A stretch of DNA of 64,000 bases from Hymenobacter telluris (lineage in GTDB: Bacteria; Bacteroidota; Bacteroidia; Cytophagales; Hymenobacteraceae): NCBI RefSeq assembly GCF_017313265.1, contig NZ_JAFLQZ010000001.1, positions 1 through 64,000 on the forward strand, written 5' to 3'. Positions 1 to 64,000 of the stretch are shown one piece after another; position 1 is the first letter of the stretch; every line of letters begins with the position of its first letter. The position numbers and the translations under genes were made by a program. The notes under the pieces are model-generated. The model worked only from the letters and a program-made list of their open reading frames with translations, did no database searches and was not told where the DNA came from.

Positions 1-80
1 GAAGCAAGTATCTGGCTCCGCGCTAACGCGTAGGAACTCGCTTCGCTCGTCGCGGAACGGATTTCCGCGCTACAATTTCC
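1..80. repeat. intergenic tail with partial palindromes
   Basis: This stretch lies downstream of the transketolase stop and is cut by the window edge. It contains repeated words such as CCGCGCTA and GAACTCGCTTCGCTCG and looks like one part of a palindromic dispersed repeat. Without the sequence to the left the second arm cannot be seen, so this is only a suggestion. Confidence 0.3.
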
Positions 81-2132
81 TTACGAAACCACTTGCTTTT
101 CGTCTTCTTCTTCGGGCTGACCGTTCAGCACGGAGTGGGCAACTTTCACCACGTTTTTCACCGTGAAGCCGAATTCCTCGAACAAGTATTCGGCCGGAGC
201 TGACTCGCCGAAGCGGTTCATGCTGATGCTGCTGCCTTCGTCGGTGGCGTACTTGGCCCAGCCGATGGGCGAACCTGCTTCAATGGTCACGCGCTTGCGC
301 ACCGATGGCGGCAATACCTGCTGGCGGTAGGCCTTGTCCTGCTTCTCGAACAGCTCCCACGACGGCATGCTCACCACGCGGGTGGCCACGCCTTCGCCTT
401 GCAGCGCCTTCTGCGACTCCAGCGCCAAACTCACTTCCGAGCCGGTAGCAATCAGAATCAGCTGCGGCGTGCCACCGTCGGCTTCGCTCAGGATGTAGGC
501 ACCCTTAGCCACCCCCTCGCGGGCCGAACCCAGCACGGTCTGGTCGAAAATCGGCAGTTTCTGGCGCGACAAAATCAGGCAGACCGGCGACTTGGGCGTG
601 GTCATGGCAATGCGCCACGCTTCGGTGGTTTCGTTGGCGTCGCCGGGGCGCAGCACCACGATGTTCGGGATGGTGCGCAACGATACTACTTGCTCGATAG
701 GCTGGTGCGTGGGGCCGTCCTCGCCCAAGCCAATGCTGTCGTGGGTGAAAACGAACGTAGCGGCCGACTCGGCCAGGGCCGTGAGGCGGATGGCGCCGCG
801 CATGTAATCGGAGAAAGTAAGGAAGGTGCCGCCGTACGTGCGTACGCCGGCGTGCTGCGACATGCCATTCATGATGCCGCCCATGGCGTGCTCGCGCACC
901 CCAAACCAGATGTTGGTGCGCTCATAGTGGCCGGGCTGGAAGCTGTCATCCCCCGACTTGTCCATTTCGTTGGACGAAGCCAGGTCAGCCGAGCCGCCGA
1001 ACAGATACGGAACGGATTTCTTGAGGGCCGTCAGGGCCTTGCCGGAAGCCTGGCGGGTGGCCAACTCGCCATCGGCCGGGGTGTACACCGGCAGGTTGCT
1101 GTCCCAGCCTTCGGGCAGGTCGCCGTTGAAGGAAACGTGGAACTGCTGGGCCTCGGCCTGGAACTCCTGCTCGTATTTCTTGAACTGCTCGTCCCACTCT
1201 TTTTGCAGCTGAGCGCCTTTCTCACCGGGCTTGCGCAGGTGCTCGTACACCTCCTCGGGCACTACGAAGCTGGCTTCCGGGTCCCAACCGAAGAACTCCT
1301 TGGCTTTCTTCACGTTGTCGGGGCCGAGGGGGCTGCCGTGGGCTTTGTTGGTGCCCGCCAGTGGCGAGCCGAAACCGATAATGGTCTTAATCGAGATAAT
1401 CGAAGGCCGGTCTTTCTCGTTCTGGGCAGCTTTGATGGCAGCCTCAATTTCGTCGAGGTTGTTGCCATCCTTCACCTGTTGGGTGTGCCAGCCGTAGGCC
1501 TCGAAGCGCTTCATGGCGTCTTCGGTGTAGGCCAGGCTGGTCGGGCCGTCGAGGGAAATATCGTTGTCGTCGTAGAGGTAGATGAGCTTGCCCAGTTTCA
1601 GGTGGCCGGCCAGCGAGGCGGCTTCCGAGGCAATACCTTCCATCAAGTCCCCGTCACTCACGATGGAGTAAGTGTAGTGGTCCTGCACGGTGTGGCCGGG
1701 CTTGTTGTACACGGCCGCCAAATGCGCTTCGGCCATGGCCATGCCCACGCCGTTGGCGAAGCCCTGACCCAGCGGGCCGGTGGTTACCTCAATACCAGGC
1801 GTCACGTTCGACTCGGGGTGGCCGGGGGTGCGGGCGCCGGGCTGCCGGAACTGCTTCAGCTCGTCCATGGTCAAATCGTAGCCATACAGGTGCAGCAGGC
1901 TGTAAATCAGGGCCGAGCCGTGGCCCGCCGACAGTACAAACCGGTCCCGGTTCGGCCACTTGGGGTCTTGGGGGTTGAAGCGCAAAAAGCGCGAGAACAG
2001 GACGTAGGCCATAGGGGCGGCACCAAGTGGCAGGCCGGGGTGGCCGGAGTTGGCCGCCTGCACCATGTCCACGGACAGCAGGCGGATGGTGTTAACACTT
2101 TGCTGCTCGATGGACGTTGCTTGTTCAGTCAT
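81..2132 (-). CDS. tkt: transketolase
   Basis: Transketolase moves two-carbon ketol units between sugar phosphates in the non-oxidative pentose phosphate pathway, using thiamine diphosphate and Mg2+ in the cytosol. The 683-residue length fits full bacterial enzymes. The N-terminal domain carries SGHPG near residue 30, GPLGQG near 120 and the cofactor motif SDGDLMEGI followed by [10 protein letters not shown]. The middle pyrimidine-binding domain carries [14 protein letters not shown] and [15 protein letters not shown], and the C-terminal domain is complete. The ATG start gives the normal N-terminus. The last residues are acidic and Gln/Lys-rich, a minor extension. The gene stands alone, and no clear promoter of the Bacteroidota type was found in the 318 nt upstream. 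Confidence 0.97.
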
Positions 2133-2450
2133 AAGAAAATGAAAAGAAGTGGTTGTGCTTGAGTGAGTGAGAACTAGGTGAGATAGTATGGGCCGCGTAG
2201 CCTGCTCAGCGTGTACTATAGGCCGGTCGGCGGCTCGGCCCGCGCGGCCTTATACGTTTGCTGGCAGCCTAGCGCCGATAAGTAGCGGTATTAGTGCGCT
2301 CCTAAGGCAGCAAAGCAGCTGCCTTACGCCACAGAATGGTTGGGGCTGAAGCGCTTCTCCGGCCCTTAACTATTTAGTTATGCAAAGAAGAGTATTTCCT
2401 TATTTATCTAGCCGACCGGAAACGATTCAGTGGAAAAATAATCTGATTTT
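2133..2450. other. intergenic gap, no gene seen
   Basis: These 318 nt separate the 5' end of transketolase from the 3' end of the GH43 gene. It should hold the transketolase promoter, but no minus-strand TAnnTTTG element is visible. A perfect plus-strand TACGTTTG at 2253-2260 has no plus-strand gene behind it. No convincing ORF or strong hairpin was seen. Confidence 0.5.
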
Positions 2451-3428
2451 TTAGGGCTTTACTACGGGCCAGCCTTCTGAATCCCAGCCTAGCTTTTCGA
2501 TGCGCAGCTTGGAGCGCCCCCGGTCGGCGGCATCGTAGCCGTGAAAAACCAGATAATCGGCGTTGTCGAAGGTGTACACCGAGTTGTGGCCCACGCCAAA
2601 CCAGTTTTTGTCGCCTTCCAGCACCAGAGTACCGCCGCCTTGCTCCAGGCCGGTGCCGGCTTTGTCCAGGTAGGGGCCGGTTACGGTTTTCGAGCGGCCC
2701 ACCATCATCTTATACGTGCTCTGGGGGCCGCGGCAGCAGTAGTCGAACGAAGTAAACAAATAGTAATAGCCGTTTTTCTTGAAGATGAACGGCGCCTCAA
2801 TGGCGGCGTCGCCGGGCAAGGAGTCCGTGAGCTTGGGGTCGCGGGGGCGGGCGGCCACGGTGCGCCAGTGCTCCGGCTGGGCGGGCGCGGTGAGGTCGGG
2901 GCGGAGCTGCACCAGCTTCATGCCGCTCCAAAACGAGCCGAACACCAGCCACGGCGTATCCTTCTCGTCGCGTACCAGGTTCGGGTCGATGGCGTTCCAC
3001 ATGTCGCGCCCCGGCACCGATTGAATTACTTTGCCCTTGTCCACCCACTTATAGTCGGGCGAGGCCGGGTCCAGGGTTTTGTTGGTGGCCAGCCCGATGC
3101 AGGACGTGTTTTTGCCGAATGCCGACACCGAGTAGAACAGGTAGTACACGCCGTTGTGCACGGAAACATCGGGCGCCCAAATGTGGCCCTTGAAACTCGG
3201 TATGGCCTTCACCGCCCACGCCGGAGGCGCGGCAAACACCGGCTGCTCCTTTTTCCAGGTCTTCCTATCCTTCGACGACCACGTGGCAATGCCCTGGCCA
3301 GTGCAGAACATGTAGTATGTACCGTTTTGCCGGATCATAACCGGGTCGTGGGCGGGTATGAGGGGCGTTTCTTGCGCCACCGCGTACCCACCGATGAGCA
3401 GCAGCAGGAAAGTAAGCAGGTGTCTCAT
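2451..3428 (-). CDS. GH43 family arabinan endo-1,5-alpha-L-arabinosidase-like
   Basis: This is a predicted secreted glycoside hydrolase that cuts alpha-1,5-arabinan. The 325 residues start with a clear signal peptide (about 1-18, ending AVAQ). The five-bladed beta-propeller family is recognised from HDPVMI near residue 27 (catalytic base Asp), AIDPNLV in the middle (pKa-modulating Asp), IEAPFIF (catalytic acid Glu) and FDYCCRG, typical of GH43 arabinanases. There is no T9SS tail, so the protein is probably periplasmic. It is divergent from the LacI-type regulator at 3742 with 313 nt between, suggesting sugar-controlled expression; that link is inferred. The exact substrate cannot be fixed from sequence. 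Confidence 0.9.
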   Translation of the reverse strand: MRHLLTFLLLLIGGYAVAQETPLIPAHDPVMIRQNGTYYMFCTGQGIATWSSKDRKTWKKEQPVFAAPPAWAVKAIPSFKGHIWAPDVSVHNGVYYLFYSVSAFGKNTSCIGLATNKTLDPASPDYKWVDKGKVIQSVPGRDMWNAIDPNLVRDEKDTPWLVFGSFWSGMKLVQLRPDLTAPAQPEHWRTVAARPRDPKLTDSLPGDAAIEAPFIFKKNGYYYLFTSFDYCCRGPQSTYKMMVGRSKTVTGPYLDKAGTGLEQGGGTLVLEGDKNWFGVGHNSVYTFDNADYLVFHGYDAADRGRSKLRIEKLGWDSEGWPVVKP

Positions 3429-3741
3429 CGGGTAGGAATTTTAGATTAACGATTGTGTAACTTTTGCATAGTTAAGTGAAATTATGATATTCAGAACGCG
3501 AGGCTGTTATAAAACTATAGGGCGCGGTACCAGTTTCTACCCTGCTCAAGTTTATCACCGTCTTGGTGCCTTACAGTAGATGCTGGTTGCCGCAACCTTT
3601 GCTGCTCCCAGGCATCCATAGCGTTGCAAGCACCGGAAGCAGGTGCCGTTGGTAACAGGTGCCTTTTCCAAGGTGTAGGCAGTCTATAAAACTGCTGTAG
3701 CTTTACGCAAATCATCCAAGCAGCATTACGCTACCATACTT
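3429..3741. promoter_or_regulatory. divergent promoter region, GH43 gene / lacI-type gene
   Basis: This 313-nt region lies between two divergent genes and must hold both promoters. TAGCTTTA near 3698 is one base off the Bacteroidota -7 consensus TAnnTTTG and could serve the regulator. No clear CG-centred LacI-type operator palindrome was seen. No gene is supported here. Confidence 0.4.
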
Positions 3742-4809
3742 ATGCCCCCACGCGGTAAAAAGGCGCCCGACACCTCTCACGAACCCAACAGTCCGGTATC
3801 CATGGCCGACCTGGCTCGGGAATTGGGCGTTTCAATGACCACTATTTCGCGGGCGCTGAGCGACCATCACAGCATCGGGCCTGCCACCAAGCAGAAAGTA
3901 CTGAAGCTGGCTAAAAAGCTCAATTACCAGCCCAACCACCTGGCGGCGGCACTGCGCAAAGGCAAAAGCAAGCTGCTCGGCGTGATAGTGCCGTACATTG
4001 AAGGGCGCTTCTTTCCGTCGGTGGTGCACGGTATTGAAACGGCGGCTAGCAAAGCGGGCTACAGCGTTATCATCTGCCAGTCGAATGAGGACGTAGCGCA
4101 TGAGCGCAAGAACATCGAAACGCTCATTAGCGCGCAGGTGGCCGGCATTATGGTGTCATTGTCGCGCACGACGCTCGATTTCAAGCACTTTGATAAGGTG
4201 CGCAAGCGCGGGATTCCGCTGGTGTTTTTCGACCGCACGATAGAGGGCGAAAACGTGAATGCCGTAGTGCTCAACGACCGGGACGGGGGCTACCAGTCCA
4301 CCAAGCACCTGCTGGAGCAGGGCTGCCGGCGGGTGGCGCACTTCGCGGGTTTGCAGCACCTCAACATCTACAAAAACCGCCGCCAGGGCTACCTCGACGC
4401 GCTAAGTGAGTACGGCATTCCGCACGACGAGGACCTGATTGTGTATTGCGACATGAACCTGGAGGAAGGCATGAAAGCCATGCGCCGCCTACTGGAGCTG
4501 CCCAACCCGCCCGACGGCGTATTTGCGGCCGGCGACTCGGCGTTGCTGGGGGCGTTGCAACTGCTCAAGCAGCGGGGAGTTCGGGTACCGCAGGACGTGG
4601 CGCTGGCTGGCTTCAGCAACGAAGGTTTCACGGCCATTACCGAGCCCATGCTCACTTCCGTGGATCAGCGCTGCGAGGAAATGGGCCAGGCCGCCGTGCG
4701 GCTGTTTCTGGAGCTGGTGGAAGCCAAAGGCACCAATTTCTCGCATCGGCAGGTGGTGTTGCAGCCGCAATTGTTCGTGCGGGATTCGTCATTGCATCAG
4801 AATAAGTAG
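3742..4809 (+). CDS. LacI-family transcriptional regulator
   Basis: This 355-residue protein is a DNA-binding repressor or activator that responds to a small sugar-like ligand. The N-terminal helix-turn-helix lies near residues 22-42 (MADLARELGVSMTTISRAL), followed by the hinge helix LNYQPNHLAAALR. A periplasmic-binding-protein-like ligand domain fills the rest (LLGVIVPYIEGRFF to the end), with DGVFAAGDSALLGAL and VALAGFSNE typical of the family. It is divergent from the GH43 arabinanase, so arabinose or arabino-oligosaccharide control of that gene is likely but unproven. A long imperfect palindrome begins at its stop codon. Confidence 0.95.
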   Translation: MPPRGKKAPDTSHEPNSPVSMADLARELGVSMTTISRALSDHHSIGPATKQKVLKLAKKLNYQPNHLAAALRKGKSKLLGVIVPYIEGRFFPSVVHGIETAASKAGYSVIICQSNEDVAHERKNIETLISAQVAGIMVSLSRTTLDFKHFDKVRKRGIPLVFFDRTIEGENVNAVVLNDRDGGYQSTKHLLEQGCRRVAHFAGLQHLNIYKNRRQGYLDALSEYGIPHDEDLIVYCDMNLEEGMKAMRRLLELPNPPDGVFAAGDSALLGALQLLKQRGVRVPQDVALAGFSNEGFTAITEPMLTSVDQRCEEMGQAAVRLFLELVEAKGTNFSHRQVVLQPQLFVRDSSLHQNK

Positions 4810-4921
4810 TAGGTATTGGGTAATAGGTAGTGGGTAATAGGTAGTAAGAATAAGATGTCTTACCACTTACTACAAGAGGATGTCTTACTACCTACTACCC
4901 ACTACTTACTACTTATCACCT
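4807..4921. repeat. imperfect palindrome of GTAGT/GGTAA words, probable terminator
   Basis: The left arm (about 4807-4849) is built of degenerate GTAGTAGG / GGGTAATAGG words. The right arm (about 4884-4921) is its near reverse complement. It starts directly at the lacI-type gene stop codon and fills the gap before the exonuclease gene. It can form a long stem and probably terminates the upstream transcript. Confidence 0.6.
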
Positions 4922-4959
4922 AGTGGAACAGACAAACGTCTATTAAGAAGGAGAGCCGA

Positions 4960-5673
4960 GTGCAGCAATTTTTACTGTTTGTCGATACTGAAACTACCGG
5001 GCTGCCCGTCAACTGGAACACGACGTACGCGGCCGAGCGCAACTGGCCTTACGTGGCCCAGCTTGCCTGGCTGGTATATACCAAGGAGGGCGAGCTGGTA
5101 AAAGAAGAAAACCATTTTCTGCGGGTACCGGCCGGCCAGATGCGCCCCAGAGCTCAGGCCATCCACGGCCTGACACCAACGTTTCTGGCGCAGCAAGGCG
5201 AAGACCGCACCACCGTAATGCAGCGCTTTCACGACGATTTGCGGGTGTATCAGCCGCTGGTAGTAGGCCATTATATGCGGCTCGATTTCCATATGATAGG
5301 GGCAGAGTTTTACCGAACAGGCCTGCCCAACTTGCTGGCCGAGCTACCCACCGTATGCACCATGCAAACCAGCCAGCGGCACGCGCAGGCCGTGCAGCGC
5401 AATTTTCTGCGCCTCGGTGAGCTGCACGAGCACCTGTTTCAGGAGCCGATGCCGCGCCAGCACGATGCCCAGGCCGATGCCCAGGCCACTGCCCAGTGCT
5501 TCTTCGAGCTGCGCCGCCTCGGCGACTTAAATGACGCCATTATTGCCGACCAGCCGCCGCTGCTGGTACCAACCGCCGAACCCGGTATCTTTCAGCGGTA
5601 CCGGTGGCTGGGGCCGGGCGGGCTGATTGTGGCCGGAGTGCTTTTACTGCTATTATTTTGGCTCTATGGATAA
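4960..5673 (+). CDS. DnaQ-like 3'-5' exonuclease with C-terminal membrane anchor
   Basis: This 237-residue DEDDh exonuclease-fold protein has FVDTETTG at residues 6-13 (Exo I acids), VVGHYMRLDFHM (Exo II) and HDAQADAQA near 168 (Exo III His/Asp). It resembles the epsilon-subunit superfamily but ends in a hydrophobic segment (about 217-237, GLIVAGVLLLLLFWLYG), so it is probably tethered to the inner membrane. The start is GTG, chosen because AAGAAGGAG lies 8-14 nt upstream and the catalytic motif follows at once. Its last 8 nt overlap the next gene's ATG, implying translational coupling to a cNMP/CBS/nucleotidyltransferase protein. Such gene pairs are known, but their substrate is not. Confidence 0.88.
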   Translation: MQQFLLFVDTETTGLPVNWNTTYAAERNWPYVAQLAWLVYTKEGELVKEENHFLRVPAGQMRPRAQAIHGLTPTFLAQQGEDRTTVMQRFHDDLRVYQPLVVGHYMRLDFHMIGAEFYRTGLPNLLAELPTVCTMQTSQRHAQAVQRNFLRLGELHEHLFQEPMPRQHDAQADAQATAQCFFELRRLGDLNDAIIADQPPLLVPTAEPGIFQRYRWLGPGGLIVAGVLLLLLFWLYG

Positions 5674-7567
5674 CCGCTTTGCTTTTCTAAAAACCGTCAG
5701 CCCCTTCAACCTGCTGCCCGACGACGTACTGCTGGGCGTGGAAAGCTTGCTGCAGGAGGTGCGCTATACCAAGGAAACCCTCATCTATCAGCAGGATACC
5801 TCCAAGCTCCGGGGGCTCGATATTGTGGTGCAAGGTGCCTACGAAACGTTTTTCTACGACAGCGAGCAAAACAAGCGCCTGCCCGAAACCTACGGGGTAG
5901 GGGCCTGCTACGGCGGTATGTCGATTCTGCTCAACAAAAAACGCTCGATTCGCACGGTTATAGCCCGCAAAAACACGGTGGTGTACGCCCTGCCCCGCCG
6001 CGACTTTCGGGCGCTCTGCCTGGCCTACGAAAACTTCTTTCACTACTTCACGGCGCGCTACGGCGAGCGGATGCTCAACGAGGAATACGCGCACTTCGTG
6101 AAGCCCATATCAGCGCCCGAGGAAAACTATATTGCCGCCGACCAGATGTACTCGCGCCGCATCGAGACGCTGGAAGTGCGCTCCATCCTGGCGGTGCCCT
6201 TCGATACGCCTATTTTTCGGGCCGCCCAGCTAATGGCCGAGGCCAAGGTGAGCTGCTCGTTCGTAACCGCCGATACCGGCGAAATCATCGGCTACCTAAC
6301 CGATATTACGCTGCGCGACAACGTAATAGCTCAGCAATTGAACGTGACCCGCCCCGTAGCCGACGTGCTGGATACGCCCATTGTGAGCATCAGCAGCGAG
6401 GCGTACGTGTATGAGGCCATCCTGCTGATGTTCCAAACCAAAACCCGCTACCTGCTGGTGGAAAAAGGCGGGCAGCACATCGGCTTTCTAAGCCGCAACA
6501 AGCTGCTCAGCGACCTGGCGCAGTCGCCGTTCATGTTCATTCAGGCAGTGAAATCGGCGCAAAGTGCGCGGGAGTTGAAACGGCGCTGGGAGATGGTGCC
6601 CGACATGGTCAACCAGCTGCTTACCCGCGGCGTAAAGGCCGAAATCGTGAACCAGGTGATTACCACCGTGGCCGATACCATTGCCCTGAAGGTGATTGAA
6701 AGCGTGCTGGCCGAGCACGGCCCCGCGCCGGCCAAGTTCGTGTTTATGGTGCTGGGCAGCGAAGGCCGCAAAGAGCAAACCCTGCTCACCGACCAGGACA
6801 ACGCCATTATTTACGAAGACAAAGCCAACGAGCAGCGGGAGCTGGTGCGGGCGTATTTCCTGCGCTTTGCCGAAGCCGTTTCCGACCAGCTCAACCACAT
6901 CGGGCTGAGCTTCTGCACGGGCGGCTTCATGGCCAAAAACCACAAGTGGACGCACTCCTTGTCGCACTGGAAGCGCAACTACCACAGCTGGATGAGCGAC
7001 TCCAACGCCGAAACGGTAATGAAGTTCTCCACGTTTTTCGACTGTCGTTTCCTGTATGGCGAAGAGGCCATCATGAACGAGCTACAGGCGTTCATGGGCG
7101 AGGAGCTGCGCGGCCCCGTAGACCGGTTTTTCTACTACATGGCCAACAACGCCCTTCAGTACGAGCCGCCCCTCACGTTTTTCCGCAACTTCCGCACGTT
7201 CACGCAAGGCACCCAGCAGGTATTCGACCTGAAAAAAACCATGACGCCCATCGTGGATTTGGTGCGGGTGTACGCCCTCAAACACCAGATTTTTAAGACC
7301 AACACCGGTGAGCGGCTTCAGGAACTGCGTACAAAAGGCGTATTCACCGAAAAGGAATACGAGGAGCTGTTTCAGGCCTACTACTACCTGATGGGCATGC
7401 GCCTGAAAAAGCAGGCCCGCCAGCTCATCAACGACCGGGTGCCCCCCACCAACTACCTCGACCCCAAGGTGCTCACGCAGGTAGAGCAAGTGACGCTGAA
7501 AGAAATTTTCAAAGTCATAGCCGACTTCCAGCTCCGCATTAAGGTTGCTTTTACCAAGACGCTGTAG
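5666..7567 (+). CDS. cNMP-binding / CBS / DUF294 nucleotidyltransferase-like protein
   Basis: This is a multidomain signalling protein of about 633 residues. An N-terminal cyclic-nucleotide-binding-like domain (about 1-135) is followed by two CBS domains (about 170-295). Then comes a DUF294 putative nucleotidyltransferase with GSEGRKEQTLLTDQDNAIIY, and a C-terminal DUF294_C helical domain. The GS...DQD signature matches GlnD-like nucleotidyltransferases, so transfer of a nucleotide to a protein partner is plausible but unproven. The ATG at 5666 is preferred over an upstream in-frame ATG at 5627 inside the exonuclease because the longer N-terminus is not domain-like. It overlaps the exonuclease by 8 nt. 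Confidence 0.92.
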   Translation: MDNRFAFLKTVSPFNLLPDDVLLGVESLLQEVRYTKETLIYQQDTSKLRGLDIVVQGAYETFFYDSEQNKRLPETYGVGACYGGMSILLNKKRSIRTVIARKNTVVYALPRRDFRALCLAYENFFHYFTARYGERMLNEEYAHFVKPISAPEENYIAADQMYSRRIETLEVRSILAVPFDTPIFRAAQLMAEAKVSCSFVTADTGEIIGYLTDITLRDNVIAQQLNVTRPVADVLDTPIVSISSEAYVYEAILLMFQTKTRYLLVEKGGQHIGFLSRNKLLSDLAQSPFMFIQAVKSAQSARELKRRWEMVPDMVNQLLTRGVKAEIVNQVITTVADTIALKVIESVLAEHGPAPAKFVFMVLGSEGRKEQTLLTDQDNAIIYEDKANEQRELVRAYFLRFAEAVSDQLNHIGLSFCTGGFMAKNHKWTHSLSHWKRNYHSWMSDSNAETVMKFSTFFDCRFLYGEEAIMNELQAFMGEELRGPVDRFFYYMANNALQYEPPLTFFRNFRTFTQGTQQVFDLKKTMTPIVDLVRVYALKHQIFKTNTGERLQELRTKGVFTEKEYEELFQAYYYLMGMRLKKQARQLINDRVPPTNYLDPKVLTQVEQVTLKEIFKVIADFQLRIKVAFTKTL

Positions 7568-7581
7568 TTAAGTGCGGGCGG

Positions 7582-7712
7582 GGCCTCACCCCCCCGGCCC
7601 CCTACACTCGCTTGATGCGCGACATAAAAAGGAGAGGGGGTGCCTGACGACTTATAAAATAGGCATCGTTGAACGCACCCCTCTCCGCGGGCGAGGGGCT
7701 GGGGGTGAGGCC
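7582..7712. repeat. nested palindrome, REPIN-like, family D
   Basis: The outer arms are GGCCTCACCCCC... (7582-7601) and its near complement (7695-7712). The inner arms are GGAGAGGGGGTGC (7631-7643) and GCACCCCTCTCC (7675-7686). The spacer contains ATCGTTGAACG at 7665-7675, a word also found in other palindromes of this window. No coding sequence is supported. Confidence 0.7.
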
Positions 7713-7749
7713 ACCCGTTCGCGCCGCATGAGCGCCAGCTATACCCTGC

Positions 7750-7794
7750 AAGCCCTGCGCCCCGGCAAAATAGCTTTGCCGGGGCGCAGGGCTT
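7750..7794. terminator. strong bidirectional terminator hairpin
   Basis: Perfect 20-bp arms (7750-7769 and 7775-7794) with a 5-nt loop sit between two convergent genes. The stem is very GC-rich but lacks a long U-run. Confidence 0.8.
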
Positions 7795-7812
7795 GTAATC
7801 CGTAAGAATCCG

Positions 7813-8601
7813 CTAGTCTTTCACCTCGGAGAGTGGCGCTTTGCCGGCTACCCAAATATCAACCAACTGACCCATCCGGATGGTGGCGCCGGGTGTAGCT
7901 ACGGGGCGTTGCTTCACCACCGTGCCTTCGGTTTCGCCGTCCTGGGGCTCCTGGTAGAAAGTCTCGCCAAGTTGCAGACCTTGCCCTACAAGTAGGGTCA
8001 TGGCCTCATCGGCGGGCATGTTGATGAGGTTGGGCACCGCAAATTCCTGGTTGCCGAGGCCGTCCCCCACTTCCAAATCCACGCGGGTACCTTTGGCAAT
8101 GGGCGAGCCGGGCGCTATTTCTTTGCCGTCAACTAACTGCCGGAGCACCTGGTTTTGGCGCACGTCGGGCACCTTGATGAGCTTGCCCACTGTGAGGCCG
8201 TAGCTGGAAATAATCATCTGCGCGTTCTTCTCCGACCCATCGGTGAGCTTCGGCATCTTGATAACCGGCGGGTTGCGCATAGCCACCGTAATGTAGATTT
8301 TACGGTCTTCCTTCACCTTCTCGCCGGGCGCGGGGTCTTGGTTGAGTACTGTAAAGGGCCGTGTGCCGGGGTTGTAGCTGGAATCATCCACGAAGTAGCG
8401 CAGGTTCCGCTCATCGAGGTAATCTTCGAGGTCGGCCTGGTTCATGCCCGTGATTTTGGGCACTACAATGGTTTCGCCATGGTTGGTGGTGAGCGGCAGA
8501 TACACGAAGAAAAAGCCAAACACCAGCGCCGCCGTGGCCACGGCCATTACCACCAAGTGCTTTACCAGGTCAATTGGCGTATCAGATTTAAGGAAGGACA
8601 T
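7813..8601 (-). CDS. PASTA-domain membrane protein
   Basis: This 262-residue protein has a short cytoplasmic N-terminus, one transmembrane helix (about 14-36) and a periplasmic part. Three PASTA repeats follow in tandem, starting at VVPKITGMNQADLEDYL, KMPKLTDGSEKNAQM and AVPNLINMPADEAMTLL. PASTA domains bind uncrosslinked muropeptides or beta-lactams in Ser/Thr kinases and penicillin-binding proteins; here no kinase or transpeptidase domain is attached. The gene lies 86 nt downstream of the double D-Ala-D-Ala ligase on the same strand, which supports a cell-wall role. Confidence 0.9.
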   Translation of the reverse strand: MSFLKSDTPIDLVKHLVVMAVATAALVFGFFFVYLPLTTNHGETIVVPKITGMNQADLEDYLDERNLRYFVDDSSYNPGTRPFTVLNQDPAPGEKVKEDRKIYITVAMRNPPVIKMPKLTDGSEKNAQMIISSYGLTVGKLIKVPDVRQNQVLRQLVDGKEIAPGSPIAKGTRVDLEVGDGLGNQEFAVPNLINMPADEAMTLLVGQGLQLGETFYQEPQDGETEGTVVKQRPVATPGATIRMGQLVDIWVAGKAPLSEVKD

Positions 8602-8621
8602 TCGGTTTAGAACTGAGATAT

Positions 8622-8718
8622 GAGAGCTGAGAACTCAGAAAGTTCTGAGACAAAAGGTAAACGAGTTCAAAAGAATGAAAAGGAATTCTAAGCTTTGAGT
8701 TCTAAGTTCTCAGCTCTC
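8622..8718. repeat. palindrome of GAGAACT/TTCTCAG words overlapping ddl 3' end
   Basis: GAGAGCTGAGAACT at 8622-8635 is repeated as its exact reverse complement at 8705-8718, with looser matches around. The right arm encodes the last residues of the ligase gene, whose stop codon is at 8688-8690. Confidence 0.55.
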
Positions 8719-11429
8719 TTCTTCCCAAATTCCAGAATCTGGTCGATGAACTGGTAGGGCGTGTAGCCGGCCAGCGCGGTTTGGTGGAAGATGCAGGTGG
8801 CGGGCGTCATACCCGGCAACGAATTCACCTCGATAATCAGTACTTCCACGGCGCTGTTTTGCCGCACCCGCACAAACGCGTCGATGCGGGCGTACCCCTG
8901 GATGTCGAGCACCTCGGCTACGCGGCGTAGTTCGGCCTTCACTTCCTCGGATATGCGCTGGCGCTCCACGGGGTCGGGGGCGTAGCGGGCCGGGGTGATA
9001 TTCTGGCCTTCGCCAGCCAGGAATTTCTCTTCCAAACTCAGCACTTCACCGGTTGCCAGGGCTTCGGAGGCCTCAAACACTTCCACTTGCAGCTCGCCAT
9101 TTTCGCCCCAGTGCGTGAGCAGGCCGCCGGTTACTTCCAGGAAGTGGGCCGCGCCGTCGCGCTCAATCAGGGTTTCCACCAGGAAGGCTTCCTTCTGCGG
9201 AAACTCTTCCTTGAAGCCCAGGTGCAGCACGGTAGCATCGGCGGCCATCAAGTCTTCCTGGTCGCGGAAGATGAGGCGAGTGAAGGCCGTCAGCTCCGCC
9301 CGGTTCTTGATTTTCTTCACGGCCGAAGAGCAGCCGTCGTCGGCGGGCTTGGCAATGAAGGGGTAGGGGAACTGCGTTTCCAGGCTCTGGTAGAATCCTT
9401 CCGGGTCGGCGGTCCACTCCAGGCGGCTGGCCATGCGGTGTTCAGCCACGCGCAAGCCGGCCTCGCGCAGCTTACGGTTCGTTTCGAACTTGTTGATGGT
9501 GATGCTGCTGCTGGCTACGCCCGAACCGTTGTAGGGTAAGCCGTACTGCTCCAACTCGCGCTGCAACGCTCCGTCTTCGCCGGGCCGGCCGTGCAGGGCA
9601 ATAAATACCTCACTTACCTCTTCGGCCAGCTCCGGGAACGTAATGCGGCGCGGCTGTTCTACGGCCTGGCCGGCGTAGGTGCTGGTAATGGCCTGCGCCT
9701 CCTGCCGAATGCGCGCCAGGATGGGGTGCGTGGCGTGGCCGGCTTCGGCTAGCTCAATCTTCTCCCGAATATCATCGGCGTTGTCTTTGAGCATCACGTT
9801 GATGGGCAGCACGTACAGGCGGAATTCCTGGCTGTTGCCGGTCAGGAACACGGGCACCGGCTCGTACTTCACCGAGGAGCTGAGCTTCTCGTAGATGTTG
9901 CGCCCGCTCTCCACCGAAATGTGCCGCTCCGACGAGTACCCACCCATAATCACGGCCACCTTGATGCGGCTGCGTTCCTGCTGCTGCCGCGAGGCTACGG
10001 CCGCATCCAGCTGGCCAAGCAAGCCGGCCAGCCGTACCGGCTGCATGCCACCGCGCCGCCGTGCCGCCAACGACGTCCGAATCAGGAACGTCAGGAACTG
10101 GGAAGGATTCAGGCCGATTTCGGCAGCCTGGTGGAAGAAGAAGGACGCCGGCAACATACCCGAGGTGGTGTTCGGGTCGTTCAGGAACAGTGTGCCGTCG
10201 GCCTGAATAAAGCCATCCAAACGCGCGTACACCTGGAAACCAAACGTGTCGAACATTTCCTCGCACGACTCCCGGATGCGCTGAATATCCGCTTCGGGCA
10301 GGTCGATAGGGGTGACCTTGCGGGCCAGGCCAGGCAGATATTTCGAGCGGTAATCGAACATTTCCTCGCCCTTCACAATCTCCGTGGGCGGCAAGGCCAG
10401 CGGCTTGCCGGTTCCGTCTTCCACTACAATGCACGAAAACTCGCGGCCTTGCACGAAGCTTTCCACCAGCACCTGCGCTTCGCCATCCGTGCTAGTTAGC
10501 TGCGCCGAACCAGCATATTGGAGCCAACGGTCAAGTAATTCCAGTAATTCTTCTGGGCGGTATATTACTTTCTGTGTATTGGAATTGTAGTCACCCTTCC
10601 TCTTTAGATTGGCATCTCTTAATTCCATTACTACCGGTAGGCCAATGCCTTCCCGAATATCTATCAGTTGCTGTACCCAAACAATTTGCTCCTGGTATGA
10701 TAAAGCTCTCCACTCCTGTTGTGTCACCGTTTTGCGGAACAAGCTGCGCTCCATGGCCGCGGCAAACTTGGCCACATCGGCCTCGCGCAGGATGCTGATA
10801 CCGATGCTGGAACCCTGGCGCGGCGCTTTGAACACCAACGGCAAGCCTAACTCGCGCACCAGATAATCAAGCGTAGCGGCCGGGTCGGCGGCGTCCCAGT
10901 CCTCGGTTGAAATTACGCGGAAATCAGGGGTAGGCCGGTCCAGCGCTTTAAGGAGCTTCTTTTGCGCCACCTTATTGATGCCAAACGCCGAAGGCAGAAT
11001 GCCGGAGCCGGAATACGGAATACCATACCACTCCAGCAGGCCCTGAATAGCGCCGTCTTCGCCGCCCGGTCCGTGCAAAGCCAGGAAGGCAAAGTCCATC
11101 AGCTCGCGCAGCTCGTGGGGCTGCACGCGCCGGCCCACTTCGGCAATGATGCTGTCCTGCTCGGCCTGCGTTAGGTCACCCAGGCTTTCCAGGTACACTT
11201 GCACGGGCAGCTGGGACGGCGGCAGGGCCGAAACCGGCGGGTAAAAGTCGCGGATGGTGCCTTTGTAGATGTAGTGCCAGTCGAGCAGAATGAAGTTGCC
11301 TTTGCTGTCAACGAACACGGGAACGGCCTCGAACAAGGATTTATCGAGGTTATCATATACGGTGCGGCCGCCCGCGAAGGAAATTTCCCGCTCGCGCGAT
11401 GGGCCGCCGAAGAAGATGCCAATTTTCAT
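8688..11429 (-). CDS. tandem D-alanine--D-alanine ligase fusion
   Basis: D-Ala-D-Ala ligase uses ATP to make the terminal dipeptide of peptidoglycan precursors. This 913-residue protein holds two complete ligases in one chain, against about 300-370 residues for a normal Ddl. Copy 1 (about 1-480) has IGIFFGGPSREREIS, ALHGPGGEDGA, GSGILPSAFGINK, FKAPRQGSSIGI, an omega-loop-like FDYRSKY and NDPNTTSGM. Copy 2 (about 490-905) has VAVIMGGYSSERHIS, ALHGRPGEDGA, GSGVASSSITINK and EVNSLPGMTPAT. In copy 2 the omega-loop position reads LSLEEKF, so the tyrosine is lost. ddl would be a usable symbol, but the fusion is unusual and specificity of each half is uncertain. It is divergent from pgk. Confidence 0.93.
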   Translation of the reverse strand: MKIGIFFGGPSREREISFAGGRTVYDNLDKSLFEAVPVFVDSKGNFILLDWHYIYKGTIRDFYPPVSALPPSQLPVQVYLESLGDLTQAEQDSIIAEVGRRVQPHELRELMDFAFLALHGPGGEDGAIQGLLEWYGIPYSGSGILPSAFGINKVAQKKLLKALDRPTPDFRVISTEDWDAADPAATLDYLVRELGLPLVFKAPRQGSSIGISILREADVAKFAAAMERSLFRKTVTQQEWRALSYQEQIVWVQQLIDIREGIGLPVVMELRDANLKRKGDYNSNTQKVIYRPEELLELLDRWLQYAGSAQLTSTDGEAQVLVESFVQGREFSCIVVEDGTGKPLALPPTEIVKGEEMFDYRSKYLPGLARKVTPIDLPEADIQRIRESCEEMFDTFGFQVYARLDGFIQADGTLFLNDPNTTSGMLPASFFFHQAAEIGLNPSQFLTFLIRTSLAARRRGGMQPVRLAGLLGQLDAAVASRQQQERSRIKVAVIMGGYSSERHISVESGRNIYEKLSSSVKYEPVPVFLTGNSQEFRLYVLPINVMLKDNADDIREKIELAEAGHATHPILARIRQEAQAITSTYAGQAVEQPRRITFPELAEEVSEVFIALHGRPGEDGALQRELEQYGLPYNGSGVASSSITINKFETNRKLREAGLRVAEHRMASRLEWTADPEGFYQSLETQFPYPFIAKPADDGCSSAVKKIKNRAELTAFTRLIFRDQEDLMAADATVLHLGFKEEFPQKEAFLVETLIERDGAAHFLEVTGGLLTHWGENGELQVEVFEASEALATGEVLSLEEKFLAGEGQNITPARYAPDPVERQRISEEVKAELRRVAEVLDIQGYARIDAFVRVRQNSAVEVLIIEVNSLPGMTPATCIFHQTALAGYTPYQFIDQILEFGKKRAENLELKA

Positions 11430-11646
11430 AGTTACCGCAAAGGTACGGGGATGAAACGTAAGGTGTAGTGGCTTCGGCGCTTATGCCGAATGCAATGAAT
11501 GTGGTGTTTTACGTGGCGCTACTTGTGCAGATTGAACGGGAAACGTACTGTTTCACCAACTCACTAACTCGCCATATTCGGCACAAGCTAAAGCTTATGC
11601 TACATTCGCGCAGTTACCTACCACTTTCCCCATCTCTTCATTCTTC

Positions 11647-12831
11647 ATGAAAACGCTCGATCAGTACAACTTCAGCGGTAAGCGCGCCGTGGTGCGCGTA
11701 GATTTCAACGTGCCTCTGGACAAGGATTTCACCATCACCGACGACACCCGCATCCGGGCAGCTACGCCCACCATCAAGAAGATTCTGGCCGATGGTGGCT
11801 CGGTAGTGCTACTCTCGCACCTGGGCCGGCCCAAAGGCGGCCCCGAAAACAAGTACTCGCTGAAGCACATTGTAGCCCGCCTGGGCGAAGAGTACGGCAC
11901 CGACGTACAGTTCGCCGACGACGCGCTGAAAGCCGAAGAGCAAGCCAAGGCCTTACAACCCGGCCAGATTCTGCTGGTGGAAAACGTGCGCTTCTACCCC
12001 GAAGAAGAAAAAGGCGACGAAGCCTTTGCTACCAAACTAGCCAAGCTAGGCGAGGTGTACGTGAATGATGCCTTCGGTGCCGCGCACCGCAAACACGCCT
12101 CTACGTCTGTAATAGCCGCGCAGTTCGCGCCCGAAGACCGGGTGGCCGGCTACCTGTTGCAGTCGGAGCTGGACAACGCGCAGAAGGTGCTGGAGCACGC
12201 CGAGCGGCCTTTCACGGCCATCATGGGCGGCGCCAAAATTTCCGACAAGATTCAGCTGATTGAGAAGCTGCTTGATAAAGTGGACAACCTGCTCATCGGC
12301 GGCGGTATGGCCTACACGTTTGCCAAGGCCCAGGGCGGCAGCATCGGCAGCTCGTTGCTGGAAGCCGACAAGATGGATTTGGCTTTGCGCCTCATTCAGC
12401 AAGCCAAAGACAAAGGCGTAAACCTGGTGCTGCCCACCGACAGTGTCATTGCCGACAAGTTTGCCAACGACGCCAACACCAAAACCGCCAGCAACGACAG
12501 CATCCCCGACGGCTGGCTGGGCCTCGACCTCGGCCCCGAGTCGCAGAAGGCGTTTGCCGACATCGTGCGCCAGTCGAAAACCGTGCTCTGGAACGGCCCG
12601 ATGGGCGTGTTTGAGATGAGCAACTTCGCGGCCGGCACCACCAAAGTAGCCGAAGCCATTGCCGAAGCCACCGAAGCCGGGGCGTTCAGCCTCATCGGCG
12701 GCGGAGACTCCGCGGCGGCCGTCAACCAGCTCGGTTTTGCCGAGAAAGTATCCTACATCAGCACCGGCGGCGGCGCCCTCCTCGAATACATGGAAGGCAA
12801 AGAACTGCCCGGCGTAGCCGCGTTGAACTAA
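11647..12831 (+). CDS. pgk: phosphoglycerate kinase
   Basis: This glycolytic enzyme transfers phosphate from 1,3-bisphosphoglycerate to ADP. The 394-residue length is standard. The N-terminal substrate domain has [18 protein letters not shown] and NVRFYPEE; the C-terminal nucleotide domain has [27 protein letters not shown] and GGGDSAAAV. The ATG gives the canonical N-terminus. TACATTCG near 11601 is one base off the -7 consensus and could be its promoter. The stop codon is the first three bases of a 45-bp palindrome arm shared with the convergent neighbour. Confidence 0.97.
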
Positions 12832-12941
12832 GTGGTGAGATGGTGAAATGGTGAGGTGGTGAGTTTGACGTTCGACTTGCGCAAATAGCGCCGGAGGAAC
12901 GTCAAACTCACCACCTCACCATCTCACCATCTCACCACTTA
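12829..12941. terminator. long palindrome spanning both stop codons of convergent genes
   Basis: Arms 12829-12873 and 12897-12941 (45 bp each, one mismatch) are made of GGTGAGAT-like words and then AACGTC. The outermost bases are TAA on each strand and are the stop codons of pgk and of the gene at 12939. It is likely a bidirectional terminator. Confidence 0.8.
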
Positions 12942-13583
12942 GTTCACGTACGGCGACTCCAGCACTTGGCCCATGCTGTGTAGCGGCAGGGAGTCGAGGC
13001 GGCCGGTGAGGCGGGTGGCGAGGACACGGGCCTCCCGCTCGGTTAGCACGTCGAGCTTGCGTAGCCAGCGCAGGCGGTGCAGCTGAGTGTCGATGAGGCC
13101 CAAGGGGTTGATGTTGGCGTATTCTTCACGCAGGTAGGCTTTGGTGCGGGCCTCCAGGGCCCGGGCAAACTTATCAACGGAAGCACGTTCTGCGGAACGG
13201 TCGGCGAGGGTGATGTTGGTGCGGGATGTGCCCAGCGTAACGTGCTGCCACCAGTTGCGCTGCCCGTAGAGGTACAGAGCAATCAGTAAGCCCCCAAACC
13301 CAAACACACCCAGCCACGCAGCATCGGACAGTTGGCCGTTGCTGTTGGTGGGGAGCAGGCGTTGCAGCAAGCTGATTGCAAACCACAAGCCCACCAAGGG
13401 CCGCCAGGTGAGCTGTGGCGTAGTACGAAAGCGCATGACACGCACGGGTAGCACTTCCTCGTACGGCATTTCAAATTCCAGCGTAGCGCGGCCGTGGCTG
13501 TTGCGTTGGCAGATATATAATCCGTTGGGGCGTAAGGCGAGCTGCGTAGTGCCGGCCAACAGCCGACGTTGTTCAATTATCAT
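12939..13583 (-). CDS. hypothetical two-helix membrane protein
   Basis: This is a 214-residue protein I do not recognise by name. The N-terminal third looks like a small beta-rich PH-like domain. Two hydrophobic segments follow (about 60-78 and 88-106), then a second soluble part with a charged helical C-terminus. This arrangement recalls YcxB/PH-domain membrane proteins, but no signature is strong enough to assign one. The gene is convergent with pgk, and its stop codon lies inside the shared palindrome. Confidence 0.7.
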   Translation of the reverse strand: MIIEQRRLLAGTTQLALRPNGLYICQRNSHGRATLEFEMPYEEVLPVRVMRFRTTPQLTWRPLVGLWFAISLLQRLLPTNSNGQLSDAAWLGVFGFGGLLIALYLYGQRNWWQHVTLGTSRTNITLADRSAERASVDKFARALEARTKAYLREEYANINPLGLIDTQLHRLRWLRKLDVLTEREARVLATRLTGRLDSLPLHSMGQVLESPYVN

Positions 13584-13605
13584 TCTCTAGAAATAAGTAC
13601 TTAGT

Positions 13606-13704
13606 TATTAGTGCATAGTGCTTGGTGCATAAGTTGGTAGTGTATCCTGTTGCAAATAACAGTAGAACGACCTAAGCACTATGCACCAAGCACGAAGCAC
13701 TAAT
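13606..13704. repeat. palindrome of GTGCATAGTGCTTG words
   Basis: The left arm (about 13606-13638) and right arm (about 13671-13704) are imperfect reverse complements built of GTGCTTGGTGCATAGTGC words. The stop codon of the M50 protease (13700-13702) is inside the right arm, so it probably acts as its terminator. Confidence 0.55.
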
Positions 13705-14911
13705 GAAACGGACTTGGGGTGAAGCACAGTACAAAAATAACCAGCATCAGCCAGCCCAGCACCTTGCGGCCAGGGCTGAGGGCCGACTCGTCGGGGGCGG
13801 GTGGGTGATAGATACCCGTAACCCGGCCCAGCATCAGCCCGAACACCAGCCAGCCCGGACTGCCCATAATGCCAGGCACCGCCACCGTAACGGCAAGTTG
13901 CGCCGCCCACACGCTCAAACTCAGCAGCAGCGCCCGGCGCGGCGTAGGCAGTGCCTTCCGGAACACCAAAAACAGATAGGCAAAATAGGGCAGGCCCCAG
14001 TACAGCCAGGTTTCGGCGCTGGTTTGCAAGGAGAATAGCCCTAAGCCAGCGTAAAAGATAAACCCAACAAACAGCACCACCGACAGCCGGTTGAACCGCT
14101 TGAACCCCAGCAGGCCGTACAGGATATGCCCGCCGTCGAGCTGCCCAATGGGCAACAGATTCAGCGCCGTGAAAAACAACGACAGCACCCCAGCCATGAG
14201 CACCGGGTAGTGCATTAGCTCATACGGATGAGGCAACCGCGCCGGGTCGGCAAACCAATATTCGAGCGCCTGATACAGCAGCGGCCGGGCCAGGGCTATG
14301 CTTTCATCGGGCCGATACACGTAGCGGGCATAATCCAGGCCGTATGCTCGGTATTCGGGGTGCACCTGAAATACGTAGTCGGCAGGTGGCAGGTGGGTGA
14401 AGCCGTAGATGAGCACCGGCACCGCCACCAGAAAGCCCGCCAACGGCCCGGCTAGTCCCACGTCAAAAAACTCCCGGCGCGAAAAAATCCGCTCCTTAAT
14501 TCGGATAACCGCCCCAAACGTGCCAATGGTATTGAAAACCCCCGTGAAAAACGGAATGTAAAAAGGCAGCGTGGCCCGGATACCGTTGCGCCGTGCCGTG
14601 AAGTAGTGCCCGAACTCATGCACGGTAAGCACCCCCAAAAACGGCAGCGAAAACCAGAGTCCGCGCTGCATTTCCGCAGCTGTCAAGGGCGTCGAACCGA
14701 AGGTGAGTTTGCCCGTCATCCACTCGGCACCGGCCAGCGTGGTCGTGAGCAGCGTCAGCAGAAACAAGCCTATGTGCAACGCTGCGGTACGCCACGGAGG
14801 GGTTGGTTTCTCGTAGCGCACAAAGGCCGGTTGGGTTTCGTTGGCGAAAGCCGGGGCCGGAGCGTCAGGAGGAAAGGGTAGCGGCGGGGTCGTATTCTCG
14901 GGGAAAGGCAC
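13700..14911 (-). CDS. M50 site-2-protease-like membrane metalloprotease
   Basis: This is a polytopic intramembrane zinc protease. Zinc ligands are in HEFGH (LTVHEFGHYFTARR) and in the downstream motif LLPIGQLDGGH, both in hydrophobic segments, as in the S2P family. Such proteases cut anti-sigma factors or process membrane proteins; the target here is unknown. The frame stays open upstream to 15016, but that part lies inside the HAD gene. A GTG at 14911, just before PFPENTTPP, is taken as the likely start; a TTG three codons earlier is also possible. It overlaps the HAD gene by about 47 nt, implying one transcript. Confidence 0.85.
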   Translation of the reverse strand: MPFPENTTPPLPFPPDAPAPAFANETQPAFVRYEKPTPPWRTAALHIGLFLLTLLTTTLAGAEWMTGKLTFGSTPLTAAEMQRGLWFSLPFLGVLTVHEFGHYFTARRNGIRATLPFYIPFFTGVFNTIGTFGAVIRIKERIFSRREFFDVGLAGPLAGFLVAVPVLIYGFTHLPPADYVFQVHPEYRAYGLDYARYVYRPDESIALARPLLYQALEYWFADPARLPHPYELMHYPVLMAGVLSLFFTALNLLPIGQLDGGHILYGLLGFKRFNRLSVVLFVGFIFYAGLGLFSLQTSAETWLYWGLPYFAYLFLVFRKALPTPRRALLLSLSVWAAQLAVTVAVPGIMGSPGWLVFGLMLGRVTGIYHPPAPDESALSPGRKVLGWLMLVIFVLCFTPSPFH

Positions 14912-15542
14912 GGATGGCAACAGGGAGAGCGTCGAGGATGGTATGAGGCGGGGGCAGAAACAACGTGCGCAACCCCAGGCGGCGGGCCGTTTCGATATGT
15001 TGAAAACTGTCTTCAATGAAAAGAGTTTCCTCGGCCTTCCAGTTCATCTCGCGCAGCGCATGCTGAAAAACTTCCTCGCCCGGCTTGCGCAAGCCCACTT
15101 CCTGCGAGTAAAACACCCGGTCCAGCACATCGGCAATGCCGTGCTCGAAGCCGTACTGCGTTTTCAGCACCAGATTGACAGCTTCAATATGAATTTGGTT
15201 GGTGTTGGAAAGCAGCGCCGTTTGGTGGCCCTGGGCGCGCAACTCGGCAATGAAAGCCAGCCGGTCCGCCGGTACATCCAGCAGCATGGCGTTCCAAGCC
15301 GCGTCTAGTTCAGCGTCAGTGGCCGTCAGGTTGTAGTGCGTGCGTAGCCCCGCTCGGAACTCGTGCGGCGTGAGGCGGCCGGTTTCCATCAGGTCGAACA
15401 ATTCGCTTTGTGCTGCCTGTGTAAAAGGAATGGTTTCCCCCTGCACATTCAAAAGGCGCATAGCTTCCAGAGTGCGCCGGAATTCGATATTGAGAATAAC
15501 TCCCCCAAAATCGAAGAGGAGATTAGGCAGTTTGTGCGACAT
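14865..15542 (-). CDS. HAD-superfamily hydrolase
   Basis: This 225-residue phosphatase-type protein has the nucleophile motif LLFDFGGVI near residue 9, motif II ALLSNTNQ, and the late motif with Lys and acids (GLRKPGEEVFQHAL, FIEDSFQHIETARRLG). It resembles YihX-type sugar-phosphate phosphatases and haloacid dehalogenase-like enzymes; the substrate cannot be told. It is the first gene of a two-gene unit with the M50 protease, which starts inside its 3' end. Confidence 0.9.
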   Translation of the reverse strand: MSHKLPNLLFDFGGVILNIEFRRTLEAMRLLNVQGETIPFTQAAQSELFDLMETGRLTPHEFRAGLRTHYNLTATDAELDAAWNAMLLDVPADRLAFIAELRAQGHQTALLSNTNQIHIEAVNLVLKTQYGFEHGIADVLDRVFYSQEVGLRKPGEEVFQHALREMNWKAEETLFIEDSFQHIETARRLGLRTLFLPPPHTILDALPVAIRAFPREYDPAATLSS

Positions 15543-15693
15543 GAGTTAAGTAGTCAGTAAGAAACGGCAAGTAGCCACGCACGTAAGCGGGCAGGCTCAT
15601 TCCGGCAAATCTTGCCGGTGTCGTTGCAAAATTGCCTGTAAAAGTCGAAGTTTGCGCAGCCGAAACCAACTGTCATTAGGCAGTCTTCGCATC

Positions 15694-15767
15694 GGGCCTA
15701 TAGCTCAATCGGTTAGAGCAGCTGACTCATAATCAGCAGGTCACTGGTTCGATTCCAGTTGGGCCCA
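15694..15767 (+). tRNA. tRNA with CAU anticodon, probably tRNA-Ile2
   Basis: The 74-nt sequence folds into a standard cloverleaf: 7-bp acceptor stem GGGCCTA/TGGGCCC (with one G-U), D stem GCTC/GAGC, anticodon stem GCTGA/TCAGC around loop CTCATAA, and T stem ACTGG/CCAGT. The anticodon is CAU. C4-G69 and C5-G68 in the acceptor stem match the pairs used by TilS to recognise tRNA-Ile2 in E. coli, whereas elongator tRNA-Met there has U4-A69 and A5-U68. Ile2 is therefore favoured over Met. CCA is not encoded; the discriminator base is A. Confidence 0.92.
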
Positions 15768-15772
15768 CGAAC

Positions 15773-15810
15773 AACCCTGTTTGCCACTCGCGCAAACAGG
15801 GTTTTTTGTT
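15773..15810 (+). terminator. tRNA terminator
   Basis: AACCCTGTTTGC pairs with GCAAACAGGGTT, followed by a run of T. It lies 5 nt after the tRNA. Confidence 0.85.
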
Positions 15811-16000
15811 GCTTGCTAGCAGGTTGGCACTCGTGGTGCTATTGAACAGTATAAGCCGTACGGCGGAGGCTTGGCCCCTGGTAGCCTGCAAACTGCTCCA
15901 CTTGCTAACTGGCCGCCATCGAAACGGCTAGCTGGCAACTCGGCCGCAGATTCCCAGTATCTTGCCGCTTCGATTCTGTTCTGCACCACGAACCCGACCC

Positions 16001-16678
16001 ATGAAAATTCTGCTAGTGGAAGATGAGCCCAAAGTGGCGGCGTTTCTGCAAAAAGGCCTCACCGAACAACAGCACGCCGTGGATGTGGCCACTGATGGGC
16101 CCATTGGCTTACGGATGGCGCTGGCGGGCACCTACGACCTGATTATTCTCGATAATCTGCTGCCTGGCCTAAGCGGCCTCGATGTGTGCCGGCAGGTGCG
16201 CGCCCAAAACTCAGCCGTTCCAATTCTGATGCTGACGGCCCTGGGCGAAACCGACGACAAAATTCGGGGCCTGGATGCCGGTGCCGACGATTACTTGGTG
16301 AAGCCGTTTGCGTTTCAGGAACTGCTGGCGCGGCTACGGGCCTTGGTGCGCCGGCGGCCCGAAGCCAGCGGCAATGCCGCCGTGCTATTTCTGGCCGACC
16401 TTACCCTCGACCCTGGTAGCAAGCGGGTGCAACGGGCCGGCCAGCCAATCCAGCTGACTGCCCGCGAGTTTTCTTTGCTGGAATACCTATTGCGCCACAA
16501 AGGCCGCGTTATTTCCCGGGTGGATATTCTGGAGCACGTCTGGGAAACCAGCTTCGACACGGGCTCCAATGTCATCGACGTATATATCAACTTCCTGCGC
16601 AAAAAAATTGATAAAGACTTCAACCCCAAGCTGATTCATACGCTGGTAGGCATGGGCTATGTGATGAAGGAAGAGTAG
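16001..16678 (+). CDS. OmpR-family response regulator
   Basis: This 225-residue two-component regulator has an N-terminal receiver domain: acidic pair VEDE near residues 6-9, phospho-acceptor Asp in LIILDNLLPG, and Lys in LVKPF. A C-terminal OmpR/PhoB winged-helix DNA-binding domain follows (AREFSLLEYLLRHKGRVISR to LVGMGYVM). The ATG at 16001 gives the canonical MKILLVEDE N-terminus; an upstream ATG at 15962 adds a non-domain tail. The partner kinase follows after a 143-nt palindromic gap. It resembles CusR/MprA-type regulators, but the signal is unknown. Confidence 0.95.
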   Translation: MKILLVEDEPKVAAFLQKGLTEQQHAVDVATDGPIGLRMALAGTYDLIILDNLLPGLSGLDVCRQVRAQNSAVPILMLTALGETDDKIRGLDAGADDYLVKPFAFQELLARLRALVRRRPEASGNAAVLFLADLTLDPGSKRVQRAGQPIQLTAREFSLLEYLLRHKGRVISRVDILEHVWETSFDTGSNVIDVYINFLRKKIDKDFNPKLIHTLVGMGYVMKEE

Positions 16679-16817
16679 GTTGATAGGCTGATTGATGATG
16701 AGTTAATGGGGGATTGTTACTTGATGATACAGGAATTGTCAATTTACAGAAGTCAACCAGTACCGCCTCACCAATTAACAATCAATAATCACCCCATCCG
16801 TAATCAGCACATCAACC
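16678..16817. repeat. imperfect palindrome of TGATTGATG words between regulator and kinase
   Basis: The left arm (about 16678-16723) and right arm (about 16771-16817) are degenerate reverse complements built from GTTGAT/TGATTG words. It lies inside a likely operon, so it could reduce or time kinase expression rather than end the transcript. Confidence 0.45.
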
Positions 16818-16821
16818 AGCT

Positions 16822-18222
16822 ATGTCTATTCGCCTGCGTCTGGCTTTGCAGTTTGCCGCTATTCTGGCTGTTACGCTGCTGCTATTTTCGGTGGTAATTT
16901 ACTATTTCACCTTTCAGGCCCGCCAGGAGTCATTTACGGGGAGTTTGTTTGCGCGGGCCCGCATCGTGGCCCACGTGTACCTCGACGGTACCAACCGTGC
17001 CGATGAAGCCAGCCGGGTTTCCTACCGGCGGTATTTGCGGCAGTTTTACCGCACGCTGCCCGAAGAGGAAGTGCGCGTCTACAACGCCAACAACAAAGTG
17101 GTATTCCGGGAAGGTCAGCTGACCGATGTACCCGTGCCAATTAGCTTGCTGACCGCCGTGCGCCAAACCGGCCGGCAGGTGCAGACGCGCTCCAACTTCC
17201 ACCAAACCGTGGGGTTATTGTACCACGATGCGCGGCAGGGCAACTTTGTGGTGGTGGCTTCCTCGGTGGATACCGACACGCGCGACAAGCAATTAGGCCT
17301 GCGCAATATCCTGATTAGTGGCCTGTTGGTATCGTTGATTATTGTGAGCATTGGGGGGTGGTTTTTTGCGGGTCAGGCGCTGCAACCCATGCAGAAAGTG
17401 GTACGGGAGGTGGATAGTATCACGGCCTCCGACCTGCACCGCCGTCTTTCGCAAGCCGATGGCTACGATGAAATAGCCCTGCTGGCGCAACGCTTCAACC
17501 AGTTGCTCGACCGCCTGGAAATAGCGTTTGCCGGACAGCGCACCTTCGTTCGGGATGCTTCGCACGAGCTCCGAACGCCCCTCACGGTGCTGATTGGTGA
17601 GCTGGAAGTGGCGTTGCTTCAGCAGGAGCGCAGCCCCCAGGAATACCGCCGGGTGCTGCAAAGTACCCTCGATGCGGCCCGGCTGCTCAAAGACCTCACC
17701 AACGGCCTGCTCCAGATTGCCCGCGCCTCCGACGACCCTTCCCAGGTGCCGCTCACCATAGTTCGCCTCGATGAGATGCTGCTGCAAGCCCACGAAGAAG
17801 TGCAGCGCCGCCACCCTACGCACCGCGTCGATTTAGAGTTTGGCGACGTGCCCGCGCAGGTACAGCAGCCGTTTGCAGTGCGTGGCAACGAAGCCTTGTT
17901 GCTGTCGGCGTTTCTGAATGTGATGGAAAACGCCTGTAAGTTCTCAACGGGGGCCAACATGCCGGTGCTAGCCAGCCTCACCACTACCACCCAGCATGTG
18001 GTGCTGGATGTGCGCGACTATGGTGTAGGGATGAGCGAGGCGGACCGCCAACAAGTATTCGTGCCATTTTTTCGCGCCGAGGCCATCCGGACAGTGCCAG
18101 GCCACGGCATTGGGTTGCCACTTACGGCCAAAATCATGTCGTTGCACGGCGGAACAGTGCGCGTGGAAAGCCAATTAGGGGAGGGTACGCAGGTGCTGCT
18201 GGAGTGGCCTGCATTGGGGTAA
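16822..18222 (+). CDS. sensor histidine kinase
   Basis: This 466-residue inner-membrane kinase is a partner for the upstream regulator. It has two transmembrane helices (about 8-30 and 155-178) flanking a periplasmic sensor of roughly 125 residues, then HAMP. HisKA carries the phospho-His (DASHELRTPLTVL). HATPase_c has the N box (NVMENACKFS), G1 (VRDYGVGM) and G2 (GHGIGLPLTAKI). Its order with the response regulator makes them a two-component system. The ligand is not evident from the sensor part. Confidence 0.95.
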   Translation: MSIRLRLALQFAAILAVTLLLFSVVIYYFTFQARQESFTGSLFARARIVAHVYLDGTNRADEASRVSYRRYLRQFYRTLPEEEVRVYNANNKVVFREGQLTDVPVPISLLTAVRQTGRQVQTRSNFHQTVGLLYHDARQGNFVVVASSVDTDTRDKQLGLRNILISGLLVSLIIVSIGGWFFAGQALQPMQKVVREVDSITASDLHRRLSQADGYDEIALLAQRFNQLLDRLEIAFAGQRTFVRDASHELRTPLTVLIGELEVALLQQERSPQEYRRVLQSTLDAARLLKDLTNGLLQIARASDDPSQVPLTIVRLDEMLLQAHEEVQRRHPTHRVDLEFGDVPAQVQQPFAVRGNEALLLSAFLNVMENACKFSTGANMPVLASLTTTTQHVVLDVRDYGVGMSEADRQQVFVPFFRAEAIRTVPGHGIGLPLTAKIMSLHGGTVRVESQLGEGTQVLLEWPALG

Positions 18223-18299
18223 GTGCCAAGTAGTAAAGGCACGTAGGCGGATAATTATTTAATAATTAATTCGCTTTTAATGTGCTTTTAACTAGGTCT

Positions 18300-18666
18300 T
18301 AATTGCTGAGCCATAGACTTGTAGCGAATCTGCATCTGTAGACTACCATTACAGGCATTAAGTAGGTTATTCTCGGCTGTTTACGCCGTAGCGGTGGCAG
18401 AGAGGCCGGAGCGTTTTTCGCTTCATCTCTGCGGCGGCTTTAACCGGAGTAAAGTAAAATGATAGAATATAACGTGTCAGAAACCAGTGCAACTTTCGGC
18501 AGATTACGGAAACCCGTGGTAGCAGGCCGGAGTTGCGCGGCGCCAGGCAGGTTGACATAATTAGCCACCAGCTGCAAAGTCAGCGAGGCTCACTGGTCTT
18601 GCCCTCGGGCAAGTTAATTAGTTAAGTGTGGTTAAAACCGCCGCGGCTTCTGGCTGCGGCGGTTTT
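18300..18666 (+). ncRNA. candidate structured RNA, identity unknown
   Basis: Stem 1 pairs GCAGAGA (18397-18403) with TCTCTGC (18426-18432), capped by AGCG/CGCT. Stem 2 pairs GCAACT, CGGC and ACGG with CCGT, GCCG and AGTTGC, separated by internal loops (18489-18536). Stem 3 is CTTGCC/GGCAAG. A terminator follows. TAGACTTG at 18314-18321 is one base off the -7 consensus. I do not find the conserved elements of RNase P RNA, tmRNA or SRP RNA; a 6S-like RNA remains possible. Strand is inferred from the hairpin order and could be reversed. Confidence 0.35.
18634..18666. terminator. terminator hairpin
   Basis: AAAACCGCCGC pairs perfectly with GCGGCGGTTTT. The T/A runs on both sides mean it can work in either direction. 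Confidence 0.75.
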
Positions 18667-18755
18667 GCTTTATAGCAAGGCTGTTACTTGAAGATTTGAG
18701 TCACTAAGTGCCGTTGAGCTGCGTATGCTTTTGCAAGAAACCAACTCACTTAACT

Positions 18756-19703
18756 ATGCAAGCAGCTTATTTCGAGCAATACGGCCCCGCCGACGTACTA
18801 CGCTACGGCGAATTACCCACACCAACACCCAAAGCCAACCAGATTCTGGTACGGGTGCGGGCCAGCAGCGTCAACCCCGTGGACTGGAAAGTCCGCAATG
18901 GCGACCTGAAACTTATTACTGGCTTCTCGTTTCCTAAAATTCCGGGCCGCGACGTGGCCGGTGAGGTAGCCGCCGTGGGTGCCAACGTCACGCGCTTTTC
19001 GCCCGGCGACCGGGTGTACGGCATGCCCAACGATGGCGTGGGCGGTGCCAATGCGCAGTATGCGCTGCTGGCGGATTCGGTGGCTGCTTTCATTCCCGAG
19101 CAGCTAAGCTTCGAGGAAGCTGGCGCCATTCCGTTGGCCGCCCTTACCGCCCTGCAAGCCCTGCGCGACCATGCCCAGCTGCTGTCTGGTGACCGGGTGC
19201 TGGTGAATGGCGCGTCCGGCGGGGTGGGGTCAATGGCCGTGCAGATTGCCAAGGCCCTCGGTGGCGGCGAAGTAACCGGCGTGTGCGGGCCCGACAACCA
19301 GGACCTGGTGCGCAGCCTCGGCGCCGACCGGGTGCTCAACCACCAAGAGCACGACTTCACCAAAGACCTCAGCCACTACGACATTGTGTTTGATGCGGCC
19401 GGCAAAAGCTCGTTTGTGGCCAGCAAAGAAGCCCTGCGCCGCAACGGCCGCTACGTAACCACCACGCCCGATCCGGCTGCCGTGGTGGCTGGCAAAGTGG
19501 CCGCTGCGTTCAGCACCAAAACTCTGCACGCCTTTATGGCCAAGGAAAGCGGCTCCGATTTGGCCTTGATTTCGGCCTGGCTGCAAGCTGGCACCCTGCG
19601 CCCCATCATCGACCGAACCTTTCCGCTCCAGGAAATTGCCGAAGCGCACCGCTACAACGAACAAGGCCACGCCGCCGGAAAAATCGTGCTGACAGTGGAG
19701 TAG
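18756..19703 (+). CDS. zinc-free quinone-oxidoreductase-type NADP-dependent dehydrogenase
   Basis: This 315-residue medium-chain reductase lacks the catalytic and structural zinc cysteines, like quinone oxidoreductases and enoyl reductases. The N-terminal GroES-like domain has VRVRASSVNPVDWKVRNG and GRDVAGEV. The Rossmann domain has DRVLVNGASGGVGSMAVQIA for NADPH. The ATG at 18756 yields MQAAYFEQYG, the usual N-terminus; an earlier in-frame ATG at 18708 adds a cysteine-rich tail unlike the family. It is monocistronic and followed by a strong terminator. Confidence 0.93.
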   Translation: MQAAYFEQYGPADVLRYGELPTPTPKANQILVRVRASSVNPVDWKVRNGDLKLITGFSFPKIPGRDVAGEVAAVGANVTRFSPGDRVYGMPNDGVGGANAQYALLADSVAAFIPEQLSFEEAGAIPLAALTALQALRDHAQLLSGDRVLVNGASGGVGSMAVQIAKALGGGEVTGVCGPDNQDLVRSLGADRVLNHQEHDFTKDLSHYDIVFDAAGKSSFVASKEALRRNGRYVTTTPDPAAVVAGKVAAAFSTKTLHAFMAKESGSDLALISAWLQAGTLRPIIDRTFPLQEIAEAHRYNEQGHAAGKIVLTVE

Positions 19704-19724
19704 ATTCCACGGTAGCATAGAAGC

Positions 19725-19761
19725 GAAAAGCCCCTTCCGCTTAGTGCGGAAGGGGCTTTTC
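19725..19761. terminator. strong terminator hairpin
   Basis: GAAAAGCCCCTTCCGC pairs perfectly with GCGGAAGGGGCTTTTC around a 5-nt loop. It lies between the convergent dehydrogenase and aminopeptidase genes. Confidence 0.88.
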
Positions 19762-19773
19762 TATGAGTTGTTT

Positions 19774-19835
19774 TTCCGAGCAGAGCGAGGGAAATAAGCT
19801 ACTTACTATACCCAGATTCCTCGCTTTGCTCGGAA
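19774..19835. repeat. palindromic repeat, family C, copy 1
   Basis: TTCCGAGCAGAGCGAGG on the left pairs with CCTCGCTTTGCTCGGAA on the right with a mismatch, followed by TGACA. The word ATTCC...CGGAATGACA recurs in the copy at 59091-59167. Confidence 0.6.
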
Positions 19836-19846
19836 TGACAGGTGGG

Positions 19847-22333
19847 CTACTTGGCCTGTTGAATCTCAGCAATGGCCTTGTCGATGATGGGCTGCTGCAT
19901 GCTGACGTTGGGGCCGGTTTTGCCTTTGGTCACATCTTTCAAGATGCCAATCATGGGTTCGGCAGCACCTTGCGCTTTGTACTTAATGGCAATATCCTTG
20001 ATCCGGTCGACGCCGGCAGTGAAGGCCGCGGGGTCCTGGAGGCGGGGCATCATGGCCACTATGCCTTCCAGCATCCCAAACTTGGCTTGCGGGTCGGCAG
20101 CATCGTACTTGGTTAGGATGTAGGTCCACTCGGCGGGGCCACCGGCTTTGCCATATACTTCCGTCACGGCTTGCTTCAGGCTGGCTTGCTCACTGCTTTC
20201 CAGTGGTTTGGCCAGTGCCAGCGCCTGCTTCGGATTAGCAGTAGCCAGGGCGCTCAGCGCCGCACTTTGCACCGCATACGACTTACTGTCAGCGAATTGC
20301 TTGGCAAATAGTTTGGCGTCGCTTTTGTCCTTGAGCTTGCTCAGCGTGAGCAGCGCGCTAGCCAATACCGCCGAGTTTTTCTCGTTGCTGATCAGCTTGC
20401 GGATGGCGGGCGCGGTAGCTTTGGCTACGGTTTTGTCTTCAAGGTCGAGGCGTTCCAGCGCCACCATGCGCAGCAGATAAAACTTGTCGTTGAGGCCGCT
20501 GAGCAGCAACTTCCGAGCGGCGGCATTGCTTTTCTGCTCGCTAACCGCGGCCAGCAGTGCTTCGCGGCGGTCCAGGTAGAGCGGGGCGTGGGCGTATTGG
20601 TAGGCATACTCGGTTATCGACTTCTTGTCGGTTGGCATCCACACCAGGGTTTTTTCGGCGTCCACGTTCACCAGGTCGGGCTTGCTGGCCAGCGGCATCG
20701 TGAAGGTTTGGGTGGCCTCGGTCATCATCACGCGCTGGCGCTGGGGCTTGCCGTTCACGTAATAATCAATGGCAAACGGCAGCTGGAACACTCTGCCGGG
20801 CTGGGTCTGCTTCACCGTAACGGCCTGCGTTTTATTGGCGGCGTCCCAGTTGTACTCAATGGTAACCAGCGGGTGCCCCGAGCTGAAATACCACTGGTTG
20901 TAGAACCAGTTCAAATCTTGGCCCGATACGGCCTCCATAGCCAGGCGCATCTGGTGCGCCTCGCCATTGCCGAGGGCGTTGTCTTTGAGGTACTTCTGCA
21001 AGCCGGCAAAGAATACGTCGTCGCCGAGGTAGGTGCGGAGCATGTCCACGATGGCGCCGCCTTTCTGGTAGCTTACCAGGTCAAACATGTCCTCCTTGTC
21101 GGCGTAGTGGAAGCGCACCAGGTCTTTGGAGGCGCTGCGGCCACTGCGGAGGTAGTTGTTGAGGTTGCGGTAGTTGTGCGCGTCGGCCTCGTCGGCGCCG
21201 TACTTATGCTCGGCATAAAGGCCTTCCGAGAAGTCGGCCATACTCTCGTTCACGGTCAGGTTGCTCCAGCTTTCGGCCGTCACGTAGTCGCCAAACCACT
21301 GGTGGAACAGCTCGTGCGCAATAACCGATTCGTTGCTGTATTGCCGGTCAAGCAGTTCCCGGTCGGTCATCTGCACAAAGTCGCCGTGCAGCGTGGCCGA
21401 GGTGTTTTCCATGGCCCCGCTCACGTAGTCGCGCACCACAATCTGGGCGTACTTGTTCCACGGAAACTCCACGCCCAGCCGCGTCGAGAAGAACTCCAGC
21501 ATGTCGGGCGTATTGCCGAAAATCTGCTTGGCGTAGGGTGCATACTTGGGCTCCAGGTAGTAGCTCACTTCCTTGCCGCGCCAGGTTTCCTTGTGGATTT
21601 TGAAGTCGCCAACGGCCATCATAAACAGATACGGCGCGTGTGGCAACTCCATCTTCCAGGTGTCGGTGCGTAGCCCCGCGCCGGCGGGTTTCTGGCTCAC
21701 CAAAGCGCCGTTGCTAAGCGTGACGTACTTGCTGGGCACCGTCATGCTGATTTCCGAAGTGGTTTTCTGGTTGGGCCGGTCGATGGTCGGGAACCAGGCT
21801 GAGGAGGCTTCCGTCTCGCCCTGGGTCCAGATTTGCACCGGCTTGCCGGCCACGGAGCTGTCGGGGTTGATGAAATACAGGCCTTTGGCATCGGAAATGG
21901 CCGCGCTGCCCTGCACTTTCAGCTCGTCGGGCTTGGCCGTGTACTCGATGTAGATGATGTAGGCCGTGCCCGGCGCCATGCTTTTGCCGAGGTTGATGCG
22001 CAGGTTATTCTGGTCGGAGTAGGTGTACTTGAGCGGTACTTGCTGCTCGCCATTCATCAGCGCCACGCTCTTGATATCCATGCCCTTAGCATCGAGCCGC
22101 AAGGAGTCGGTGGCGTAGCCGTGGGGCTTGAGCGTTACCCACTCTTTGCCGTAGAGGTAGCGCTTGGCGTAATCGAAGCGCACGTCCAACTTGGTGTGCA
22201 CCAAGTCGTTGACTTTGGTGGCCGACGCCCGATACGGCCCAACTGGCTCGGTAGGTGGGGCAGGGGTTTGGCCCTGGCCCTGAACAGCACTGGCCGCCAC
22301 TATCAGCAAGCCCAGCGCAAAAAGATGCTTCAT
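19847..22333 (-). CDS. M1-family metallo-aminopeptidase
   Basis: This 828-residue zinc aminopeptidase has a signal peptide (about 1-20, ending VQGQ), so it is probably periplasmic. The substrate motif GAMEN is in VSGAMENTSATLHGD. The zinc site is HELFHQWFGD with the third ligand in NESMADFSE, 19 residues after the second His. An N-terminal beta domain precedes it, and a C-terminal HEAT-like helical region of roughly 250 residues follows. It releases N-terminal amino acids from peptides and probably serves nutrition. No operon partner is visible. Confidence 0.95.
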   Translation of the reverse strand: MKHLFALGLLIVAASAVQGQGQTPAPPTEPVGPYRASATKVNDLVHTKLDVRFDYAKRYLYGKEWVTLKPHGYATDSLRLDAKGMDIKSVALMNGEQQVPLKYTYSDQNNLRINLGKSMAPGTAYIIYIEYTAKPDELKVQGSAAISDAKGLYFINPDSSVAGKPVQIWTQGETEASSAWFPTIDRPNQKTTSEISMTVPSKYVTLSNGALVSQKPAGAGLRTDTWKMELPHAPYLFMMAVGDFKIHKETWRGKEVSYYLEPKYAPYAKQIFGNTPDMLEFFSTRLGVEFPWNKYAQIVVRDYVSGAMENTSATLHGDFVQMTDRELLDRQYSNESVIAHELFHQWFGDYVTAESWSNLTVNESMADFSEGLYAEHKYGADEADAHNYRNLNNYLRSGRSASKDLVRFHYADKEDMFDLVSYQKGGAIVDMLRTYLGDDVFFAGLQKYLKDNALGNGEAHQMRLAMEAVSGQDLNWFYNQWYFSSGHPLVTIEYNWDAANKTQAVTVKQTQPGRVFQLPFAIDYYVNGKPQRQRVMMTEATQTFTMPLASKPDLVNVDAEKTLVWMPTDKKSITEYAYQYAHAPLYLDRREALLAAVSEQKSNAAARKLLLSGLNDKFYLLRMVALERLDLEDKTVAKATAPAIRKLISNEKNSAVLASALLTLSKLKDKSDAKLFAKQFADSKSYAVQSAALSALATANPKQALALAKPLESSEQASLKQAVTEVYGKAGGPAEWTYILTKYDAADPQAKFGMLEGIVAMMPRLQDPAAFTAGVDRIKDIAIKYKAQGAAEPMIGILKDVTKGKTGPNVSMQQPIIDKAIAEIQQAK

Positions 22334-22427
22334 ACAGAAAAGTGTGAGGAAGAGGATTGAGGGCCTAAAGATGTGGAGTTTGGCTTGAAGTTGCCGGGCT
22401 TTGCAAACAATTCAAACGCTATATTCC

Positions 22428-22499
22428 AAACGAAAGCAGCCGAGCGAGCTGCTAACCTACACGACCATAGGTTGCTAACTCGCTCGGCTGCTTTCGTTT
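22428..22499. terminator. perfect 21-bp palindromic terminator
   Basis: Arms 22428-22448 and 22479-22499 are perfect reverse complements starting AAACGAAAGCAGCCGAG, with a 30-nt loop. It lies 16 nt downstream of the alcohol dehydrogenase stop codon. Confidence 0.8.
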
Positions 22500-22515
22500 G
22501 CCGCTGCTTATCTGC

Positions 22516-23625
22516 TTACGCCTCGTCTTTCAACGACTGCATATCAATGACGTGGCGGTAGCGCACTTCCTTGTCCAGGAGGTCATCGAAGGCCTTGTTG
22601 ATGTCCTGCATCTTAATCATTTGCACGTCGGGCAGGATGTTGTGCTGGGCGCAGAAGTCCAGTACTTCCTGGGTTTCGGCAATGCCCCCGATTACCGAGC
22701 CGGCCACGGTGCGGCGGTAGGTGGCCATTTCCATGTTGTTGAGCGGCTTTTTGTATTCGCCCAGCAAACCTACCGCCACAATGGTGCCGTCGAGGTCGAG
22801 CAGGCTTACATAGTCGGTGATGTCGTAGGCATCGGGGATGGTGTTGAGGATGAAGTCGAACGAGGCTTCGTGCTGCTTCATGGCGGCCGAGTCGGTGGAA
22901 ATCAGCACCTCGTGGGCGCCCATGGCCTCGGCATCAGCCCGCTTCTCCTTGGAGGTGGTAATAACCGTGACGGTGGCGCCCAGGGCTTTGGCCAGCTTCA
23001 CGCCCATGTGGCCCAGCCCGCCCAAGCCCACAATGCCCACCCGGTCACCTTCCTTCACGTTCCAGTGCTTGAGCGACGAATACGTGGTGATGCCCGCGCA
23101 CAGAATCGGGGCGGCGGCTTTGATATCGAGGCCGTCCGGAATGCGCAGTACAAACGACTCCTTTACGGTGATGTTGGTGGAGTAGCCCCCGAACGTGTTG
23201 GCGCCGCTGCCGTCGGGCTTCATGGGGCCGTTATAGGTGGCGGTCCAGCTGACCGGGCCCTGGCAGTAGTTTTCCTCGCCGTGCTGGCAGGGCCTGCACT
23301 GGCCGCAGGAGTCAATCATGCAGCCTACGCCCACCGTGTCGCCCACTTTGAACTTGCGCACGGTGCTGCCAACCTCAATTATCCGCCCCACAATTTCGTG
23401 GCCGGGCACGCAGGGATACACCGTGTTTTTCCAGTCGTTCTTCACCTGGTGCAGGTCCGAATGGCACACGCCGGTGTAGAGGATTTCGATGTGCACTTCG
23501 TCGGCCTGGGGCCGGTGCCGCTCGATTTCCATGCGCTTGAGGCCGTTGAAAATCGAGTTGGTAGCGCCGTAGGCTTTGGTCTTGATGGTTTCGGTGCGGC
23601 TTGGTTCTTTGGTGCTGGTTGACAT
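22516..23625 (-). CDS. zinc-dependent NADP alcohol dehydrogenase (YahK/CAD-like)
   Basis: This 369-residue zinc alcohol/aldehyde dehydrogenase is of the cinnamyl-alcohol-dehydrogenase subgroup. The catalytic zinc site is in GVCHSDLHQ and GHEIVG. The structural zinc site has four cysteines in CMIDSCGQCRPCQHGEENYC, and the cofactor fold is GIVGLGGLGHMGVKLA. It likely reduces aldehydes with NADPH. The ATG at 23625 (MSTSTKEPS) is chosen; the frame is open upstream to 23883, but that part is proline/arginine-rich and not family-like. It is divergent from the heme peroxidase at 23956. Confidence 0.93.
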   Translation of the reverse strand: MSTSTKEPSRTETIKTKAYGATNSIFNGLKRMEIERHRPQADEVHIEILYTGVCHSDLHQVKNDWKNTVYPCVPGHEIVGRIIEVGSTVRKFKVGDTVGVGCMIDSCGQCRPCQHGEENYCQGPVSWTATYNGPMKPDGSGANTFGGYSTNITVKESFVLRIPDGLDIKAAAPILCAGITTYSSLKHWNVKEGDRVGIVGLGGLGHMGVKLAKALGATVTVITTSKEKRADAEAMGAHEVLISTDSAAMKQHEASFDFILNTIPDAYDITDYVSLLDLDGTIVAVGLLGEYKKPLNNMEMATYRRTVAGSVIGGIAETQEVLDFCAQHNILPDVQMIKMQDINKAFDDLLDKEVRYRHVIDMQSLKDEA

Positions 23626-23955
23626 AGCTGGTAAATCGGGCTGGTTTTGGATGCGGAAAAGGGGCGTGGTGCACTGGCTGGCTCGTGCTGCCGGGGCATT
23701 GGGGAGGTACGACTGCCTTCGGCTGTAAGTTGATAGGATACAGCGGAATGGCAGAATGTTGTAGGTACATACCTGACCGGGCTGCCAACGGCCGGTGCCC
23801 CGACGGCAGCCGGCGAAGTGGCGGCGGGGCGCGACACGGTAAATGGCAGCAGAACTGCGCGCCGTGGCCCAGCTGCGCATCACATATAGATGTGACTAAA
23901 TAGGTTATTTATTAGACGTTTTCAATATTTGATAACCACTCTACATCATTAGGTT
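23626..23955. promoter_or_regulatory. divergent promoter region, dehydrogenase / peroxidase
   Basis: This 330-nt region separates divergent start codons. The 70 nt before the peroxidase are AT-rich and contain AATATTTG at 23924-23931, one base off the -7 consensus TAnnTTTG. No gene is supported. Confidence 0.45.
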
Positions 23956-25470
23956 ATGACACGACACGGGGCCCTCTACCAGGATATTGTACCGTACACT
24001 TCCCGCTATTACGACAAAGGGAAGTTCGGGCGGATGTTTGCCAACCTGCCAGCCTTCGCGCAGGATAGCCCCAAGGTGCGTGAGGCCCTCAAAGACATCG
24101 GCAAGAAGGGCGGTATCATGGATGCCAAGGACGACTTGGCCAAACCGCCGGCCGAGCTTATCACCAACGCCGACCTGCAAGTCAACAACCCCAACGCGCC
24201 CGTTATGACGGCCGGCATGACTTTCCTTGGCCAGTTCATCGACCACGACGTCACGTTCGATCCGACATCCAGCCTGGAGCGCCAGATTGACCCCGAATTT
24301 GTGGAGAACTTCCGGACGCCCACCCTGGCCCTCGACAACGTGTACGGCAGCGGCCCCGGCGCCTCGCCCCACCTCTACGACGCTTCCGATGGGCAGGGTA
24401 TCAAGTTCCTAATCGAGCCGCTGGGCTTGAAAGGCAAAGAAAACATCGAGAAGTTCGACCTGCCGCGCAACACCCAAAACACGGCCCTCATTGGCGACCC
24501 GCGCAACGACGAAAACCTGATTGTGTCGCAGCTGCACCTATTGTTTCTCCGCTTCCACAACGTACTGGTAGACGCCGTGCGAGTGAAGTACCCAAGCAAG
24601 AACCCCGGCGAAGTATTCCGGGAAGCGCAGGAGCTGGTGCGCTGGCACTACCAGTGGCTGCTGCTGCACGAGTTTCTGCCCCAGCTCTGCGGCGAGCAGG
24701 TAGTAAATGACGTGCTGAACAACGGCCGCAAGTTCTACAGCTGGCACAACGCGCCCTACATTCCGGTGGAGTTTTCGGTGGCGGCGTACCGGTTCGGGCA
24801 CAGCCAGGTGCGGCCTTCTTACCGCGCCAATTTCGGTATTACCAGCGCCCCCAATCCGGCCCCGTTTTTCGCCACCATCTTCGACTTCAACGCCGACCAC
24901 CACAGCCCCGACCCCAACGACCTGCGCGGCGGCAAGCGGGCCCCCCGCCGCTTCATCGACTGGCACACGTTCTTCAACCTCGGCGACGGTAGTACCCGCC
25001 CCAACAAGCTCATCGACACCAAGCTGTCGTCGCCGCTGTTCCAGCTGCTGGGTTTTGCCGGCGGCGACGTTATTTCGCTGGCTTCGCGCAACCTGCTGCG
25101 GCAGCTTACCTTCAGCCTTCCATCGGGCCAGCGGGTGGCCCACGCCATGCGCATGAAGCCGCTGGAAGATGACGTGTTCGAGGACTTGAAAGGCTACAAA
25201 GTGAACTTCGAGAAAAGCACGCCGCTCTGGTTCTACATCCTCAAGGAGGCCGAAGTGCAGCACATGGGCATCCGCCTGGGCGACGTGGGGGCCCGCATCA
25301 TCACGGAAGTATTCGTGGGGCTGCTGGAAGGCGACAACAGTTCCTTTCTGACCCAAAATCCGTTCTGGAAGCCCTGCCTGGACTGCTGGGAGCCCTACCG
25401 CACCGGCAAGCACTTCACCATTGCCGACCTGGTCCGCATTGCCGAAGGCAAAGTAAGCATCAAGCTGTAG
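23956..25470 (+). CDS. animal-type heme peroxidase
   Basis: This 504-residue member of the peroxidase-cyclooxygenase superfamily uses peroxide to oxidise substrates. The distal site is GQFIDHDVTFD near residue 95 (Gln and His that bind heme and peroxide). GDPRNDENLIVSQLHLLFLR matches the conserved region of myeloperoxidase-type enzymes, with RFHN replacing REHN. The proximal His lies in AYRFGHSQVR. No signal peptide is seen. A second member lies at 35312. Substrate is unknown; secondary-metabolite or defence roles are possible. Confidence 0.9.
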   Translation: MTRHGALYQDIVPYTSRYYDKGKFGRMFANLPAFAQDSPKVREALKDIGKKGGIMDAKDDLAKPPAELITNADLQVNNPNAPVMTAGMTFLGQFIDHDVTFDPTSSLERQIDPEFVENFRTPTLALDNVYGSGPGASPHLYDASDGQGIKFLIEPLGLKGKENIEKFDLPRNTQNTALIGDPRNDENLIVSQLHLLFLRFHNVLVDAVRVKYPSKNPGEVFREAQELVRWHYQWLLLHEFLPQLCGEQVVNDVLNNGRKFYSWHNAPYIPVEFSVAAYRFGHSQVRPSYRANFGITSAPNPAPFFATIFDFNADHHSPDPNDLRGGKRAPRRFIDWHTFFNLGDGSTRPNKLIDTKLSSPLFQLLGFAGGDVISLASRNLLRQLTFSLPSGQRVAHAMRMKPLEDDVFEDLKGYKVNFEKSTPLWFYILKEAEVQHMGIRLGDVGARIITEVFVGLLEGDNSSFLTQNPFWKPCLDCWEPYRTGKHFTIADLVRIAEGKVSIKL

Positions 25471-25504
25471 AAGTATGCCAGAGCTACCTCTACAGCTTGA
25501 TGCT
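25456..25504. terminator. palindromic terminator overlapping peroxidase stop codon
   Basis: AGCATCAAGCTGTAGA (25456-25471) pairs perfectly with 25489-25504. The left arm contains the last codons and TAG stop of the peroxidase gene. It serves two convergent genes. Confidence 0.75.
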
Positions 25505-25520
25505 GCTGCGCTGCTACGCT

Positions 25521-26876
25521 TTACTCCACCAGCAGCTTGCGGCGCACCACGCCAGCGCTAGTCTGCACTTCGAGTGAGTAAACGCCTTTGGGTTGCTGGC
25601 TCAGGTCGAGGCGTTTATCAGCGGGCAATGCCGCCGCTTGATAAACGCCTCGACCCAGTGCATCGAGCACACGCACGTTGCTAACGGGGCCAGCCGTAGC
25701 AGGAAGTTGCACGGTGAAAGTGCCGGAGGGGCTGGGGTTGGGGAATACGTCGGCAGCAATAATCGGTGTGCTTACCACGCGGGCCGCCAGCGGGCTGCCT
25801 GTGTAGCGGCCGGTACCGTCATACCAGATATCCTCAACAGCGGGTTCTATATAGGCGCGCACATACCACCCGGCGTCAGGCGCAGTGAATTCAATAGTTA
25901 GAAAGCTGTAGTTGTTGTTGTTTAAACTTACCCAGGTCTGACCATCGTCATATGTCACCGCGGATCCACTAATGCTTGCTGATTGTGGTCCATAATATCT
26001 AACGCCTGCTATGTATGTGCGAGTGCCGGGAATAGCTGTTAGTGTTGCAATTCGGGACGCTGGAAAAGGCGGTGGTGTAGTATTCTGCCAAGTCAAGCCA
26101 CCATCAGCACTACTAAGCATTGCATTTACCAAACCAGGAGCGGGCAATAATGCATGTTGCGTGTCTCGGAATACTACTTCAGAATAGCCGGAAATTGTTG
26201 GCAAAGTCTGCGTACGCCAGGTAAGGCCACGGTCGGTGCTAGCCCAAAAACCGGTGGGTCTGTTAGATGCATCATAAACGGTGGTCCAAATCAGCCCGCT
26301 TATTTCGCGCAGTGGCCCTAGCTTCTGTCCGGTTGGAAGGAGCGGCATTGAGTTTTGCAGTTGCCAAGTGAGCCCGCCGTCGGCGGTGCGGTGCAACATG
26401 CCAGTTGCTGGGTTGATTAAGATGCCCTCCGTCAAACTAAAAAAACGTAGTAGCTCTAGCTGAGTTGTTGGGACGGGTAAGGGCCGCAGGGTCCAGGTGG
26501 TGCCACCGTTGGCGGTGTAATGAAGGTCAACGCCGGAAATTGTAGCGCCTGTTGCATCAGTGCGCTGTAATAGTACCCACGCATGTTGCGCATCAATAGC
26601 TTCTAAGTTCCCGTGTCCATAATACTCATTCACTGGCGCGGCCGGTCCAACGTTTTGCCAAGTTTGACCACCATCAACAGTGCGAGCAATTCGAATATTG
26701 GATGGCGTGAGGATATAAGTGGTATTACTGAACCAAGCTGTCTGCGCGTCTATTGGGTCAAGCTGAGCGCCAGACAAGCGGGATGGCAGAGGTACAGGGT
26801 TGCTGACGGGTTGCCATTGGGCCAGTGCCGGAACGGTGCCAAGAAGAACTACGATAGGGAGGAAAATCTTGCGCAT
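25521..26876 (-). CDS. T9SS-secreted BNR/YCF48-like repeat protein
   Basis: This 451-residue secreted protein has a signal peptide (about 1-19, ALAQ). The body is a beta-propeller of BNR/photosystem-stability-factor-like repeats with recurring DGGQTWQN, NGGTTWTL, DGGLTWQ and DGQTWVSL words. A type A T9SS sorting domain fills about 380-451 (VFPNPSPSGTFTVQLP, VLDALGRGVYQ, GVYSLEVQTSAGVVRRKLLVE). It is exported by type IX secretion and probably attached to the surface. Ligand is unknown. Confidence 0.9.
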   Translation of the reverse strand: MRKIFLPIVVLLGTVPALAQWQPVSNPVPLPSRLSGAQLDPIDAQTAWFSNTTYILTPSNIRIARTVDGGQTWQNVGPAAPVNEYYGHGNLEAIDAQHAWVLLQRTDATGATISGVDLHYTANGGTTWTLRPLPVPTTQLELLRFFSLTEGILINPATGMLHRTADGGLTWQLQNSMPLLPTGQKLGPLREISGLIWTTVYDASNRPTGFWASTDRGLTWRTQTLPTISGYSEVVFRDTQHALLPAPGLVNAMLSSADGGLTWQNTTPPPFPASRIATLTAIPGTRTYIAGVRYYGPQSASISGSAVTYDDGQTWVSLNNNNYSFLTIEFTAPDAGWYVRAYIEPAVEDIWYDGTGRYTGSPLAARVVSTPIIAADVFPNPSPSGTFTVQLPATAGPVSNVRVLDALGRGVYQAAALPADKRLDLSQQPKGVYSLEVQTSAGVVRRKLLVE

Positions 26877-27219
26877 AAGACATAGGAGTGAAAGAGTGAA
26901 TAGAATCTATTGCTTCAGGCTGCTTGGCATTCCGTTCGATTGCCGATGTTCGCATGACCGATTAGAGAGCAAAAGGGTTGCACCAGCTAGTTGTACAACT
27001 CCAAATCCAGAGAATATGCCAAGCAACAACCAAGCCGTACAATTGACTGGAGCTATATAGAGAAGATAGTACAAGGACTTTCTCGGAATTATAAAGGCTT
27101 TCTATTTCAGCAAAGCAGTCTAATTTCCGCACACCGCTACCGACTTTTTCTCCTGTTATCTTTGTTGATTCCCTGCTGACCACTTCAGCACCCCTACCAC
27201 TTCAGCGAGAACCACCGAT
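26877..27219. promoter_or_regulatory. divergent intergenic region before topB
   Basis: This 343-nt AT-rich region lies between divergent genes. TATCTTTG at 27157-27164 is a perfect Bacteroidota -7 element (TAnnTTTG), placing a transcript start about 50 nt before the topoisomerase start codon. No good -33 TTTG is seen at the usual spacing. No gene is supported. Confidence 0.45.
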
Positions 27220-29766
27220 TTGAAAGTCTGCATTGCCGAAAAGCCCAGCGTCGCCCGCGAAATTGCCACTGTATTAGGCGCCAACCGGCGTATGGACGGC
27301 TACTACGAAGGCAACGGCTACCAGGTCACCTGGACGTTCGGGCACTTCTGCCAGCTCCGGGAGCCCGAGGACTACCGCCCCGAGTGGAAGCGCTGGAGCA
27401 TCCACGACCTGCCCATGCTGCCCGAAACCTTCGGCATCAAGCTCATGCGCCGCGACGATGGCGTGGTGCGGCAGTTCAACGTCATCAAGAACCTGCTGGC
27501 CAGCGCCGAGGAGGTGATAAACTGCGGCGACGCCGGGCAGGAGGGGGAGGTGATTCAGCGCTGGGTGCTGATGGAAGCCAAGTACCGCAAGCCCTTCAAG
27601 CGCCTCTGGATTTCGTCGCTCACCGAAGAAGCCATCCGCCAGGGCTTTGCCAACCTGCGCGACGGGGCCGAGTTCGACAAGCTTTACCAGGCCGGCAAGA
27701 GCCGCGCCGTGGGTGACTGGCTGCTGGGGCTGAACGCCACCCGGCTGTTCACGCTCAAATACGCTGCCGGGCAGCGCCAAGTGCTGAGCCTCGGCCGGGT
27801 ACAGACGCCCACGCTGGCCTTGCTAGTGGACAGGTACCACGAAATCCAGAACTTCAAGCCGGAGCCGTACTGGGTGTTACGCACCGAGTACCGCGGCACG
27901 ATGTTCAGCCACGTGGCCCCGCCCAAGAAAGGCAAAGCCGACGACGATGAGCCCGACGAAAAAGCCCGCCTGAAAGCCCGCGGCTACTTCGTGAGCCAGG
28001 AAGAAGCCGATGCCGCCATGGCCGCCGTGAAAGACGTGCCCTTGACTGTCACTGGCGTTGAAATCAAGAAAGGCTACGAAACGCCCCCGTCATTGTTCGA
28101 CCTGACCTCGTTGCAGGTGCAGTGCAACAACCAGCTGGGGCTGTCGGCCGAGGATACGCTCAAGATTGTGCAGGGCCTCTACGAGAAGAAAGTGGTGAGT
28201 TATCCGCGGGTAGATACCACCTTCCTGCCCGACGACCAATACCCCAAAATTCCGGACATTTTGCGTGGCTTGAGTGGCTATGCGGGCCTCACGGCACCGT
28301 TGCTGGCAACCAAAATCCGCAAGAGCACTAAGGTTTTCAACAACAACAAAGTAACCGACCACCACGCCATCATCCCGACCGGGGCCAGCGCCAGCAGCCT
28401 CAGCGGCCACGACCAAAGCGTGTACGACATCATCGTGCGCCGCTTCCTGGCCGCTTTCTACCCTGATTGCGAAGTATCGAACACCACTGTTACGGCCGAA
28501 GCAGGTGGCTATCCGTTCCGGGTGCGGGGCCGGCAGATACTCAACCCCGGCTGGCGCGTAGTGTACGGCGACCCAGAAAAACAGCAGGCCCCCTCGGCCC
28601 CGAAAGCGGCCGGCGAAGGCGAAGACGACGTGGTAAGCACCGTGCTGCCCAACTTTGTGAAGGACGAAACCGGACCCCACAAGCCCCGCCTCGACCAGAA
28701 AGTAACGCAGCCCCCGCGCGAATACTCAGAGGCCATGCTGCTGCGCGGCATGGAAACCGCCGGCCGCAACGTAGACGACGACGAGCTGCGGCTGGCCATG
28801 AAGGAAAACGGCATCGGGCGGCCCAGTACCCGCGCCGCCATCATCGAAACACTGTTCAAGCGCGGCTACATCATCCGCGAAAAAAAGAAGATTCTGCCCA
28901 CCGCCACCGGTGTTGAGCTGATTGGCCTGATCCGCAACCCCACGCTGAAATCGGCGGAGCTGACGGGGCAGTGGGAGCGGAAGCTGCGCCAGATTGAGTC
29001 CGGTAACCTGGATGCGGGCTTGTTCCTGGACGAGCTAAAGCAGCTGGTGCGCGAAATGGTGCAGGAGGTGAAGCAGGATGGCTCGGGCCGCGGCATCACC
29101 GTCAGCAAAACCGAGCTAGCCGACCTTACCGGCCAGAAGAAAGCCGCGGCCACTAAAGCTAATCCGCCTAAAGCCGCGCCTACGCCGGCCGTGCCCGGCG
29201 CACTCGGGGCCTGTCCGGCTTGCGGCAGCGGCCACGTGTTGCGCGGCAAAACGGCGTTTGGCTGCTCCCGCTGGCGCGAAGGCTGCCAGTTCCGGCTGCC
29301 CACTGAGTTTGAAGGCAAGAAACTCACTGACAAGCAGCTGGCGCCATTGCTTGGCAAAGGCCGCACGCCGGTTATCAAAGGCTTCGTAGATGATGCCGGC
29401 CAGAAGTTCGACGCCGCCATCCGTCTGACCCCGCAACGCACCCTGGAACTAGTACGCGCCGCCGAGAGCAAACCTACCACGCCCACCGACCCCGGTCTGA
29501 TACCGTGCCCGGTGTGCCGGCTGGGTACCATGCTCAAGGGCAAAGCCGCCTACGGCTGCTCCCGCTTTCGCGAAGACTGCCAGTTTCGGGTGCCGTTCGA
29601 ATGGGGCGGCAAAACGCTGAGCGATACCCAGATGAACCAGCTGCTGCGCAAAGGCAAAACCGGCGTCATTCGCGGGTTTATGTCGGTTAAAACCGGCAAG
29701 CATTACGAAGCAGTGCTGCAAATCAACCCGGAAGGCCGCATCGAGCCGGTGTTCGGGCAAGGGTAG
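27220..29766 (+). CDS. topB: DNA topoisomerase III (type IA)
   Basis: This 848-residue type IA topoisomerase relaxes or decatenates DNA through single-strand breaks. The N-terminal TOPRIM domain starts CIAEKPSVAREIA and includes GDAGQEGEV. The catalytic tyrosine is in VVSYPRVDTTFLP near residue 328. After the core, two tandem C-terminal modules (about 655-745 and 760-848) each start with a CPxC zinc ribbon (CPACGSGHV, CPVCRLGTM) and share GCSR.RE.CQFR. The start is TTG, directly giving the conserved KVCIAEKPSVA. Topology of chromosome partition or repair is the likely role. Confidence 0.95.
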   Translation: MKVCIAEKPSVAREIATVLGANRRMDGYYEGNGYQVTWTFGHFCQLREPEDYRPEWKRWSIHDLPMLPETFGIKLMRRDDGVVRQFNVIKNLLASAEEVINCGDAGQEGEVIQRWVLMEAKYRKPFKRLWISSLTEEAIRQGFANLRDGAEFDKLYQAGKSRAVGDWLLGLNATRLFTLKYAAGQRQVLSLGRVQTPTLALLVDRYHEIQNFKPEPYWVLRTEYRGTMFSHVAPPKKGKADDDEPDEKARLKARGYFVSQEEADAAMAAVKDVPLTVTGVEIKKGYETPPSLFDLTSLQVQCNNQLGLSAEDTLKIVQGLYEKKVVSYPRVDTTFLPDDQYPKIPDILRGLSGYAGLTAPLLATKIRKSTKVFNNNKVTDHHAIIPTGASASSLSGHDQSVYDIIVRRFLAAFYPDCEVSNTTVTAEAGGYPFRVRGRQILNPGWRVVYGDPEKQQAPSAPKAAGEGEDDVVSTVLPNFVKDETGPHKPRLDQKVTQPPREYSEAMLLRGMETAGRNVDDDELRLAMKENGIGRPSTRAAIIETLFKRGYIIREKKKILPTATGVELIGLIRNPTLKSAELTGQWERKLRQIESGNLDAGLFLDELKQLVREMVQEVKQDGSGRGITVSKTELADLTGQKKAAATKANPPKAAPTPAVPGALGACPACGSGHVLRGKTAFGCSRWREGCQFRLPTEFEGKKLTDKQLAPLLGKGRTPVIKGFVDDAGQKFDAAIRLTPQRTLELVRAAESKPTTPTDPGLIPCPVCRLGTMLKGKAAYGCSRFREDCQFRVPFEWGGKTLSDTQMNQLLRKGKTGVIRGFMSVKTGKHYEAVLQINPEGRIEPVFGQG

Positions 29767-29804
29767 TATTTAAGGATTTACAAAACTTATAATTCCTAAT
29801 TCAA

Positions 29805-30755
29805 GTGCTATATCAATTATGCAGGCTTGCTTTCCAAACGGTTCTTCTGGGAATGTGGCTTCCTGCCTTTGGCCAGAAGCCACAACAACCGATTGATGCA
29901 ATAAGGTCAGATAAGGAAGTCCAACAACTTGTAAGAGCTACGGACGAGGACTACAAAACCTTTGAAGTCAGTTCGAGGCTGCGGTTTGCTGATAAACGAG
30001 TTGAAAAACAATATCGGCAAGCGAAAATAAAAGCGTGGGAGAAAGCAGATATTGATGGCAATGGCTACACTGATTTACTTATCACAGGAACGCACCACGA
30101 CGAAGATAGCAAGGTTGTATGCCTGCTAGATATGGGAAATGGTAAGCTATTGTTGGAGCCTTTCGACCGACAGTTTTACCGTTTCTGTCCGGTTGCTAAA
30201 ATTGTCTATGATGGACCACAGCCACTTATCAGTTATACGGATTTCGACAACCCATTTCTAGTGGTTGACAGTCTTCAGGATAAAAAGGCATTCTTATTAG
30301 TATATAGATTTAGGGGCTTTATCGAGTATAACAAGCAGCCCGCTAAAGAAGGCGCATTTGATAGTATCGTATATGAATCTGACTTTGCTTATCACGATGT
30401 TATCACCTCAAAGCAAACAGTAGACGCACTAGGAAATGCCACCTATTACTCGTGCAAATGGCCGGTGCTGGATGAGAGTAAGAAGACTTGTGAATCGTTG
30501 AAAACAGTGCTTGATTTCCGAACGCTCAGGGAAATAAGTGAGCTGATAAGCTACCTCAATATTGAACAGCTACAACCTACATATCAGACTGACTTCAACC
30601 ACGTCCCATATGCTTCTCTGAAAATATCCTTCCGCAACGGTAGGAAGATCGACCTATACGATAAAGGCGAGATGGGCACCTTCGGGTTGATGAGGTTATA
30701 TGCTTTATTAGGGCAGTTGCGTAAAAGCCAATCGTGGCAACCAGTTAAGCCTTAG
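29805..30755 (+). CDS. hypothetical exported protein with VCBS-like segment
   Basis: This 316-residue protein has a likely signal peptide (about 1-23, ending AFGQ) and a GTG start. Near residue 85 it carries DIDGNGYTDLLITG, a calcium-binding-like VCBS/FG-GAP motif. The C-terminal 100 residues (ISELISYLNIEQLQPTY and onward) resemble small uncharacterised Bacteroidota domains; a DUF6438-like fold is possible. It is noticeably more AT-rich than neighbouring genes, which may mean recent acquisition. Function unknown. Confidence 0.8.
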   Translation: MLYQLCRLAFQTVLLGMWLPAFGQKPQQPIDAIRSDKEVQQLVRATDEDYKTFEVSSRLRFADKRVEKQYRQAKIKAWEKADIDGNGYTDLLITGTHHDEDSKVVCLLDMGNGKLLLEPFDRQFYRFCPVAKIVYDGPQPLISYTDFDNPFLVVDSLQDKKAFLLVYRFRGFIEYNKQPAKEGAFDSIVYESDFAYHDVITSKQTVDALGNATYYSCKWPVLDESKKTCESLKTVLDFRTLREISELISYLNIEQLQPTYQTDFNHVPYASLKISFRNGRKIDLYDKGEMGTFGLMRLYALLGQLRKSQSWQPVKP

Positions 30756-30779
30756 ATTGCCTGCGAAGTATACTGACGT

Positions 30780-31043
30780 ATGAACCAATCCACCTTCCTG
30801 CCGCGCCTTGCTGCCTATTGCATGGGTTTGCCTGTGTTATTCGTCCTGTATTTGTTTACGCGGGGGCATGTATCCATGCAGGTGATGTTTCCGCTTTTCG
30901 TGGTAGGGCTTTTTGTTGCCATTGGCGGGCAGGCCCGCATCCGCCGTTCTTACCCACAGGATTTCAGCAAGCGTGAAGAATGGCTGGCCCTTGGCGTCTT
31001 CTCGGTAGTGGTGGTCATCGGTGCGCTGCTGGTAGTGAAGTAG
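30780..31043 (+). CDS. small hypothetical membrane protein
   Basis: This 87-residue protein has three hydrophobic segments (about 10-26, 32-48 and 68-86) joined by short charged loops (RIRRSYPQDFSKREEW). It starts 24 nt after the preceding gene and may be cotranscribed with it. I do not recognise a family. Confidence 0.7.
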   Translation: MNQSTFLPRLAAYCMGLPVLFVLYLFTRGHVSMQVMFPLFVVGLFVAIGGQARIRRSYPQDFSKREEWLALGVFSVVVVIGALLVVK

Positions 31044-31065
31044 TAGAGGCGTAATTCTCGTAGCT

Positions 31066-31293
31066 ATGCCGCCCCAGCTCGGTAAATTACTTGTTCTGAT
31101 AGGCCTTGCTGTAGCGGTTTTCGGCGCGTTCGTCTGGCTTGGCGGTGGTTCCTGGCTCGGCTGGCTCGGCCGCTTGCCCGGCGACATCCGCATCGAGCGT
31201 CCCGGCTTCCGGCTCTACGCGCCCATCGTCTAGATGCTACTCGTGAGTTTGTTGCTGAGCGGGTTGTTGTGGCTGTGGCGGCGGCTGAATTAA
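31066..31293 (+). pseudogene. DUF2905-like small membrane protein split by in-frame TAG
   Basis: The ATG at 31066 opens 55 codons: one transmembrane helix and then RLPGDIRIERPGFRLYAPIV, which matches the highly conserved centre of DUF2905 proteins (RLPGDI.IER..). A TAG at 31231-31233 stops it where the second helix should begin. The same frame continues at once with ATG CTA CTC and encodes 19 residues (MLLVSLLLSGLLWLWRRLN) to TAA at 31291-31293, exactly the missing second helix. Removing the TAG gives a 75-residue protein of normal length. Either a nonsense mutation, a sequencing error, or a two-part protein joined by TAG-ATG reinitiation. Confidence 0.65.
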
Positions 31294-31297
31294 GTGC

Positions 31298-33145
31298 CTA
31301 GTGTTTCTTGCTCAACCGGTATTGCAGGCGCATTGCTACTTGATGGTGACGCCCAAAGTTAGTAGCGCCATATGGCTCTGCCCACAAGCCTGTGTTGCCC
31401 AATGGTACGCTGGCACTCAGAAAGGCCATTCCCTTAGTAGGATCATGCTCGGCTAATGCTACGCCGGCTAATAATTGGCGGCTCCATGTAGAGCCCAAAC
31501 CGGAGCCAAGAGCTATGCGGCCAGTAGGATTGCCCACCCCAAGTGGCCCAACCGCATAATCGCCCTGCACGAACAGAGTACGACGTACACCCAACCAAAT
31601 AGTGGCTTCAGGTACTGCGGCTAGCGTTTGCAATCCGTCGCTGCCGCTTGCGTCAGGGTCGCCGAGGTGAGCTAATGTGCCAATATGCACGCCTAGTCGA
31701 ATACCGTAGCCAAATCCGCTAGCTCGGATTCTGTCTCGCTGAATGTAGGGGTTAATATCCAGCAACGAGAAGCGCCGGCCATCTTTGGGGTTGGCCGTAA
31801 GAAAAGGGCCGCCCGGAGTCAAGGGTTGCGCGCTTATGTACTCGTTGCCGCCCCAGAGGCCTACCCCATAACTAACGCGGCCAGTGGTGCGCACACTAGG
31901 GCGCGTGTATGCAAAGTCGCCGCCGACTGCTTGATACTTATGGTAATAACCCACCCGGTAGGCCGGGCTGGAGCAACTGCCCCCGCCACCACCCCCATTG
32001 ATATCTTGGTCGTAAGCGCCGCTTATGAACCCAGGAGTGAAGGAAAAATAAGCTCGAGTGGAATCGGCGGGTACTTGATTGGTGAACAGCAGCACTACCG
32101 CCGCGGCGGCCAGCGGCAGGCCTGCCCGGCGTGTGGCCATAGCCCCTTGTAGCACCGTGGTGGTAGCCAAAAGCACCACCACCAATAATACCACCTTCAC
32201 TACCACAAGCTCCGGCTGCGTGAGTGCCCCCGCGGGCAGCAGCAGCGTACCAACCAGCAGCACTACCACAACTAATAGGTTGCGCACCGGCTGGTTGCGG
32301 GGGGGCACCTCCGGGGTAGAATTTACGGTACGCGCGTGATACACAAACAGGCCCCATACGCCCAGCAGAAAGATGGTGTATGGCAACAACAGCCATTGCA
32401 GCTGCATCATCCGGATGCCACCCAGCGTAATAAACGTTGCGCCAACCGGCTCACCAGCCGGCTCGCGCCAGAACTCGATAACCAGCCGCCCGAGCACCAG
32501 CAAACCAGCTTGCAGCAAAGCCCAGCTGCCCGCCGGCCAGCGGCGGTGGCGCGTCAGCCACAGCACCAAACCAGTGCCGGCGCACAGCACTAGCGTGTAA
32601 AGCTGAGTGGGGTGCAGAGCCAGGGAGTGAGTTGCTCCCATTTCCAGCAACCCTTGTTGCTGCTGAAAAATGTAAGGAATAGACCCCGCTGCGTAGGTGA
32701 TTCCCCAGGCGCTATCGGTAACTTCCCCGAAGCAGCACCCCGTTAGTAGGCAGCCCACGCATTGCACCACCAGGCCGGCGCAGAATGGCATGGCAAAGGC
32801 ATCGGCCACGTGCCAGCCGAAGCCCAGCCACCGGCGCAACAGCAGCACTACCACGCCAAACCCCAGGCCGCCTCCCAGCACTGAGCGGGCCGTAGTATCA
32901 GGCCAGGTGCCGTGTTGCAGCAAGGCCGGCCAGGCGTTGGCAGGCAGGGCCAGCAGCTTGGTGCCTACAATAAAAGCCAAGGTGCTGGCAGCTATCAGTA
33001 CCAGCCACGTCTGGAGCGGATAGCCGCGCCTATAACCTGCCCATAGCAACAGTGCCAGCTGCACGGCAAAAGCTGCCACGTAGCAAGTAGTATAGTAGTG
33101 ATGCCCTTCGGGAGAAGGCAATAGCAGGGTAGCAAATAGGGGCAT
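31298..33145 (-). CDS. Lgt-like membrane protein fused to outer-membrane-like C-terminal domain
   Basis: This is about 615 residues. The first 300 form a polytopic membrane domain of the prolipoprotein diacylglyceryl transferase family: RSVLGGGLG, GCLLTGCCFGEVTDSAWGI, HPTQLYTLVL and RLVIEFWREP correspond in order to Lgt signature regions, but several catalytic positions differ. More hydrophobic helices follow (about 305-375). Then a soluble region begins YFSFTPGFISGAYDQDI, with a Gly-rich loop, and looks like beta-strand repeats of an outer-membrane barrel. The ATG at 33145 is preferred; an in-frame TTG at 33205 would add 20 residues. A role in lipoprotein modification is uncertain. Confidence 0.75.
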   Translation of the reverse strand: MPLFATLLLPSPEGHHYYTTCYVAAFAVQLALLLWAGYRRGYPLQTWLVLIAASTLAFIVGTKLLALPANAWPALLQHGTWPDTTARSVLGGGLGFGVVVLLLRRWLGFGWHVADAFAMPFCAGLVVQCVGCLLTGCCFGEVTDSAWGITYAAGSIPYIFQQQQGLLEMGATHSLALHPTQLYTLVLCAGTGLVLWLTRHRRWPAGSWALLQAGLLVLGRLVIEFWREPAGEPVGATFITLGGIRMMQLQWLLLPYTIFLLGVWGLFVYHARTVNSTPEVPPRNQPVRNLLVVVVLLVGTLLLPAGALTQPELVVVKVVLLVVVLLATTTVLQGAMATRRAGLPLAAAAVVLLFTNQVPADSTRAYFSFTPGFISGAYDQDINGGGGGGSCSSPAYRVGYYHKYQAVGGDFAYTRPSVRTTGRVSYGVGLWGGNEYISAQPLTPGGPFLTANPKDGRRFSLLDINPYIQRDRIRASGFGYGIRLGVHIGTLAHLGDPDASGSDGLQTLAAVPEATIWLGVRRTLFVQGDYAVGPLGVGNPTGRIALGSGLGSTWSRQLLAGVALAEHDPTKGMAFLSASVPLGNTGLWAEPYGATNFGRHHQVAMRLQYRLSKKH

Positions 33146-33646
33146 AGCAGTAGGCAACAGAATGGGAGAGAACCGCAAAGCGGGGGAAGAAGCTAGGAGC
33201 AGCAAAAGCTAAAAGGCCGCCTTCCGAAGTGTAGATTTCGAAAGGCGGCCGAATAAGGAAACACCATAATAGTAGTGTAGAAGTAATTGAATAGCTGTTG
33301 GGTGGATATGAGAATAAACTAGTTCAACACGGGCAAAAGCCCCAATGTAGCGGTTGGCACTGCCGAGAATGCTGCTGCACTGGATTGTGAGTTGAACTAA
33401 CGCAATTCGATTCTGCAAACGAGGCGAGAATCCTTACTATTCGGACATCAAATCAGAATCGTGTATCCTTGTAAAATTCAGATTAACAACAAGATAAGTA
33501 TTGTATATAAGGACTTTTGAATCCACTGAATAACTGTGTTTTTTTATTCTTTAGACAAGAAAAACTATCATTCGATGCCACAGCTACATTCTACCACTCA
33601 GTGAAGCCAGTGGTAACGAACGAGGTGGTCTTGGGCTTGAAAGGCT
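33146..33646. other. AT-rich gene-free region
   Basis: These 501 nt separate the 3' end of the SDR gene from the 5' end of the Lgt-like gene (both minus strand). Apart from the hairpin at 33214-33250, no conserved structure or convincing ORF is visible. Short open frames here run through the hairpin and have no family features. Confidence 0.5.
33214..33250 (-). terminator. terminator hairpin before Lgt-like gene
   Basis: GGCCGCCTTCCGAA pairs with TTCGAAAGGCGGCC with one mismatch. On the minus strand it is followed by TTTT. It ends the transcript from the SDR side about 65 nt before the Lgt-like start codon. Confidence 0.7.
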
Positions 33647-35134
33647 TTAGCTTGCCGGCACTGCCAGCGGCTGGGTTACCGGTACCGCTTCGCCGTACTG
33701 CACAATATTTTCAATCATGCCCTTGAAGATAACGAAGTGAAACGGCACCAGCGAGTACCAATACAGCCGGCCCGCCAGGCCGCGCGGACGGAAAGCCGCC
33801 AACTGTTCCAAGGTATGCGAGCCGTCGTCGTTGGGCAGAATGCGGAATTGCAGCCAGGCTTCGCCGGGTAGCTTCATTTCGGCGTAGAGCAGCAGGCGGC
33901 CGCTTTTACGGTCGGCGACCAGCACGCGCCAGAAGTCGAGCGGGTCGCCGGCGCGCAGGCTGGTGGGGGAACGGCGGCCCCGGCGCAAGCCCACGCCGCC
34001 CACCACTTTATCGAGCAGGCCGCGCACGCGCCACAGCCAATCCACTTTGTACCAGCCCCGCTCGCCGCCAATGCTCCATACGTTTTGCAATACCTCCTGC
34101 GGGGGGCGGGTAAAGCGCAGGGTCTGGCGGTCGGTGAGCAGGCCGTGCTGCGGTATCTGAATGTGGTCCATGTAGTTGCGGGGCATCACGCCGCTGCTGA
34201 GCGCGTCGCTCCAGCTGCTCACCACCTCGTTCTGCTCGATGCGCTGAAACGCCAGCTCTACGGCGGCGCGGTAGCTCATGCACGTGTGCGGCACTACCGG
34301 CGCAATGCTGCGCTCCGGTGTTGCCACGGTGTCGTTGCGCAAGCTTTCCACCAGGCTTTGGGCCAGTGAAAACGTGGTGCGCGTAACCAGAAACAGCCAC
34401 CACGACGACAGCCGCGGCGTAAGCACCGGCACCGTGATAATGTAGCGCCGCAGCCCGCGCACTTCGGCCAGCCCCAGCAGCATCTCGCGGTACGTCAGCA
34501 CGTCGGGCCCGCCAATGTCGAACGACTTATTGAAACAGGCCTCGTTGCCCAGCACGTTCGTTAGGTAGTGCATGACGTCGCGGATGCCGATGGGCTGGCA
34601 GCGCGAGTTCAGCCAGCGCGGCGTTACCATCACCGGCAGCTTTTCCACCAGGTCCCGGATAATCTCGAACGACGCCGACCCCGAGCCAATGATAATGCTG
34701 GCCCGCAGCACCGTGAAAGCCGCTTTGCACTTGCTTAGCTCCTGCTCTACGCCCAGCCGGGAGCGTAAGTGCGTGCTCAGGTCGTGGTCGTTGGCAATGC
34801 CCGACAGGTAGATGACCTGCCGGGCTGTGGTGGTATCGAGGTAATGCGCAAAATGCCGCGCCGACTGCTGCTCGGAGTGGTAGAAGTTCTTGTTGCTGCC
34901 GCTCATGGAGTGCACCAGGTAATAGGCGGCTTCGATGTCGGTAGGCAACTCGCGCAGGGAATCGGGCTTCAGCAGGTCGCCCTCGGCTATGGTTACGCGG
35001 CTGCGCAGGCGCTCCGGCAACTCGAAGCGGCGCGGGTCGCGCACCAGGCACACAACTTCGTGGCCGGCTTCTACCAGCAGTGGCAGCAGGCGCTGGCCGA
35101 TATACCCATTAGCACCAGTGAGCAGGATTTTCAT
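33647..35134 (-). CDS. NAD(P)-binding SDR with C-terminal DUF2867
   Basis: This 495-residue protein combines an atypical short-chain dehydrogenase (GANGYIGQRLLPLL at residues 8-21, VYLSGIAN, later YREMLLGLAEVRG) with a C-terminal DUF2867 domain (from about 350: DFWRVLVADRKSGRLLLYAE, LYWYSLVPFHFVIFKGMIENI). The family is common in Bacteroidota and annotated as nucleoside-diphosphate-sugar epimerase-like; its substrate is unknown. It is probably cytosolic or membrane-associated. It is downstream of the heme peroxidase gene by 177 nt on the same strand, so cotranscription is possible. Confidence 0.9.
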   Translation of the reverse strand: MKILLTGANGYIGQRLLPLLVEAGHEVVCLVRDPRRFELPERLRSRVTIAEGDLLKPDSLRELPTDIEAAYYLVHSMSGSNKNFYHSEQQSARHFAHYLDTTTARQVIYLSGIANDHDLSTHLRSRLGVEQELSKCKAAFTVLRASIIIGSGSASFEIIRDLVEKLPVMVTPRWLNSRCQPIGIRDVMHYLTNVLGNEACFNKSFDIGGPDVLTYREMLLGLAEVRGLRRYIITVPVLTPRLSSWWLFLVTRTTFSLAQSLVESLRNDTVATPERSIAPVVPHTCMSYRAAVELAFQRIEQNEVVSSWSDALSSGVMPRNYMDHIQIPQHGLLTDRQTLRFTRPPQEVLQNVWSIGGERGWYKVDWLWRVRGLLDKVVGGVGLRRGRRSPTSLRAGDPLDFWRVLVADRKSGRLLLYAEMKLPGEAWLQFRILPNDDGSHTLEQLAAFRPRGLAGRLYWYSLVPFHFVIFKGMIENIVQYGEAVPVTQPLAVPAS

Positions 35135-35311
35135 AGCGGACAGGTAAGAGGTGGATTCTCTTTAACCGCCGCGCCGCCATTGAGTTGCGTAAACGGCTGG
35201 TAATCCACTAAAATGCCTGCTTGGCCGGCACCCTGCCACTATCATCCGAAAGGAGGCTCTTCCAGCTTGCCGCAAATGCACAGGTAGGAGCAAGGAAGCG
35301 GCTGAACGTGC

Positions 35312-36994
35312 TTACGGTTTGGTTACGCCAGCAAATACCACCAGATCGGCAACGGTAAAGGTACCTGCTACCTTGGCCGGAAGTACGGGCGTGAAGCCAC
35401 CCGCTTTGTTGAGGTAGGAGTTGGCGTCGCGTTTCAGCATCCGTACAAACGTTTCGGCCACAATCTTAGCCCCCAACGGCCCTAGCGCGTTGCCGCCGCC
35501 CAGCACCGCCGCTTCCCGCAGCACATAGTACCAGAGCGGGGTTTTGTTGAGCAGCAGGCCGCCGCTTTCATTGAGCACACTGACTTCGTTGGCGGGCAGG
35601 CCGCTGGTGAGCTGGGCGCTGGTGAGGGGCGCTACTCCCAGCGCCGTGGCCGTGGCCTGTCCGCTCGGCAAACCAAAAGCCAGGCCCCGGCGCAGGTTCA
35701 TGGTTGCCAGCCGGGCTGCAATACCGCTGCCGCCGGGGATGCTTTCCAGCCCGCTCGACAGTACACTGTCGATTTTGCGGGCCTTGTTGAAGACGGGCAC
35801 CGGAATCCCGGTTTCAAAGAAAGCGTTGAAATTCACCACCCAACTGGGCTGTACCGGTAGCTGCGGGGGCCGGATAAACTGGAATACCTGGGCCAGCGAC
35901 GCTCCAATAAAGACATGGTTCACCCAGTAGTTGTTGCGAATTATGCTGTGCCCAAACCGGTACGCCGCCACCGAAAACTCCACGGGCATGCTAAACGCGC
36001 TGCCAACAGGGGCCACCACCGCTGCCAAGGCAGTGGTAACAGCCGCCGCTCCGCAAATCCGTTTCAGGTAGTCATTCACCACGGCCCACTGGTAGTGGTG
36101 CGTTACCATGCGCTTGGCTTCCGCGAAAATGTCGCCGGAGAAGCCCGCGGCTACCAGTGTGTCCACTACGGCATTATGAAACTTAAGCATGGCCATATGA
36201 AACTGCGCCACAATCAGGTTTTCATCGTTGCGCGGGTCGCCGATGATAGCCGTGTTGGTGCCCGCCACGCGTGGTACATCGAAAGTGGACTGAATTTTCA
36301 TGTCGGAACCATTCAGCGCCAAGGCGGGGCCACCTTTGCTAACACCCGCAGTGGTGTTGTTGGTCCCCAGCTTGAACTTAATGGCGGTGAGTGGCCCCAC
36401 CGTCGGAAATACGTACATAAACGGCGCCAGCGCCGGGCCTTGGCCGTACAGGTTATCAAGCTCCAGCGCCGGGCTGCGCATGTTATGAATGGTAGTGGCC
36501 TCGGTAGCGGCCTCAATCGTGGACGAGACATCGAGGGTAATGTCATGATCCACGAACTGCCCGAAATACGTGAAGCCGGCCGGCAGCACCGAGTCCGCCC
36601 CGATGTCGCGGCCAGGGTCGCCCATCAGGTCGCCCAGCTTGTTGAGCAGCGTTTGGTTGGCCGCGTTGAAATCGAGCTTGCTGGCCGTGCGGACGGCCGC
36701 CGGGGTAAGATAGCCGAATTTGTCGGCGCAGGGTGAAAGCCGTAGCTGGCCAGGAAACCAGTTCAGATTCAGCTTTGCCCCATGAAACCGTTTCACTTCG
36801 GGAGTGACCTTGCGCAGGCCTTCCCGCACATCAATAGGCAGCCTGGCCAACGGTATCAAAGCGGCCGGATTGATTTTGGCAATGGATTCAGCCAGTTCTC
36901 GCAGCTCCACCGTGGGGCTGATATTCAGCTCCGTCATTTTGCGGGTGAGTTCCGCGAGTTGCAACTGGCCGATGGCCGGATTGGGGGGTAGCAT
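35312..36994 (-). CDS. animal-type heme peroxidase, second copy
   Basis: This 560-residue peroxidase-cyclooxygenase superfamily member is related to the protein at 23956. The distal motif is YFGQFVDHDITLD near residue 155, followed by GDPRNDENLIVAQFHMAMLK and the proximal AAYRFGHSIIRNN. Compared with the first copy it has a longer N-terminal region of about 60 residues rich in helices and a more hydrophobic body. No signal peptide is seen. The two share the whole catalytic plan but differ enough to suggest an old duplication or separate acquisition. Confidence 0.9.
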   Translation of the reverse strand: MLPPNPAIGQLQLAELTRKMTELNISPTVELRELAESIAKINPAALIPLARLPIDVREGLRKVTPEVKRFHGAKLNLNWFPGQLRLSPCADKFGYLTPAAVRTASKLDFNAANQTLLNKLGDLMGDPGRDIGADSVLPAGFTYFGQFVDHDITLDVSSTIEAATEATTIHNMRSPALELDNLYGQGPALAPFMYVFPTVGPLTAIKFKLGTNNTTAGVSKGGPALALNGSDMKIQSTFDVPRVAGTNTAIIGDPRNDENLIVAQFHMAMLKFHNAVVDTLVAAGFSGDIFAEAKRMVTHHYQWAVVNDYLKRICGAAAVTTALAAVVAPVGSAFSMPVEFSVAAYRFGHSIIRNNYWVNHVFIGASLAQVFQFIRPPQLPVQPSWVVNFNAFFETGIPVPVFNKARKIDSVLSSGLESIPGGSGIAARLATMNLRRGLAFGLPSGQATATALGVAPLTSAQLTSGLPANEVSVLNESGGLLLNKTPLWYYVLREAAVLGGGNALGPLGAKIVAETFVRMLKRDANSYLNKAGGFTPVLPAKVAGTFTVADLVVFAGVTKP

Positions 36995-37483
36995 GTCACC
37001 AAGGTTTACTGATAGCGCCTACTCTGTTCACCGTTTTCGGCTTCCCGATATGCTGTTAATGAATTCGTGTCAACCCGGAAAATCAATAGAATTTGCTGTG
37101 TAAGTGCAAGGTCTTATGGTGAAGCAAACTTAAATATATGATTTTTTATATCTATCACATATTCATGTGGTAAGAATGAAACAGTAGCTCGGGTGAAAAC
37201 CGGTAACTCATTGGAAAACAGAAGTTTTTGCACTGCTTCATGCGTTGGCCCACAAGGAGGCTGCCGCCTAAGTTGTAGGGCGGTTTTGACAGTAATGAGT
37301 AAGGAAGCAAACAAATACCAAAAAGCCGCTGGTCGAAACGGAGTGTTTCAGCCAGCGGCTTTATGTTGATATAGATGGTGAAGGCCCTTTGCTCTACGTC
37401 CTCACGTCGTCCGGAAATACAGGTGAGGCAACTGCAACAGCTTATAGGGCAAGGCAGCACAACTAAAGCCAGCAGTCAGGCGC
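36995..37483. other. intergenic region between lysA and heme peroxidase
   Basis: These 489 nt hold the peroxidase upstream region (AT-rich near 37130-37160) and the lysA terminator. No gene is convincing. Confidence 0.5.
37322..37362 (-). terminator. lysA terminator
   Basis: AAAGCCGCTGG pairs with CCAGCGGCTTT, with an inner GAAAC/GTTTC stem. On the minus strand it is followed by T-rich sequence and lies about 120 nt after the lysA stop. Confidence 0.8.
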
Positions 37484-38632
37484 TTACTGGCCGACGTATA
37501 CTGCCGCGGCCTTCTCGCGCAGGTTGTACCCCGACGACATCACCTCGCCATACGCACCCACCGAGCGAATGGCCACCAGGTCGCCGCGCTGGGTTTGGGG
37601 GAGCTGCACGCCTTTGCGGAACGTGTCCGACGATTCGCAGATGGGGCCTACCACGTCGTAGAGCTGCTCGGGGCCGGTGCTGGTTAGGTTCTGGATGTGG
37701 TGGTAGCTGCCGTAGAGGGCCGGGCGCATCAGCTCGGTCATGCCCGCATCAAGAATAGCGAACTGGGTTTGCTGGCTTTGCTTGACGTAGAGCACCCGGC
37801 TGATGAGCGTGCCGGCCTGGGCCACTATGGCGCGGCCCAGCTCTACGTGTACCTGCTGGCCCGGCCGCCGCACCAAATGCTTCTCAAACATCGAGAAATA
37901 GCCCTCAAAATCCGGAATAGCCTGCTCGTCGGGGTGCTCGTAGCTGACACCCAGGCCACCGCCCACGTTGAGGTGGGGGAGGTGGTGGCCCTGGTCGGTG
38001 AGGGCGGTTTGCAGCTCGTTGAGCCGCTCACTGAGCTTGGCAAACACCGACAGGTTGGTAATCTGGGAACCGATGTGCGCGTGCAAGCCCACCAGCTCCA
38101 GGTTCGGGAGGGAGCCGAGGTAGGCCACCACGGCTGGTAAATCGGTGAGGCTGATGCCGAACTTGTTGGCCGCCAGCCCCGTGGTGATGTGCGGGTGCGT
38201 GTAGGCATCCACGTTGGGGTTCACGCGCAAGGCCACCCGTGCCGTGCGGCCCTGCGCCCCGGCCAGGGCATCCAGCACCGCCAGTTCCGCCGTCGATTCG
38301 GCGTTGAAGCACCAGATGTCGGCCGCCAGCGCCAGGTTGATTTCCGCATCCGACTTGCCCACGCCCGCAAATACAATGTGGCCCGGCGCAAAACCGGCTT
38401 CCAGGGCGCGCTGCACTTCGCCGCCGCTCACGCAGTCGGCCCCCAGGCCCTGGTTTTTGATGCGTTCCAGAATGGGCAGGTTGACGTTGGCTTTCAAGGC
38501 GTAGTGCACCTGAAAATTGCGGGGCTTGGCGGCCTGCTGCAACGCCGTAAGCGTGCGGTCGAGCAGGGCGAGGTCGTAGTGGTAAAAGGGGGTCGGCTGC
38601 GTGTGCAGCGCGGAGGAAAGCTGAAAAGGCAT
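37484..38632 (-). CDS. lysA: diaminopimelate decarboxylase
   Basis: This enzyme catalyses the last step of lysine synthesis, decarboxylation of meso-diaminopimelate with PLP. The 382-residue protein is an alanine-racemase-fold type III decarboxylase. The PLP lysine is in VHYALKANVNLPIL near residue 48. DCVSGGEV, HITTGLAANKFGI, GGGLGVSY and the partner-subunit motif ICESSDTF (CESSD) all fit LysA rather than ornithine or carboxynorspermidine decarboxylase. It lies 114 nt downstream of aspartate kinase on the same strand, so the first and last steps of the lysine branch are probably one transcript. Confidence 0.95.
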   Translation of the reverse strand: MPFQLSSALHTQPTPFYHYDLALLDRTLTALQQAAKPRNFQVHYALKANVNLPILERIKNQGLGADCVSGGEVQRALEAGFAPGHIVFAGVGKSDAEINLALAADIWCFNAESTAELAVLDALAGAQGRTARVALRVNPNVDAYTHPHITTGLAANKFGISLTDLPAVVAYLGSLPNLELVGLHAHIGSQITNLSVFAKLSERLNELQTALTDQGHHLPHLNVGGGLGVSYEHPDEQAIPDFEGYFSMFEKHLVRRPGQQVHVELGRAIVAQAGTLISRVLYVKQSQQTQFAILDAGMTELMRPALYGSYHHIQNLTSTGPEQLYDVVGPICESSDTFRKGVQLPQTQRGDLVAIRSVGAYGEVMSSGYNLREKAAAVYVGQ

Positions 38633-38746
38633 GGTATGCGAAGAACCTCACTTTCTGGTCTTTGTCAGGCGCGTACTGCGCGATGCAAAAGAGCAAGCTA
38701 GTGGCTGGTTCGGTCAGGAGTACAACAGAAAATACGCGCCGGAAAG

Positions 38747-40120
38747 CTAGAAGGCTAGTTCGCCCTCTTTTTTCGCGAGGGAGTTAGGAACTGAGTTTGG
38801 CCGGTGAAACAGCCCCGCATTCAGCGCCTGCAAAGCTTGCACTTTATCGGCGGAATTCACCAGAATGCTGATGTTGTTGGGGGAGCCGCCGTAGGAAATC
38901 ATGCGCAACGGAATGTTCTGAAGTGCCTCGAAGGCCCGGTGCGCCGCGCCGTGGTTCACTTGCCCTAAGTTGCCTACCAGGCAAATGATGGTTTGCTGGG
39001 TATCCACTTCCACGCTGCCAAAGCGACGCAGCTCCTCCAGAATCTGGGGTAGGCGGGTGGCGTCGTCGATGGTAAGCGACACGGCCACTTCCGAGGTGGT
39101 AATCATGTCGATGGAGGTGCGGTACCGCTCGAATATCTCGAACAGGCTGCGCAAAAAACCGTGCGCCAGCAGCATCCGGCTCGACTTCACGTTGATGGCC
39201 GTAATGCCGTCCTTGGCAGCTACGGCCTTAATAGCCTCCTCACCGGTTTTGCTGGAAATGAGAGTGCCGGGTGCCTCGGGCTGCATGGTATTAAGCAGCC
39301 GCACCGGAATGCCGTGCAGCCGGGCCGGCAGCACCGAGCTGGGGTGCAGAATTTTCGCCCCGAAATAGGCCAGCTCGGCCGCCTCGTCAAACGACAGTTC
39401 GCGCAGCGGATACGTGTTGGACACAATGCGCGGGTCGTTGTTGTGCAGCCCATCAATGTCGGTCCAAATCTGGATTTCCTCGGCCCTAACGGCCGCGCCA
39501 ATCAACGAGGCTGAGTAGTCGGAGCCGCCGCGCTTGAGGTTGTCGATGTGGCCCTGCGTGTTGCGGCAGATGTAGCCCTGCGTAACGAACAGCTGCTGGT
39601 GGGTGTGCAGTGCCAGCGTAGCCACTAAGTGCTCCTGAATGTAAGCGGCGTCGGGCTCGTCGTCTTGGTCGAGGCGCATGAAGTCCAGGGCGGGCAGCAG
39701 CACCGCTTCGCGGCCCAGAATGCCGGTTACATACTGATGAAACAGGTAGGTGCTCAGCAGCTCACCCTGGGCCAGAATCACCCGCTCGCCGGCAGCCGAC
39801 AGGGGCTGGCGGGTGAGGTCGAACAGAGCCCGGAAAATAGTGTCCAGGTGCTTGAGGGCAGCGGCGGCCACGGCCTCATCGGGCAGCAGCTCGCGGGCTA
39901 CCATGTGGTAATCCTGGCGCATGATTTCAATGCGCGCAGTGGCGGCGGCCAGGTCGCCGCTGTAGAGCAATTGCGCAATGGCCACCAGCGTATTGGTGGT
40001 GCCGCTCATAGCCGACAGCACCACGAGCTGCCGCTGCTCCGGCGCGTGAATCAATTCGGCCACCTCGCGCATCCGCTGCGCCGACCCGACGGACGTGCCG
40101 CCAAACTTCAGAACTTTCAT
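38747..40120 (-). CDS. lysC: aspartate kinase
   Basis: Aspartate kinase commits aspartate to the lysine, threonine, methionine and diaminopimelate pathways. This 457-residue monofunctional enzyme starts MKVLKFGGTSVGS, the ATP/aspartate motif. GGSDYSASLIG lies in the kinase core. Two ACT regulatory domains fill the last 150 residues (from about ITAINVKSSRML). The ATG at 40120 is chosen over 40135 because it gives the family N-terminus directly. Only 25 nt separate it from a minus-strand terminator at 40154-40178 with a U-run, so transcripts must pass that hairpin. The lysC symbol is given for its lysA neighbour; feedback specificity is not known. Confidence 0.93.
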   Translation of the reverse strand: MKVLKFGGTSVGSAQRMREVAELIHAPEQRQLVVLSAMSGTTNTLVAIAQLLYSGDLAAATARIEIMRQDYHMVARELLPDEAVAAAALKHLDTIFRALFDLTRQPLSAAGERVILAQGELLSTYLFHQYVTGILGREAVLLPALDFMRLDQDDEPDAAYIQEHLVATLALHTHQQLFVTQGYICRNTQGHIDNLKRGGSDYSASLIGAAVRAEEIQIWTDIDGLHNNDPRIVSNTYPLRELSFDEAAELAYFGAKILHPSSVLPARLHGIPVRLLNTMQPEAPGTLISSKTGEEAIKAVAAKDGITAINVKSSRMLLAHGFLRSLFEIFERYRTSIDMITTSEVAVSLTIDDATRLPQILEELRRFGSVEVDTQQTIICLVGNLGQVNHGAAHRAFEALQNIPLRMISYGGSPNNISILVNSADKVQALQALNAGLFHRPNSVPNSLAKKEGELAF

Positions 40121-40145
40121 ACCGGTAAAAACCAATCAGAGAAAC

Positions 40146-40178
40146 AAAAAAAAGCGCCGGCCCTATTCGGACCGGCGC
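40146..40178 (-). terminator. intrinsic terminator in the aspartate kinase leader (attenuator)
   Basis: On the minus strand GCGCCGGTCC pairs with GGGCCGGCGC (one G-U) around the loop GAATA and is followed by eight T. The T-run is present on the minus strand only. The start codon of aspartate kinase follows 25 nt later, too close for a promoter after the hairpin. Confidence 0.85.
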
Positions 40179-40220
40179 GGAGAGTTCAGCAAACAAAGGT
40201 GCAGAGAACAGCTACGACGG

Positions 40221-40256
40221 TCAGGCCGGAATCCGTTTCTTGCATTTCTTCCCCAT
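40221..40256 (-). CDS. Lys-rich leader peptide candidate
   Basis: An ATG at 40256 opens 11 codons encoding MGKKCKKRIPA and stops at TGA (40221-40223). Four of eleven residues are Lys and one Arg, arranged as two Lys-Lys pairs. It ends about 40 nt before the terminator stem of the aspartate kinase leader. CGG and CCGGC in its last codons can pair with the 5' arm of the terminator, as in an antiterminator. A second frame (40186-40245) encodes a 19-residue peptide rich in Val and Thr. No protein product has been shown for either. Confidence 0.5.
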   Translation of the reverse strand: MGKKCKKRIPA

Positions 40257-40452
40257 CACGCACGCGCTGGCCTTGCCAGAAGCTGGCAGCAGTTGCGCAT
40301 TGAAAACAGGTGAAGTGAAGAGCATCAGACAAGGAGCAAGCCACGCATAGGTAGCTCTGCGGCTGCAAGTAAAAACATAATTCTCGTTTCGCCTGCATCC
40401 TTCCCGAAAATCTTCAATCCCCCTAAAGGGTAGCAGCGCTCTGCCAGCTGGC

Positions 40453-41247
40453 TTATTGATGAGGGGTATTACTTACTGCACCGGCCCCCGATGGCATAGC
40501 ACCAGCCATGGTAGCCAGGCCCTTGGCGGCGTGGCTGAACTCCGACGGAATCAGGACGACGGTGGTGGTGCTGTTGTCGATGCCGATTTCCGAAATCATC
40601 TGCATCCGGCGCAGCTCCAGTGCCATGGGGCTGTTTTCCATCTGCTGGGCACCCTGCGTGAGCTTGATGCTGGCTTCCAGCTCGGCTTCGGCTTTGATGA
40701 TGCGGGCTCGTTTTTCGCGCACCGCTTCGGCTTCGCGCGCCATGGCCCGCTGCATCGACTCGGGAATTTCCACGTCCTTGATTTCTACCAGCTCAATCTT
40801 CACGCCCCAGGGTTCGGTGGCGGCATCCACGAGTTGCAGCAACGACGCGTTGATTTGCTGACGGCCCCGCAGCACCTCATCCAGCTGGTGCTGCCCGATG
40901 ATGTTGCGCAGCGCCGTTACGGCCAGTTGGTACACGGCTTGGTTGTAGTTGGCCACTTTGATAATAGCAGCGGCCGGGTCGAGTACCCGGAACCATAGTA
41001 CGGCGTTTACTTTGATGGTTACGCTGTCCTTGGTAATGGTTTCCTGCTGCTCCAGGTCCACGGTTTTGGTGCGCATATCAATCGTGACGCGCCGCTCAAT
41101 GAAGGGGATAATCCAGTACAGCCCCGGCCCGCGGGTGCCCGTAAACCGGCCCAGCCGAAACACAATGGCCCGCTCGTACTCCTGCGCAATGCGCAGCCCA
41201 AGCAGCAGAAAAACAACGACTAGCAGAACAATAGTGAGGAATGACAT
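40453..41247 (-). CDS. SPFH/band-7 protein (slipin-like)
   Basis: This 264-residue membrane-scaffold protein has an N-terminal transmembrane helix (about 3-22), then the band-7 core: YERAIVFRLGRFTGTRGPGL, IPFIERRVTIDMRT, VLWFRVLDPAAAI, ALRNIIGQHQLDEVL and the conserved coiled region AMAREAEAVREKRARIIKAEAE. This matches the stomatin/slipin branch (YbbK/QmcA-like), which forms large oligomers in lipid microdomains. No partner NfeD-type protease is next to it, unlike many slipins. The ATG at 41247 (MSFLTIVLL) is chosen; an earlier ATG at 41310 gives a poor N-terminus. Confidence 0.92.
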   Translation of the reverse strand: MSFLTIVLLVVVFLLLGLRIAQEYERAIVFRLGRFTGTRGPGLYWIIPFIERRVTIDMRTKTVDLEQQETITKDSVTIKVNAVLWFRVLDPAAAIIKVANYNQAVYQLAVTALRNIIGQHQLDEVLRGRQQINASLLQLVDAATEPWGVKIELVEIKDVEIPESMQRAMAREAEAVREKRARIIKAEAELEASIKLTQGAQQMENSPMALELRRMQMISEIGIDNSTTTVVLIPSEFSHAAKGLATMAGAMPSGAGAVSNTPHQ

Positions 41248-41712
41248 GGCAGTAAGTGAATGAGGGTGAAAAGCCAGCGTCAATGAACCGGCTCTGGTGT
41301 CCTCTGCCACAAACCCGATGCCGGCCCAGGTTGAGCTTTACCGGCCAACCGCCCCCACTACGCTAAAACCCGCTTACAACTCTTGAAAGTGGCTTTATGG
41401 GAGTGATTAAAGCATAAACATTCCCGGCGAAGCTATATGGCGTCCGTTGTTGCCCTGCCATTTCGGCTAGGGTAGCCTACCGTTTTGGTAGGGTAGGGCA
41501 CCCGGCAACACGCTGTAGAGACGCCACACTTGGCATCTCGGCGCTGCTGATGTTGTTTATCTGGTGTCGCTCAAATGGCGCGGATGCCGAGACGCCAAGT
41601 GTGGCGTCTCTACAGCGGTTATAACACTACGAAAAACAGAAAAGGGAGCAAGCCGCTCTGGCCTGCTCCCTTTTGCTTTTAGCTGGGGCTGATTTCTGCT
41701 TCTGAATCTGGT
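41248..41712. other. intergenic region with REPIN-like repeat
   Basis: These 465 nt hold the SPFH promoter side and repeat family A copy 1. No ORF is supported. TAGGGTAGGGTAGG-like words near 41470-41500 are mildly repetitive. Confidence 0.5.
41514..41614. repeat. REPIN-like palindrome, family A, copy 1
   Basis: Arms 41514-41542 and 41586-41614 (29 bp, one mismatch) start TGTAGAGACGCC. Each arm is itself nearly palindromic around GAGACGCC/GGC.TCTC, giving a two-hairpin element. Confidence 0.8.
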
Positions 41713-43680
41713 TTAGTAGCCAGGGTTCTGCTCGGCAATGCGCTCCTCGTTGGTGAGCGGGCGGCCGTTGCGGAAGATACGCTCCAGGTGGCTTTGCGGA
41801 ATCGGGCGCAGCTTGAACTTGGGGGCGTTGGCTATTGGGGCGGCATCGGCGTTGAACAAGGGAGCACGCAGCAACAGGGTTTCGGTGCGCGTCAGGTCTT
41901 CCCAACGGTGCAGCTCGCCCAGCAGCTCGCGGGTGCGCTCATTCAGGATGAAGTGAATGAAGCGCTGCTCCGTAGTGGTAACGGCGGCGGGGTACAGTTC
42001 CCGCGCGTCGTTGGTGGTGAAGTTGGTCAGCGTAGCCATCAGGGCGGGGTAGGTGCTGGTGACGTCGCCGCGGGTGCCGCCTTCAATGCGCCAGTTCACC
42101 GAGGGCTTCACTTCACCGGCTTTGTAAGCTGCGCGCTGCCGTAGGGCATTGATGTATTCCAGGGCCTTGGTGTAGTTGCCTTTGCGGCCGTAGGCTTCGG
42201 CCCCAATCAGATACGTTTCAGCGGAGCGGGCCAGAATACCATCCTTGGTGCCGGCTTCGTCGGCGGCACTGGGGCGGTACGGGTCGGTGTACTTGATAAG
42301 CTGCGGAAACTTGTTGCGCAACGTCAGCGTGCCCGATGGGTCGTAGGCGCCGGCTACCACGTTGCCGGCCGCGTTGCGCACGAAGCGGGCAAAAATCTTG
42401 TAGCGCGAACGGTCAATCTGAGCTTGCGGAATCGGGTTGTTGCGCGTGTTCACAATAACGTAGAATGCCGTGTCGCCGAGGGCGAACTTCGGCTGGCCCA
42501 CCTGCGCCGGAGTGGGGGCATCGGCGGCCGTCCAGCGGGGGTAGCCGGCGGCGCTGGTGTTATTGGCAATCCAGGCCGTTTTCATCATCTTATAGAAGCG
42601 CGAATCGTTGCGCCGGTCGAAGATGTCCATGGCATAGTTGGTGGGCATCACCCGGCGGAAAGGCCGGTCGTTGAGCAGGTCCCGAATCATGCCCGGCTCG
42701 TTGTCGTATTGCAGCGTGAAGTACGAGTGCACCCGGTTGCCGAAGCGACCCGACAGCGCCGGCACGTTCACGAATTGCGACGAAAACAGGATTTCACGGT
42801 TGGTTTGCGCCGCTACGCTGCTGGCGTAGGTTGGCAGGAAGGTAGAGGAAAACGGCGTAGTGGGCGAGTTGGCAATGTCGAACAAGTCCGAGTAGTTGGT
42901 CGCCAGCGGGTTGCGGCCCGAGGTAATCACCTGGTCGGCGTAATAGGCTGCGCTGTCCATGTCGGTCGGCTTCTGGCCGCGCACGTCGGTTACGGCGCTG
43001 CCGCGGGTCAGGTACACTTTAGCCAGGTAGTGCATGGCCGCGTTCTTGGTGGCCCGGCCGAAATCCGTGTTGGTAGGAGCCAGGTTGTCGGAGGCAAACC
43101 GCAGGTCCTTGATGATGGCACTGTACACGTTCGGTACTGATTCGCGGGTGAACTCCAGCTGCACGCCCTCGGTGGGTTGCAGCAACAGCGGAATAGCGCC
43201 GTACTGCTGCACCAGCTGGAAGTAGTAATAGGCGCGCAGGAAGCGCAGCTCGGCCAGGCGCTGGGTTTTCTGGGCGTCGGTGCGCAGCGTGGTGGTGCCC
43301 TGAATGCCGGGAATGCGGGCAATACCGATGTTGCAGCGGTTGATGCCGTCGTAGTTGGCGGTCCAGACTTCACCCACAAACAAATCCGAGGAGTTGAGGC
43401 GGTTGTCGTAGCGGTTCCACCACTCACTGTTGATTTGGTCGGCGCTGGTCATCTCATCCACGCCGAAGTTGAACATGGCGTAGGAATGCTCGTTGGCGAA
43501 TTTGTAGCGGGTTTGCTCGTAGCTGGCTTTCACCAAATCTTCGAGGCCCTGCTCGGTGCTGAAATAGTCGTTGGTGAGCGTAGAAACCAGTTCTTCTTCC
43601 AGGAAGTCTTTGCAGGAGCCCAACCCCAGGCCCAGCAGGACGGTAAGGGAGGCAAGGCGTATAGTACGGGTGATTTTCAT
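41713..43680 (-). CDS. SusD/RagB-family nutrient-binding lipoprotein
   Basis: This 655-residue outer-membrane surface lipoprotein caps and works with the SusC-type transporter directly upstream. A lipoprotein signal peptide ends GLGLGSCKDF (lipid-modified Cys near 23). The body is of the helical TPR-like SusD fold, with LRFLRAYYYFQLVQQYGAIPL and a C-terminal RagB/SusD region ending RTRELLGELHRWEDLTRT. The ATG at 43680 (MKITRTIRL) gives the signal peptide; an ATG four codons earlier is less likely. It binds glycans or peptides; substrate unknown, as no glycosidase is linked. Confidence 0.95.
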   Translation of the reverse strand: MKITRTIRLASLTVLLGLGLGSCKDFLEEELVSTLTNDYFSTEQGLEDLVKASYEQTRYKFANEHSYAMFNFGVDEMTSADQINSEWWNRYDNRLNSSDLFVGEVWTANYDGINRCNIGIARIPGIQGTTTLRTDAQKTQRLAELRFLRAYYYFQLVQQYGAIPLLLQPTEGVQLEFTRESVPNVYSAIIKDLRFASDNLAPTNTDFGRATKNAAMHYLAKVYLTRGSAVTDVRGQKPTDMDSAAYYADQVITSGRNPLATNYSDLFDIANSPTTPFSSTFLPTYASSVAAQTNREILFSSQFVNVPALSGRFGNRVHSYFTLQYDNEPGMIRDLLNDRPFRRVMPTNYAMDIFDRRNDSRFYKMMKTAWIANNTSAAGYPRWTAADAPTPAQVGQPKFALGDTAFYVIVNTRNNPIPQAQIDRSRYKIFARFVRNAAGNVVAGAYDPSGTLTLRNKFPQLIKYTDPYRPSAADEAGTKDGILARSAETYLIGAEAYGRKGNYTKALEYINALRQRAAYKAGEVKPSVNWRIEGGTRGDVTSTYPALMATLTNFTTNDARELYPAAVTTTEQRFIHFILNERTRELLGELHRWEDLTRTETLLLRAPLFNADAAPIANAPKFKLRPIPQSHLERIFRNGRPLTNEERIAEQNPGY

Positions 43681-43709
43681 GTCGTTAAGCAAGTAGAAAT
43701 AGTCCTGAA

Positions 43710-46700
43710 TCAGAATCCAACGCGCAAGCCAAACACCAGGCTTTTGGTGCCCAGGTTGCGGGCCTGAGCCCGCTCGGCGGAGTTGGTGCCCACGTCGGTA
43801 GCTTCGGGGTCGAGGCCTTTGTAGTTGGTGAACAGGAAGGGATTCACGGCGTTGGCATACACGCTCAGGTTGCTCATCTTCACCTTCGAGCTAATGGCCT
43901 GCGGCACGGTGTACGTGAGCGAGATATTGCGCACCCGGGCAAAACTACCGTTCACAAACGCATAGCTCTCATTGCCAACCGGGGTTTCATTCCGATAAAT
44001 GGGCCGTGGGAAGTCGTTGGTGGGGTTAGTGGGGGTCCAGTAGCTGCCTTTCTGGCTCTGGAATACCCCGCCCAAGCTGGTGGTGTAGCCGGTAGCCACC
44101 TTCTGCCCGACGCGGGCATACACCAAGAAGCTCAGCTCGAAGCCTTTGTAGTTGAAGGTGTTGTTCACACTACCCGTCCATTTTGGCCGGTTGGAGCCCA
44201 GCACCACGAAGTCGTTGGCATTGATAACGTTGTCGCCGTTCTGGTCCACTATCTTGATGTCGCCGGGCACCCGGCCGTACACGCGGGCCGCGTCTTCCTC
44301 GCCCAACTGCCAGATGCCGGCTCGCTGGTAGCTGTAGTACACGCCCAGCGGCTGCCCGATAAACCAGCGGTTGCCGATGTCGTCCTGCGCGCCGGAAGCC
44401 AGCTTCACAAACTCTTCTTTGTTGCGGGTGTACACGAAATCGGTGCTCCAGCGGAAGCCGCCCGCCGACTCCACGTTCACCGTGGTCAGGCTGGTTTCCA
44501 CGCCGCTGTTGCGGGTTGCACCAATGTTTTGCAGAATGCTCACCACCCCACCTACCGTGGGCAAGCCGCGCGGCAGCAGCAGGTCCGAGGTATTGGCGCG
44601 GTACACTTCCACCGAACCACTCACCCGATTCTTAAACAAGCCGAAATCCAGCCCCAGGTTGATGGTTGAGGTTTTCTCCCACTGCAAGTCGGGGTTTGGA
44701 ATACCGCCGAGCGTATTGGGCAGCGTACCCGGCGTGGGCGAGTAGCCGTAGGCCGGCACCTCATTGAAGGCATAAGAAGAGCGTTGCAGGGTACCGCCCG
44801 TAGTGTAGGGGTCCACCGACGCCTGGCCCACCGTGCCGTAGCCGCCACGCAGTTTCAGCTCGTTGATGGCCGTTATGTTCTGTAGGAAGTTTTCCTGCTG
44901 GATTTTCCAGGCCACGGCTACCGAGGGAAAGAAGCTCCACTTGTTGCCCGGGGCCAGCACGGAAGCACCGTCGGCGCGGCCGGTGGCCGTCAGTACGTAG
45001 CGGTCCATGAAGCTGTAGTTGATGCGGCCCATCCACGACTGCAACGTGCGCTTCGAGAAGCCGGAGCTGAAGCCGTTGGCAGCCGCCTGATACGTGGAGC
45101 TGATGTTGTACCACTTCTGGCTGTCGTAGGGCAGGTTCACGGCACTCACAAAAGAGCTTTCACTACGGTCGGCCTGCACGCTTTGCAGGGCCGTAATGCC
45201 CAGGCTGTGCTTTTCGGTGATTTGCTTGTCGTAGAACAGCAGGTTTTCCACTACGTAGGTGAAGTTCTGGCCCTGGTCGTAGGAGGCAAACGAGGTGGAG
45301 TTCGGCCCGCCGGCATCCCGCGCAATAGCCCGCGCCGACTGGAAGATACCCGTCCGGTTGTTGCGGAAGTCGGGCCCCACGTTGAGGCGGTAGCGCAGCC
45401 CCTCAATAGGCAGCTTCACCTCGCCGTAGAAGCTACCGAAGAAGCGGGTGACGCGCCGCTCGTTGAAGGCGTTGTCGACTTCGCGCAGTGGGTTGTAAAT
45501 CGTTGATATGAAGGCCGGACTCACGATAAACGAGCCGTCGGGCGCGTAGGGCGTGGCGTACGGAATCTGCCCGATGGCGCGGCCGTACACATCGGGGCCA
45601 TAGTTCTGAATGGCTAAGCTGGCGTTGGTGGAAGCCCCCAGCGTGACAATGTTGTTGACTTTGTAGTCGAGGGTCACGCGGGCGTTGTAGCGCGTGAAAT
45701 CCTGGCCGGGCTGGATGCCTTCCTGGTTGAGGTAGCCCACCGACATCGAAGCCCGCAGCTTGTCGGTGCCGCCGCTGGCGCTGATTTGGTGGTTTTGGGT
45801 GAGGGCCGTGCGCAACGCCAGCTTCTGCCAGTCGGTGGTGCGCACCTTGCTGGGGTCGTAAATCGGAATCTGCGTGACGTTGGCGCCGTAGCGGGCCCGT
45901 TCCTCTTCGGTGGTGGGGCGGGTGGCTACTACGCGGTTGGCGCGGTCAATCCACTCGTAGCCGTCGGCAATGCCTTCCCAGGCGTTGAGGTCCGCCGCGC
46001 CAAACAAGGTGAAGTCCCGCGCCGGATCGGCGTAGAGGGTGGGGTAGGCGTTGGTGTTGCGGTTGGCTTCGCGCTGCAACTCCAGGAACTCGCCGCCGTT
46101 GAACAGGTCTAGCGTGCGCGAGGCTTTGTCAATGCTGAAGTAGTTGTTGTAGTTGAGCGAGAATTTGCCTTCCTGCCCGCGCTTGGTGGTCACAATTACC
46201 ACGCCGTTGGCCCCGCGTGAGCCGTAAATTGCAGTAGCCGAGGCATCCTTCAGCACTTCCACCGACTGAATATCCTGGGGGTTGAAGTCGTTGAGGCCGG
46301 TGCCCTGCGCCAGCGGAATGCCGTCTACCACGTACAGCGGTTCGTTGGACGCCCGAATGGAGCGGTTGCCCCGGATGCGGATAGCAGGCGTTTCGCCGGG
46401 GCGGAAGTTGCCGCCGGCCACGTCTACACCCGCCGCCCGGCCTTGCAGGGCCTGCGTGAGGTTTTGGGTGGTTACCTGCTGGATCTGCTCTTCCGATACC
46501 GACGATAAGGCGCCGGTTACGTCGCTCTTTTTCTGGGAGCCGTAGCCCACTACCACTACTTCGCCCAGGGCTTTGGTGTCTTGGCCCAGCACGATGGACA
46601 GTTCCGACCGGCCATCAATAGGTACCTCTTGAGTGGCGTACCCGATAAACGAGAAAATCAGTGTGCCCTGGCGGTTCGGAACATTGATGGAGTAGCTGCC

Positions 46701-46880
46701 GTCGGGGCCGGATGCAGTGCCCGTGGTGCTGCCTTTGAGTACTATAGTTACACCAGGCAGAGGCGCTTTCGAATCATCGGCAGTGATTTTGCCGGTTATG
46801 ACCTGACCCACCGCAGCCGGGGCTACCAACAGCAGCGCCGCAGCCGGCAGATGCCGGGACAAATGATAAATTTTCCGCAT
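43710..46880 (-). CDS. SusC/RagA-family TonB-dependent transporter
   Basis: This is a 1056-residue outer-membrane beta-barrel transporter. After a signal peptide (to about 27), a carboxypeptidase-regulatory-like domain starts ITGKITADDSKAPLPGVTI. The SusC-type plug follows, with VVVVGYGSQKKSDVTGALSS and GADGVVIVTTKRG-type words (SRGANGVVIVTTKRGQ). The barrel ends ARNLGTKSLVFGLRVGF, with the typical C-terminal aromatic. It imports large nutrients with TonB energy together with SusD, 29 nt downstream. The ATG at 46880 gives the signal peptide; the open frame to 47027 is not family-like. Confidence 0.96.
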   Translation of the reverse strand: MRKIYHLSRHLPAAALLLVAPAAVGQVITGKITADDSKAPLPGVTIVLKGSTTGTASGPDGSYSINVPNRQGTLIFSFIGYATQEVPIDGRSELSIVLGQDTKALGEVVVVGYGSQKKSDVTGALSSVSEEQIQQVTTQNLTQALQGRAAGVDVAGGNFRPGETPAIRIRGNRSIRASNEPLYVVDGIPLAQGTGLNDFNPQDIQSVEVLKDASATAIYGSRGANGVVIVTTKRGQEGKFSLNYNNYFSIDKASRTLDLFNGGEFLELQREANRNTNAYPTLYADPARDFTLFGAADLNAWEGIADGYEWIDRANRVVATRPTTEEERARYGANVTQIPIYDPSKVRTTDWQKLALRTALTQNHQISASGGTDKLRASMSVGYLNQEGIQPGQDFTRYNARVTLDYKVNNIVTLGASTNASLAIQNYGPDVYGRAIGQIPYATPYAPDGSFIVSPAFISTIYNPLREVDNAFNERRVTRFFGSFYGEVKLPIEGLRYRLNVGPDFRNNRTGIFQSARAIARDAGGPNSTSFASYDQGQNFTYVVENLLFYDKQITEKHSLGITALQSVQADRSESSFVSAVNLPYDSQKWYNISSTYQAAANGFSSGFSKRTLQSWMGRINYSFMDRYVLTATGRADGASVLAPGNKWSFFPSVAVAWKIQQENFLQNITAINELKLRGGYGTVGQASVDPYTTGGTLQRSSYAFNEVPAYGYSPTPGTLPNTLGGIPNPDLQWEKTSTINLGLDFGLFKNRVSGSVEVYRANTSDLLLPRGLPTVGGVVSILQNIGATRNSGVETSLTTVNVESAGGFRWSTDFVYTRNKEEFVKLASGAQDDIGNRWFIGQPLGVYYSYQRAGIWQLGEEDAARVYGRVPGDIKIVDQNGDNVINANDFVVLGSNRPKWTGSVNNTFNYKGFELSFLVYARVGQKVATGYTTSLGGVFQSQKGSYWTPTNPTNDFPRPIYRNETPVGNESYAFVNGSFARVRNISLTYTVPQAISSKVKMSNLSVYANAVNPFLFTNYKGLDPEATDVGTNSAERAQARNLGTKSLVFGLRVGF

Positions 46881-47122
46881 AGAATTGTGGGATTTAGTGG
46901 AATTCTGCTGAAAGATTTCAGCAAAATCATCTTTCCCCATCCCGCACTCTCCTGCACGCAAAGGTTTTCGATGGTGGTCTGAAAACTCGTATACCCAATA
47001 ACTGACGAGCTTCGCAAGGCCCAGCAATGTCTCTTAGTTTGCAGGGCTAATGTTCCTGTAAATGAAAAAAAGCTGCTTTCTGCGGCCAACGAGCAACTTT
47101 TTCATCAACTGCTGCCTGCTGG

Positions 47123-47335
47123 CTAAGGCCTCACCCAGCGGCTAAGCAGCCGTTGGCCATCCACCGTGGCTCGGACAGGGTAGGTACCCGCCGCTACCTC
47201 CGAAACGGGTAATGGAACGGAGTGCGAGCCAGCTGAAAGGGTAACTGTACTGTAGTGTACCGGACGGCCTAACAGGTCTTCGACGCGCAGGTCCACGGTT
47301 TGGGTACGGGACAACTGGAGTTGCACTTCAGATCT
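47123..47335 (-). pseudogene. remnant of a T9SS type A sorting domain
   Basis: About 70 codons encode only the last part of a type A C-terminal sorting domain: VQLQLSRTQTVDLRVEDLLG, then LPVSEVAAGTYPVRATVDGQ and a basic end RLLSRWVRP. The cargo protein that should precede it is absent. Upstream sequence switches at about 47335 to an unrelated AT-rich gene. A stand-alone sorting domain without signal peptide cannot be exported, so this looks like the 3' stump of a deleted or displaced gene. Confidence 0.7.
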
Positions 47336-47876
47336 ATAAATGCTGACAAACAACGTCTACTTGACAACCTAATCGGTATTCAAAGTCAGTTAGGAATGCG
47401 TCTGTGAATTGCGGCCAGCTCCAGAAGGTGAATCCTAAATTGCTAAAGCCCCAAGTAGGTATGAATTCAAACGAATGAATGTCACTTCCTATTCCACATT
47501 GTGGACAAGTGATGCTATCAGTTTTGCCCGTAGCCCATGGTGCGAGAAATTCATAAGCAAAACCACTAATATCCTTGACGCACAGAGGGCATATAAGCTC
47601 ATCCAATCCATTACCTCTAGCATCAAAAACACTACGATTAGTAGATATCTCTAAGCCGTTGTTTCTTAAGTTGAAAGGCAAACGGGTTGGGTTTGCAACT
47701 ATCAACTTAGCGCCTTCTGAAACCGCGTATCCACCCTCCGAACCAAGAATACAATCCGAAATCGTGGGCTTGACTACATCTATTGCAACTAACCACTTCA
47801 AAATCTCTGTCGTCTTAGCCTCAGGGTTGAGATAAGTTGATTGACGAGGTACAAGAGAAATGCTATAGTCGCTCAT
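47334..47876 (-). CDS. hypothetical protein with zinc-ribbon cysteines
   Basis: This 180-residue protein has two CxxC pairs (ELICPLCVKD and ITCPQCGIG) about 35 residues apart, suggesting a zinc ribbon. It ends in an aromatic region with FIPTWGFSNLGFTFWSWP. No signal peptide or membrane segment is seen. It is clearly more AT-rich than its neighbours and sits next to a gene remnant, which suggests insertion by transfer. Its style recalls small immunity-type proteins, but no family or function can be named. Confidence 0.75.
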   Translation of the reverse strand: MSDYSISLVPRQSTYLNPEAKTTEILKWLVAIDVVKPTISDCILGSEGGYAVSEGAKLIVANPTRLPFNLRNNGLEISTNRSVFDARGNGLDELICPLCVKDISGFAYEFLAPWATGKTDSITCPQCGIGSDIHSFEFIPTWGFSNLGFTFWSWPQFTDAFLTDFEYRLGCQVDVVCQHL

Positions 47877-47917
47877 AAGCTGAAATTGTTAGCAGATGTA
47901 TGGCTGACTTTTAAGCA

Positions 47918-49276
47918 CTACCGCACCGGTTTGGGCAGTGCGGGCAAACTCTCGTGGCCCTCGGCATCCACCGAAACTACTCCGAAAATGAAGTTGTCTT
48001 TGCTGTGCGGTAGGTCGGCTTTGGTGTCGGTTACGAAGAACTTCTGCTGCCACTCCGGGGCGCTGGTTTCGCGCATCAGCACGTAGTAGCCGGCTGGTTT
48101 TTTGCCGGCTTTGGGGGCTTCCCATTGTAGCTCAGTGCGGTTGGTGAGCTTGGCGGTGAGCACGCCCACGTTTTCGGGGGCGGCGGGGGCCAGGGCCAGG
48201 TTGGCCAGCGTGGCCAGGTTCACACCGGTGTTTTTGCGCAGGTAGGCGAAGTCCATGAACTTGGCGTAGTCGCCGTATTCCTCGCCGTTTTCGGTGCGCA
48301 AATCCTGGTGCTGGTGGCGGAAATCCTCGTTCATCTCCGAGAAGCGCACCGCCGCAAACCCCTGCTGGTTGAACGGCGTATGGTCGCCGCCGCGCAGGAA
48401 CCGGTCGGGGCGGTACTCCAGCACTACCTCGTGGCCGGCTACGTGGTTTTTGGTTACCATGCGGGCGTAGCGGGCCAGCTGCCGGCTCGGCGAGTCGTTT
48501 TCACTGCTCAGGGTGCGGCGTACCCGGGCTTCCTCGGGCGTTTCGGTGGCGGGCACGCCCTCACTGAACACGCGCAGCTGGGTGGTATTCTTGATTTCCG
48601 GGTCGTGGCCGGTGGAGTTGCCCATGATGTCGTTGTTGAGCATGGCCACCAGATTCCAGTTCTCGGCCTTGGCCCGCTTGGCGAGGTGCGTCGAGCCGTA
48701 GAGGCCCTGCTCTTCGCCCTGCACCGCCACGAAAATGATGGTAGCCGGAAACTGCTGCTTGCTCATCACCCGCGCCAGCTCCATCACCGCTACCGTGCCC
48801 GAGCCGTCGTCGTTGGCGCCCGGCGCGTCGGCGGTGGCGTTCATCACATCCGACACCCGCGAGTCGATGTGCCCGCTCACGAGGAAGATGCGCTTGTCGG
48901 TGGGGTCGGTGCCGGGCAGGGTGGCCATGACGTTGGCCATGAGCACCGGCCGGTTGATGCGGCGGCCGTCGGGCTTGATGGTAAAGGTGTCCTGCTCCAC
49001 TTTCAGCCGCCCGCCGCTGGCTTTGCTGTATTTGCGGAATTCGTCTTCCACCCAGTTGCGGGACGCCCCAATACCGCGCTTCTTGCTCTTGGTATCCGAT
49101 AGGGTATGGCGCGTGCCGAAGCTCACGAGCTTGTCTACGTCGTCGCGCAGGTTTTTCTCCGATAGTTCTTCCACCATCTTCGTGATGCTGGGGTCGGGGG
49201 TGGTAGTCGGTTTGGTTTGGGCAAAAGAGGAGCCGGCGAAACCCAGGGCCAGCAAGAACAGAGTAGAACGGAGCAT
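47918..49276 (-). CDS. secreted M28-family zinc peptidase
   Basis: This 452-residue exported aminopeptidase has a signal peptide (about 1-19, SSFAQ). The metal-ligand motifs of M28 are in order: SGHIDSRVSD, GANDDGSGTVAVMELA, VAVQGEEQGLYGS, NNDIMGN and GGDHTPFNQQGFAAVRFSE. A short C-terminal beta domain (about 360-452), FnIII-like, follows (LQWEAPKAGKKPAGYYVLMR). It trims peptides outside the inner membrane and may provide substrates for uptake. There is no T9SS tail. Confidence 0.93.
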   Translation of the reverse strand: MLRSTLFLLALGFAGSSFAQTKPTTTPDPSITKMVEELSEKNLRDDVDKLVSFGTRHTLSDTKSKKRGIGASRNWVEDEFRKYSKASGGRLKVEQDTFTIKPDGRRINRPVLMANVMATLPGTDPTDKRIFLVSGHIDSRVSDVMNATADAPGANDDGSGTVAVMELARVMSKQQFPATIIFVAVQGEEQGLYGSTHLAKRAKAENWNLVAMLNNDIMGNSTGHDPEIKNTTQLRVFSEGVPATETPEEARVRRTLSSENDSPSRQLARYARMVTKNHVAGHEVVLEYRPDRFLRGGDHTPFNQQGFAAVRFSEMNEDFRHQHQDLRTENGEEYGDYAKFMDFAYLRKNTGVNLATLANLALAPAAPENVGVLTAKLTNRTELQWEAPKAGKKPAGYYVLMRETSAPEWQQKFFVTDTKADLPHSKDNFIFGVVSVDAEGHESLPALPKPVR

Positions 49277-49437
49277 TCAGCGAATGAATTAAGAGAAGCT
49301 AAGGGCAGAGACTCATGAAGGCAAGCAAACGTTGCGGCTGCACTGCAATGTAAAGCCAATGAGAATTTCTAGCACTTTTAATAAAGTGTTTCCCCTGTTT
49401 TTGCCATAATTTCAATGGTGCTGCATCCAGAACAACC

Positions 49438-49547
49438 GTAGAGACGCGACCCGTCGCGTCTCGGTGTTGAACGGCTCGTGTTGCGCTGACGCTTGGCGGG
49501 CAGACATCAGTCGTTCAACGCCCAGACGTGACGGGTCGCGTCTCTAC
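49438..49547. repeat. REPIN-like palindrome, family A, copy 2
   Basis: Arms 49438-49473 and 49512-49547 (36 bp, three mismatches) start GTAGAGACGCGACCCGTC. The inner ends carry TGTTGAACG and CGTTCAACG. The TAG stop codon of the ketoacyl synthase lies inside the right end. Confidence 0.85.
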
Positions 49548-50785
49548 AGTTGCGTTACGAGCACGCTGGCTGCGTTGCCGCCAAACCCGGCCGCATTTAT
49601 CAGGATGCGCCGAATGGGACGGGGGGCAGCCTGAGCCAGATCAGTGGCAAATGGTGCAGTTGGCCATTGCTTCGTGGCCAGTACGTGCAGGGCAAAATCC
49701 AAACTCAACGCCGCCGAAGCGCCCAACGTGTGGCCCAACAGCCACTTGTTGGACAGCAACGGCGGCAGCTCGTCCCCGAAAACTGCCCGCAGTGCCACCC
49801 GCTCCGAGGCGTCGCCGGCGGGTGTGCCGGGGCTGTGCAGCACCACCGCATCAACATCGGCGGGCCGACGGTTGGCTTGGTGCAGTGCCTGGCGGATAGC
49901 TTGTTGAAAATGCTGCCCGTCGGATGAGAGGCCGGTTTTGCTGGCAATGGCTTCGAAGCCGAACCCCACACCTTCCAGCACGAATATGGGCTCGTTTGTG
50001 TGCCGCTCACTTGCCAGGGAAGCCGCCGTAGCTTTCTCCAACGCAAATACCGCCGCGCCTTCGCCGAGCACAAACGTAGAAGGGCGGCCGGCACCGGGTC
50101 GGCAAGGCCAGTCGGCCGCGGGGAAAGTGGAATAAATGCCCAGCGCGTGCATCTGCGCCAGGGTGAAATCGGTGAGCGGGGCCTCGGTGCCGCCAGCCAG
50201 AAAGCGGGTGGCCATACCGGCCCGGAGCCACGCCACCGCATTGCCGAGCGCCTGAAAAGCGCTGCTGCACGTGCTGGAATGGCTGAGCGCCGCGCCCCCG
50301 TGGCTGCCCGCATCAAACGCCACCCAGCTAGCCACGTTACCTAATGTCGTGAGGGGCGAAGCGGCGGCGGCTACCGCGCCATCAGCTAGAAAATCGGCGT
50401 GAAACTGCTCCAGTCGGCCCGTCGCTCCACGGCTAGAACCTATGCTGACGGTTAGGGCTGGTTGGTGGTTGGTGGTTATTGGGTGCTGGTTGGTTGATGG
50501 AGTAGCCTCCGGGTTCCAGCCGGCGTCGGCGGTGGCCTGCCGGGCCGCCAGCAGCGCCAGCAACACCGTGCGGTCGAGCTGGCGGTAGGCCGGGTGGCTG
50601 CGTTGCAGGGTTGCTACGGCGGTTTCGGCAGTAGCGGGCAACCGGGCCACCGGGAGGCTATGCGAGCCGTCTGCCTGGGTTTGAAACGGCGCGGAGCTGA
50701 CGGTGGCATACGCCGCTGCATCGGTACCCAAGGCACTCACCCGGCCTCTGCCCCGAATTACAATCAGGTCAGGCAAATCAGACAT
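49544..50785 (-). CDS. beta-ketoacyl synthase (FabF-like) in the biotin cluster
   Basis: This 413-residue thiolase-fold condensing enzyme keeps all catalytic residues: Cys in HSSTCSSAFQALG, His in VVLHSPGTPAGD and Lys/His in SNKWLLGHTLGAS. It should join acyl and malonyl units. It overlaps bioA by 8 nt (ATG at 50785), so its product is probably linked to biotin, for example the pimeloyl chain; that is inference. A low-complexity stretch PSTNQHPITTNHQP is inserted where other KS proteins have a short loop. The stop codon comes from the repeat element at 49438-49547. The ATG at 50785 is chosen over 50821 because of the overlap and N-terminus. Confidence 0.9.
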   Translation of the reverse strand: MSDLPDLIVIRGRGRVSALGTDAAAYATVSSAPFQTQADGSHSLPVARLPATAETAVATLQRSHPAYRQLDRTVLLALLAARQATADAGWNPEATPSTNQHPITTNHQPALTVSIGSSRGATGRLEQFHADFLADGAVAAAASPLTTLGNVASWVAFDAGSHGGAALSHSSTCSSAFQALGNAVAWLRAGMATRFLAGGTEAPLTDFTLAQMHALGIYSTFPAADWPCRPGAGRPSTFVLGEGAAVFALEKATAASLASERHTNEPIFVLEGVGFGFEAIASKTGLSSDGQHFQQAIRQALHQANRRPADVDAVVLHSPGTPAGDASERVALRAVFGDELPPLLSNKWLLGHTLGASAALSLDFALHVLATKQWPTAPFATDLAQAAPRPIRRILINAAGFGGNAASVLVTQL

Positions 50786-52124
50786 GGGAGGGCGTAGCGG
50801 TGAGGGAAAGCACCAACTCACGCATCTGGCGCAGCACGCTGTAGAGCAAAGCTAGCTCTGCGTTGGTGGTGCAATAGGGCGGCAGCAGGTACACCACGTT
50901 GCCGAGCGGACGGAGCACTACGCGGTTGTCGAGGGCCAGCTGGTACAGCGCGTCGCGGAGGTTGCTGAAGTAGCTGGTGTTTTCGCCGGGGTCGTATTCC
51001 ACGGCCAGCATGGTGCCCAGGTGCCGCACCTGCCGGATGCCCGGCTGGTTTTCTATTTCCTGCCGGAAGGCGGCGTGAGCAGCTGTAATTCGGGCGCGTT
51101 GTTCGGTGCATTCCGTGCTTCGCGTTAGCGCCATACTAGCCAGAGCGGCGGCGCAGGCAATTGGGTTGGCGGTATAGGAATGGCCGTGGAACAGGGTTTT
51201 CAGCCGGTCTTCGCTCAGAAACGCCTCGTAGATGGCGGCGGTGCAAGTGGTTAGGCCCATGGCCATCGTGCCGCCGGTCAGGCCCTTGGAGAAGCACATT
51301 ATGTCGGGCTGTTCGGTGAGTTGCTCACTGGCAAACAGCGGCCCGGTACGCCCGAAACCAGTCATCACCTCATCGGCAATGCACAGCACGCCGTGGCGGT
51401 GGCAGCGGCGCATCAGCTCACTCAGCACTTCCGGCGAGTACGTCACCATGCCCGCCGTGCCCAGCAGCAGCGGCTCGAAGATGAAACCGGCCACATCGGG
51501 GCGGGCCACTACGGCATCAAGTTGCGCCAATACCTCCGCCTCCCGGCCCGGCACTGGCACGTCGATGAACTCCACGTCAAACAAATACGGCCCGAATGGC
51601 GCCGTAAACGCCCCGCGCCCGCTCACCGACATGGCCCCGAACGTATCACCGTGGTAGGAGTCGCGGAAGCAGAGGAAGGTGCGGCGCGCTGGCTGGCCCT
51701 GGTTGTGGAAATACTGCATCACCATCTTCAGGGCCACTTCCACGGCCGTCGAGCCGTTGTCGGAGTAGAACACGCGGGCTTGGTTGTGGGGCAAAATTTC
51801 CAGCAGCTGCTCGGCCAGTTCCACGGCCGTAGGGTGCGTGAAGCCCGCGAAAATGACGTGTTCCAGCGTGTGCAGCTGCTCGCTCACGCGGGCCGCAATG
51901 TGCGGGTGAGCGTGCCCGTGCAGATTCACCCACCACGACGCAATACCGTCGAGGTAACGGGTGCCATCTTCGGCAATCAGCCAGCTGCCTTCCCCGCGCA
52001 CAATGGGGATGGGCAGCGGCGCGGTTTGCATCTGGGTGTAGGGGTGCCACAGCACGGCGTGGTCGCGCTGGGCCAGGGAGTTGGTAGGTGGGGCGAGCGG
52101 GGTTGATTTCACTGATTTCGGCAA
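50778..52124 (-). CDS. bioA: adenosylmethionine-8-amino-7-oxononanoate aminotransferase
   Basis: This PLP enzyme converts 7-keto-8-aminopelargonate to 7,8-diaminopelargonate with SAM as amino donor. The 448-residue protein is a class III aminotransferase. WHPYTQM near residue 26 and GIASWWVNLHGHAHP are BioA signatures. GSTAVEVALKM, ADEVMTGFGRTG and the PLP lysine in MCFSKGLTGG follow. It is followed by the ketoacyl synthase with an 8-nt overlap and preceded by a serine hydrolase. It belongs to the same cluster as bioD, bioF and bioB upstream. Confidence 0.96.
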   Translation of the reverse strand: MPKSVKSTPLAPPTNSLAQRDHAVLWHPYTQMQTAPLPIPIVRGEGSWLIAEDGTRYLDGIASWWVNLHGHAHPHIAARVSEQLHTLEHVIFAGFTHPTAVELAEQLLEILPHNQARVFYSDNGSTAVEVALKMVMQYFHNQGQPARRTFLCFRDSYHGDTFGAMSVSGRGAFTAPFGPYLFDVEFIDVPVPGREAEVLAQLDAVVARPDVAGFIFEPLLLGTAGMVTYSPEVLSELMRRCHRHGVLCIADEVMTGFGRTGPLFASEQLTEQPDIMCFSKGLTGGTMAMGLTTCTAAIYEAFLSEDRLKTLFHGHSYTANPIACAAALASMALTRSTECTEQRARITAAHAAFRQEIENQPGIRQVRHLGTMLAVEYDPGENTSYFSNLRDALYQLALDNRVVLRPLGNVVYLLPPYCTTNAELALLYSVLRQMRELVLSLTATPSHV

Positions 52125-52257
52125 GGAGGAAGAAGGGCAATACGCCCCTGCGGCGGCTGCAAAGCTAAACCAGGATGCAACAAGGCCACCGCCGGAAAGT
52201 TGGTCGAGGCCTGTGGCGGTGCCCCAAAACCAGGTTGCGTACAGCCGCCCGGCGCTG

Positions 52258-54045
52258 CTACTCCTTTATAAACCGCCGCGAAATCAAGCCTTCTGGCCCC
52301 TGAAAACGAATGAAATAAGTGCCGGGCAGTAGCTCGGCAACCGGAATCGGTTGGTTGGTTGCCAGCACGCCATTGTGCAGCAGTAGTCCTTTGCTGTCCA
52401 GCACCTCATACGGCAATGGCTGCACCGCGCCCGTCACGGTTAATTGCCCGCGTGCGGGGTTGGGGTAGAGCTGCAACGCCAGTTCGGTGGCGCTGCGCAG
52501 CACCAGCGTCGGGTTGCCATCGAGGGTGTATAGGGGGCGGTAGCCGGTGGCCTCGTTATCAGCGTATTCCACCACCCGAATGTGGTAGTCGTGGCCCGGC
52601 GCCGGCTTGGCAATTCGTATTGAATCGTCGGCGTCGTTGGCTATTACGTAGGTGCCCCGGCCCAGCACCGTTCCCCGGCCGAAAGTGGCAGCAGGGTAGT
52701 GCGTGTTGTCGATGGGAAAAGCATCCACGGGGGCGTCGGCTTGCATGAGCACCAGGCGGCGGGTACCGGTGCCGCGGGTCCAGCGTAGCACCACACTCAG
52801 GGAGTCTTCGGTGGCAGTGAGGGCCGTGGCGTTTTCGGCGGGGGCCAGCAGATTGTGCGTCGGCCAGGCCGCTGCGCTGGATACGGCGCGCCAACCCAAC
52901 TGGTCCAGCTCCTGCCAAAACCCCTCGGCACCGGGGCAGCTGTTGAGCAGGATCACCCAGGTGTGGGTACCCGCCGTACGCACCAGGTAAGTGGCCGTAC
53001 CATCCAGCGAGCCACTGTGCCAGCGGTTGCCAGCCTGGTTTATCTGCCAGCCTTTGGCGTATCCGGGGGCAACTCTTGAGGGCGCTACCATAGTAGCCAG
53101 CGTGGCCGGGGCCAGCAGGCCGGGGCGGGTGGTGTTGCCTTCCGCCGCGAGTTGCAGCCGCACCAGGTCACGGGCCGAGCACACCCAGCCGCCGTGGGCG
53201 CTCATGGCCTCCACCTGGAAGCCGCCGTACGCCGCCGGTACCTGCTGCCCCGACCCATTGCAGGCCGGCATCTGGTAGCGGCTCTGGTATTCCACTTCCC
53301 GCTCCAAGCGGCCAGCGGGCAGGTTGTGGCCTAAATGTGCTTCGAGAGCACCGGCCGGCACCAGCAGATTGGTGCGGACCCACGCCTCGTAGCGCTGCCC
53401 CGTCACTTTTTCTACAATCTTTCCTAAGGCCAAGTAGCCCATGTTGGAGTACGCGAAGCGCGTGCCGGGAGCGTAGTTCAACCCTTTGGCGAGCAGAAAA
53501 CGCACCAGCGTTGAGTCGGCCACGGGGGTAGGGGCTCCCTGGGTTTGGGCCGCGTGCACCGGAAAGCTCACTGGGTCGCAGCCAGCGTAGCCGTCACAGC
53601 CAATTTCCCGGTCCCAGCCCGCGGTGTGCTCCAGCAGTTGCTGCACCGTGACGTTGTAGATGCGCTTGTCGGTGATGGCGCCGGCGTAATACGGGCTGCG
53701 CAAGTAGCCCGTCGGCCCGAAAGCTTTACCCGCCAGATCAATACGGCCCTGCTCCGCCAGCTTCAGCACCGCCAGCGCCGTAATGGGCTTCGAGAGGCTG
53801 GCTACCCGTAGCAAATGGTAGGGCTGTAGCGGCACAGTACGGGCCACATCGGCGTAGCCGAAGGCGCGGGCGTACACCAGCCGACCCTGCGTCCCGAACG
53901 CCACGGATGCCCCCAAAATGTTCCAGCGCTGCATAAAGCGCTGCATGGTCGCCTCAAAGGCAGTGAATTCGGGGACCGGAATGCCTTGCTGCGCTACAGC
54001 TTGTAAGGATAAGAGCAGACACAGGATAGTGTAAAATTTCTTCAA
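52258..54045 (-). CDS. beta-lactamase-family serine hydrolase with T9SS sorting domain
   Basis: This 595-residue secreted hydrolase has a signal peptide (about 1-18, AVAQ). The class C beta-lactamase/DD-peptidase fold shows SLSK (RVASLSKPIT, active Ser and Lys), YSN (RFAYSNMGYL) and HSG (RWHSGSLDG). A linker region of beta structure follows, and a type A sorting domain ends the protein (LYPNPARGQLTV to RRFIKE). It is exported by T9SS to the cell surface or medium. Substrate could be peptides, esters or beta-lactams. It sits between bioD and bioA on the same strand but has no known biotin role. Confidence 0.93.
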   Translation of the reverse strand: MKKFYTILCLLLSLQAVAQQGIPVPEFTAFEATMQRFMQRWNILGASVAFGTQGRLVYARAFGYADVARTVPLQPYHLLRVASLSKPITALAVLKLAEQGRIDLAGKAFGPTGYLRSPYYAGAITDKRIYNVTVQQLLEHTAGWDREIGCDGYAGCDPVSFPVHAAQTQGAPTPVADSTLVRFLLAKGLNYAPGTRFAYSNMGYLALGKIVEKVTGQRYEAWVRTNLLVPAGALEAHLGHNLPAGRLEREVEYQSRYQMPACNGSGQQVPAAYGGFQVEAMSAHGGWVCSARDLVRLQLAAEGNTTRPGLLAPATLATMVAPSRVAPGYAKGWQINQAGNRWHSGSLDGTATYLVRTAGTHTWVILLNSCPGAEGFWQELDQLGWRAVSSAAAWPTHNLLAPAENATALTATEDSLSVVLRWTRGTGTRRLVLMQADAPVDAFPIDNTHYPAATFGRGTVLGRGTYVIANDADDSIRIAKPAPGHDYHIRVVEYADNEATGYRPLYTLDGNPTLVLRSATELALQLYPNPARGQLTVTGAVQPLPYEVLDSKGLLLHNGVLATNQPIPVAELLPGTYFIRFQGPEGLISRRFIKE

Positions 54046-54277
54046 ACAGAGTGCCGATAAAAATGCTGCTAATAGCTTGAATTGAAGCTGAATTCAATTC
54101 GGATTATTAACGCAATTTTATTAGCTTATTTGAAGTTTCTAGTTAAATATATTGCTGATAAATATGAATTTTCTACTTTGAATACATGGCATTAATAAGG
54201 GTGGTGCCTTAATTGAAAGTGCAAATAGATTAAGTGCAAAAAAAGACAATGTGAGTTGGTTTTGAAGCCGTACTATT

Positions 54278-54898
54278 TCAACGGTTAAACCACTGCCGAA
54301 ACTCTGCGGCGTAGCGGCTCACCACTTCCACCGAAACGGCTGGTTCGGGTAGCAGCCGCGGCATTAGGGGCACGCCGGTATGCTCACTGATAAAGTCCTC
54401 GGTGGCAGGAGTGGGCTCCCCATTGAAAACCAGTCCGCGCACCCGTAAGCCGCGGGCCTGTAAGGCCTCCAGCGTAAGCAGCGTGTGGTTGATACTGCCC
54501 AGGTAGTTGCGCGATACCACTACCACATTAAGCGCAAATTGCTGGGCTAAGTCGGCTATCAGGAAACCGGGCGCCAATGGCACCAGCAGCCCGCCCGCGC
54601 CTTCTACCAGCAGGTGGTTGGTGGTTTCCGGCAACTGAAAATCGGCGGGATGCAGGGTGATGCCTTCTGCGGCAGCAGCAGCGTGGGGCGAAGCCGGCAG
54701 TTGCAGCCGGTGTCGCTCGGGCCAAAAGCGGCTCACTTGGTTCTGCACGAGGCTGCGCACCGTGGCCGCATCGGTGGTAGGCTCCAGGCCCGCCTGCACC
54801 GGCTTCCAGTAGTCGGCCTGCAAGGCTTCGGTGAGGATGGCCGAAACCAGCGTTTTACCAACGTCCGTGCCGATGCCGGTGATGAAGAGCTTTTCCAA
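54278..54898 (-). CDS. bioD: dethiobiotin synthetase
   Basis: This enzyme carboxylates 7,8-diaminopelargonate with CO2 and ATP to close the ureido ring. The 206-residue P-loop protein starts KLFITGIGTDVGKT, the family Walker A. YWKPVQAGLE binds substrate, VEGAGGLLVPL is the second conserved motif, and VVSRNYLGSINHTLLT follows. The length is slightly below the usual 220-230, but all motifs are present. It is in the interrupted biotin cluster, between a MORN lipoprotein and the serine hydrolase. Confidence 0.95.
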   Translation of the reverse strand: MEKLFITGIGTDVGKTLVSAILTEALQADYWKPVQAGLEPTTDAATVRSLVQNQVSRFWPERHRLQLPASPHAAAAAEGITLHPADFQLPETTNHLLVEGAGGLLVPLAPGFLIADLAQQFALNVVVVSRNYLGSINHTLLTLEALQARGLRVRGLVFNGEPTPATEDFISEHTGVPLMPRLLPEPAVSVEVVSRYAAEFRQWFNR

Positions 54899-54945
54899 AG
54901 AGAGAATAGGGTAAATAGTGCGGCTTTGTAAAGAATGTATGCAAC

Positions 54946-55758
54946 TTAATTTGATATAATCAATTTGCCATTTTTATAGAATTGTTTCTTAGTTAATGTT
55001 CCAATGTGGTTGAAATAATATACGGTGTCATTGTATTTGCCATCTATCAAATATCCCTTAGATTTTATCTTGCCGTTTCTGTGATATTCAATAGTTTCTC
55101 CCTTTAGTTTGCCTTTCTGATACGTGCATGTTTCGTATAAAATACTGTCTCTATCAAACCATTTCCAGACACCAGATTCTTTTCCTGCTTCATATTGTCC
55201 GGCAACTAAGATTGTTTCTGTCGAATCAATTAAGTGCTCAGTTGTTTCACCCCAAAGAACCCCATTTCTATATTCTAATGTTTTCCAAGCTCCGTTCTCT
55301 TCCCACGTTTTCCATTTTCCTGTCTTCTTGCCGTTTGTATAATTTCCTGCGCTTGCAGGCTCTCCGCTTTCATACCATTCTTTTGTAAATCCATCCGTAA
55401 TCCCTTGGTTTAGAATAGATTCTCGTTTTTTAGTGCCATCATCGTACCAACATTTGATATAGCCATGCTCTTTGCCGTTTACTATTGTCCAGTCTGCTGT
55501 CTGGTGTCCAGTTTCTGACCAGCTTTTAAAATGTCCTGTCTTTTGGCCGTTTTTGCAAAATCCTTCGTATTCTATTTGTCCGTTACTGTAAAAACCTTGT
55601 CGCTTATAATAACTTTTGTCGTTGCAATCTGGGTATAGGAAAACAACTTCGTTACTTCCATTCGCATAAGTCGATTTAACGACTCGACATTCTTGTTTGC
55701 ATCCTGTTAAAAAGAATGAAACAAACAAGATGAATGCTGATTGTAAGTATATTATCAT
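54946..55758 (-). CDS. MORN-repeat lipoprotein (YwqK-like)
   Basis: This 270-residue protein starts with a lipoprotein signal (about 1-20, FFLTGCKQ). At least seven MORN_2-type repeats follow, each with an aromatic and Gly pattern such as GFYSNGQIEYEG, GYIKCWYDDGTKK, GFTKEWYESGE and GKWKTWEENG. Databases often call these YwqK-family antitoxins, but no toxin is beside it. It is very AT-rich among GC-rich bio genes, so it is likely an insertion. The ATG at 55758 is chosen because it gives the lipoprotein signal; the longer frame runs into a repeat. Confidence 0.88.
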   Translation of the reverse strand: MIIYLQSAFILFVSFFLTGCKQECRVVKSTYANGSNEVVFLYPDCNDKSYYKRQGFYSNGQIEYEGFCKNGQKTGHFKSWSETGHQTADWTIVNGKEHGYIKCWYDDGTKKRESILNQGITDGFTKEWYESGEPASAGNYTNGKKTGKWKTWEENGAWKTLEYRNGVLWGETTEHLIDSTETILVAGQYEAGKESGVWKWFDRDSILYETCTYQKGKLKGETIEYHRNGKIKSKGYLIDGKYNDTVYYFNHIGTLTKKQFYKNGKLIISN

Positions 55759-55803
55759 AAATGTCAAATGTCGTTTTACAGCTCCAGCTATAGCCATTTC
55801 AAA

Positions 55804-55890
55804 AACGGTGTAGAGACGCATACTTGCGTCTCGTCGTCCGCGCCACCTACTGTTCAACAAGGAGACGCAAGTATGCGTCTCTACACCGTT
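55804..55890. repeat. REPIN-like palindrome, family A, copy 3
   Basis: Perfect 29-bp arms 55804-55832 and 55862-55890 contain GTGTAGAGACGCATACTTG. The spacer has TGTTCAACA and GTCCGCGCC. Confidence 0.85.
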
Positions 55891-55923
55891 CATGAATCTG
55901 CTACAACAGATTAGTTGCCAATA

Positions 55924-57054
55924 CTATTGCCTCAACACCGCCGCCAGCCCGTTGATTTCCGCCGCGGTGTTGTAGCTATGCACGATAAGCCGCAGCCGCT
56001 CCGTACCCACCGGCACCGTTGGCGACACGATGGGGCGCACGTCGAAGCCGGCTTGCTGGGCGGCGGCGGCTACGCGGCGGGCCGTTTCGGGGCCGGGCTG
56101 CTGCGGGAAGAAAACCGGGTGGATGATATGGCTTTCCGGGGGTACGTGCAAGCCGGGCACAGTATTAAGCGTGGCCTTGAGGTAGTCGGAAAAAGCGAAT
56201 AGCTGCTGGCGTTCCGCTGCCAGGGTTGGCAGCACTTGGTAGGCTGCCGTGAGGCTGGCTATGGTGAGTGGTGGCAGGGCCGTGGTGTAGATGAACGGGC
56301 GGCTGAAGTTCAGCAGGTAGTCGTGCAATACGGTAGGGCCAACCACGGCGGCGCCCTGGCTGCCCAGCGCCTTCCCAAAGGTGAGGATGCGGGCGAATAC
56401 GTCGGATTCCAACCCCAGGGCTGCTACCAGGCCTTCACCGGCCGGCCCATAAACTCCGTTGCTATGCGCCTCATCCACCACCAGATACAACCCTCTGGCG
56501 CGGCAAAACGCAGCTAGTTCCGGCAACGGCGCCATGTCGCCATCCATTGAGTACAAAGACTCCACGGCCACAAACACGGCCCCGGTGGCGCGGGTGAGCC
56601 GCCGCTCCAAGTCGGCGAGGTCGTTGTGGCGGAAGCTCCAGGCGGTGGCAAAGCTGCTGCGGATACCGTCCTTGACGGAGGCATGGGAGGCTTCGTCGTA
56701 CAGAATGGTGTCGCCGCGGCGAGGCACAGCCGAGAAGAAGCCCAGGTTGGCCGCGTAGCCGGAGTTGAACAGCAGCGCCGCTTCGGCCCGGTGAAACTGC
56801 GCTACATGCACTTCCAAGGCTTCGGCGGCCGCTGAGTTGCCGGTAAGCAGCCGGGAGCCGGTGCTGCCTGCCGCTTCGCTGGTGGCTTGCTGCACGGCGG
56901 CCTGTACTGTTGGGTGGCGGCTAAGTCCGAGGTAGTCGTTGGAGCTGAAATCCACCAATCCGGCTGCTGGCTGCGTGAGGCGGCGGCGCGTACCAGCGGT
57001 TTCGCGCTGGGCGAGCTGCTGGGCAAGGCGTTGGTGCAAAGGGAATTCGGGCAT
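55924..57054 (-). CDS. bioF: 8-amino-7-oxononanoate synthase
   Basis: This PLP enzyme condenses pimeloyl thioester with alanine, starting the ring pathway of biotin. The 376-residue alpha-oxoamine synthase has FSSNDYLGLSRHP, GSTGSRLLTGN, FNSGYAANLGFFSAV, DEASHASVKDG, VVDEAHSNGVYG and the PLP lysine in LTFGKALGSQGAAVVG. All are in the order of BioF/KBL proteins; location between bioB and bioD settles the assignment. A 139-nt palindrome separates it from bioB. Confidence 0.95.
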   Translation of the reverse strand: MPEFPLHQRLAQQLAQRETAGTRRRLTQPAAGLVDFSSNDYLGLSRHPTVQAAVQQATSEAAGSTGSRLLTGNSAAAEALEVHVAQFHRAEAALLFNSGYAANLGFFSAVPRRGDTILYDEASHASVKDGIRSSFATAWSFRHNDLADLERRLTRATGAVFVAVESLYSMDGDMAPLPELAAFCRARGLYLVVDEAHSNGVYGPAGEGLVAALGLESDVFARILTFGKALGSQGAAVVGPTVLHDYLLNFSRPFIYTTALPPLTIASLTAAYQVLPTLAAERQQLFAFSDYLKATLNTVPGLHVPPESHIIHPVFFPQQPGPETARRVAAAAQQAGFDVRPIVSPTVPVGTERLRLIVHSYNTAAEINGLAAVLRQ

Positions 57055-57080
57055 GAAAAATAGAGCCAGAGCTAGAAACT

Positions 57081-57219
57081 AATTCCCCTCCTTATTTCAA
57101 GGAGGGGTGGCCGTAGGCCGGGGTGGTTCAATTGTTGAACGAAAACTAGTTCTAGCTTTCTAGCTCTAGTTAACCACCCCGGCCTGCGGCCACCCCTCCT
57201 TGAAATAAGGAGGGGAGTT
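57081..57219. repeat. REPIN-like nested palindrome, family B, copy 1
   Basis: Arms 57081-57128 and 57172-57219 (48 bp, two mismatches). Each arm holds its own hairpin CCCCTCCTT...AAGGAGGGG and then GGCCGGGGTGGTT. The spacer contains ATTGTTGAACG (57131-57141) and ACTAGTTCTA. Confidence 0.85.
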
Positions 57220-57239
57220 GTATAGTAATAGCTTTAAAG

Positions 57240-58247
57240 CTACGCCTCTACCGAAACTTCTTTACCCAACACCATAGCGCCTTCCGGCACGTCTTTAAAC
57301 GACTTGCGTGGCTTCAGACCCAGCAATTCAAACATCTGCTTGTCGGCGTCGAAATCGGGGTTGGGGGTGGTGAGGAGCTTTTCGCCGCTGAAGATGGAGT
57401 TGGCACCGGCCAGGAAGCATAAAGCTTGCTCGGTAACGGGCATTTCCTGGCGGCCCGCCGAGAGGCGCACCATGGTGTGCGGCATCAGAATGCGGGCCGT
57501 GGCAATCATGCGCAGCATTTCCCACACGCTCACGCGGGGCTGGTCGGCGAGGGGCGTACCGGCTACGGGCACCAGCGCATTCACCGGCACCGACTCGGGG
57601 TGGGCGGGCAAGGTGGCCAGCGTGTGCAGCATGGCTACCCGGTCTTCGTCGGTTTCGCCGAGGCCGATGATACCGCCCGAGCACACCGAAATACCTGCTT
57701 TGCGCACGTGCTCCAGCGTATTCAGCCGGTCGTCGTAGGTGCGGGTCGTGATGATGTCGTCGTAATGCTCGCGGCTGGTGTCGAGGTTGTGGTTGTAGGC
57801 GTAGAGGCCGGCTTGCTTGAGGCGCTCGGCCTGGTACTCGTTGAGCATGCCCAGGGTGCAGCACACTTCCAGGCCGAGGCCGTTCACTTGCTCGACCATG
57901 CCCAGTACCCGGTCGAAGTCCCGGTTGTCGCGGATTTCGCGCCAGGCGGCGCCCATGCAGAAGCGGGTGCTACCCGAATCCTTGGCGCGTTGGGCCGAGG
58001 CCAGCACTTCGGCATCGGGGAGGAGCTTGTGGGCTTGCACACCGGTATGGTAGCGGGCCGCCTGGGGGCAATAGGCGCAGTCTTCGGGGCAGCCGCCGGT
58101 TTTCACGCTCAGCAGCGTGCACACCTGTACTTCGCCGGTGGCCTGGGTTTGGGCATGGATGGCGGCGGCCTGCGTCACGAGTTCCAGCACGGGCTGGTGA
58201 TAAATAGCGTTTACTTCTTCGAGGGTCCAGTCGGTACGGAGCTGCAT
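57240..58247 (-). CDS. bioB: biotin synthase
   Basis: This radical-SAM enzyme inserts sulfur into dethiobiotin, the last step of biotin synthesis. The 335-residue protein has the 4Fe-4S motif [12 protein letters not shown] (CxxxCxxC) near residue 56. It also shows [21 protein letters not shown] and [14 protein letters not shown], and the late conserved SAGRQEM (Arg ligand of the 2Fe-2S cluster). The ATG at 58247 (MQLRTDW) is chosen; the open frame upstream to 58439 crosses low-complexity sequence and a repeat. It is the first bio gene of the cluster. Confidence 0.96.
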
Positions 58248-58385
58248 GGGGGAGCGGTAGGCGGTGAAGAATTGACAGGAAGCAAGCCCTGAAAAGGGCA
58301 GCCCGCCGGTGCTGACGCTGCACGGCGGGCTGCAAGATACGGGGTACTCGTTTTTTGTTGCTGGTTTTTTGTTTTTCGTTAGCGC

Positions 58386-58486
58386 TGTAGAGACGCGACA
58401 CTTCGCGTCTCGGCGTCCGCGCCGTTTGGACGACACCACACAATCAACCTCAGCAACGCCGAGACGCGAAGTGTCGCGTCTCTACA
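58386..58486. repeat. REPIN-like palindrome, family A, copy 4
   Basis: Perfect 31-bp arms 58386-58416 and 58456-58486 start TGTAGAGACGCGACACTTCG. The TAG stop codon of the acetyltransferase at 58482 is inside the right end. The spacer shares GTCCGCGCC with copy 3. Confidence 0.88.
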
Positions 58487-59042
58487 TGGTTTTGTCTGGA
58501 TTTGCTACCGGCCGCAGCACCCGGCAGGGGTTCCCAACGGCTACCACCCCGGCCGGAATGTCGCGCGTGACTACGCTGCCGGCCCCGATGGTGGTACCCG
58601 CCCCAATTGTCACGCCGGGTAGTATCGTTACCCCGCCACCGATCCACACATTGTCGCCGATGGTGATGGGGCGGGCAAACTCCCAACCGGCTATGCGCGG
58701 CGCCACTTCTACGGGGTGGCCGGCGGTGCTGAGCAGCACATTCGGGGCTATGAACACGTTGTCGCCGATGGTGACGGGGGCGCAGTCGAGGATGGTGAGG
58801 TTGTAGTTGGAATAGAAATTCCGGCCTACTTTGATGTTGTAGCCGTAGTCGCAACGCAACGGGGCTTCCACGTGGGCGTCGGTTTCGTAGCCCAGCAGCT
58901 CAGCAAGAACTTGCTTGTTGAGCTGCACCGGCTCCTGGTTGTAGCGGTGGCACAGGGTCTTGGCGTGCAGGCGTTCCGCTACCAGTTCGGGGTCGTTGGC
59001 TTGGTACAGTTCGCCGGCCAGCATTTGTTGTTTGGGTGTCAT
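58482..59042 (-). CDS. sugar O-acetyltransferase (maltose/galactoside type)
   Basis: This 186-residue left-handed beta-helix enzyme transfers acetyl from acetyl-CoA to sugars. The N-terminal maltose-acetyltransferase domain (MTPKQQMLAGELYQANDPEL) and hexapeptide repeats (APLRCDYGYNIKVG, IGDNVFIAPNVLLST, IGDNVWIGGGVTI, IGAGTTIGAGSVVT) identify the Maa/LacA group. The ATG at 59042 begins the family N-terminus; the longer frame crosses repeat family C copy 2. The 3' end is formed by repeat family A, which supplies TAG. Physiological sugar unknown. Confidence 0.94.
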   Translation of the reverse strand: MTPKQQMLAGELYQANDPELVAERLHAKTLCHRYNQEPVQLNKQVLAELLGYETDAHVEAPLRCDYGYNIKVGRNFYSNYNLTILDCAPVTIGDNVFIAPNVLLSTAGHPVEVAPRIAGWEFARPITIGDNVWIGGGVTILPGVTIGAGTTIGAGSVVTRDIPAGVVAVGNPCRVLRPVANPDKTM

Positions 59043-59090
59043 CAATATAGCTGAAAAGTGGGCTAATGACGCCAAAGCTACAGGTTGCCC

Positions 59091-59167
59091 TGTCATTCCG
59101 ACGTAGGAGGAATCTGAGTGTAATCGTTGAATGACTGTAGTCAGATTCCTCCTGCGTCGGAATGACA
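59091..59167. repeat. palindromic repeat, family C, copy 2
   Basis: Arms 59091-59117 and 59141-59167 (27 bp, one mismatch) start TGTCATTCCGACG. The spacer has ATCGTTGAATG at 59123-59133, as in families B and D. Confidence 0.85.
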
Positions 59168-59179
59168 AAGCAGCTTTTC

Positions 59180-59578
59180 TTACAGCGAGTTGCTGTCGGT
59201 GCGGCTGTCACGGGTGTTTTTCTGCACGGCAATGGCCCCGAACAGCGCCAGCAGAAACGACATGCCATAGAAGCCTTTTTCGCTGAGCGTAAGCGTAGCG
59301 TTCCACAGGCCGACCACCAGCAGGGCCACCGCCATTAGGGTAGAAAACCAGCTTAGGCCGTAGTAGATGCCCGTCACCGGCACGCCTTCCATTTGGTCGC
59401 GCACGGTTTTTTGCAGCGAAACGGCCGAGAACAGGCCGTACATGAGCACAGTGAAGTAGTATCCTTTCTCGTTGAGCGCCATCTGGGCGTTCCAGAGGCC
59501 AACAACGAAGGCGGCCATTCCGGCTAGCAGCGCCACCCAGGAAGCGGCAATGAAGGCATTGGAGGGCTTGGTGTTCAT
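59180..59578 (-). CDS. YiaA/YiaB-like inner-membrane protein
   Basis: This 132-residue protein has four transmembrane helices arranged as an internal duplication. Each half reads VVGLWNA....L.EKG.Y followed by a second helix and QK..RD ([38 protein letters not shown]). This is the YiaAB two-helix domain. Function is not established in any organism I can name. The ATG at 59578 (MNTKPSN) is chosen; the longer frame upstream lacks membrane features. Confidence 0.88.
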
Positions 59579-59850
59579 AACGGTACAGTGGTGTGTGGGT
59601 TGGAATACAAGCGCCGGGTAGTAGCCGGTCGACAAGCCAAACATAGCGGGCACCCCCACCTACCACGCATCCAAACTTTCGTTTCAATTAGACTTTTGAA
59701 ATACTGAAATCAGCTTCGAATACAACCTAATTACAGGTCCGTGTAAGCGTAAGGAGTCTGATTGTAGCTATAAAAAAGCCACTTGCGCATTGTTCTGAAA
59801 TCAGACATTTCAACGGCCAGGTTTTGGTAGCTTAGAGCTAAAACTAAAAG

Positions 59851-59980
59851 CTAGTTCCCCTCCTTGGATAAGGAGGGGCTAGGGGTGGTTGACCAATCGT
59901 TGAATGATTTACTAGCTCTAATTTCTAGTTCTAGTTGTTCAACCACCCCTAACCCCTCCTCATCTGAGGAGGGGAACTAG
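59851..59980. repeat. REPIN-like nested palindrome, family B, copy 2
   Basis: Arms 59851-59892 and 59939-59980 (42 bp, several mismatches). Each arm holds a CCCCTCCT/AGGAGGGG hairpin and GGGGTGGTTGA. The spacer contains ATCGTTGAATG (59896-59906) and ACTAGCTCTA, matching copy 1. Confidence 0.82.
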
Positions 59981-60027
59981 ACTTTCAGCTACATTATAAT
60001 ACTTATTATAACATGTCTTTAAACCAA

Positions 60028-60057
60028 AACGAGCCGCCCTAAGTGGAGCGGCTCGTT
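60028..60057. terminator. terminator hairpin after pseudouridine synthase
   Basis: AACGAGCCGC pairs with GCGGCTCGTT. It starts 4 nt after the stop codon at 60062 on the minus strand; the U-run is weak. Confidence 0.65.
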
Positions 60058-60061
60058 GCCA

Positions 60062-61165
60062 TTAAGAGCGTTTACCGGGGCGGGCGCTGCCGCGGGTGCC
60101 ACGGGTGGTGTTTTTGGGCCGGCCGGGGCCGGCGGAGGCACCTTTGGAGGAACCGGCTGGGCGGTTGGGGCGGACTCCGGGCTGACCGGTGGGGCGCCCC
60201 GAGCCGGCAGCCCGGCCCGCCGTAGCCAAGCCACGTGGAGTGGCAGGTTTGCGGCCCGCGGCTTTTTCAACCCAGGCGCCGGCTAACTTGGTTTTGGGCT
60301 TGCGGGGGGTATCGTCGGAGCCGGGGCCGGAGGCGGGGCGCGCAATAACGGCTTGGCCAGTGGTGGGGCGCGAGGTTTTGCGCGAGGGGCGGTCGGCCCA
60401 CTGCTCGGCGGTGGAAACGGTTTTGCGGCGGCGCGGTACCGAGCCGTCGTCGGTGCCGCTGGAGTGCTCAATCATGCCGAACAGCTCCTTTAGCTCCTTC
60501 TCCGTTAGCTCGCGCCAGTCGCCGATACCGATACCTTTGATGTTGATGTTCATCACCCGAATGCGTTCCAGCTGCACTACCTCGTAGCCAAACGCCTCGC
60601 ACATGCGCCGAATCTGGCGGTTCATGCCCTGGATGAGCGTGATGCGGAAGATGTAGTTGGTTTCCTTCTTCACCTCGCACTTCTGCGTCATCACGCCCAG
60701 AATCGAGACGCCATTGGCCATGGCCTCGATGAACTGGTCGTTGATGGGCTTGTCCACCATCACAATGTATTCCTTCTCGTGGCGGTTGCCGGCCCGCAGA
60801 ATCTTATTGACGATGTCGCCGTTGCTGGTCAGCAGAATCAGGCCCTGCGACTCCTTATCGAGGCGGCCGATGGGGAAGATGCGGACGCTGTGCTTGATGT
60901 AGTCGATGATGTTGCCTTTCACGCCGCGCTCGGTTGTGCTCGTCACGCCCGGCGGCTTGTTGAAGGCAATGTACACGGCGTCTTCCTCGGCCCGCGGCTC
61001 AATGGCGTGCCCGTTTACCACCACCTGGTCGCGGGGGCCAACCTGCACGCCCACCGCAGCCCGCTTGCCGTTCACGAACACGCGGCCCTGCTCGATAAAC
61101 TTGTCGGCTTCCCGCCGGGAGCAGAAGCCGCTTTCACTGATGTATTTATTGAGCCGGGTAGACAT
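60062..61165 (-). CDS. rluF: RluF/RsuA-family 23S rRNA pseudouridine synthase
   Basis: This 367-residue enzyme isomerises uridine in rRNA. The N-terminal S4 domain ([20 protein letters not shown]) is followed by the catalytic core with [15 protein letters not shown] (catalytic Asp). The RluF-type motifs EKEYIV and [17 protein letters not shown] follow. After about residue 240 the enzyme ends, and a further 125 residues form a Pro/Gly/Arg/Lys-rich low-complexity tail not found in E. coli RluF. The tail is probably disordered and RNA-binding. The ATG at 61165 (MSTRLNKY) is chosen; upstream sequence is short-word repeat. Confidence 0.92.
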
Positions 61166-61280
61166 GGTGTTGGTTTTTAGTTGCTGGTTTATGGTTGCTG
61201 GTTGCAGCATCAGCAAAGTAGCCTGCCCACGTCCTGAACGTGAGCCGGCCGCAAAGGTACGACGGAAGCAGGCGGTTCAC

Positions 61281-61637
61281 TTAAACCGCCGCGCCGGCCG
61301 CCTGGAAAAACGCAAACAGCGCCGTTTCCACTTCGGTAGGTAGCGTGGCGGGCGTCACGGGTTGCAATAGCAGGGGTACGCCGGCTTCCTTGGATGTGTA
61401 GGTGCCTTCCGTGGCCGTAAAGCGCAAGTGTCCCTGGGCAAATTCGCGCTGCTGCACGCCGCCGTCGTTGCTCATGGCTACGAACGTGAGCGGCTGCAAC
61501 GCTTGTGTGCCTTTGTTGAAATACAGCCAGAAATACACGTCACCGGGGTTGTTGCTCTGTACATCCAGGCGCTTGATTTCGAAAATGGCAGCGGTATCGG
61601 TGTCGAGCAGGAAAAGGGTGCGGTATGGGATGGGCAT
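61281..61637 (-). CDS. hypothetical protein
   Basis: This is a 118-residue soluble protein without signal peptide. The sequence alternates hydrophobic and polar residues, suggesting a small beta-sandwich (TLFLLDTDTAAIFEIKRLDV, VYFWLYFNKG, LRFTATEGTY). No family is recognised. It lies 16 nt downstream of the unknown gene at 61654 on the same strand, so they may share a transcript. Confidence 0.65.
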   Translation of the reverse strand: MPIPYRTLFLLDTDTAAIFEIKRLDVQSNNPGDVYFWLYFNKGTQALQPLTFVAMSNDGGVQQREFAQGHLRFTATEGTYTSKEAGVPLLLQPVTPATLPTEVETALFAFFQAAGAAV

Positions 61638-61653
61638 GGCGGGAAGTTGCGAC

Positions 61654-62244
61654 TTATTGTTCTGACAGTTCAGCGTTGCGGTAAATCAAGACGTGCGCAA
61701 TACTCTCAACAGGCGTTGGCAACTCCAACTGTATCTGTTCAAGCTGCCGGGCAAACACTTCTAGCTCAAGCAGTGCTTGGTCGTATGCGGCAGACAAAGC
61801 AGATTTTGCTACTTGAATTTCAAGGGGAGTATATGGTCGAAACTCCTCGTAATCCACCCTGCAATCAAAGAGGACCATATCGGTAGTGAATAGGACTTCC
61901 GGAGCCGGGTGGCCGTTGCAATAAGCGCCACGGTTGTATTTAGCTACATGTTTCCAATAGACGATGTCTGACAGTTCGCCGCAGCACTGCGGAAAAAGAG
62001 TGTTCTGACCGTCGATGCGCAACACGTAGCCGCCGAAAAAGCTGCACTGCTCCTCAATGATTCGTTCACCGTCGAAATAGCCCTGCAGATGCGCCTTCGC
62101 CAAGGCCTTGATAGCGCCAAGTGGTATGTCAGTAATCCTGTAAAAAGGTGTGTTAACTGCAAAAGGAGAAATCGAGGCAAGAGCTTCTGCCACCTCAGGA
62201 TGCCGAAGGTCAACTTCTATAACGGGTATCAATTCAGCTTTCAT
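61654..62244 (-). CDS. hypothetical protein
   Basis: This 196-residue soluble protein contains FFGGYVLRIDG, TLFPQCCGELSDIVYWKHV, YCNGHPAPEV and a C-terminal helix rich in Leu/Glu. A conserved-looking aromatic, Gly and Cys pattern suggests a real family, perhaps an immunity-like protein, but I cannot name one. No membrane segment or signal peptide is present. It is less GC-rich than neighbouring enzymes and is followed closely by another unknown gene at 61281. Confidence 0.7.
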   Translation of the reverse strand: MKAELIPVIEVDLRHPEVAEALASISPFAVNTPFYRITDIPLGAIKALAKAHLQGYFDGERIIEEQCSFFGGYVLRIDGQNTLFPQCCGELSDIVYWKHVAKYNRGAYCNGHPAPEVLFTTDMVLFDCRVDYEEFRPYTPLEIQVAKSALSAAYDQALLELEVFARQLEQIQLELPTPVESIAHVLIYRNAELSEQ

Positions 62245-62293
62245 ACTTTACCGCAGATGCGCCTTCGCAAGCTCAGGATGACAAGCATCTACT

Positions 62294-63337
62294 CTACAAC
62301 GCCACCTTTTTTTCGCCCTTGTTCACGCTCACTATCCACTTGGTCAGCCCGCTCATATAGGTTTGCTGGTCGTCGTAGAGGCTCATGTGGCTGCCGTTGG
62401 GGCAGATGAGGGCGGTGCCGTTTTGCACTTGGCTGGCAATGCGGCGCATGTGCTCGGGGTCCATGGTGTCGTACTTGCCGCCGATACTGAGGACGGGTAC
62501 CGACAGTTTCGGCAGGTCCGGGGTCCGGTCCCAGTGTAGAAGCTTGCCGGAAGCGCCAAATTCGCTGGGGCCCTGCATGGTCACGTAGAGCGACTGATTG
62601 GTTTTGCCCAGGGAGCGGGTCATGGGCTCAGGCAGCTCGGGTAGGCGGCAAAGGTGTTCGGCGTAGAAGTTCGGCTCCAGTAACTGCATGTAGCGCGGGT
62701 TGGCGAAATCCTTTTTGGCTTCAATCTGGCGGATTTCGGCCAGCACTTCGGGCTTGAGTTGGGGCGCCAGCACCTCGTCGGCGTACTTGTTGTAGGCCGG
62801 AATACTCATCATCATATTGCTGATGACCAGGCCTTTCAGATTCTGCTGGTACTTGAAGGCATATTCGGCCGCCAGAATGCCGCCCCAGCTGTGGCCGAGC
62901 AGATAGAAGTTGTCCTTGGTTAGGTTAAGGGCTTTGCGCACTTGCTCTACCTCTTCCACGTAGCGCGGCAAGCTCCACATGGCCGTATCCTTGGGGTTGT
63001 CGGAGTTGCCGCAGCCGAGCTGGTCGTAGTAGATGAACTCGATGCCTTCCTGGGGCAGAAAGTTTTCCATGCACTCAAAGTACTCGTGGGTGGCACCGGG
63101 TCCGCCGTTGAGCAGCAGCACTTTCATCTTCGGGTTGTTGCCGAAGCGCTTGGTCCAGACCTTGAATGTGCCCTTGGGCGTGCTAATCGGAATGACTTGC
63201 ACGCCGCCGTCCTGCACGCCGGTTTCCTGGCTTTGGAAGTAGCTGGCCGCGGGAGCCGTGGCGGTTTCCGGCTTGGGTTGCGTGTTGCAGGCGGCGGTAA
63301 GCAACATTACAATAGGAAAGCTGAGAAACCTGTTCAT
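62294..63337 (-). CDS. proline-iminopeptidase-like alpha/beta hydrolase lipoprotein
   Basis: This 347-residue exported enzyme has a lipoprotein signal (about 1-17, VMLLTAACNT, Cys near 17), so it is membrane-anchored in the periplasm. The alpha/beta-hydrolase core has LLNGGPGATHEYFEC (oxyanion loop HGGPG-like), YYDQLGCGNSDNP, the nucleophile GHSWGG and a late His in GSHMSLYDD. This is the prolyl iminopeptidase/tricorn-F1 group, which removes N-terminal proline or similar residues. The ATG at 63337 gives the signal peptide. Confidence 0.93.
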   Translation of the reverse strand: MNRFLSFPIVMLLTAACNTQPKPETATAPAASYFQSQETGVQDGGVQVIPISTPKGTFKVWTKRFGNNPKMKVLLLNGGPGATHEYFECMENFLPQEGIEFIYYDQLGCGNSDNPKDTAMWSLPRYVEEVEQVRKALNLTKDNFYLLGHSWGGILAAEYAFKYQQNLKGLVISNMMMSIPAYNKYADEVLAPQLKPEVLAEIRQIEAKKDFANPRYMQLLEPNFYAEHLCRLPELPEPMTRSLGKTNQSLYVTMQGPSEFGASGKLLHWDRTPDLPKLSVPVLSIGGKYDTMDPEHMRRIASQVQNGTALICPNGSHMSLYDDQQTYMSGLTKWIVSVNKGEKKVAL

Positions 63338-63598
63338 ATAATCAGATTTTGTTGAAGCCAATTTCTATACGTAGAAAGGGGGGATAGTAGAAGAAGTTGT
63401 CCACATTCGTCGGTTGCACAAGGCCCGGCAACCCAACAACTAAGATTTTTAAATAATTGATACATAGATTATTATAAGTAAAGGTTCGAATCCAGACGTG
63501 ACCTGAACAGAAAAAAGACACTATATCCCGAAGAGCTTTGCTTTATCTTCGTTGCACTTGCATGGTTGTCATCCCGCCAACGCATCGTCTGAAAAGAC

Positions 63599-63630
63599 GA
63601 AGCCCCGGCTGTTGACGCAGCCAGGGCTTC
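63599..63630. terminator. hairpin upstream of small ORF
   Basis: GAAGCCCCGGCTG pairs with CAGCCAGGGCTTC with a small bulge. It lies 40 nt before a 42-codon ORF and could be a leader structure or a terminator. Confidence 0.55.
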
Positions 63631-63670
63631 AGGAAGTGGGTGGATAGCACACCCAACAACCTACGAAGTT

Positions 63671-63799
63671 ATGGGTAAGCGTGCAAGCAAGAAACAAGCC
63701 GACAAGGTCGGTTTGTTTCGCATCTCCCTAGAGTTGGTGAAGGCCGCACTAGGAGGAGCCATTCGAGCTGTGGTAAGCCACTGGCTCGAACATCCGTAA
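63671..63799 (+). CDS. possible 42-residue small protein
   Basis: The ATG at 63671 opens 42 codons ending in TAA at 63797. The product starts basic (MGKRASKKQADK) and continues as one likely amphipathic or membrane helix (LFRISLELVKAALGGAIRAV), ending SHWLEHP. It lies between two strong hairpins (63599-63630 and 63810-63837), which gives it the look of a compact transcription unit. I do not recognise the family. The opposite strand also has an open frame, but it lacks protein-like composition. Confidence 0.45.
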   Translation: MGKRASKKQADKVGLFRISLELVKAALGGAIRAVVSHWLEHP

Positions 63800-63809
63800 G
63801 ATGATGGGC

Positions 63810-63837
63810 GGCGGTCAGAGCTTCGGCTCTGGCCGCC
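63810..63837. terminator. UUCG-loop terminator after small ORF
   Basis: GGCGGTCAGAGC pairs with GCTCTGGCCGCC (12 bp, one wobble) around the stable tetraloop TTCG, followed by GTTTGG. It starts 10 nt after the small ORF stop. Confidence 0.75.
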
Positions 63838-64000
63838 GTTTGGCTTGCGCGCACAGTGTATTTATGGTAGTGCGAAAGGTTATGCAAACATACGCACTTC
63901 ATGTATAAAAAGATGAAGGGAAATCGAAATTGCAAATTGCTATTACACAACGGTTGGCATAATCAAATCAACTACGAAATCCGATGAGACTGGCTGTAAA

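Follow-up and report, generated by a model that had tools for sequence, protein, structure and literature searches.

Organization of the ask-lysA locus

The window, a stretch of 64,000 nucleotides from Hymenobacter telluris, carries an aspartokinase gene followed by lysA, and between the aspartokinase gene and its upstream neighbour lies a leader region with a short reading frame and several mutually complementary segments. Coordinates are window positions and all parts are read on the minus strand.

40453-41310, minus: SPFH/slipin gene, the upstream neighbour, ending at 40453
40365-40371, minus: promoter-like TACTTGC, a motif conserved in relatives, where it is usually TACTTGCGGCCGCAAA
40221-40325, minus: leader peptide ORF of 34 codons, MLFTSPVFNAQLLPASGKASACVMGKKCKKRIPA and stop; frame open in 60/60 related elements
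40236-40250, minus: control codons AAG AAA TGC AAG AAA (Lys Lys Cys Lys Lys); the last AAA, 40238-40236, is invariant
40225-40228, minus: segment 1 (CGGC), which pairs with 40218-40215 to give a small protector hairpin
40214-40222, minus: segment 2 (GACCGTCGT), the 5´ strand of the antiterminator, overlapping the stop codon; GACCGTCG is 40222-40215
40184-40209, minus: apical helix of the antiterminator, GTTC 40209-40206 paired with GAAC 40187-40184
40170-40178, minus: segment 3 (GCGCCGGTC), the 5´ arm of the terminator, shared with the antiterminator; identical in 60/60 elements
40178-40154, minus: intrinsic terminator, 10-bp stem GCGCCGGTCC/GGGCCGGCGC with loop GAATA, followed by T8 at 40153-40146
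38747-40120, minus: aspartokinase gene (lysC type; ask), with its ATG at 40120, 25 nt past the T run
37484-38632, minus: lysA, diaminopimelate decarboxylase, 114 nt after ask

The ask product scores above the cut-off of TIGR00657 (aspartate kinase) and contains an ACT_9 domain; its top NCBIfam model is NF006570 (lysine-sensitive aspartokinase 3), at 399.8 bits and thus under the equivalog cut-off of 455. The product of lysA, a gene that the initial annotation had rightly noted downstream, scores above the cut-off of TIGR01048, and in 58/58 loci of the family lysA is the same-strand neighbour of ask.

A TACTTGC-like motif precedes the leader in 60/60 elements, and the 15-mer TACTTGC[GA]GCCGCAA is found in 26 of them, with none expected in shuffled sequences. 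Between the terminator and the ATG of ask, a full TAnnTTTG promoter was found in 0/59 sequences. In many relatives, TACTTGC leads into TTGCGGCCGCAA, a nearly perfect palindrome located where transcription probably starts; the corresponding window positions are 40360-40371. This palindrome could be an operator or a feature of the start site.

A predicted leader peptide with lysine codons at its end

The 11-codon ORF MGKKCKKRIPA described in the initial annotation (40256-40221) is present, and proves to be the C-terminal end of a longer ORF of 34 codons. The start of the leader is most likely the ATG at 40325, because relatives have an ORF of approximately 34-52 codons in the same frame. Across 60 distinct elements this frame contains zero stops, as against many in the other two frames. 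A competing ORF of 70 amino acids (40186-40398) was rejected: only 30/60 relatives keep it open over 40 codons, and it has no family match.

The last 11 codons of the leader include 3-4 Lys codons in 60/60 elements, and over the last 12 codons the share of Lys is 31% in the leader frame versus approximately 1% or less out of frame; these per-codon counts include some species twice, the distinct set after reduction being the 60 elements. The codon five before the stop site (codon -5) is AAA in every one of the 60, codon -8 encodes Lys in all elements except one, and codons -9 and -6 are usually AAG across the related elements. The residues between and ahead of the Lys codons are variable. Further upstream, the coding constraint is weak, as expected of a leader peptide, and translation of the ORF is predicted. 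The spacing is fixed in 60/60 elements, with AAA at codon -5 and segment 2 beginning at the stop codon. Ten elements (L013, L015, L025, L027, L028, L029, L055, L065, L066 and L078), all with GACCGTCG intact, have CGA in place of the stop TGA, and in 10/10 the frame then ends at a TAG four codons later (RPSH, stop), so that a terminating ribosome would still lie over segment 2.

Predicted competing RNA structures between the leader and ask

The terminator was described correctly from the outset, with a 10-bp stem and eight T on the minus strand, 25 nt before the aspartokinase ATG. This conserved intrinsic terminator lies between the leader ORF and ask, and its stem is well maintained, with 98.5% of cells paired in 26 species and one pair showing compensatory changes in 5. 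Lys codons, terminator and an antiterminator recur together in all 60 distinct sequences.

The sequence GACCGTCG sits just past the Lys codons, begins inside the stop codon and is identical in 59/60 elements; it is followed by C or T as the last base of segment 2. Pairing of segment 2 with the terminator arm GCGCCGGTC (40178-40170) gives 8/9 pairs in 59/59 elements, the one remaining position being a T-C mismatch in every element, and the sixtieth element has a two-base insertion in the antiterminator and still folds. When the region from segment 2 to the 5´ arm of the terminator is folded, the antiterminator is formed in the minimum-energy structure of all 60, and for this stretch z, measured against dinucleotide shuffles, averages -2.5. 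Mean energies are -14.5 kcal/mol for the antiterminator and -19.1 for the terminator. A composition shuffle of the window alone did not single out the antiterminator duplex (p ~0.2). The antiterminator, which engages the 5´ arm of the terminator and so excludes it, is supported by conservation and not by covariation, because both strands of the segment 2-3 pairing are invariant. The initial annotation had proposed a different antiterminator, in which CGG and CCGGC pair with the terminator arm (CCGGC/GCCGG). Its fourth pair is broken in 18/26 relatives, and the conserved strand is GACCGTCG.

Two further helices accompany this pairing. The apical helix of the antiterminator is short in the window. 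Relatives retain it though its sequence and position differ by group (GTTC/GAAC; ATGC/GCAT), and z averages -1.5 across 55 distinct regions. The protector hairpin, formed by segments 1 and 2, is paired in 99% of cells across 26 sequences of the genus and is independently predicted by RNAalifold; in the sister genus, it is weak or absent in most elements. The segment 2-3 pairing is therefore the essential one.

A model for attenuation by charged tRNA-Lys

Taking together the parts, their conservation and spacing, and the link to ask-lysA, as read from sequence and comparison, we consider it highly probable that ask-lysA is controlled by transcription attenuation, mediated by the ribosome and responsive to charged tRNA-Lys; transcription start, stall and lysine effect are inferred. 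RNA polymerase would start at the TACTTGC element (at approximately 40371), and the leader RNA would encode a 34-residue peptide ending in K-K-C-K-K-R-I-P-A. When lysyl-tRNA is scarce, the ribosome would stall at the Lys codons, chiefly at the invariant AAA five before the stop. A ribosome stalled there would cover segment 1 and end just short of GACCGTCG, leaving the latter free to pair with the 5´ arm of the terminator and, together with the apical helix, to let transcription continue into ask and lysA. With plentiful lysine, a ribosome at the stop codon would cover GACCGTCG and the terminator would form; alternatively, the ribosome would leave and segment 1 would hold GACCGTCG, with the same outcome.

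The geometry of the leader fits this model. The ribosome footprint extends approximately 12 nt beyond the codon being translated (PMC4833913). A 12-nt footprint from the AAA at codon -5 ends at the last nucleotide before the stop codon, and segment 2 starts 1 nt later; by the same footprint, a ribosome at the stop codon would cover segment 2. Such an arrangement is of the trp type and predicts read-through under lysine shortage. The initial annotation had placed the stall at the first Lys-Lys pair, where segment 1 would remain exposed and stalling would be less ideal; most probably, the final Lys codon (AAA, 40238-40236) is the one at which the stall is decisive. Its reading of the locus as lysine-sensing attenuation by a leader peptide was largely right, in view of the conservation in 60/60 elements, and differs from ours in the length of the ORF, the strand of the antiterminator and the codon of the stall.

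One alternative is that the basic nascent peptide (KKxKKR), or the runs of AAG and AAA, slows the ribosome whatever the lysine level, such that the leader would sense the general rate of translation, an antibiotic or some other signal. The C-terminal clustering of Lys and Arg, together with the very rigid AAG AAA pattern, would suit an arrest-type leader of this kind. However, the residues between the Lys codons are free to vary (S, C, H, R; and F, C, L, W, V at -6) and conservation is poor elsewhere in the peptide, which sets it apart from arrest peptides. Moreover, the codon fits the end product of ask-lysA, and the thr and his leaders of the same genome, described below, obey the same codon rule, so we regard an arrest-type leader as improbable.

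A metabolite-binding riboswitch, either an L-box or a new class, could sense lysine directly, and L-box control is common for lysine genes (PMC1262725, PMC2258182). Like the attenuator proposed here, the L-box (RF00168) acts on lysine genes through RNA structure; it does so in many bacteria and often by termination, but it senses lysine through an aptamer. The covariance models of the L-box and the T-box have no match upstream of ask, and an Rfam search returned nothing above gathering score except a tRNA elsewhere, in agreement with the initial annotation, in which no L-box was seen. The conserved part comprises approximately 115 nt, with two or three simple hairpins and a reading frame and no multi-helix aptamer, which makes direct sensing of lysine very unlikely.

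Distribution of the element and of the operon

An orthologous ask was found in 28/61 sampled genomes of the same genus, and the element lies upstream of it in 27 of these 28, as against 0/33 genomes without that ask. A covariance model built from 26 leaders detected strong copies before ask in 56/120 same-genus genomes. A sister genus, which includes Solirubrum puertoriconensis, yielded strong copies in eight genomes, again before ask. In total, the two genera contributed 60 distinct element sequences. Weak matches to the model (≤38 bits) were also obtained away from ask, within the genus and in genus g3; those inspected were other terminators without a Lys leader or ask, and were discarded. 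The GTDB collection was searched with a pattern defined by segment 2 and the two terminator arms only, irrespective of Lys codons, T run or gene. Among the 80 listed of 99 matches, 32 are from Hymenobacter/Solirubrum and all of these have the T run and the Lys frame; ask lies 31-198 nt downstream in 31/32, and the 32nd locus ends before ask. The other 48 listed matches have neither T run nor ask. A chance origin is excluded because the element is conserved, with T run, Lys frame and ask occurring together in the pattern search.

The same data bear on the proposal that the hairpin is the 3´ terminator of the SPFH/slipin gene or of a small RNA, with the Lys ORF arising by chance. The slipin gene lies on the same strand and ends at 40453, and weak, sub-threshold Rfam matches to small RNAs reflect the hairpin and T run, but slipin is near ask in only 9/30 loci tested while the element stays with ask, T-run copies occur only before ask among the listed GTDB matches, and the Lys frame is conserved in 60/60; as a full account the proposal is refuted by the comparative data and has next to no probability.

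Four further genera of the family were sampled. They have ask-lysA with a short leader before ask, in which a promoter-like motif lies near the ATG, and no Lys leader was seen. Approximately half of the Hymenobacter species are without the ask-lysA operon. Most of the operon-less species sampled have a divergent lysA (34-38% identical) at another place, a pattern that would fit an exchange of the operon, and no Lys leader was seen upstream of this lysA in the seven inspected. One species (G025) has kept a 75% identical lysA without ask or the element. From the distribution of ask and lysA, the switch therefore belongs to one operon in one lineage. A second, decayed copy was observed in another species (G029), approximately 1.4 kb upstream of the working attenuator (L069, G029:C45:126737-126868); it has kept the terminator and segment 2 and lost most of the Lys codons.

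Relation to known attenuators and to other leaders in the genome

The leader-peptide attenuators of the trp, his and thr operons of E. coli represent classical attenuation. They share with the element described here the codons for the end product in a leader ORF, the organization into 1:2 and 2:3 (antiterminator) and 3:4 (terminator) pairings and a spacing set by the ribosome footprint, and differ in that the present element has Lys codons, ask-lysA as its target and a host from Bacteroidota; a relation in sequence is not claimed. In Thermus thermophilus, Tsubouchi et al. reportedly described, in 2005, a lysine cluster under leader-peptide attenuation with lysine codons. As described, that system also attenuates lysine synthesis through a lysine-codon leader peptide, but belongs to another phylum and acts on genes of the aminoadipate pathway.

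Classical attenuators are known mainly from Proteobacteria and Actinobacteria (PMC2965389, PMC1262725). In Flavobacterium psychrophilum, of the same phylum as Hymenobacter and a different family, leader-peptide attenuation has been proposed before amino-acid operons, with no lysine case named in the parts of the report consulted (PMC9723704), and the sections consulted of a study of Bacteroides hold clues to attenuation, without a lysine case (PMC7366714). The lysQ gene of Lactococcus was considered and dropped as a lysine precedent: it is described as histidyl-tRNA dependent (PMC4833913). In the literature on lysine leader peptides, we found no case from Bacteroidota. On balance, we think it probable that no lysine-coded leader-peptide attenuator was known before this one, either for the diaminopimelate pathway or in Bacteroidota, and that the switch is an innovation of the Hymenobacter/Solirubrum lineage over an ask-lysA operon that sister genera keep with a short leader and a promoter-like motif near the start codon.

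Lysine synthesis is usually ascribed to control by the L-box riboswitch, and control by lysine-codon leader peptides is rare. Given that the switch is conserved in approximately 60 species, and that one genome also has Thr/Ile and His leaders, classical translation-coupled attenuation may be general for amino acids in a branch of Bacteroidota; the lysine switch itself is missing from the other sampled genera of the family. The exact base pairs and codons are now available for testing.

Other biosynthetic genes of the same genome have putative leaders of their own. The gene thrA, for a bifunctional aspartokinase/homoserine dehydrogenase, is preceded by MTFPSVPLFTNSAPTGVCLTTGTGIITGITTR and a stop, followed by hairpins and a terminator, that is, by a Thr/Ile leader peptide. 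This leader, at L245 (255-353, contig C9), ends in LTTGTGIITGITTR and a stop, and such leaders are also found at L247 and L248; the C-terminal end TTGTGIITGITTR, up to the stop, is identical in two other species. Upstream of the third aspartokinase gene of the genome, no leader was seen. A His-rich short ORF ending in AHPHQHGHHSSF and a stop is located approximately 220 nt before the start of hisG (L279, contig C44) and is likely a histidine leader peptide. The leader codons match the pathway in three cases, Lys, Thr/Ile and His.
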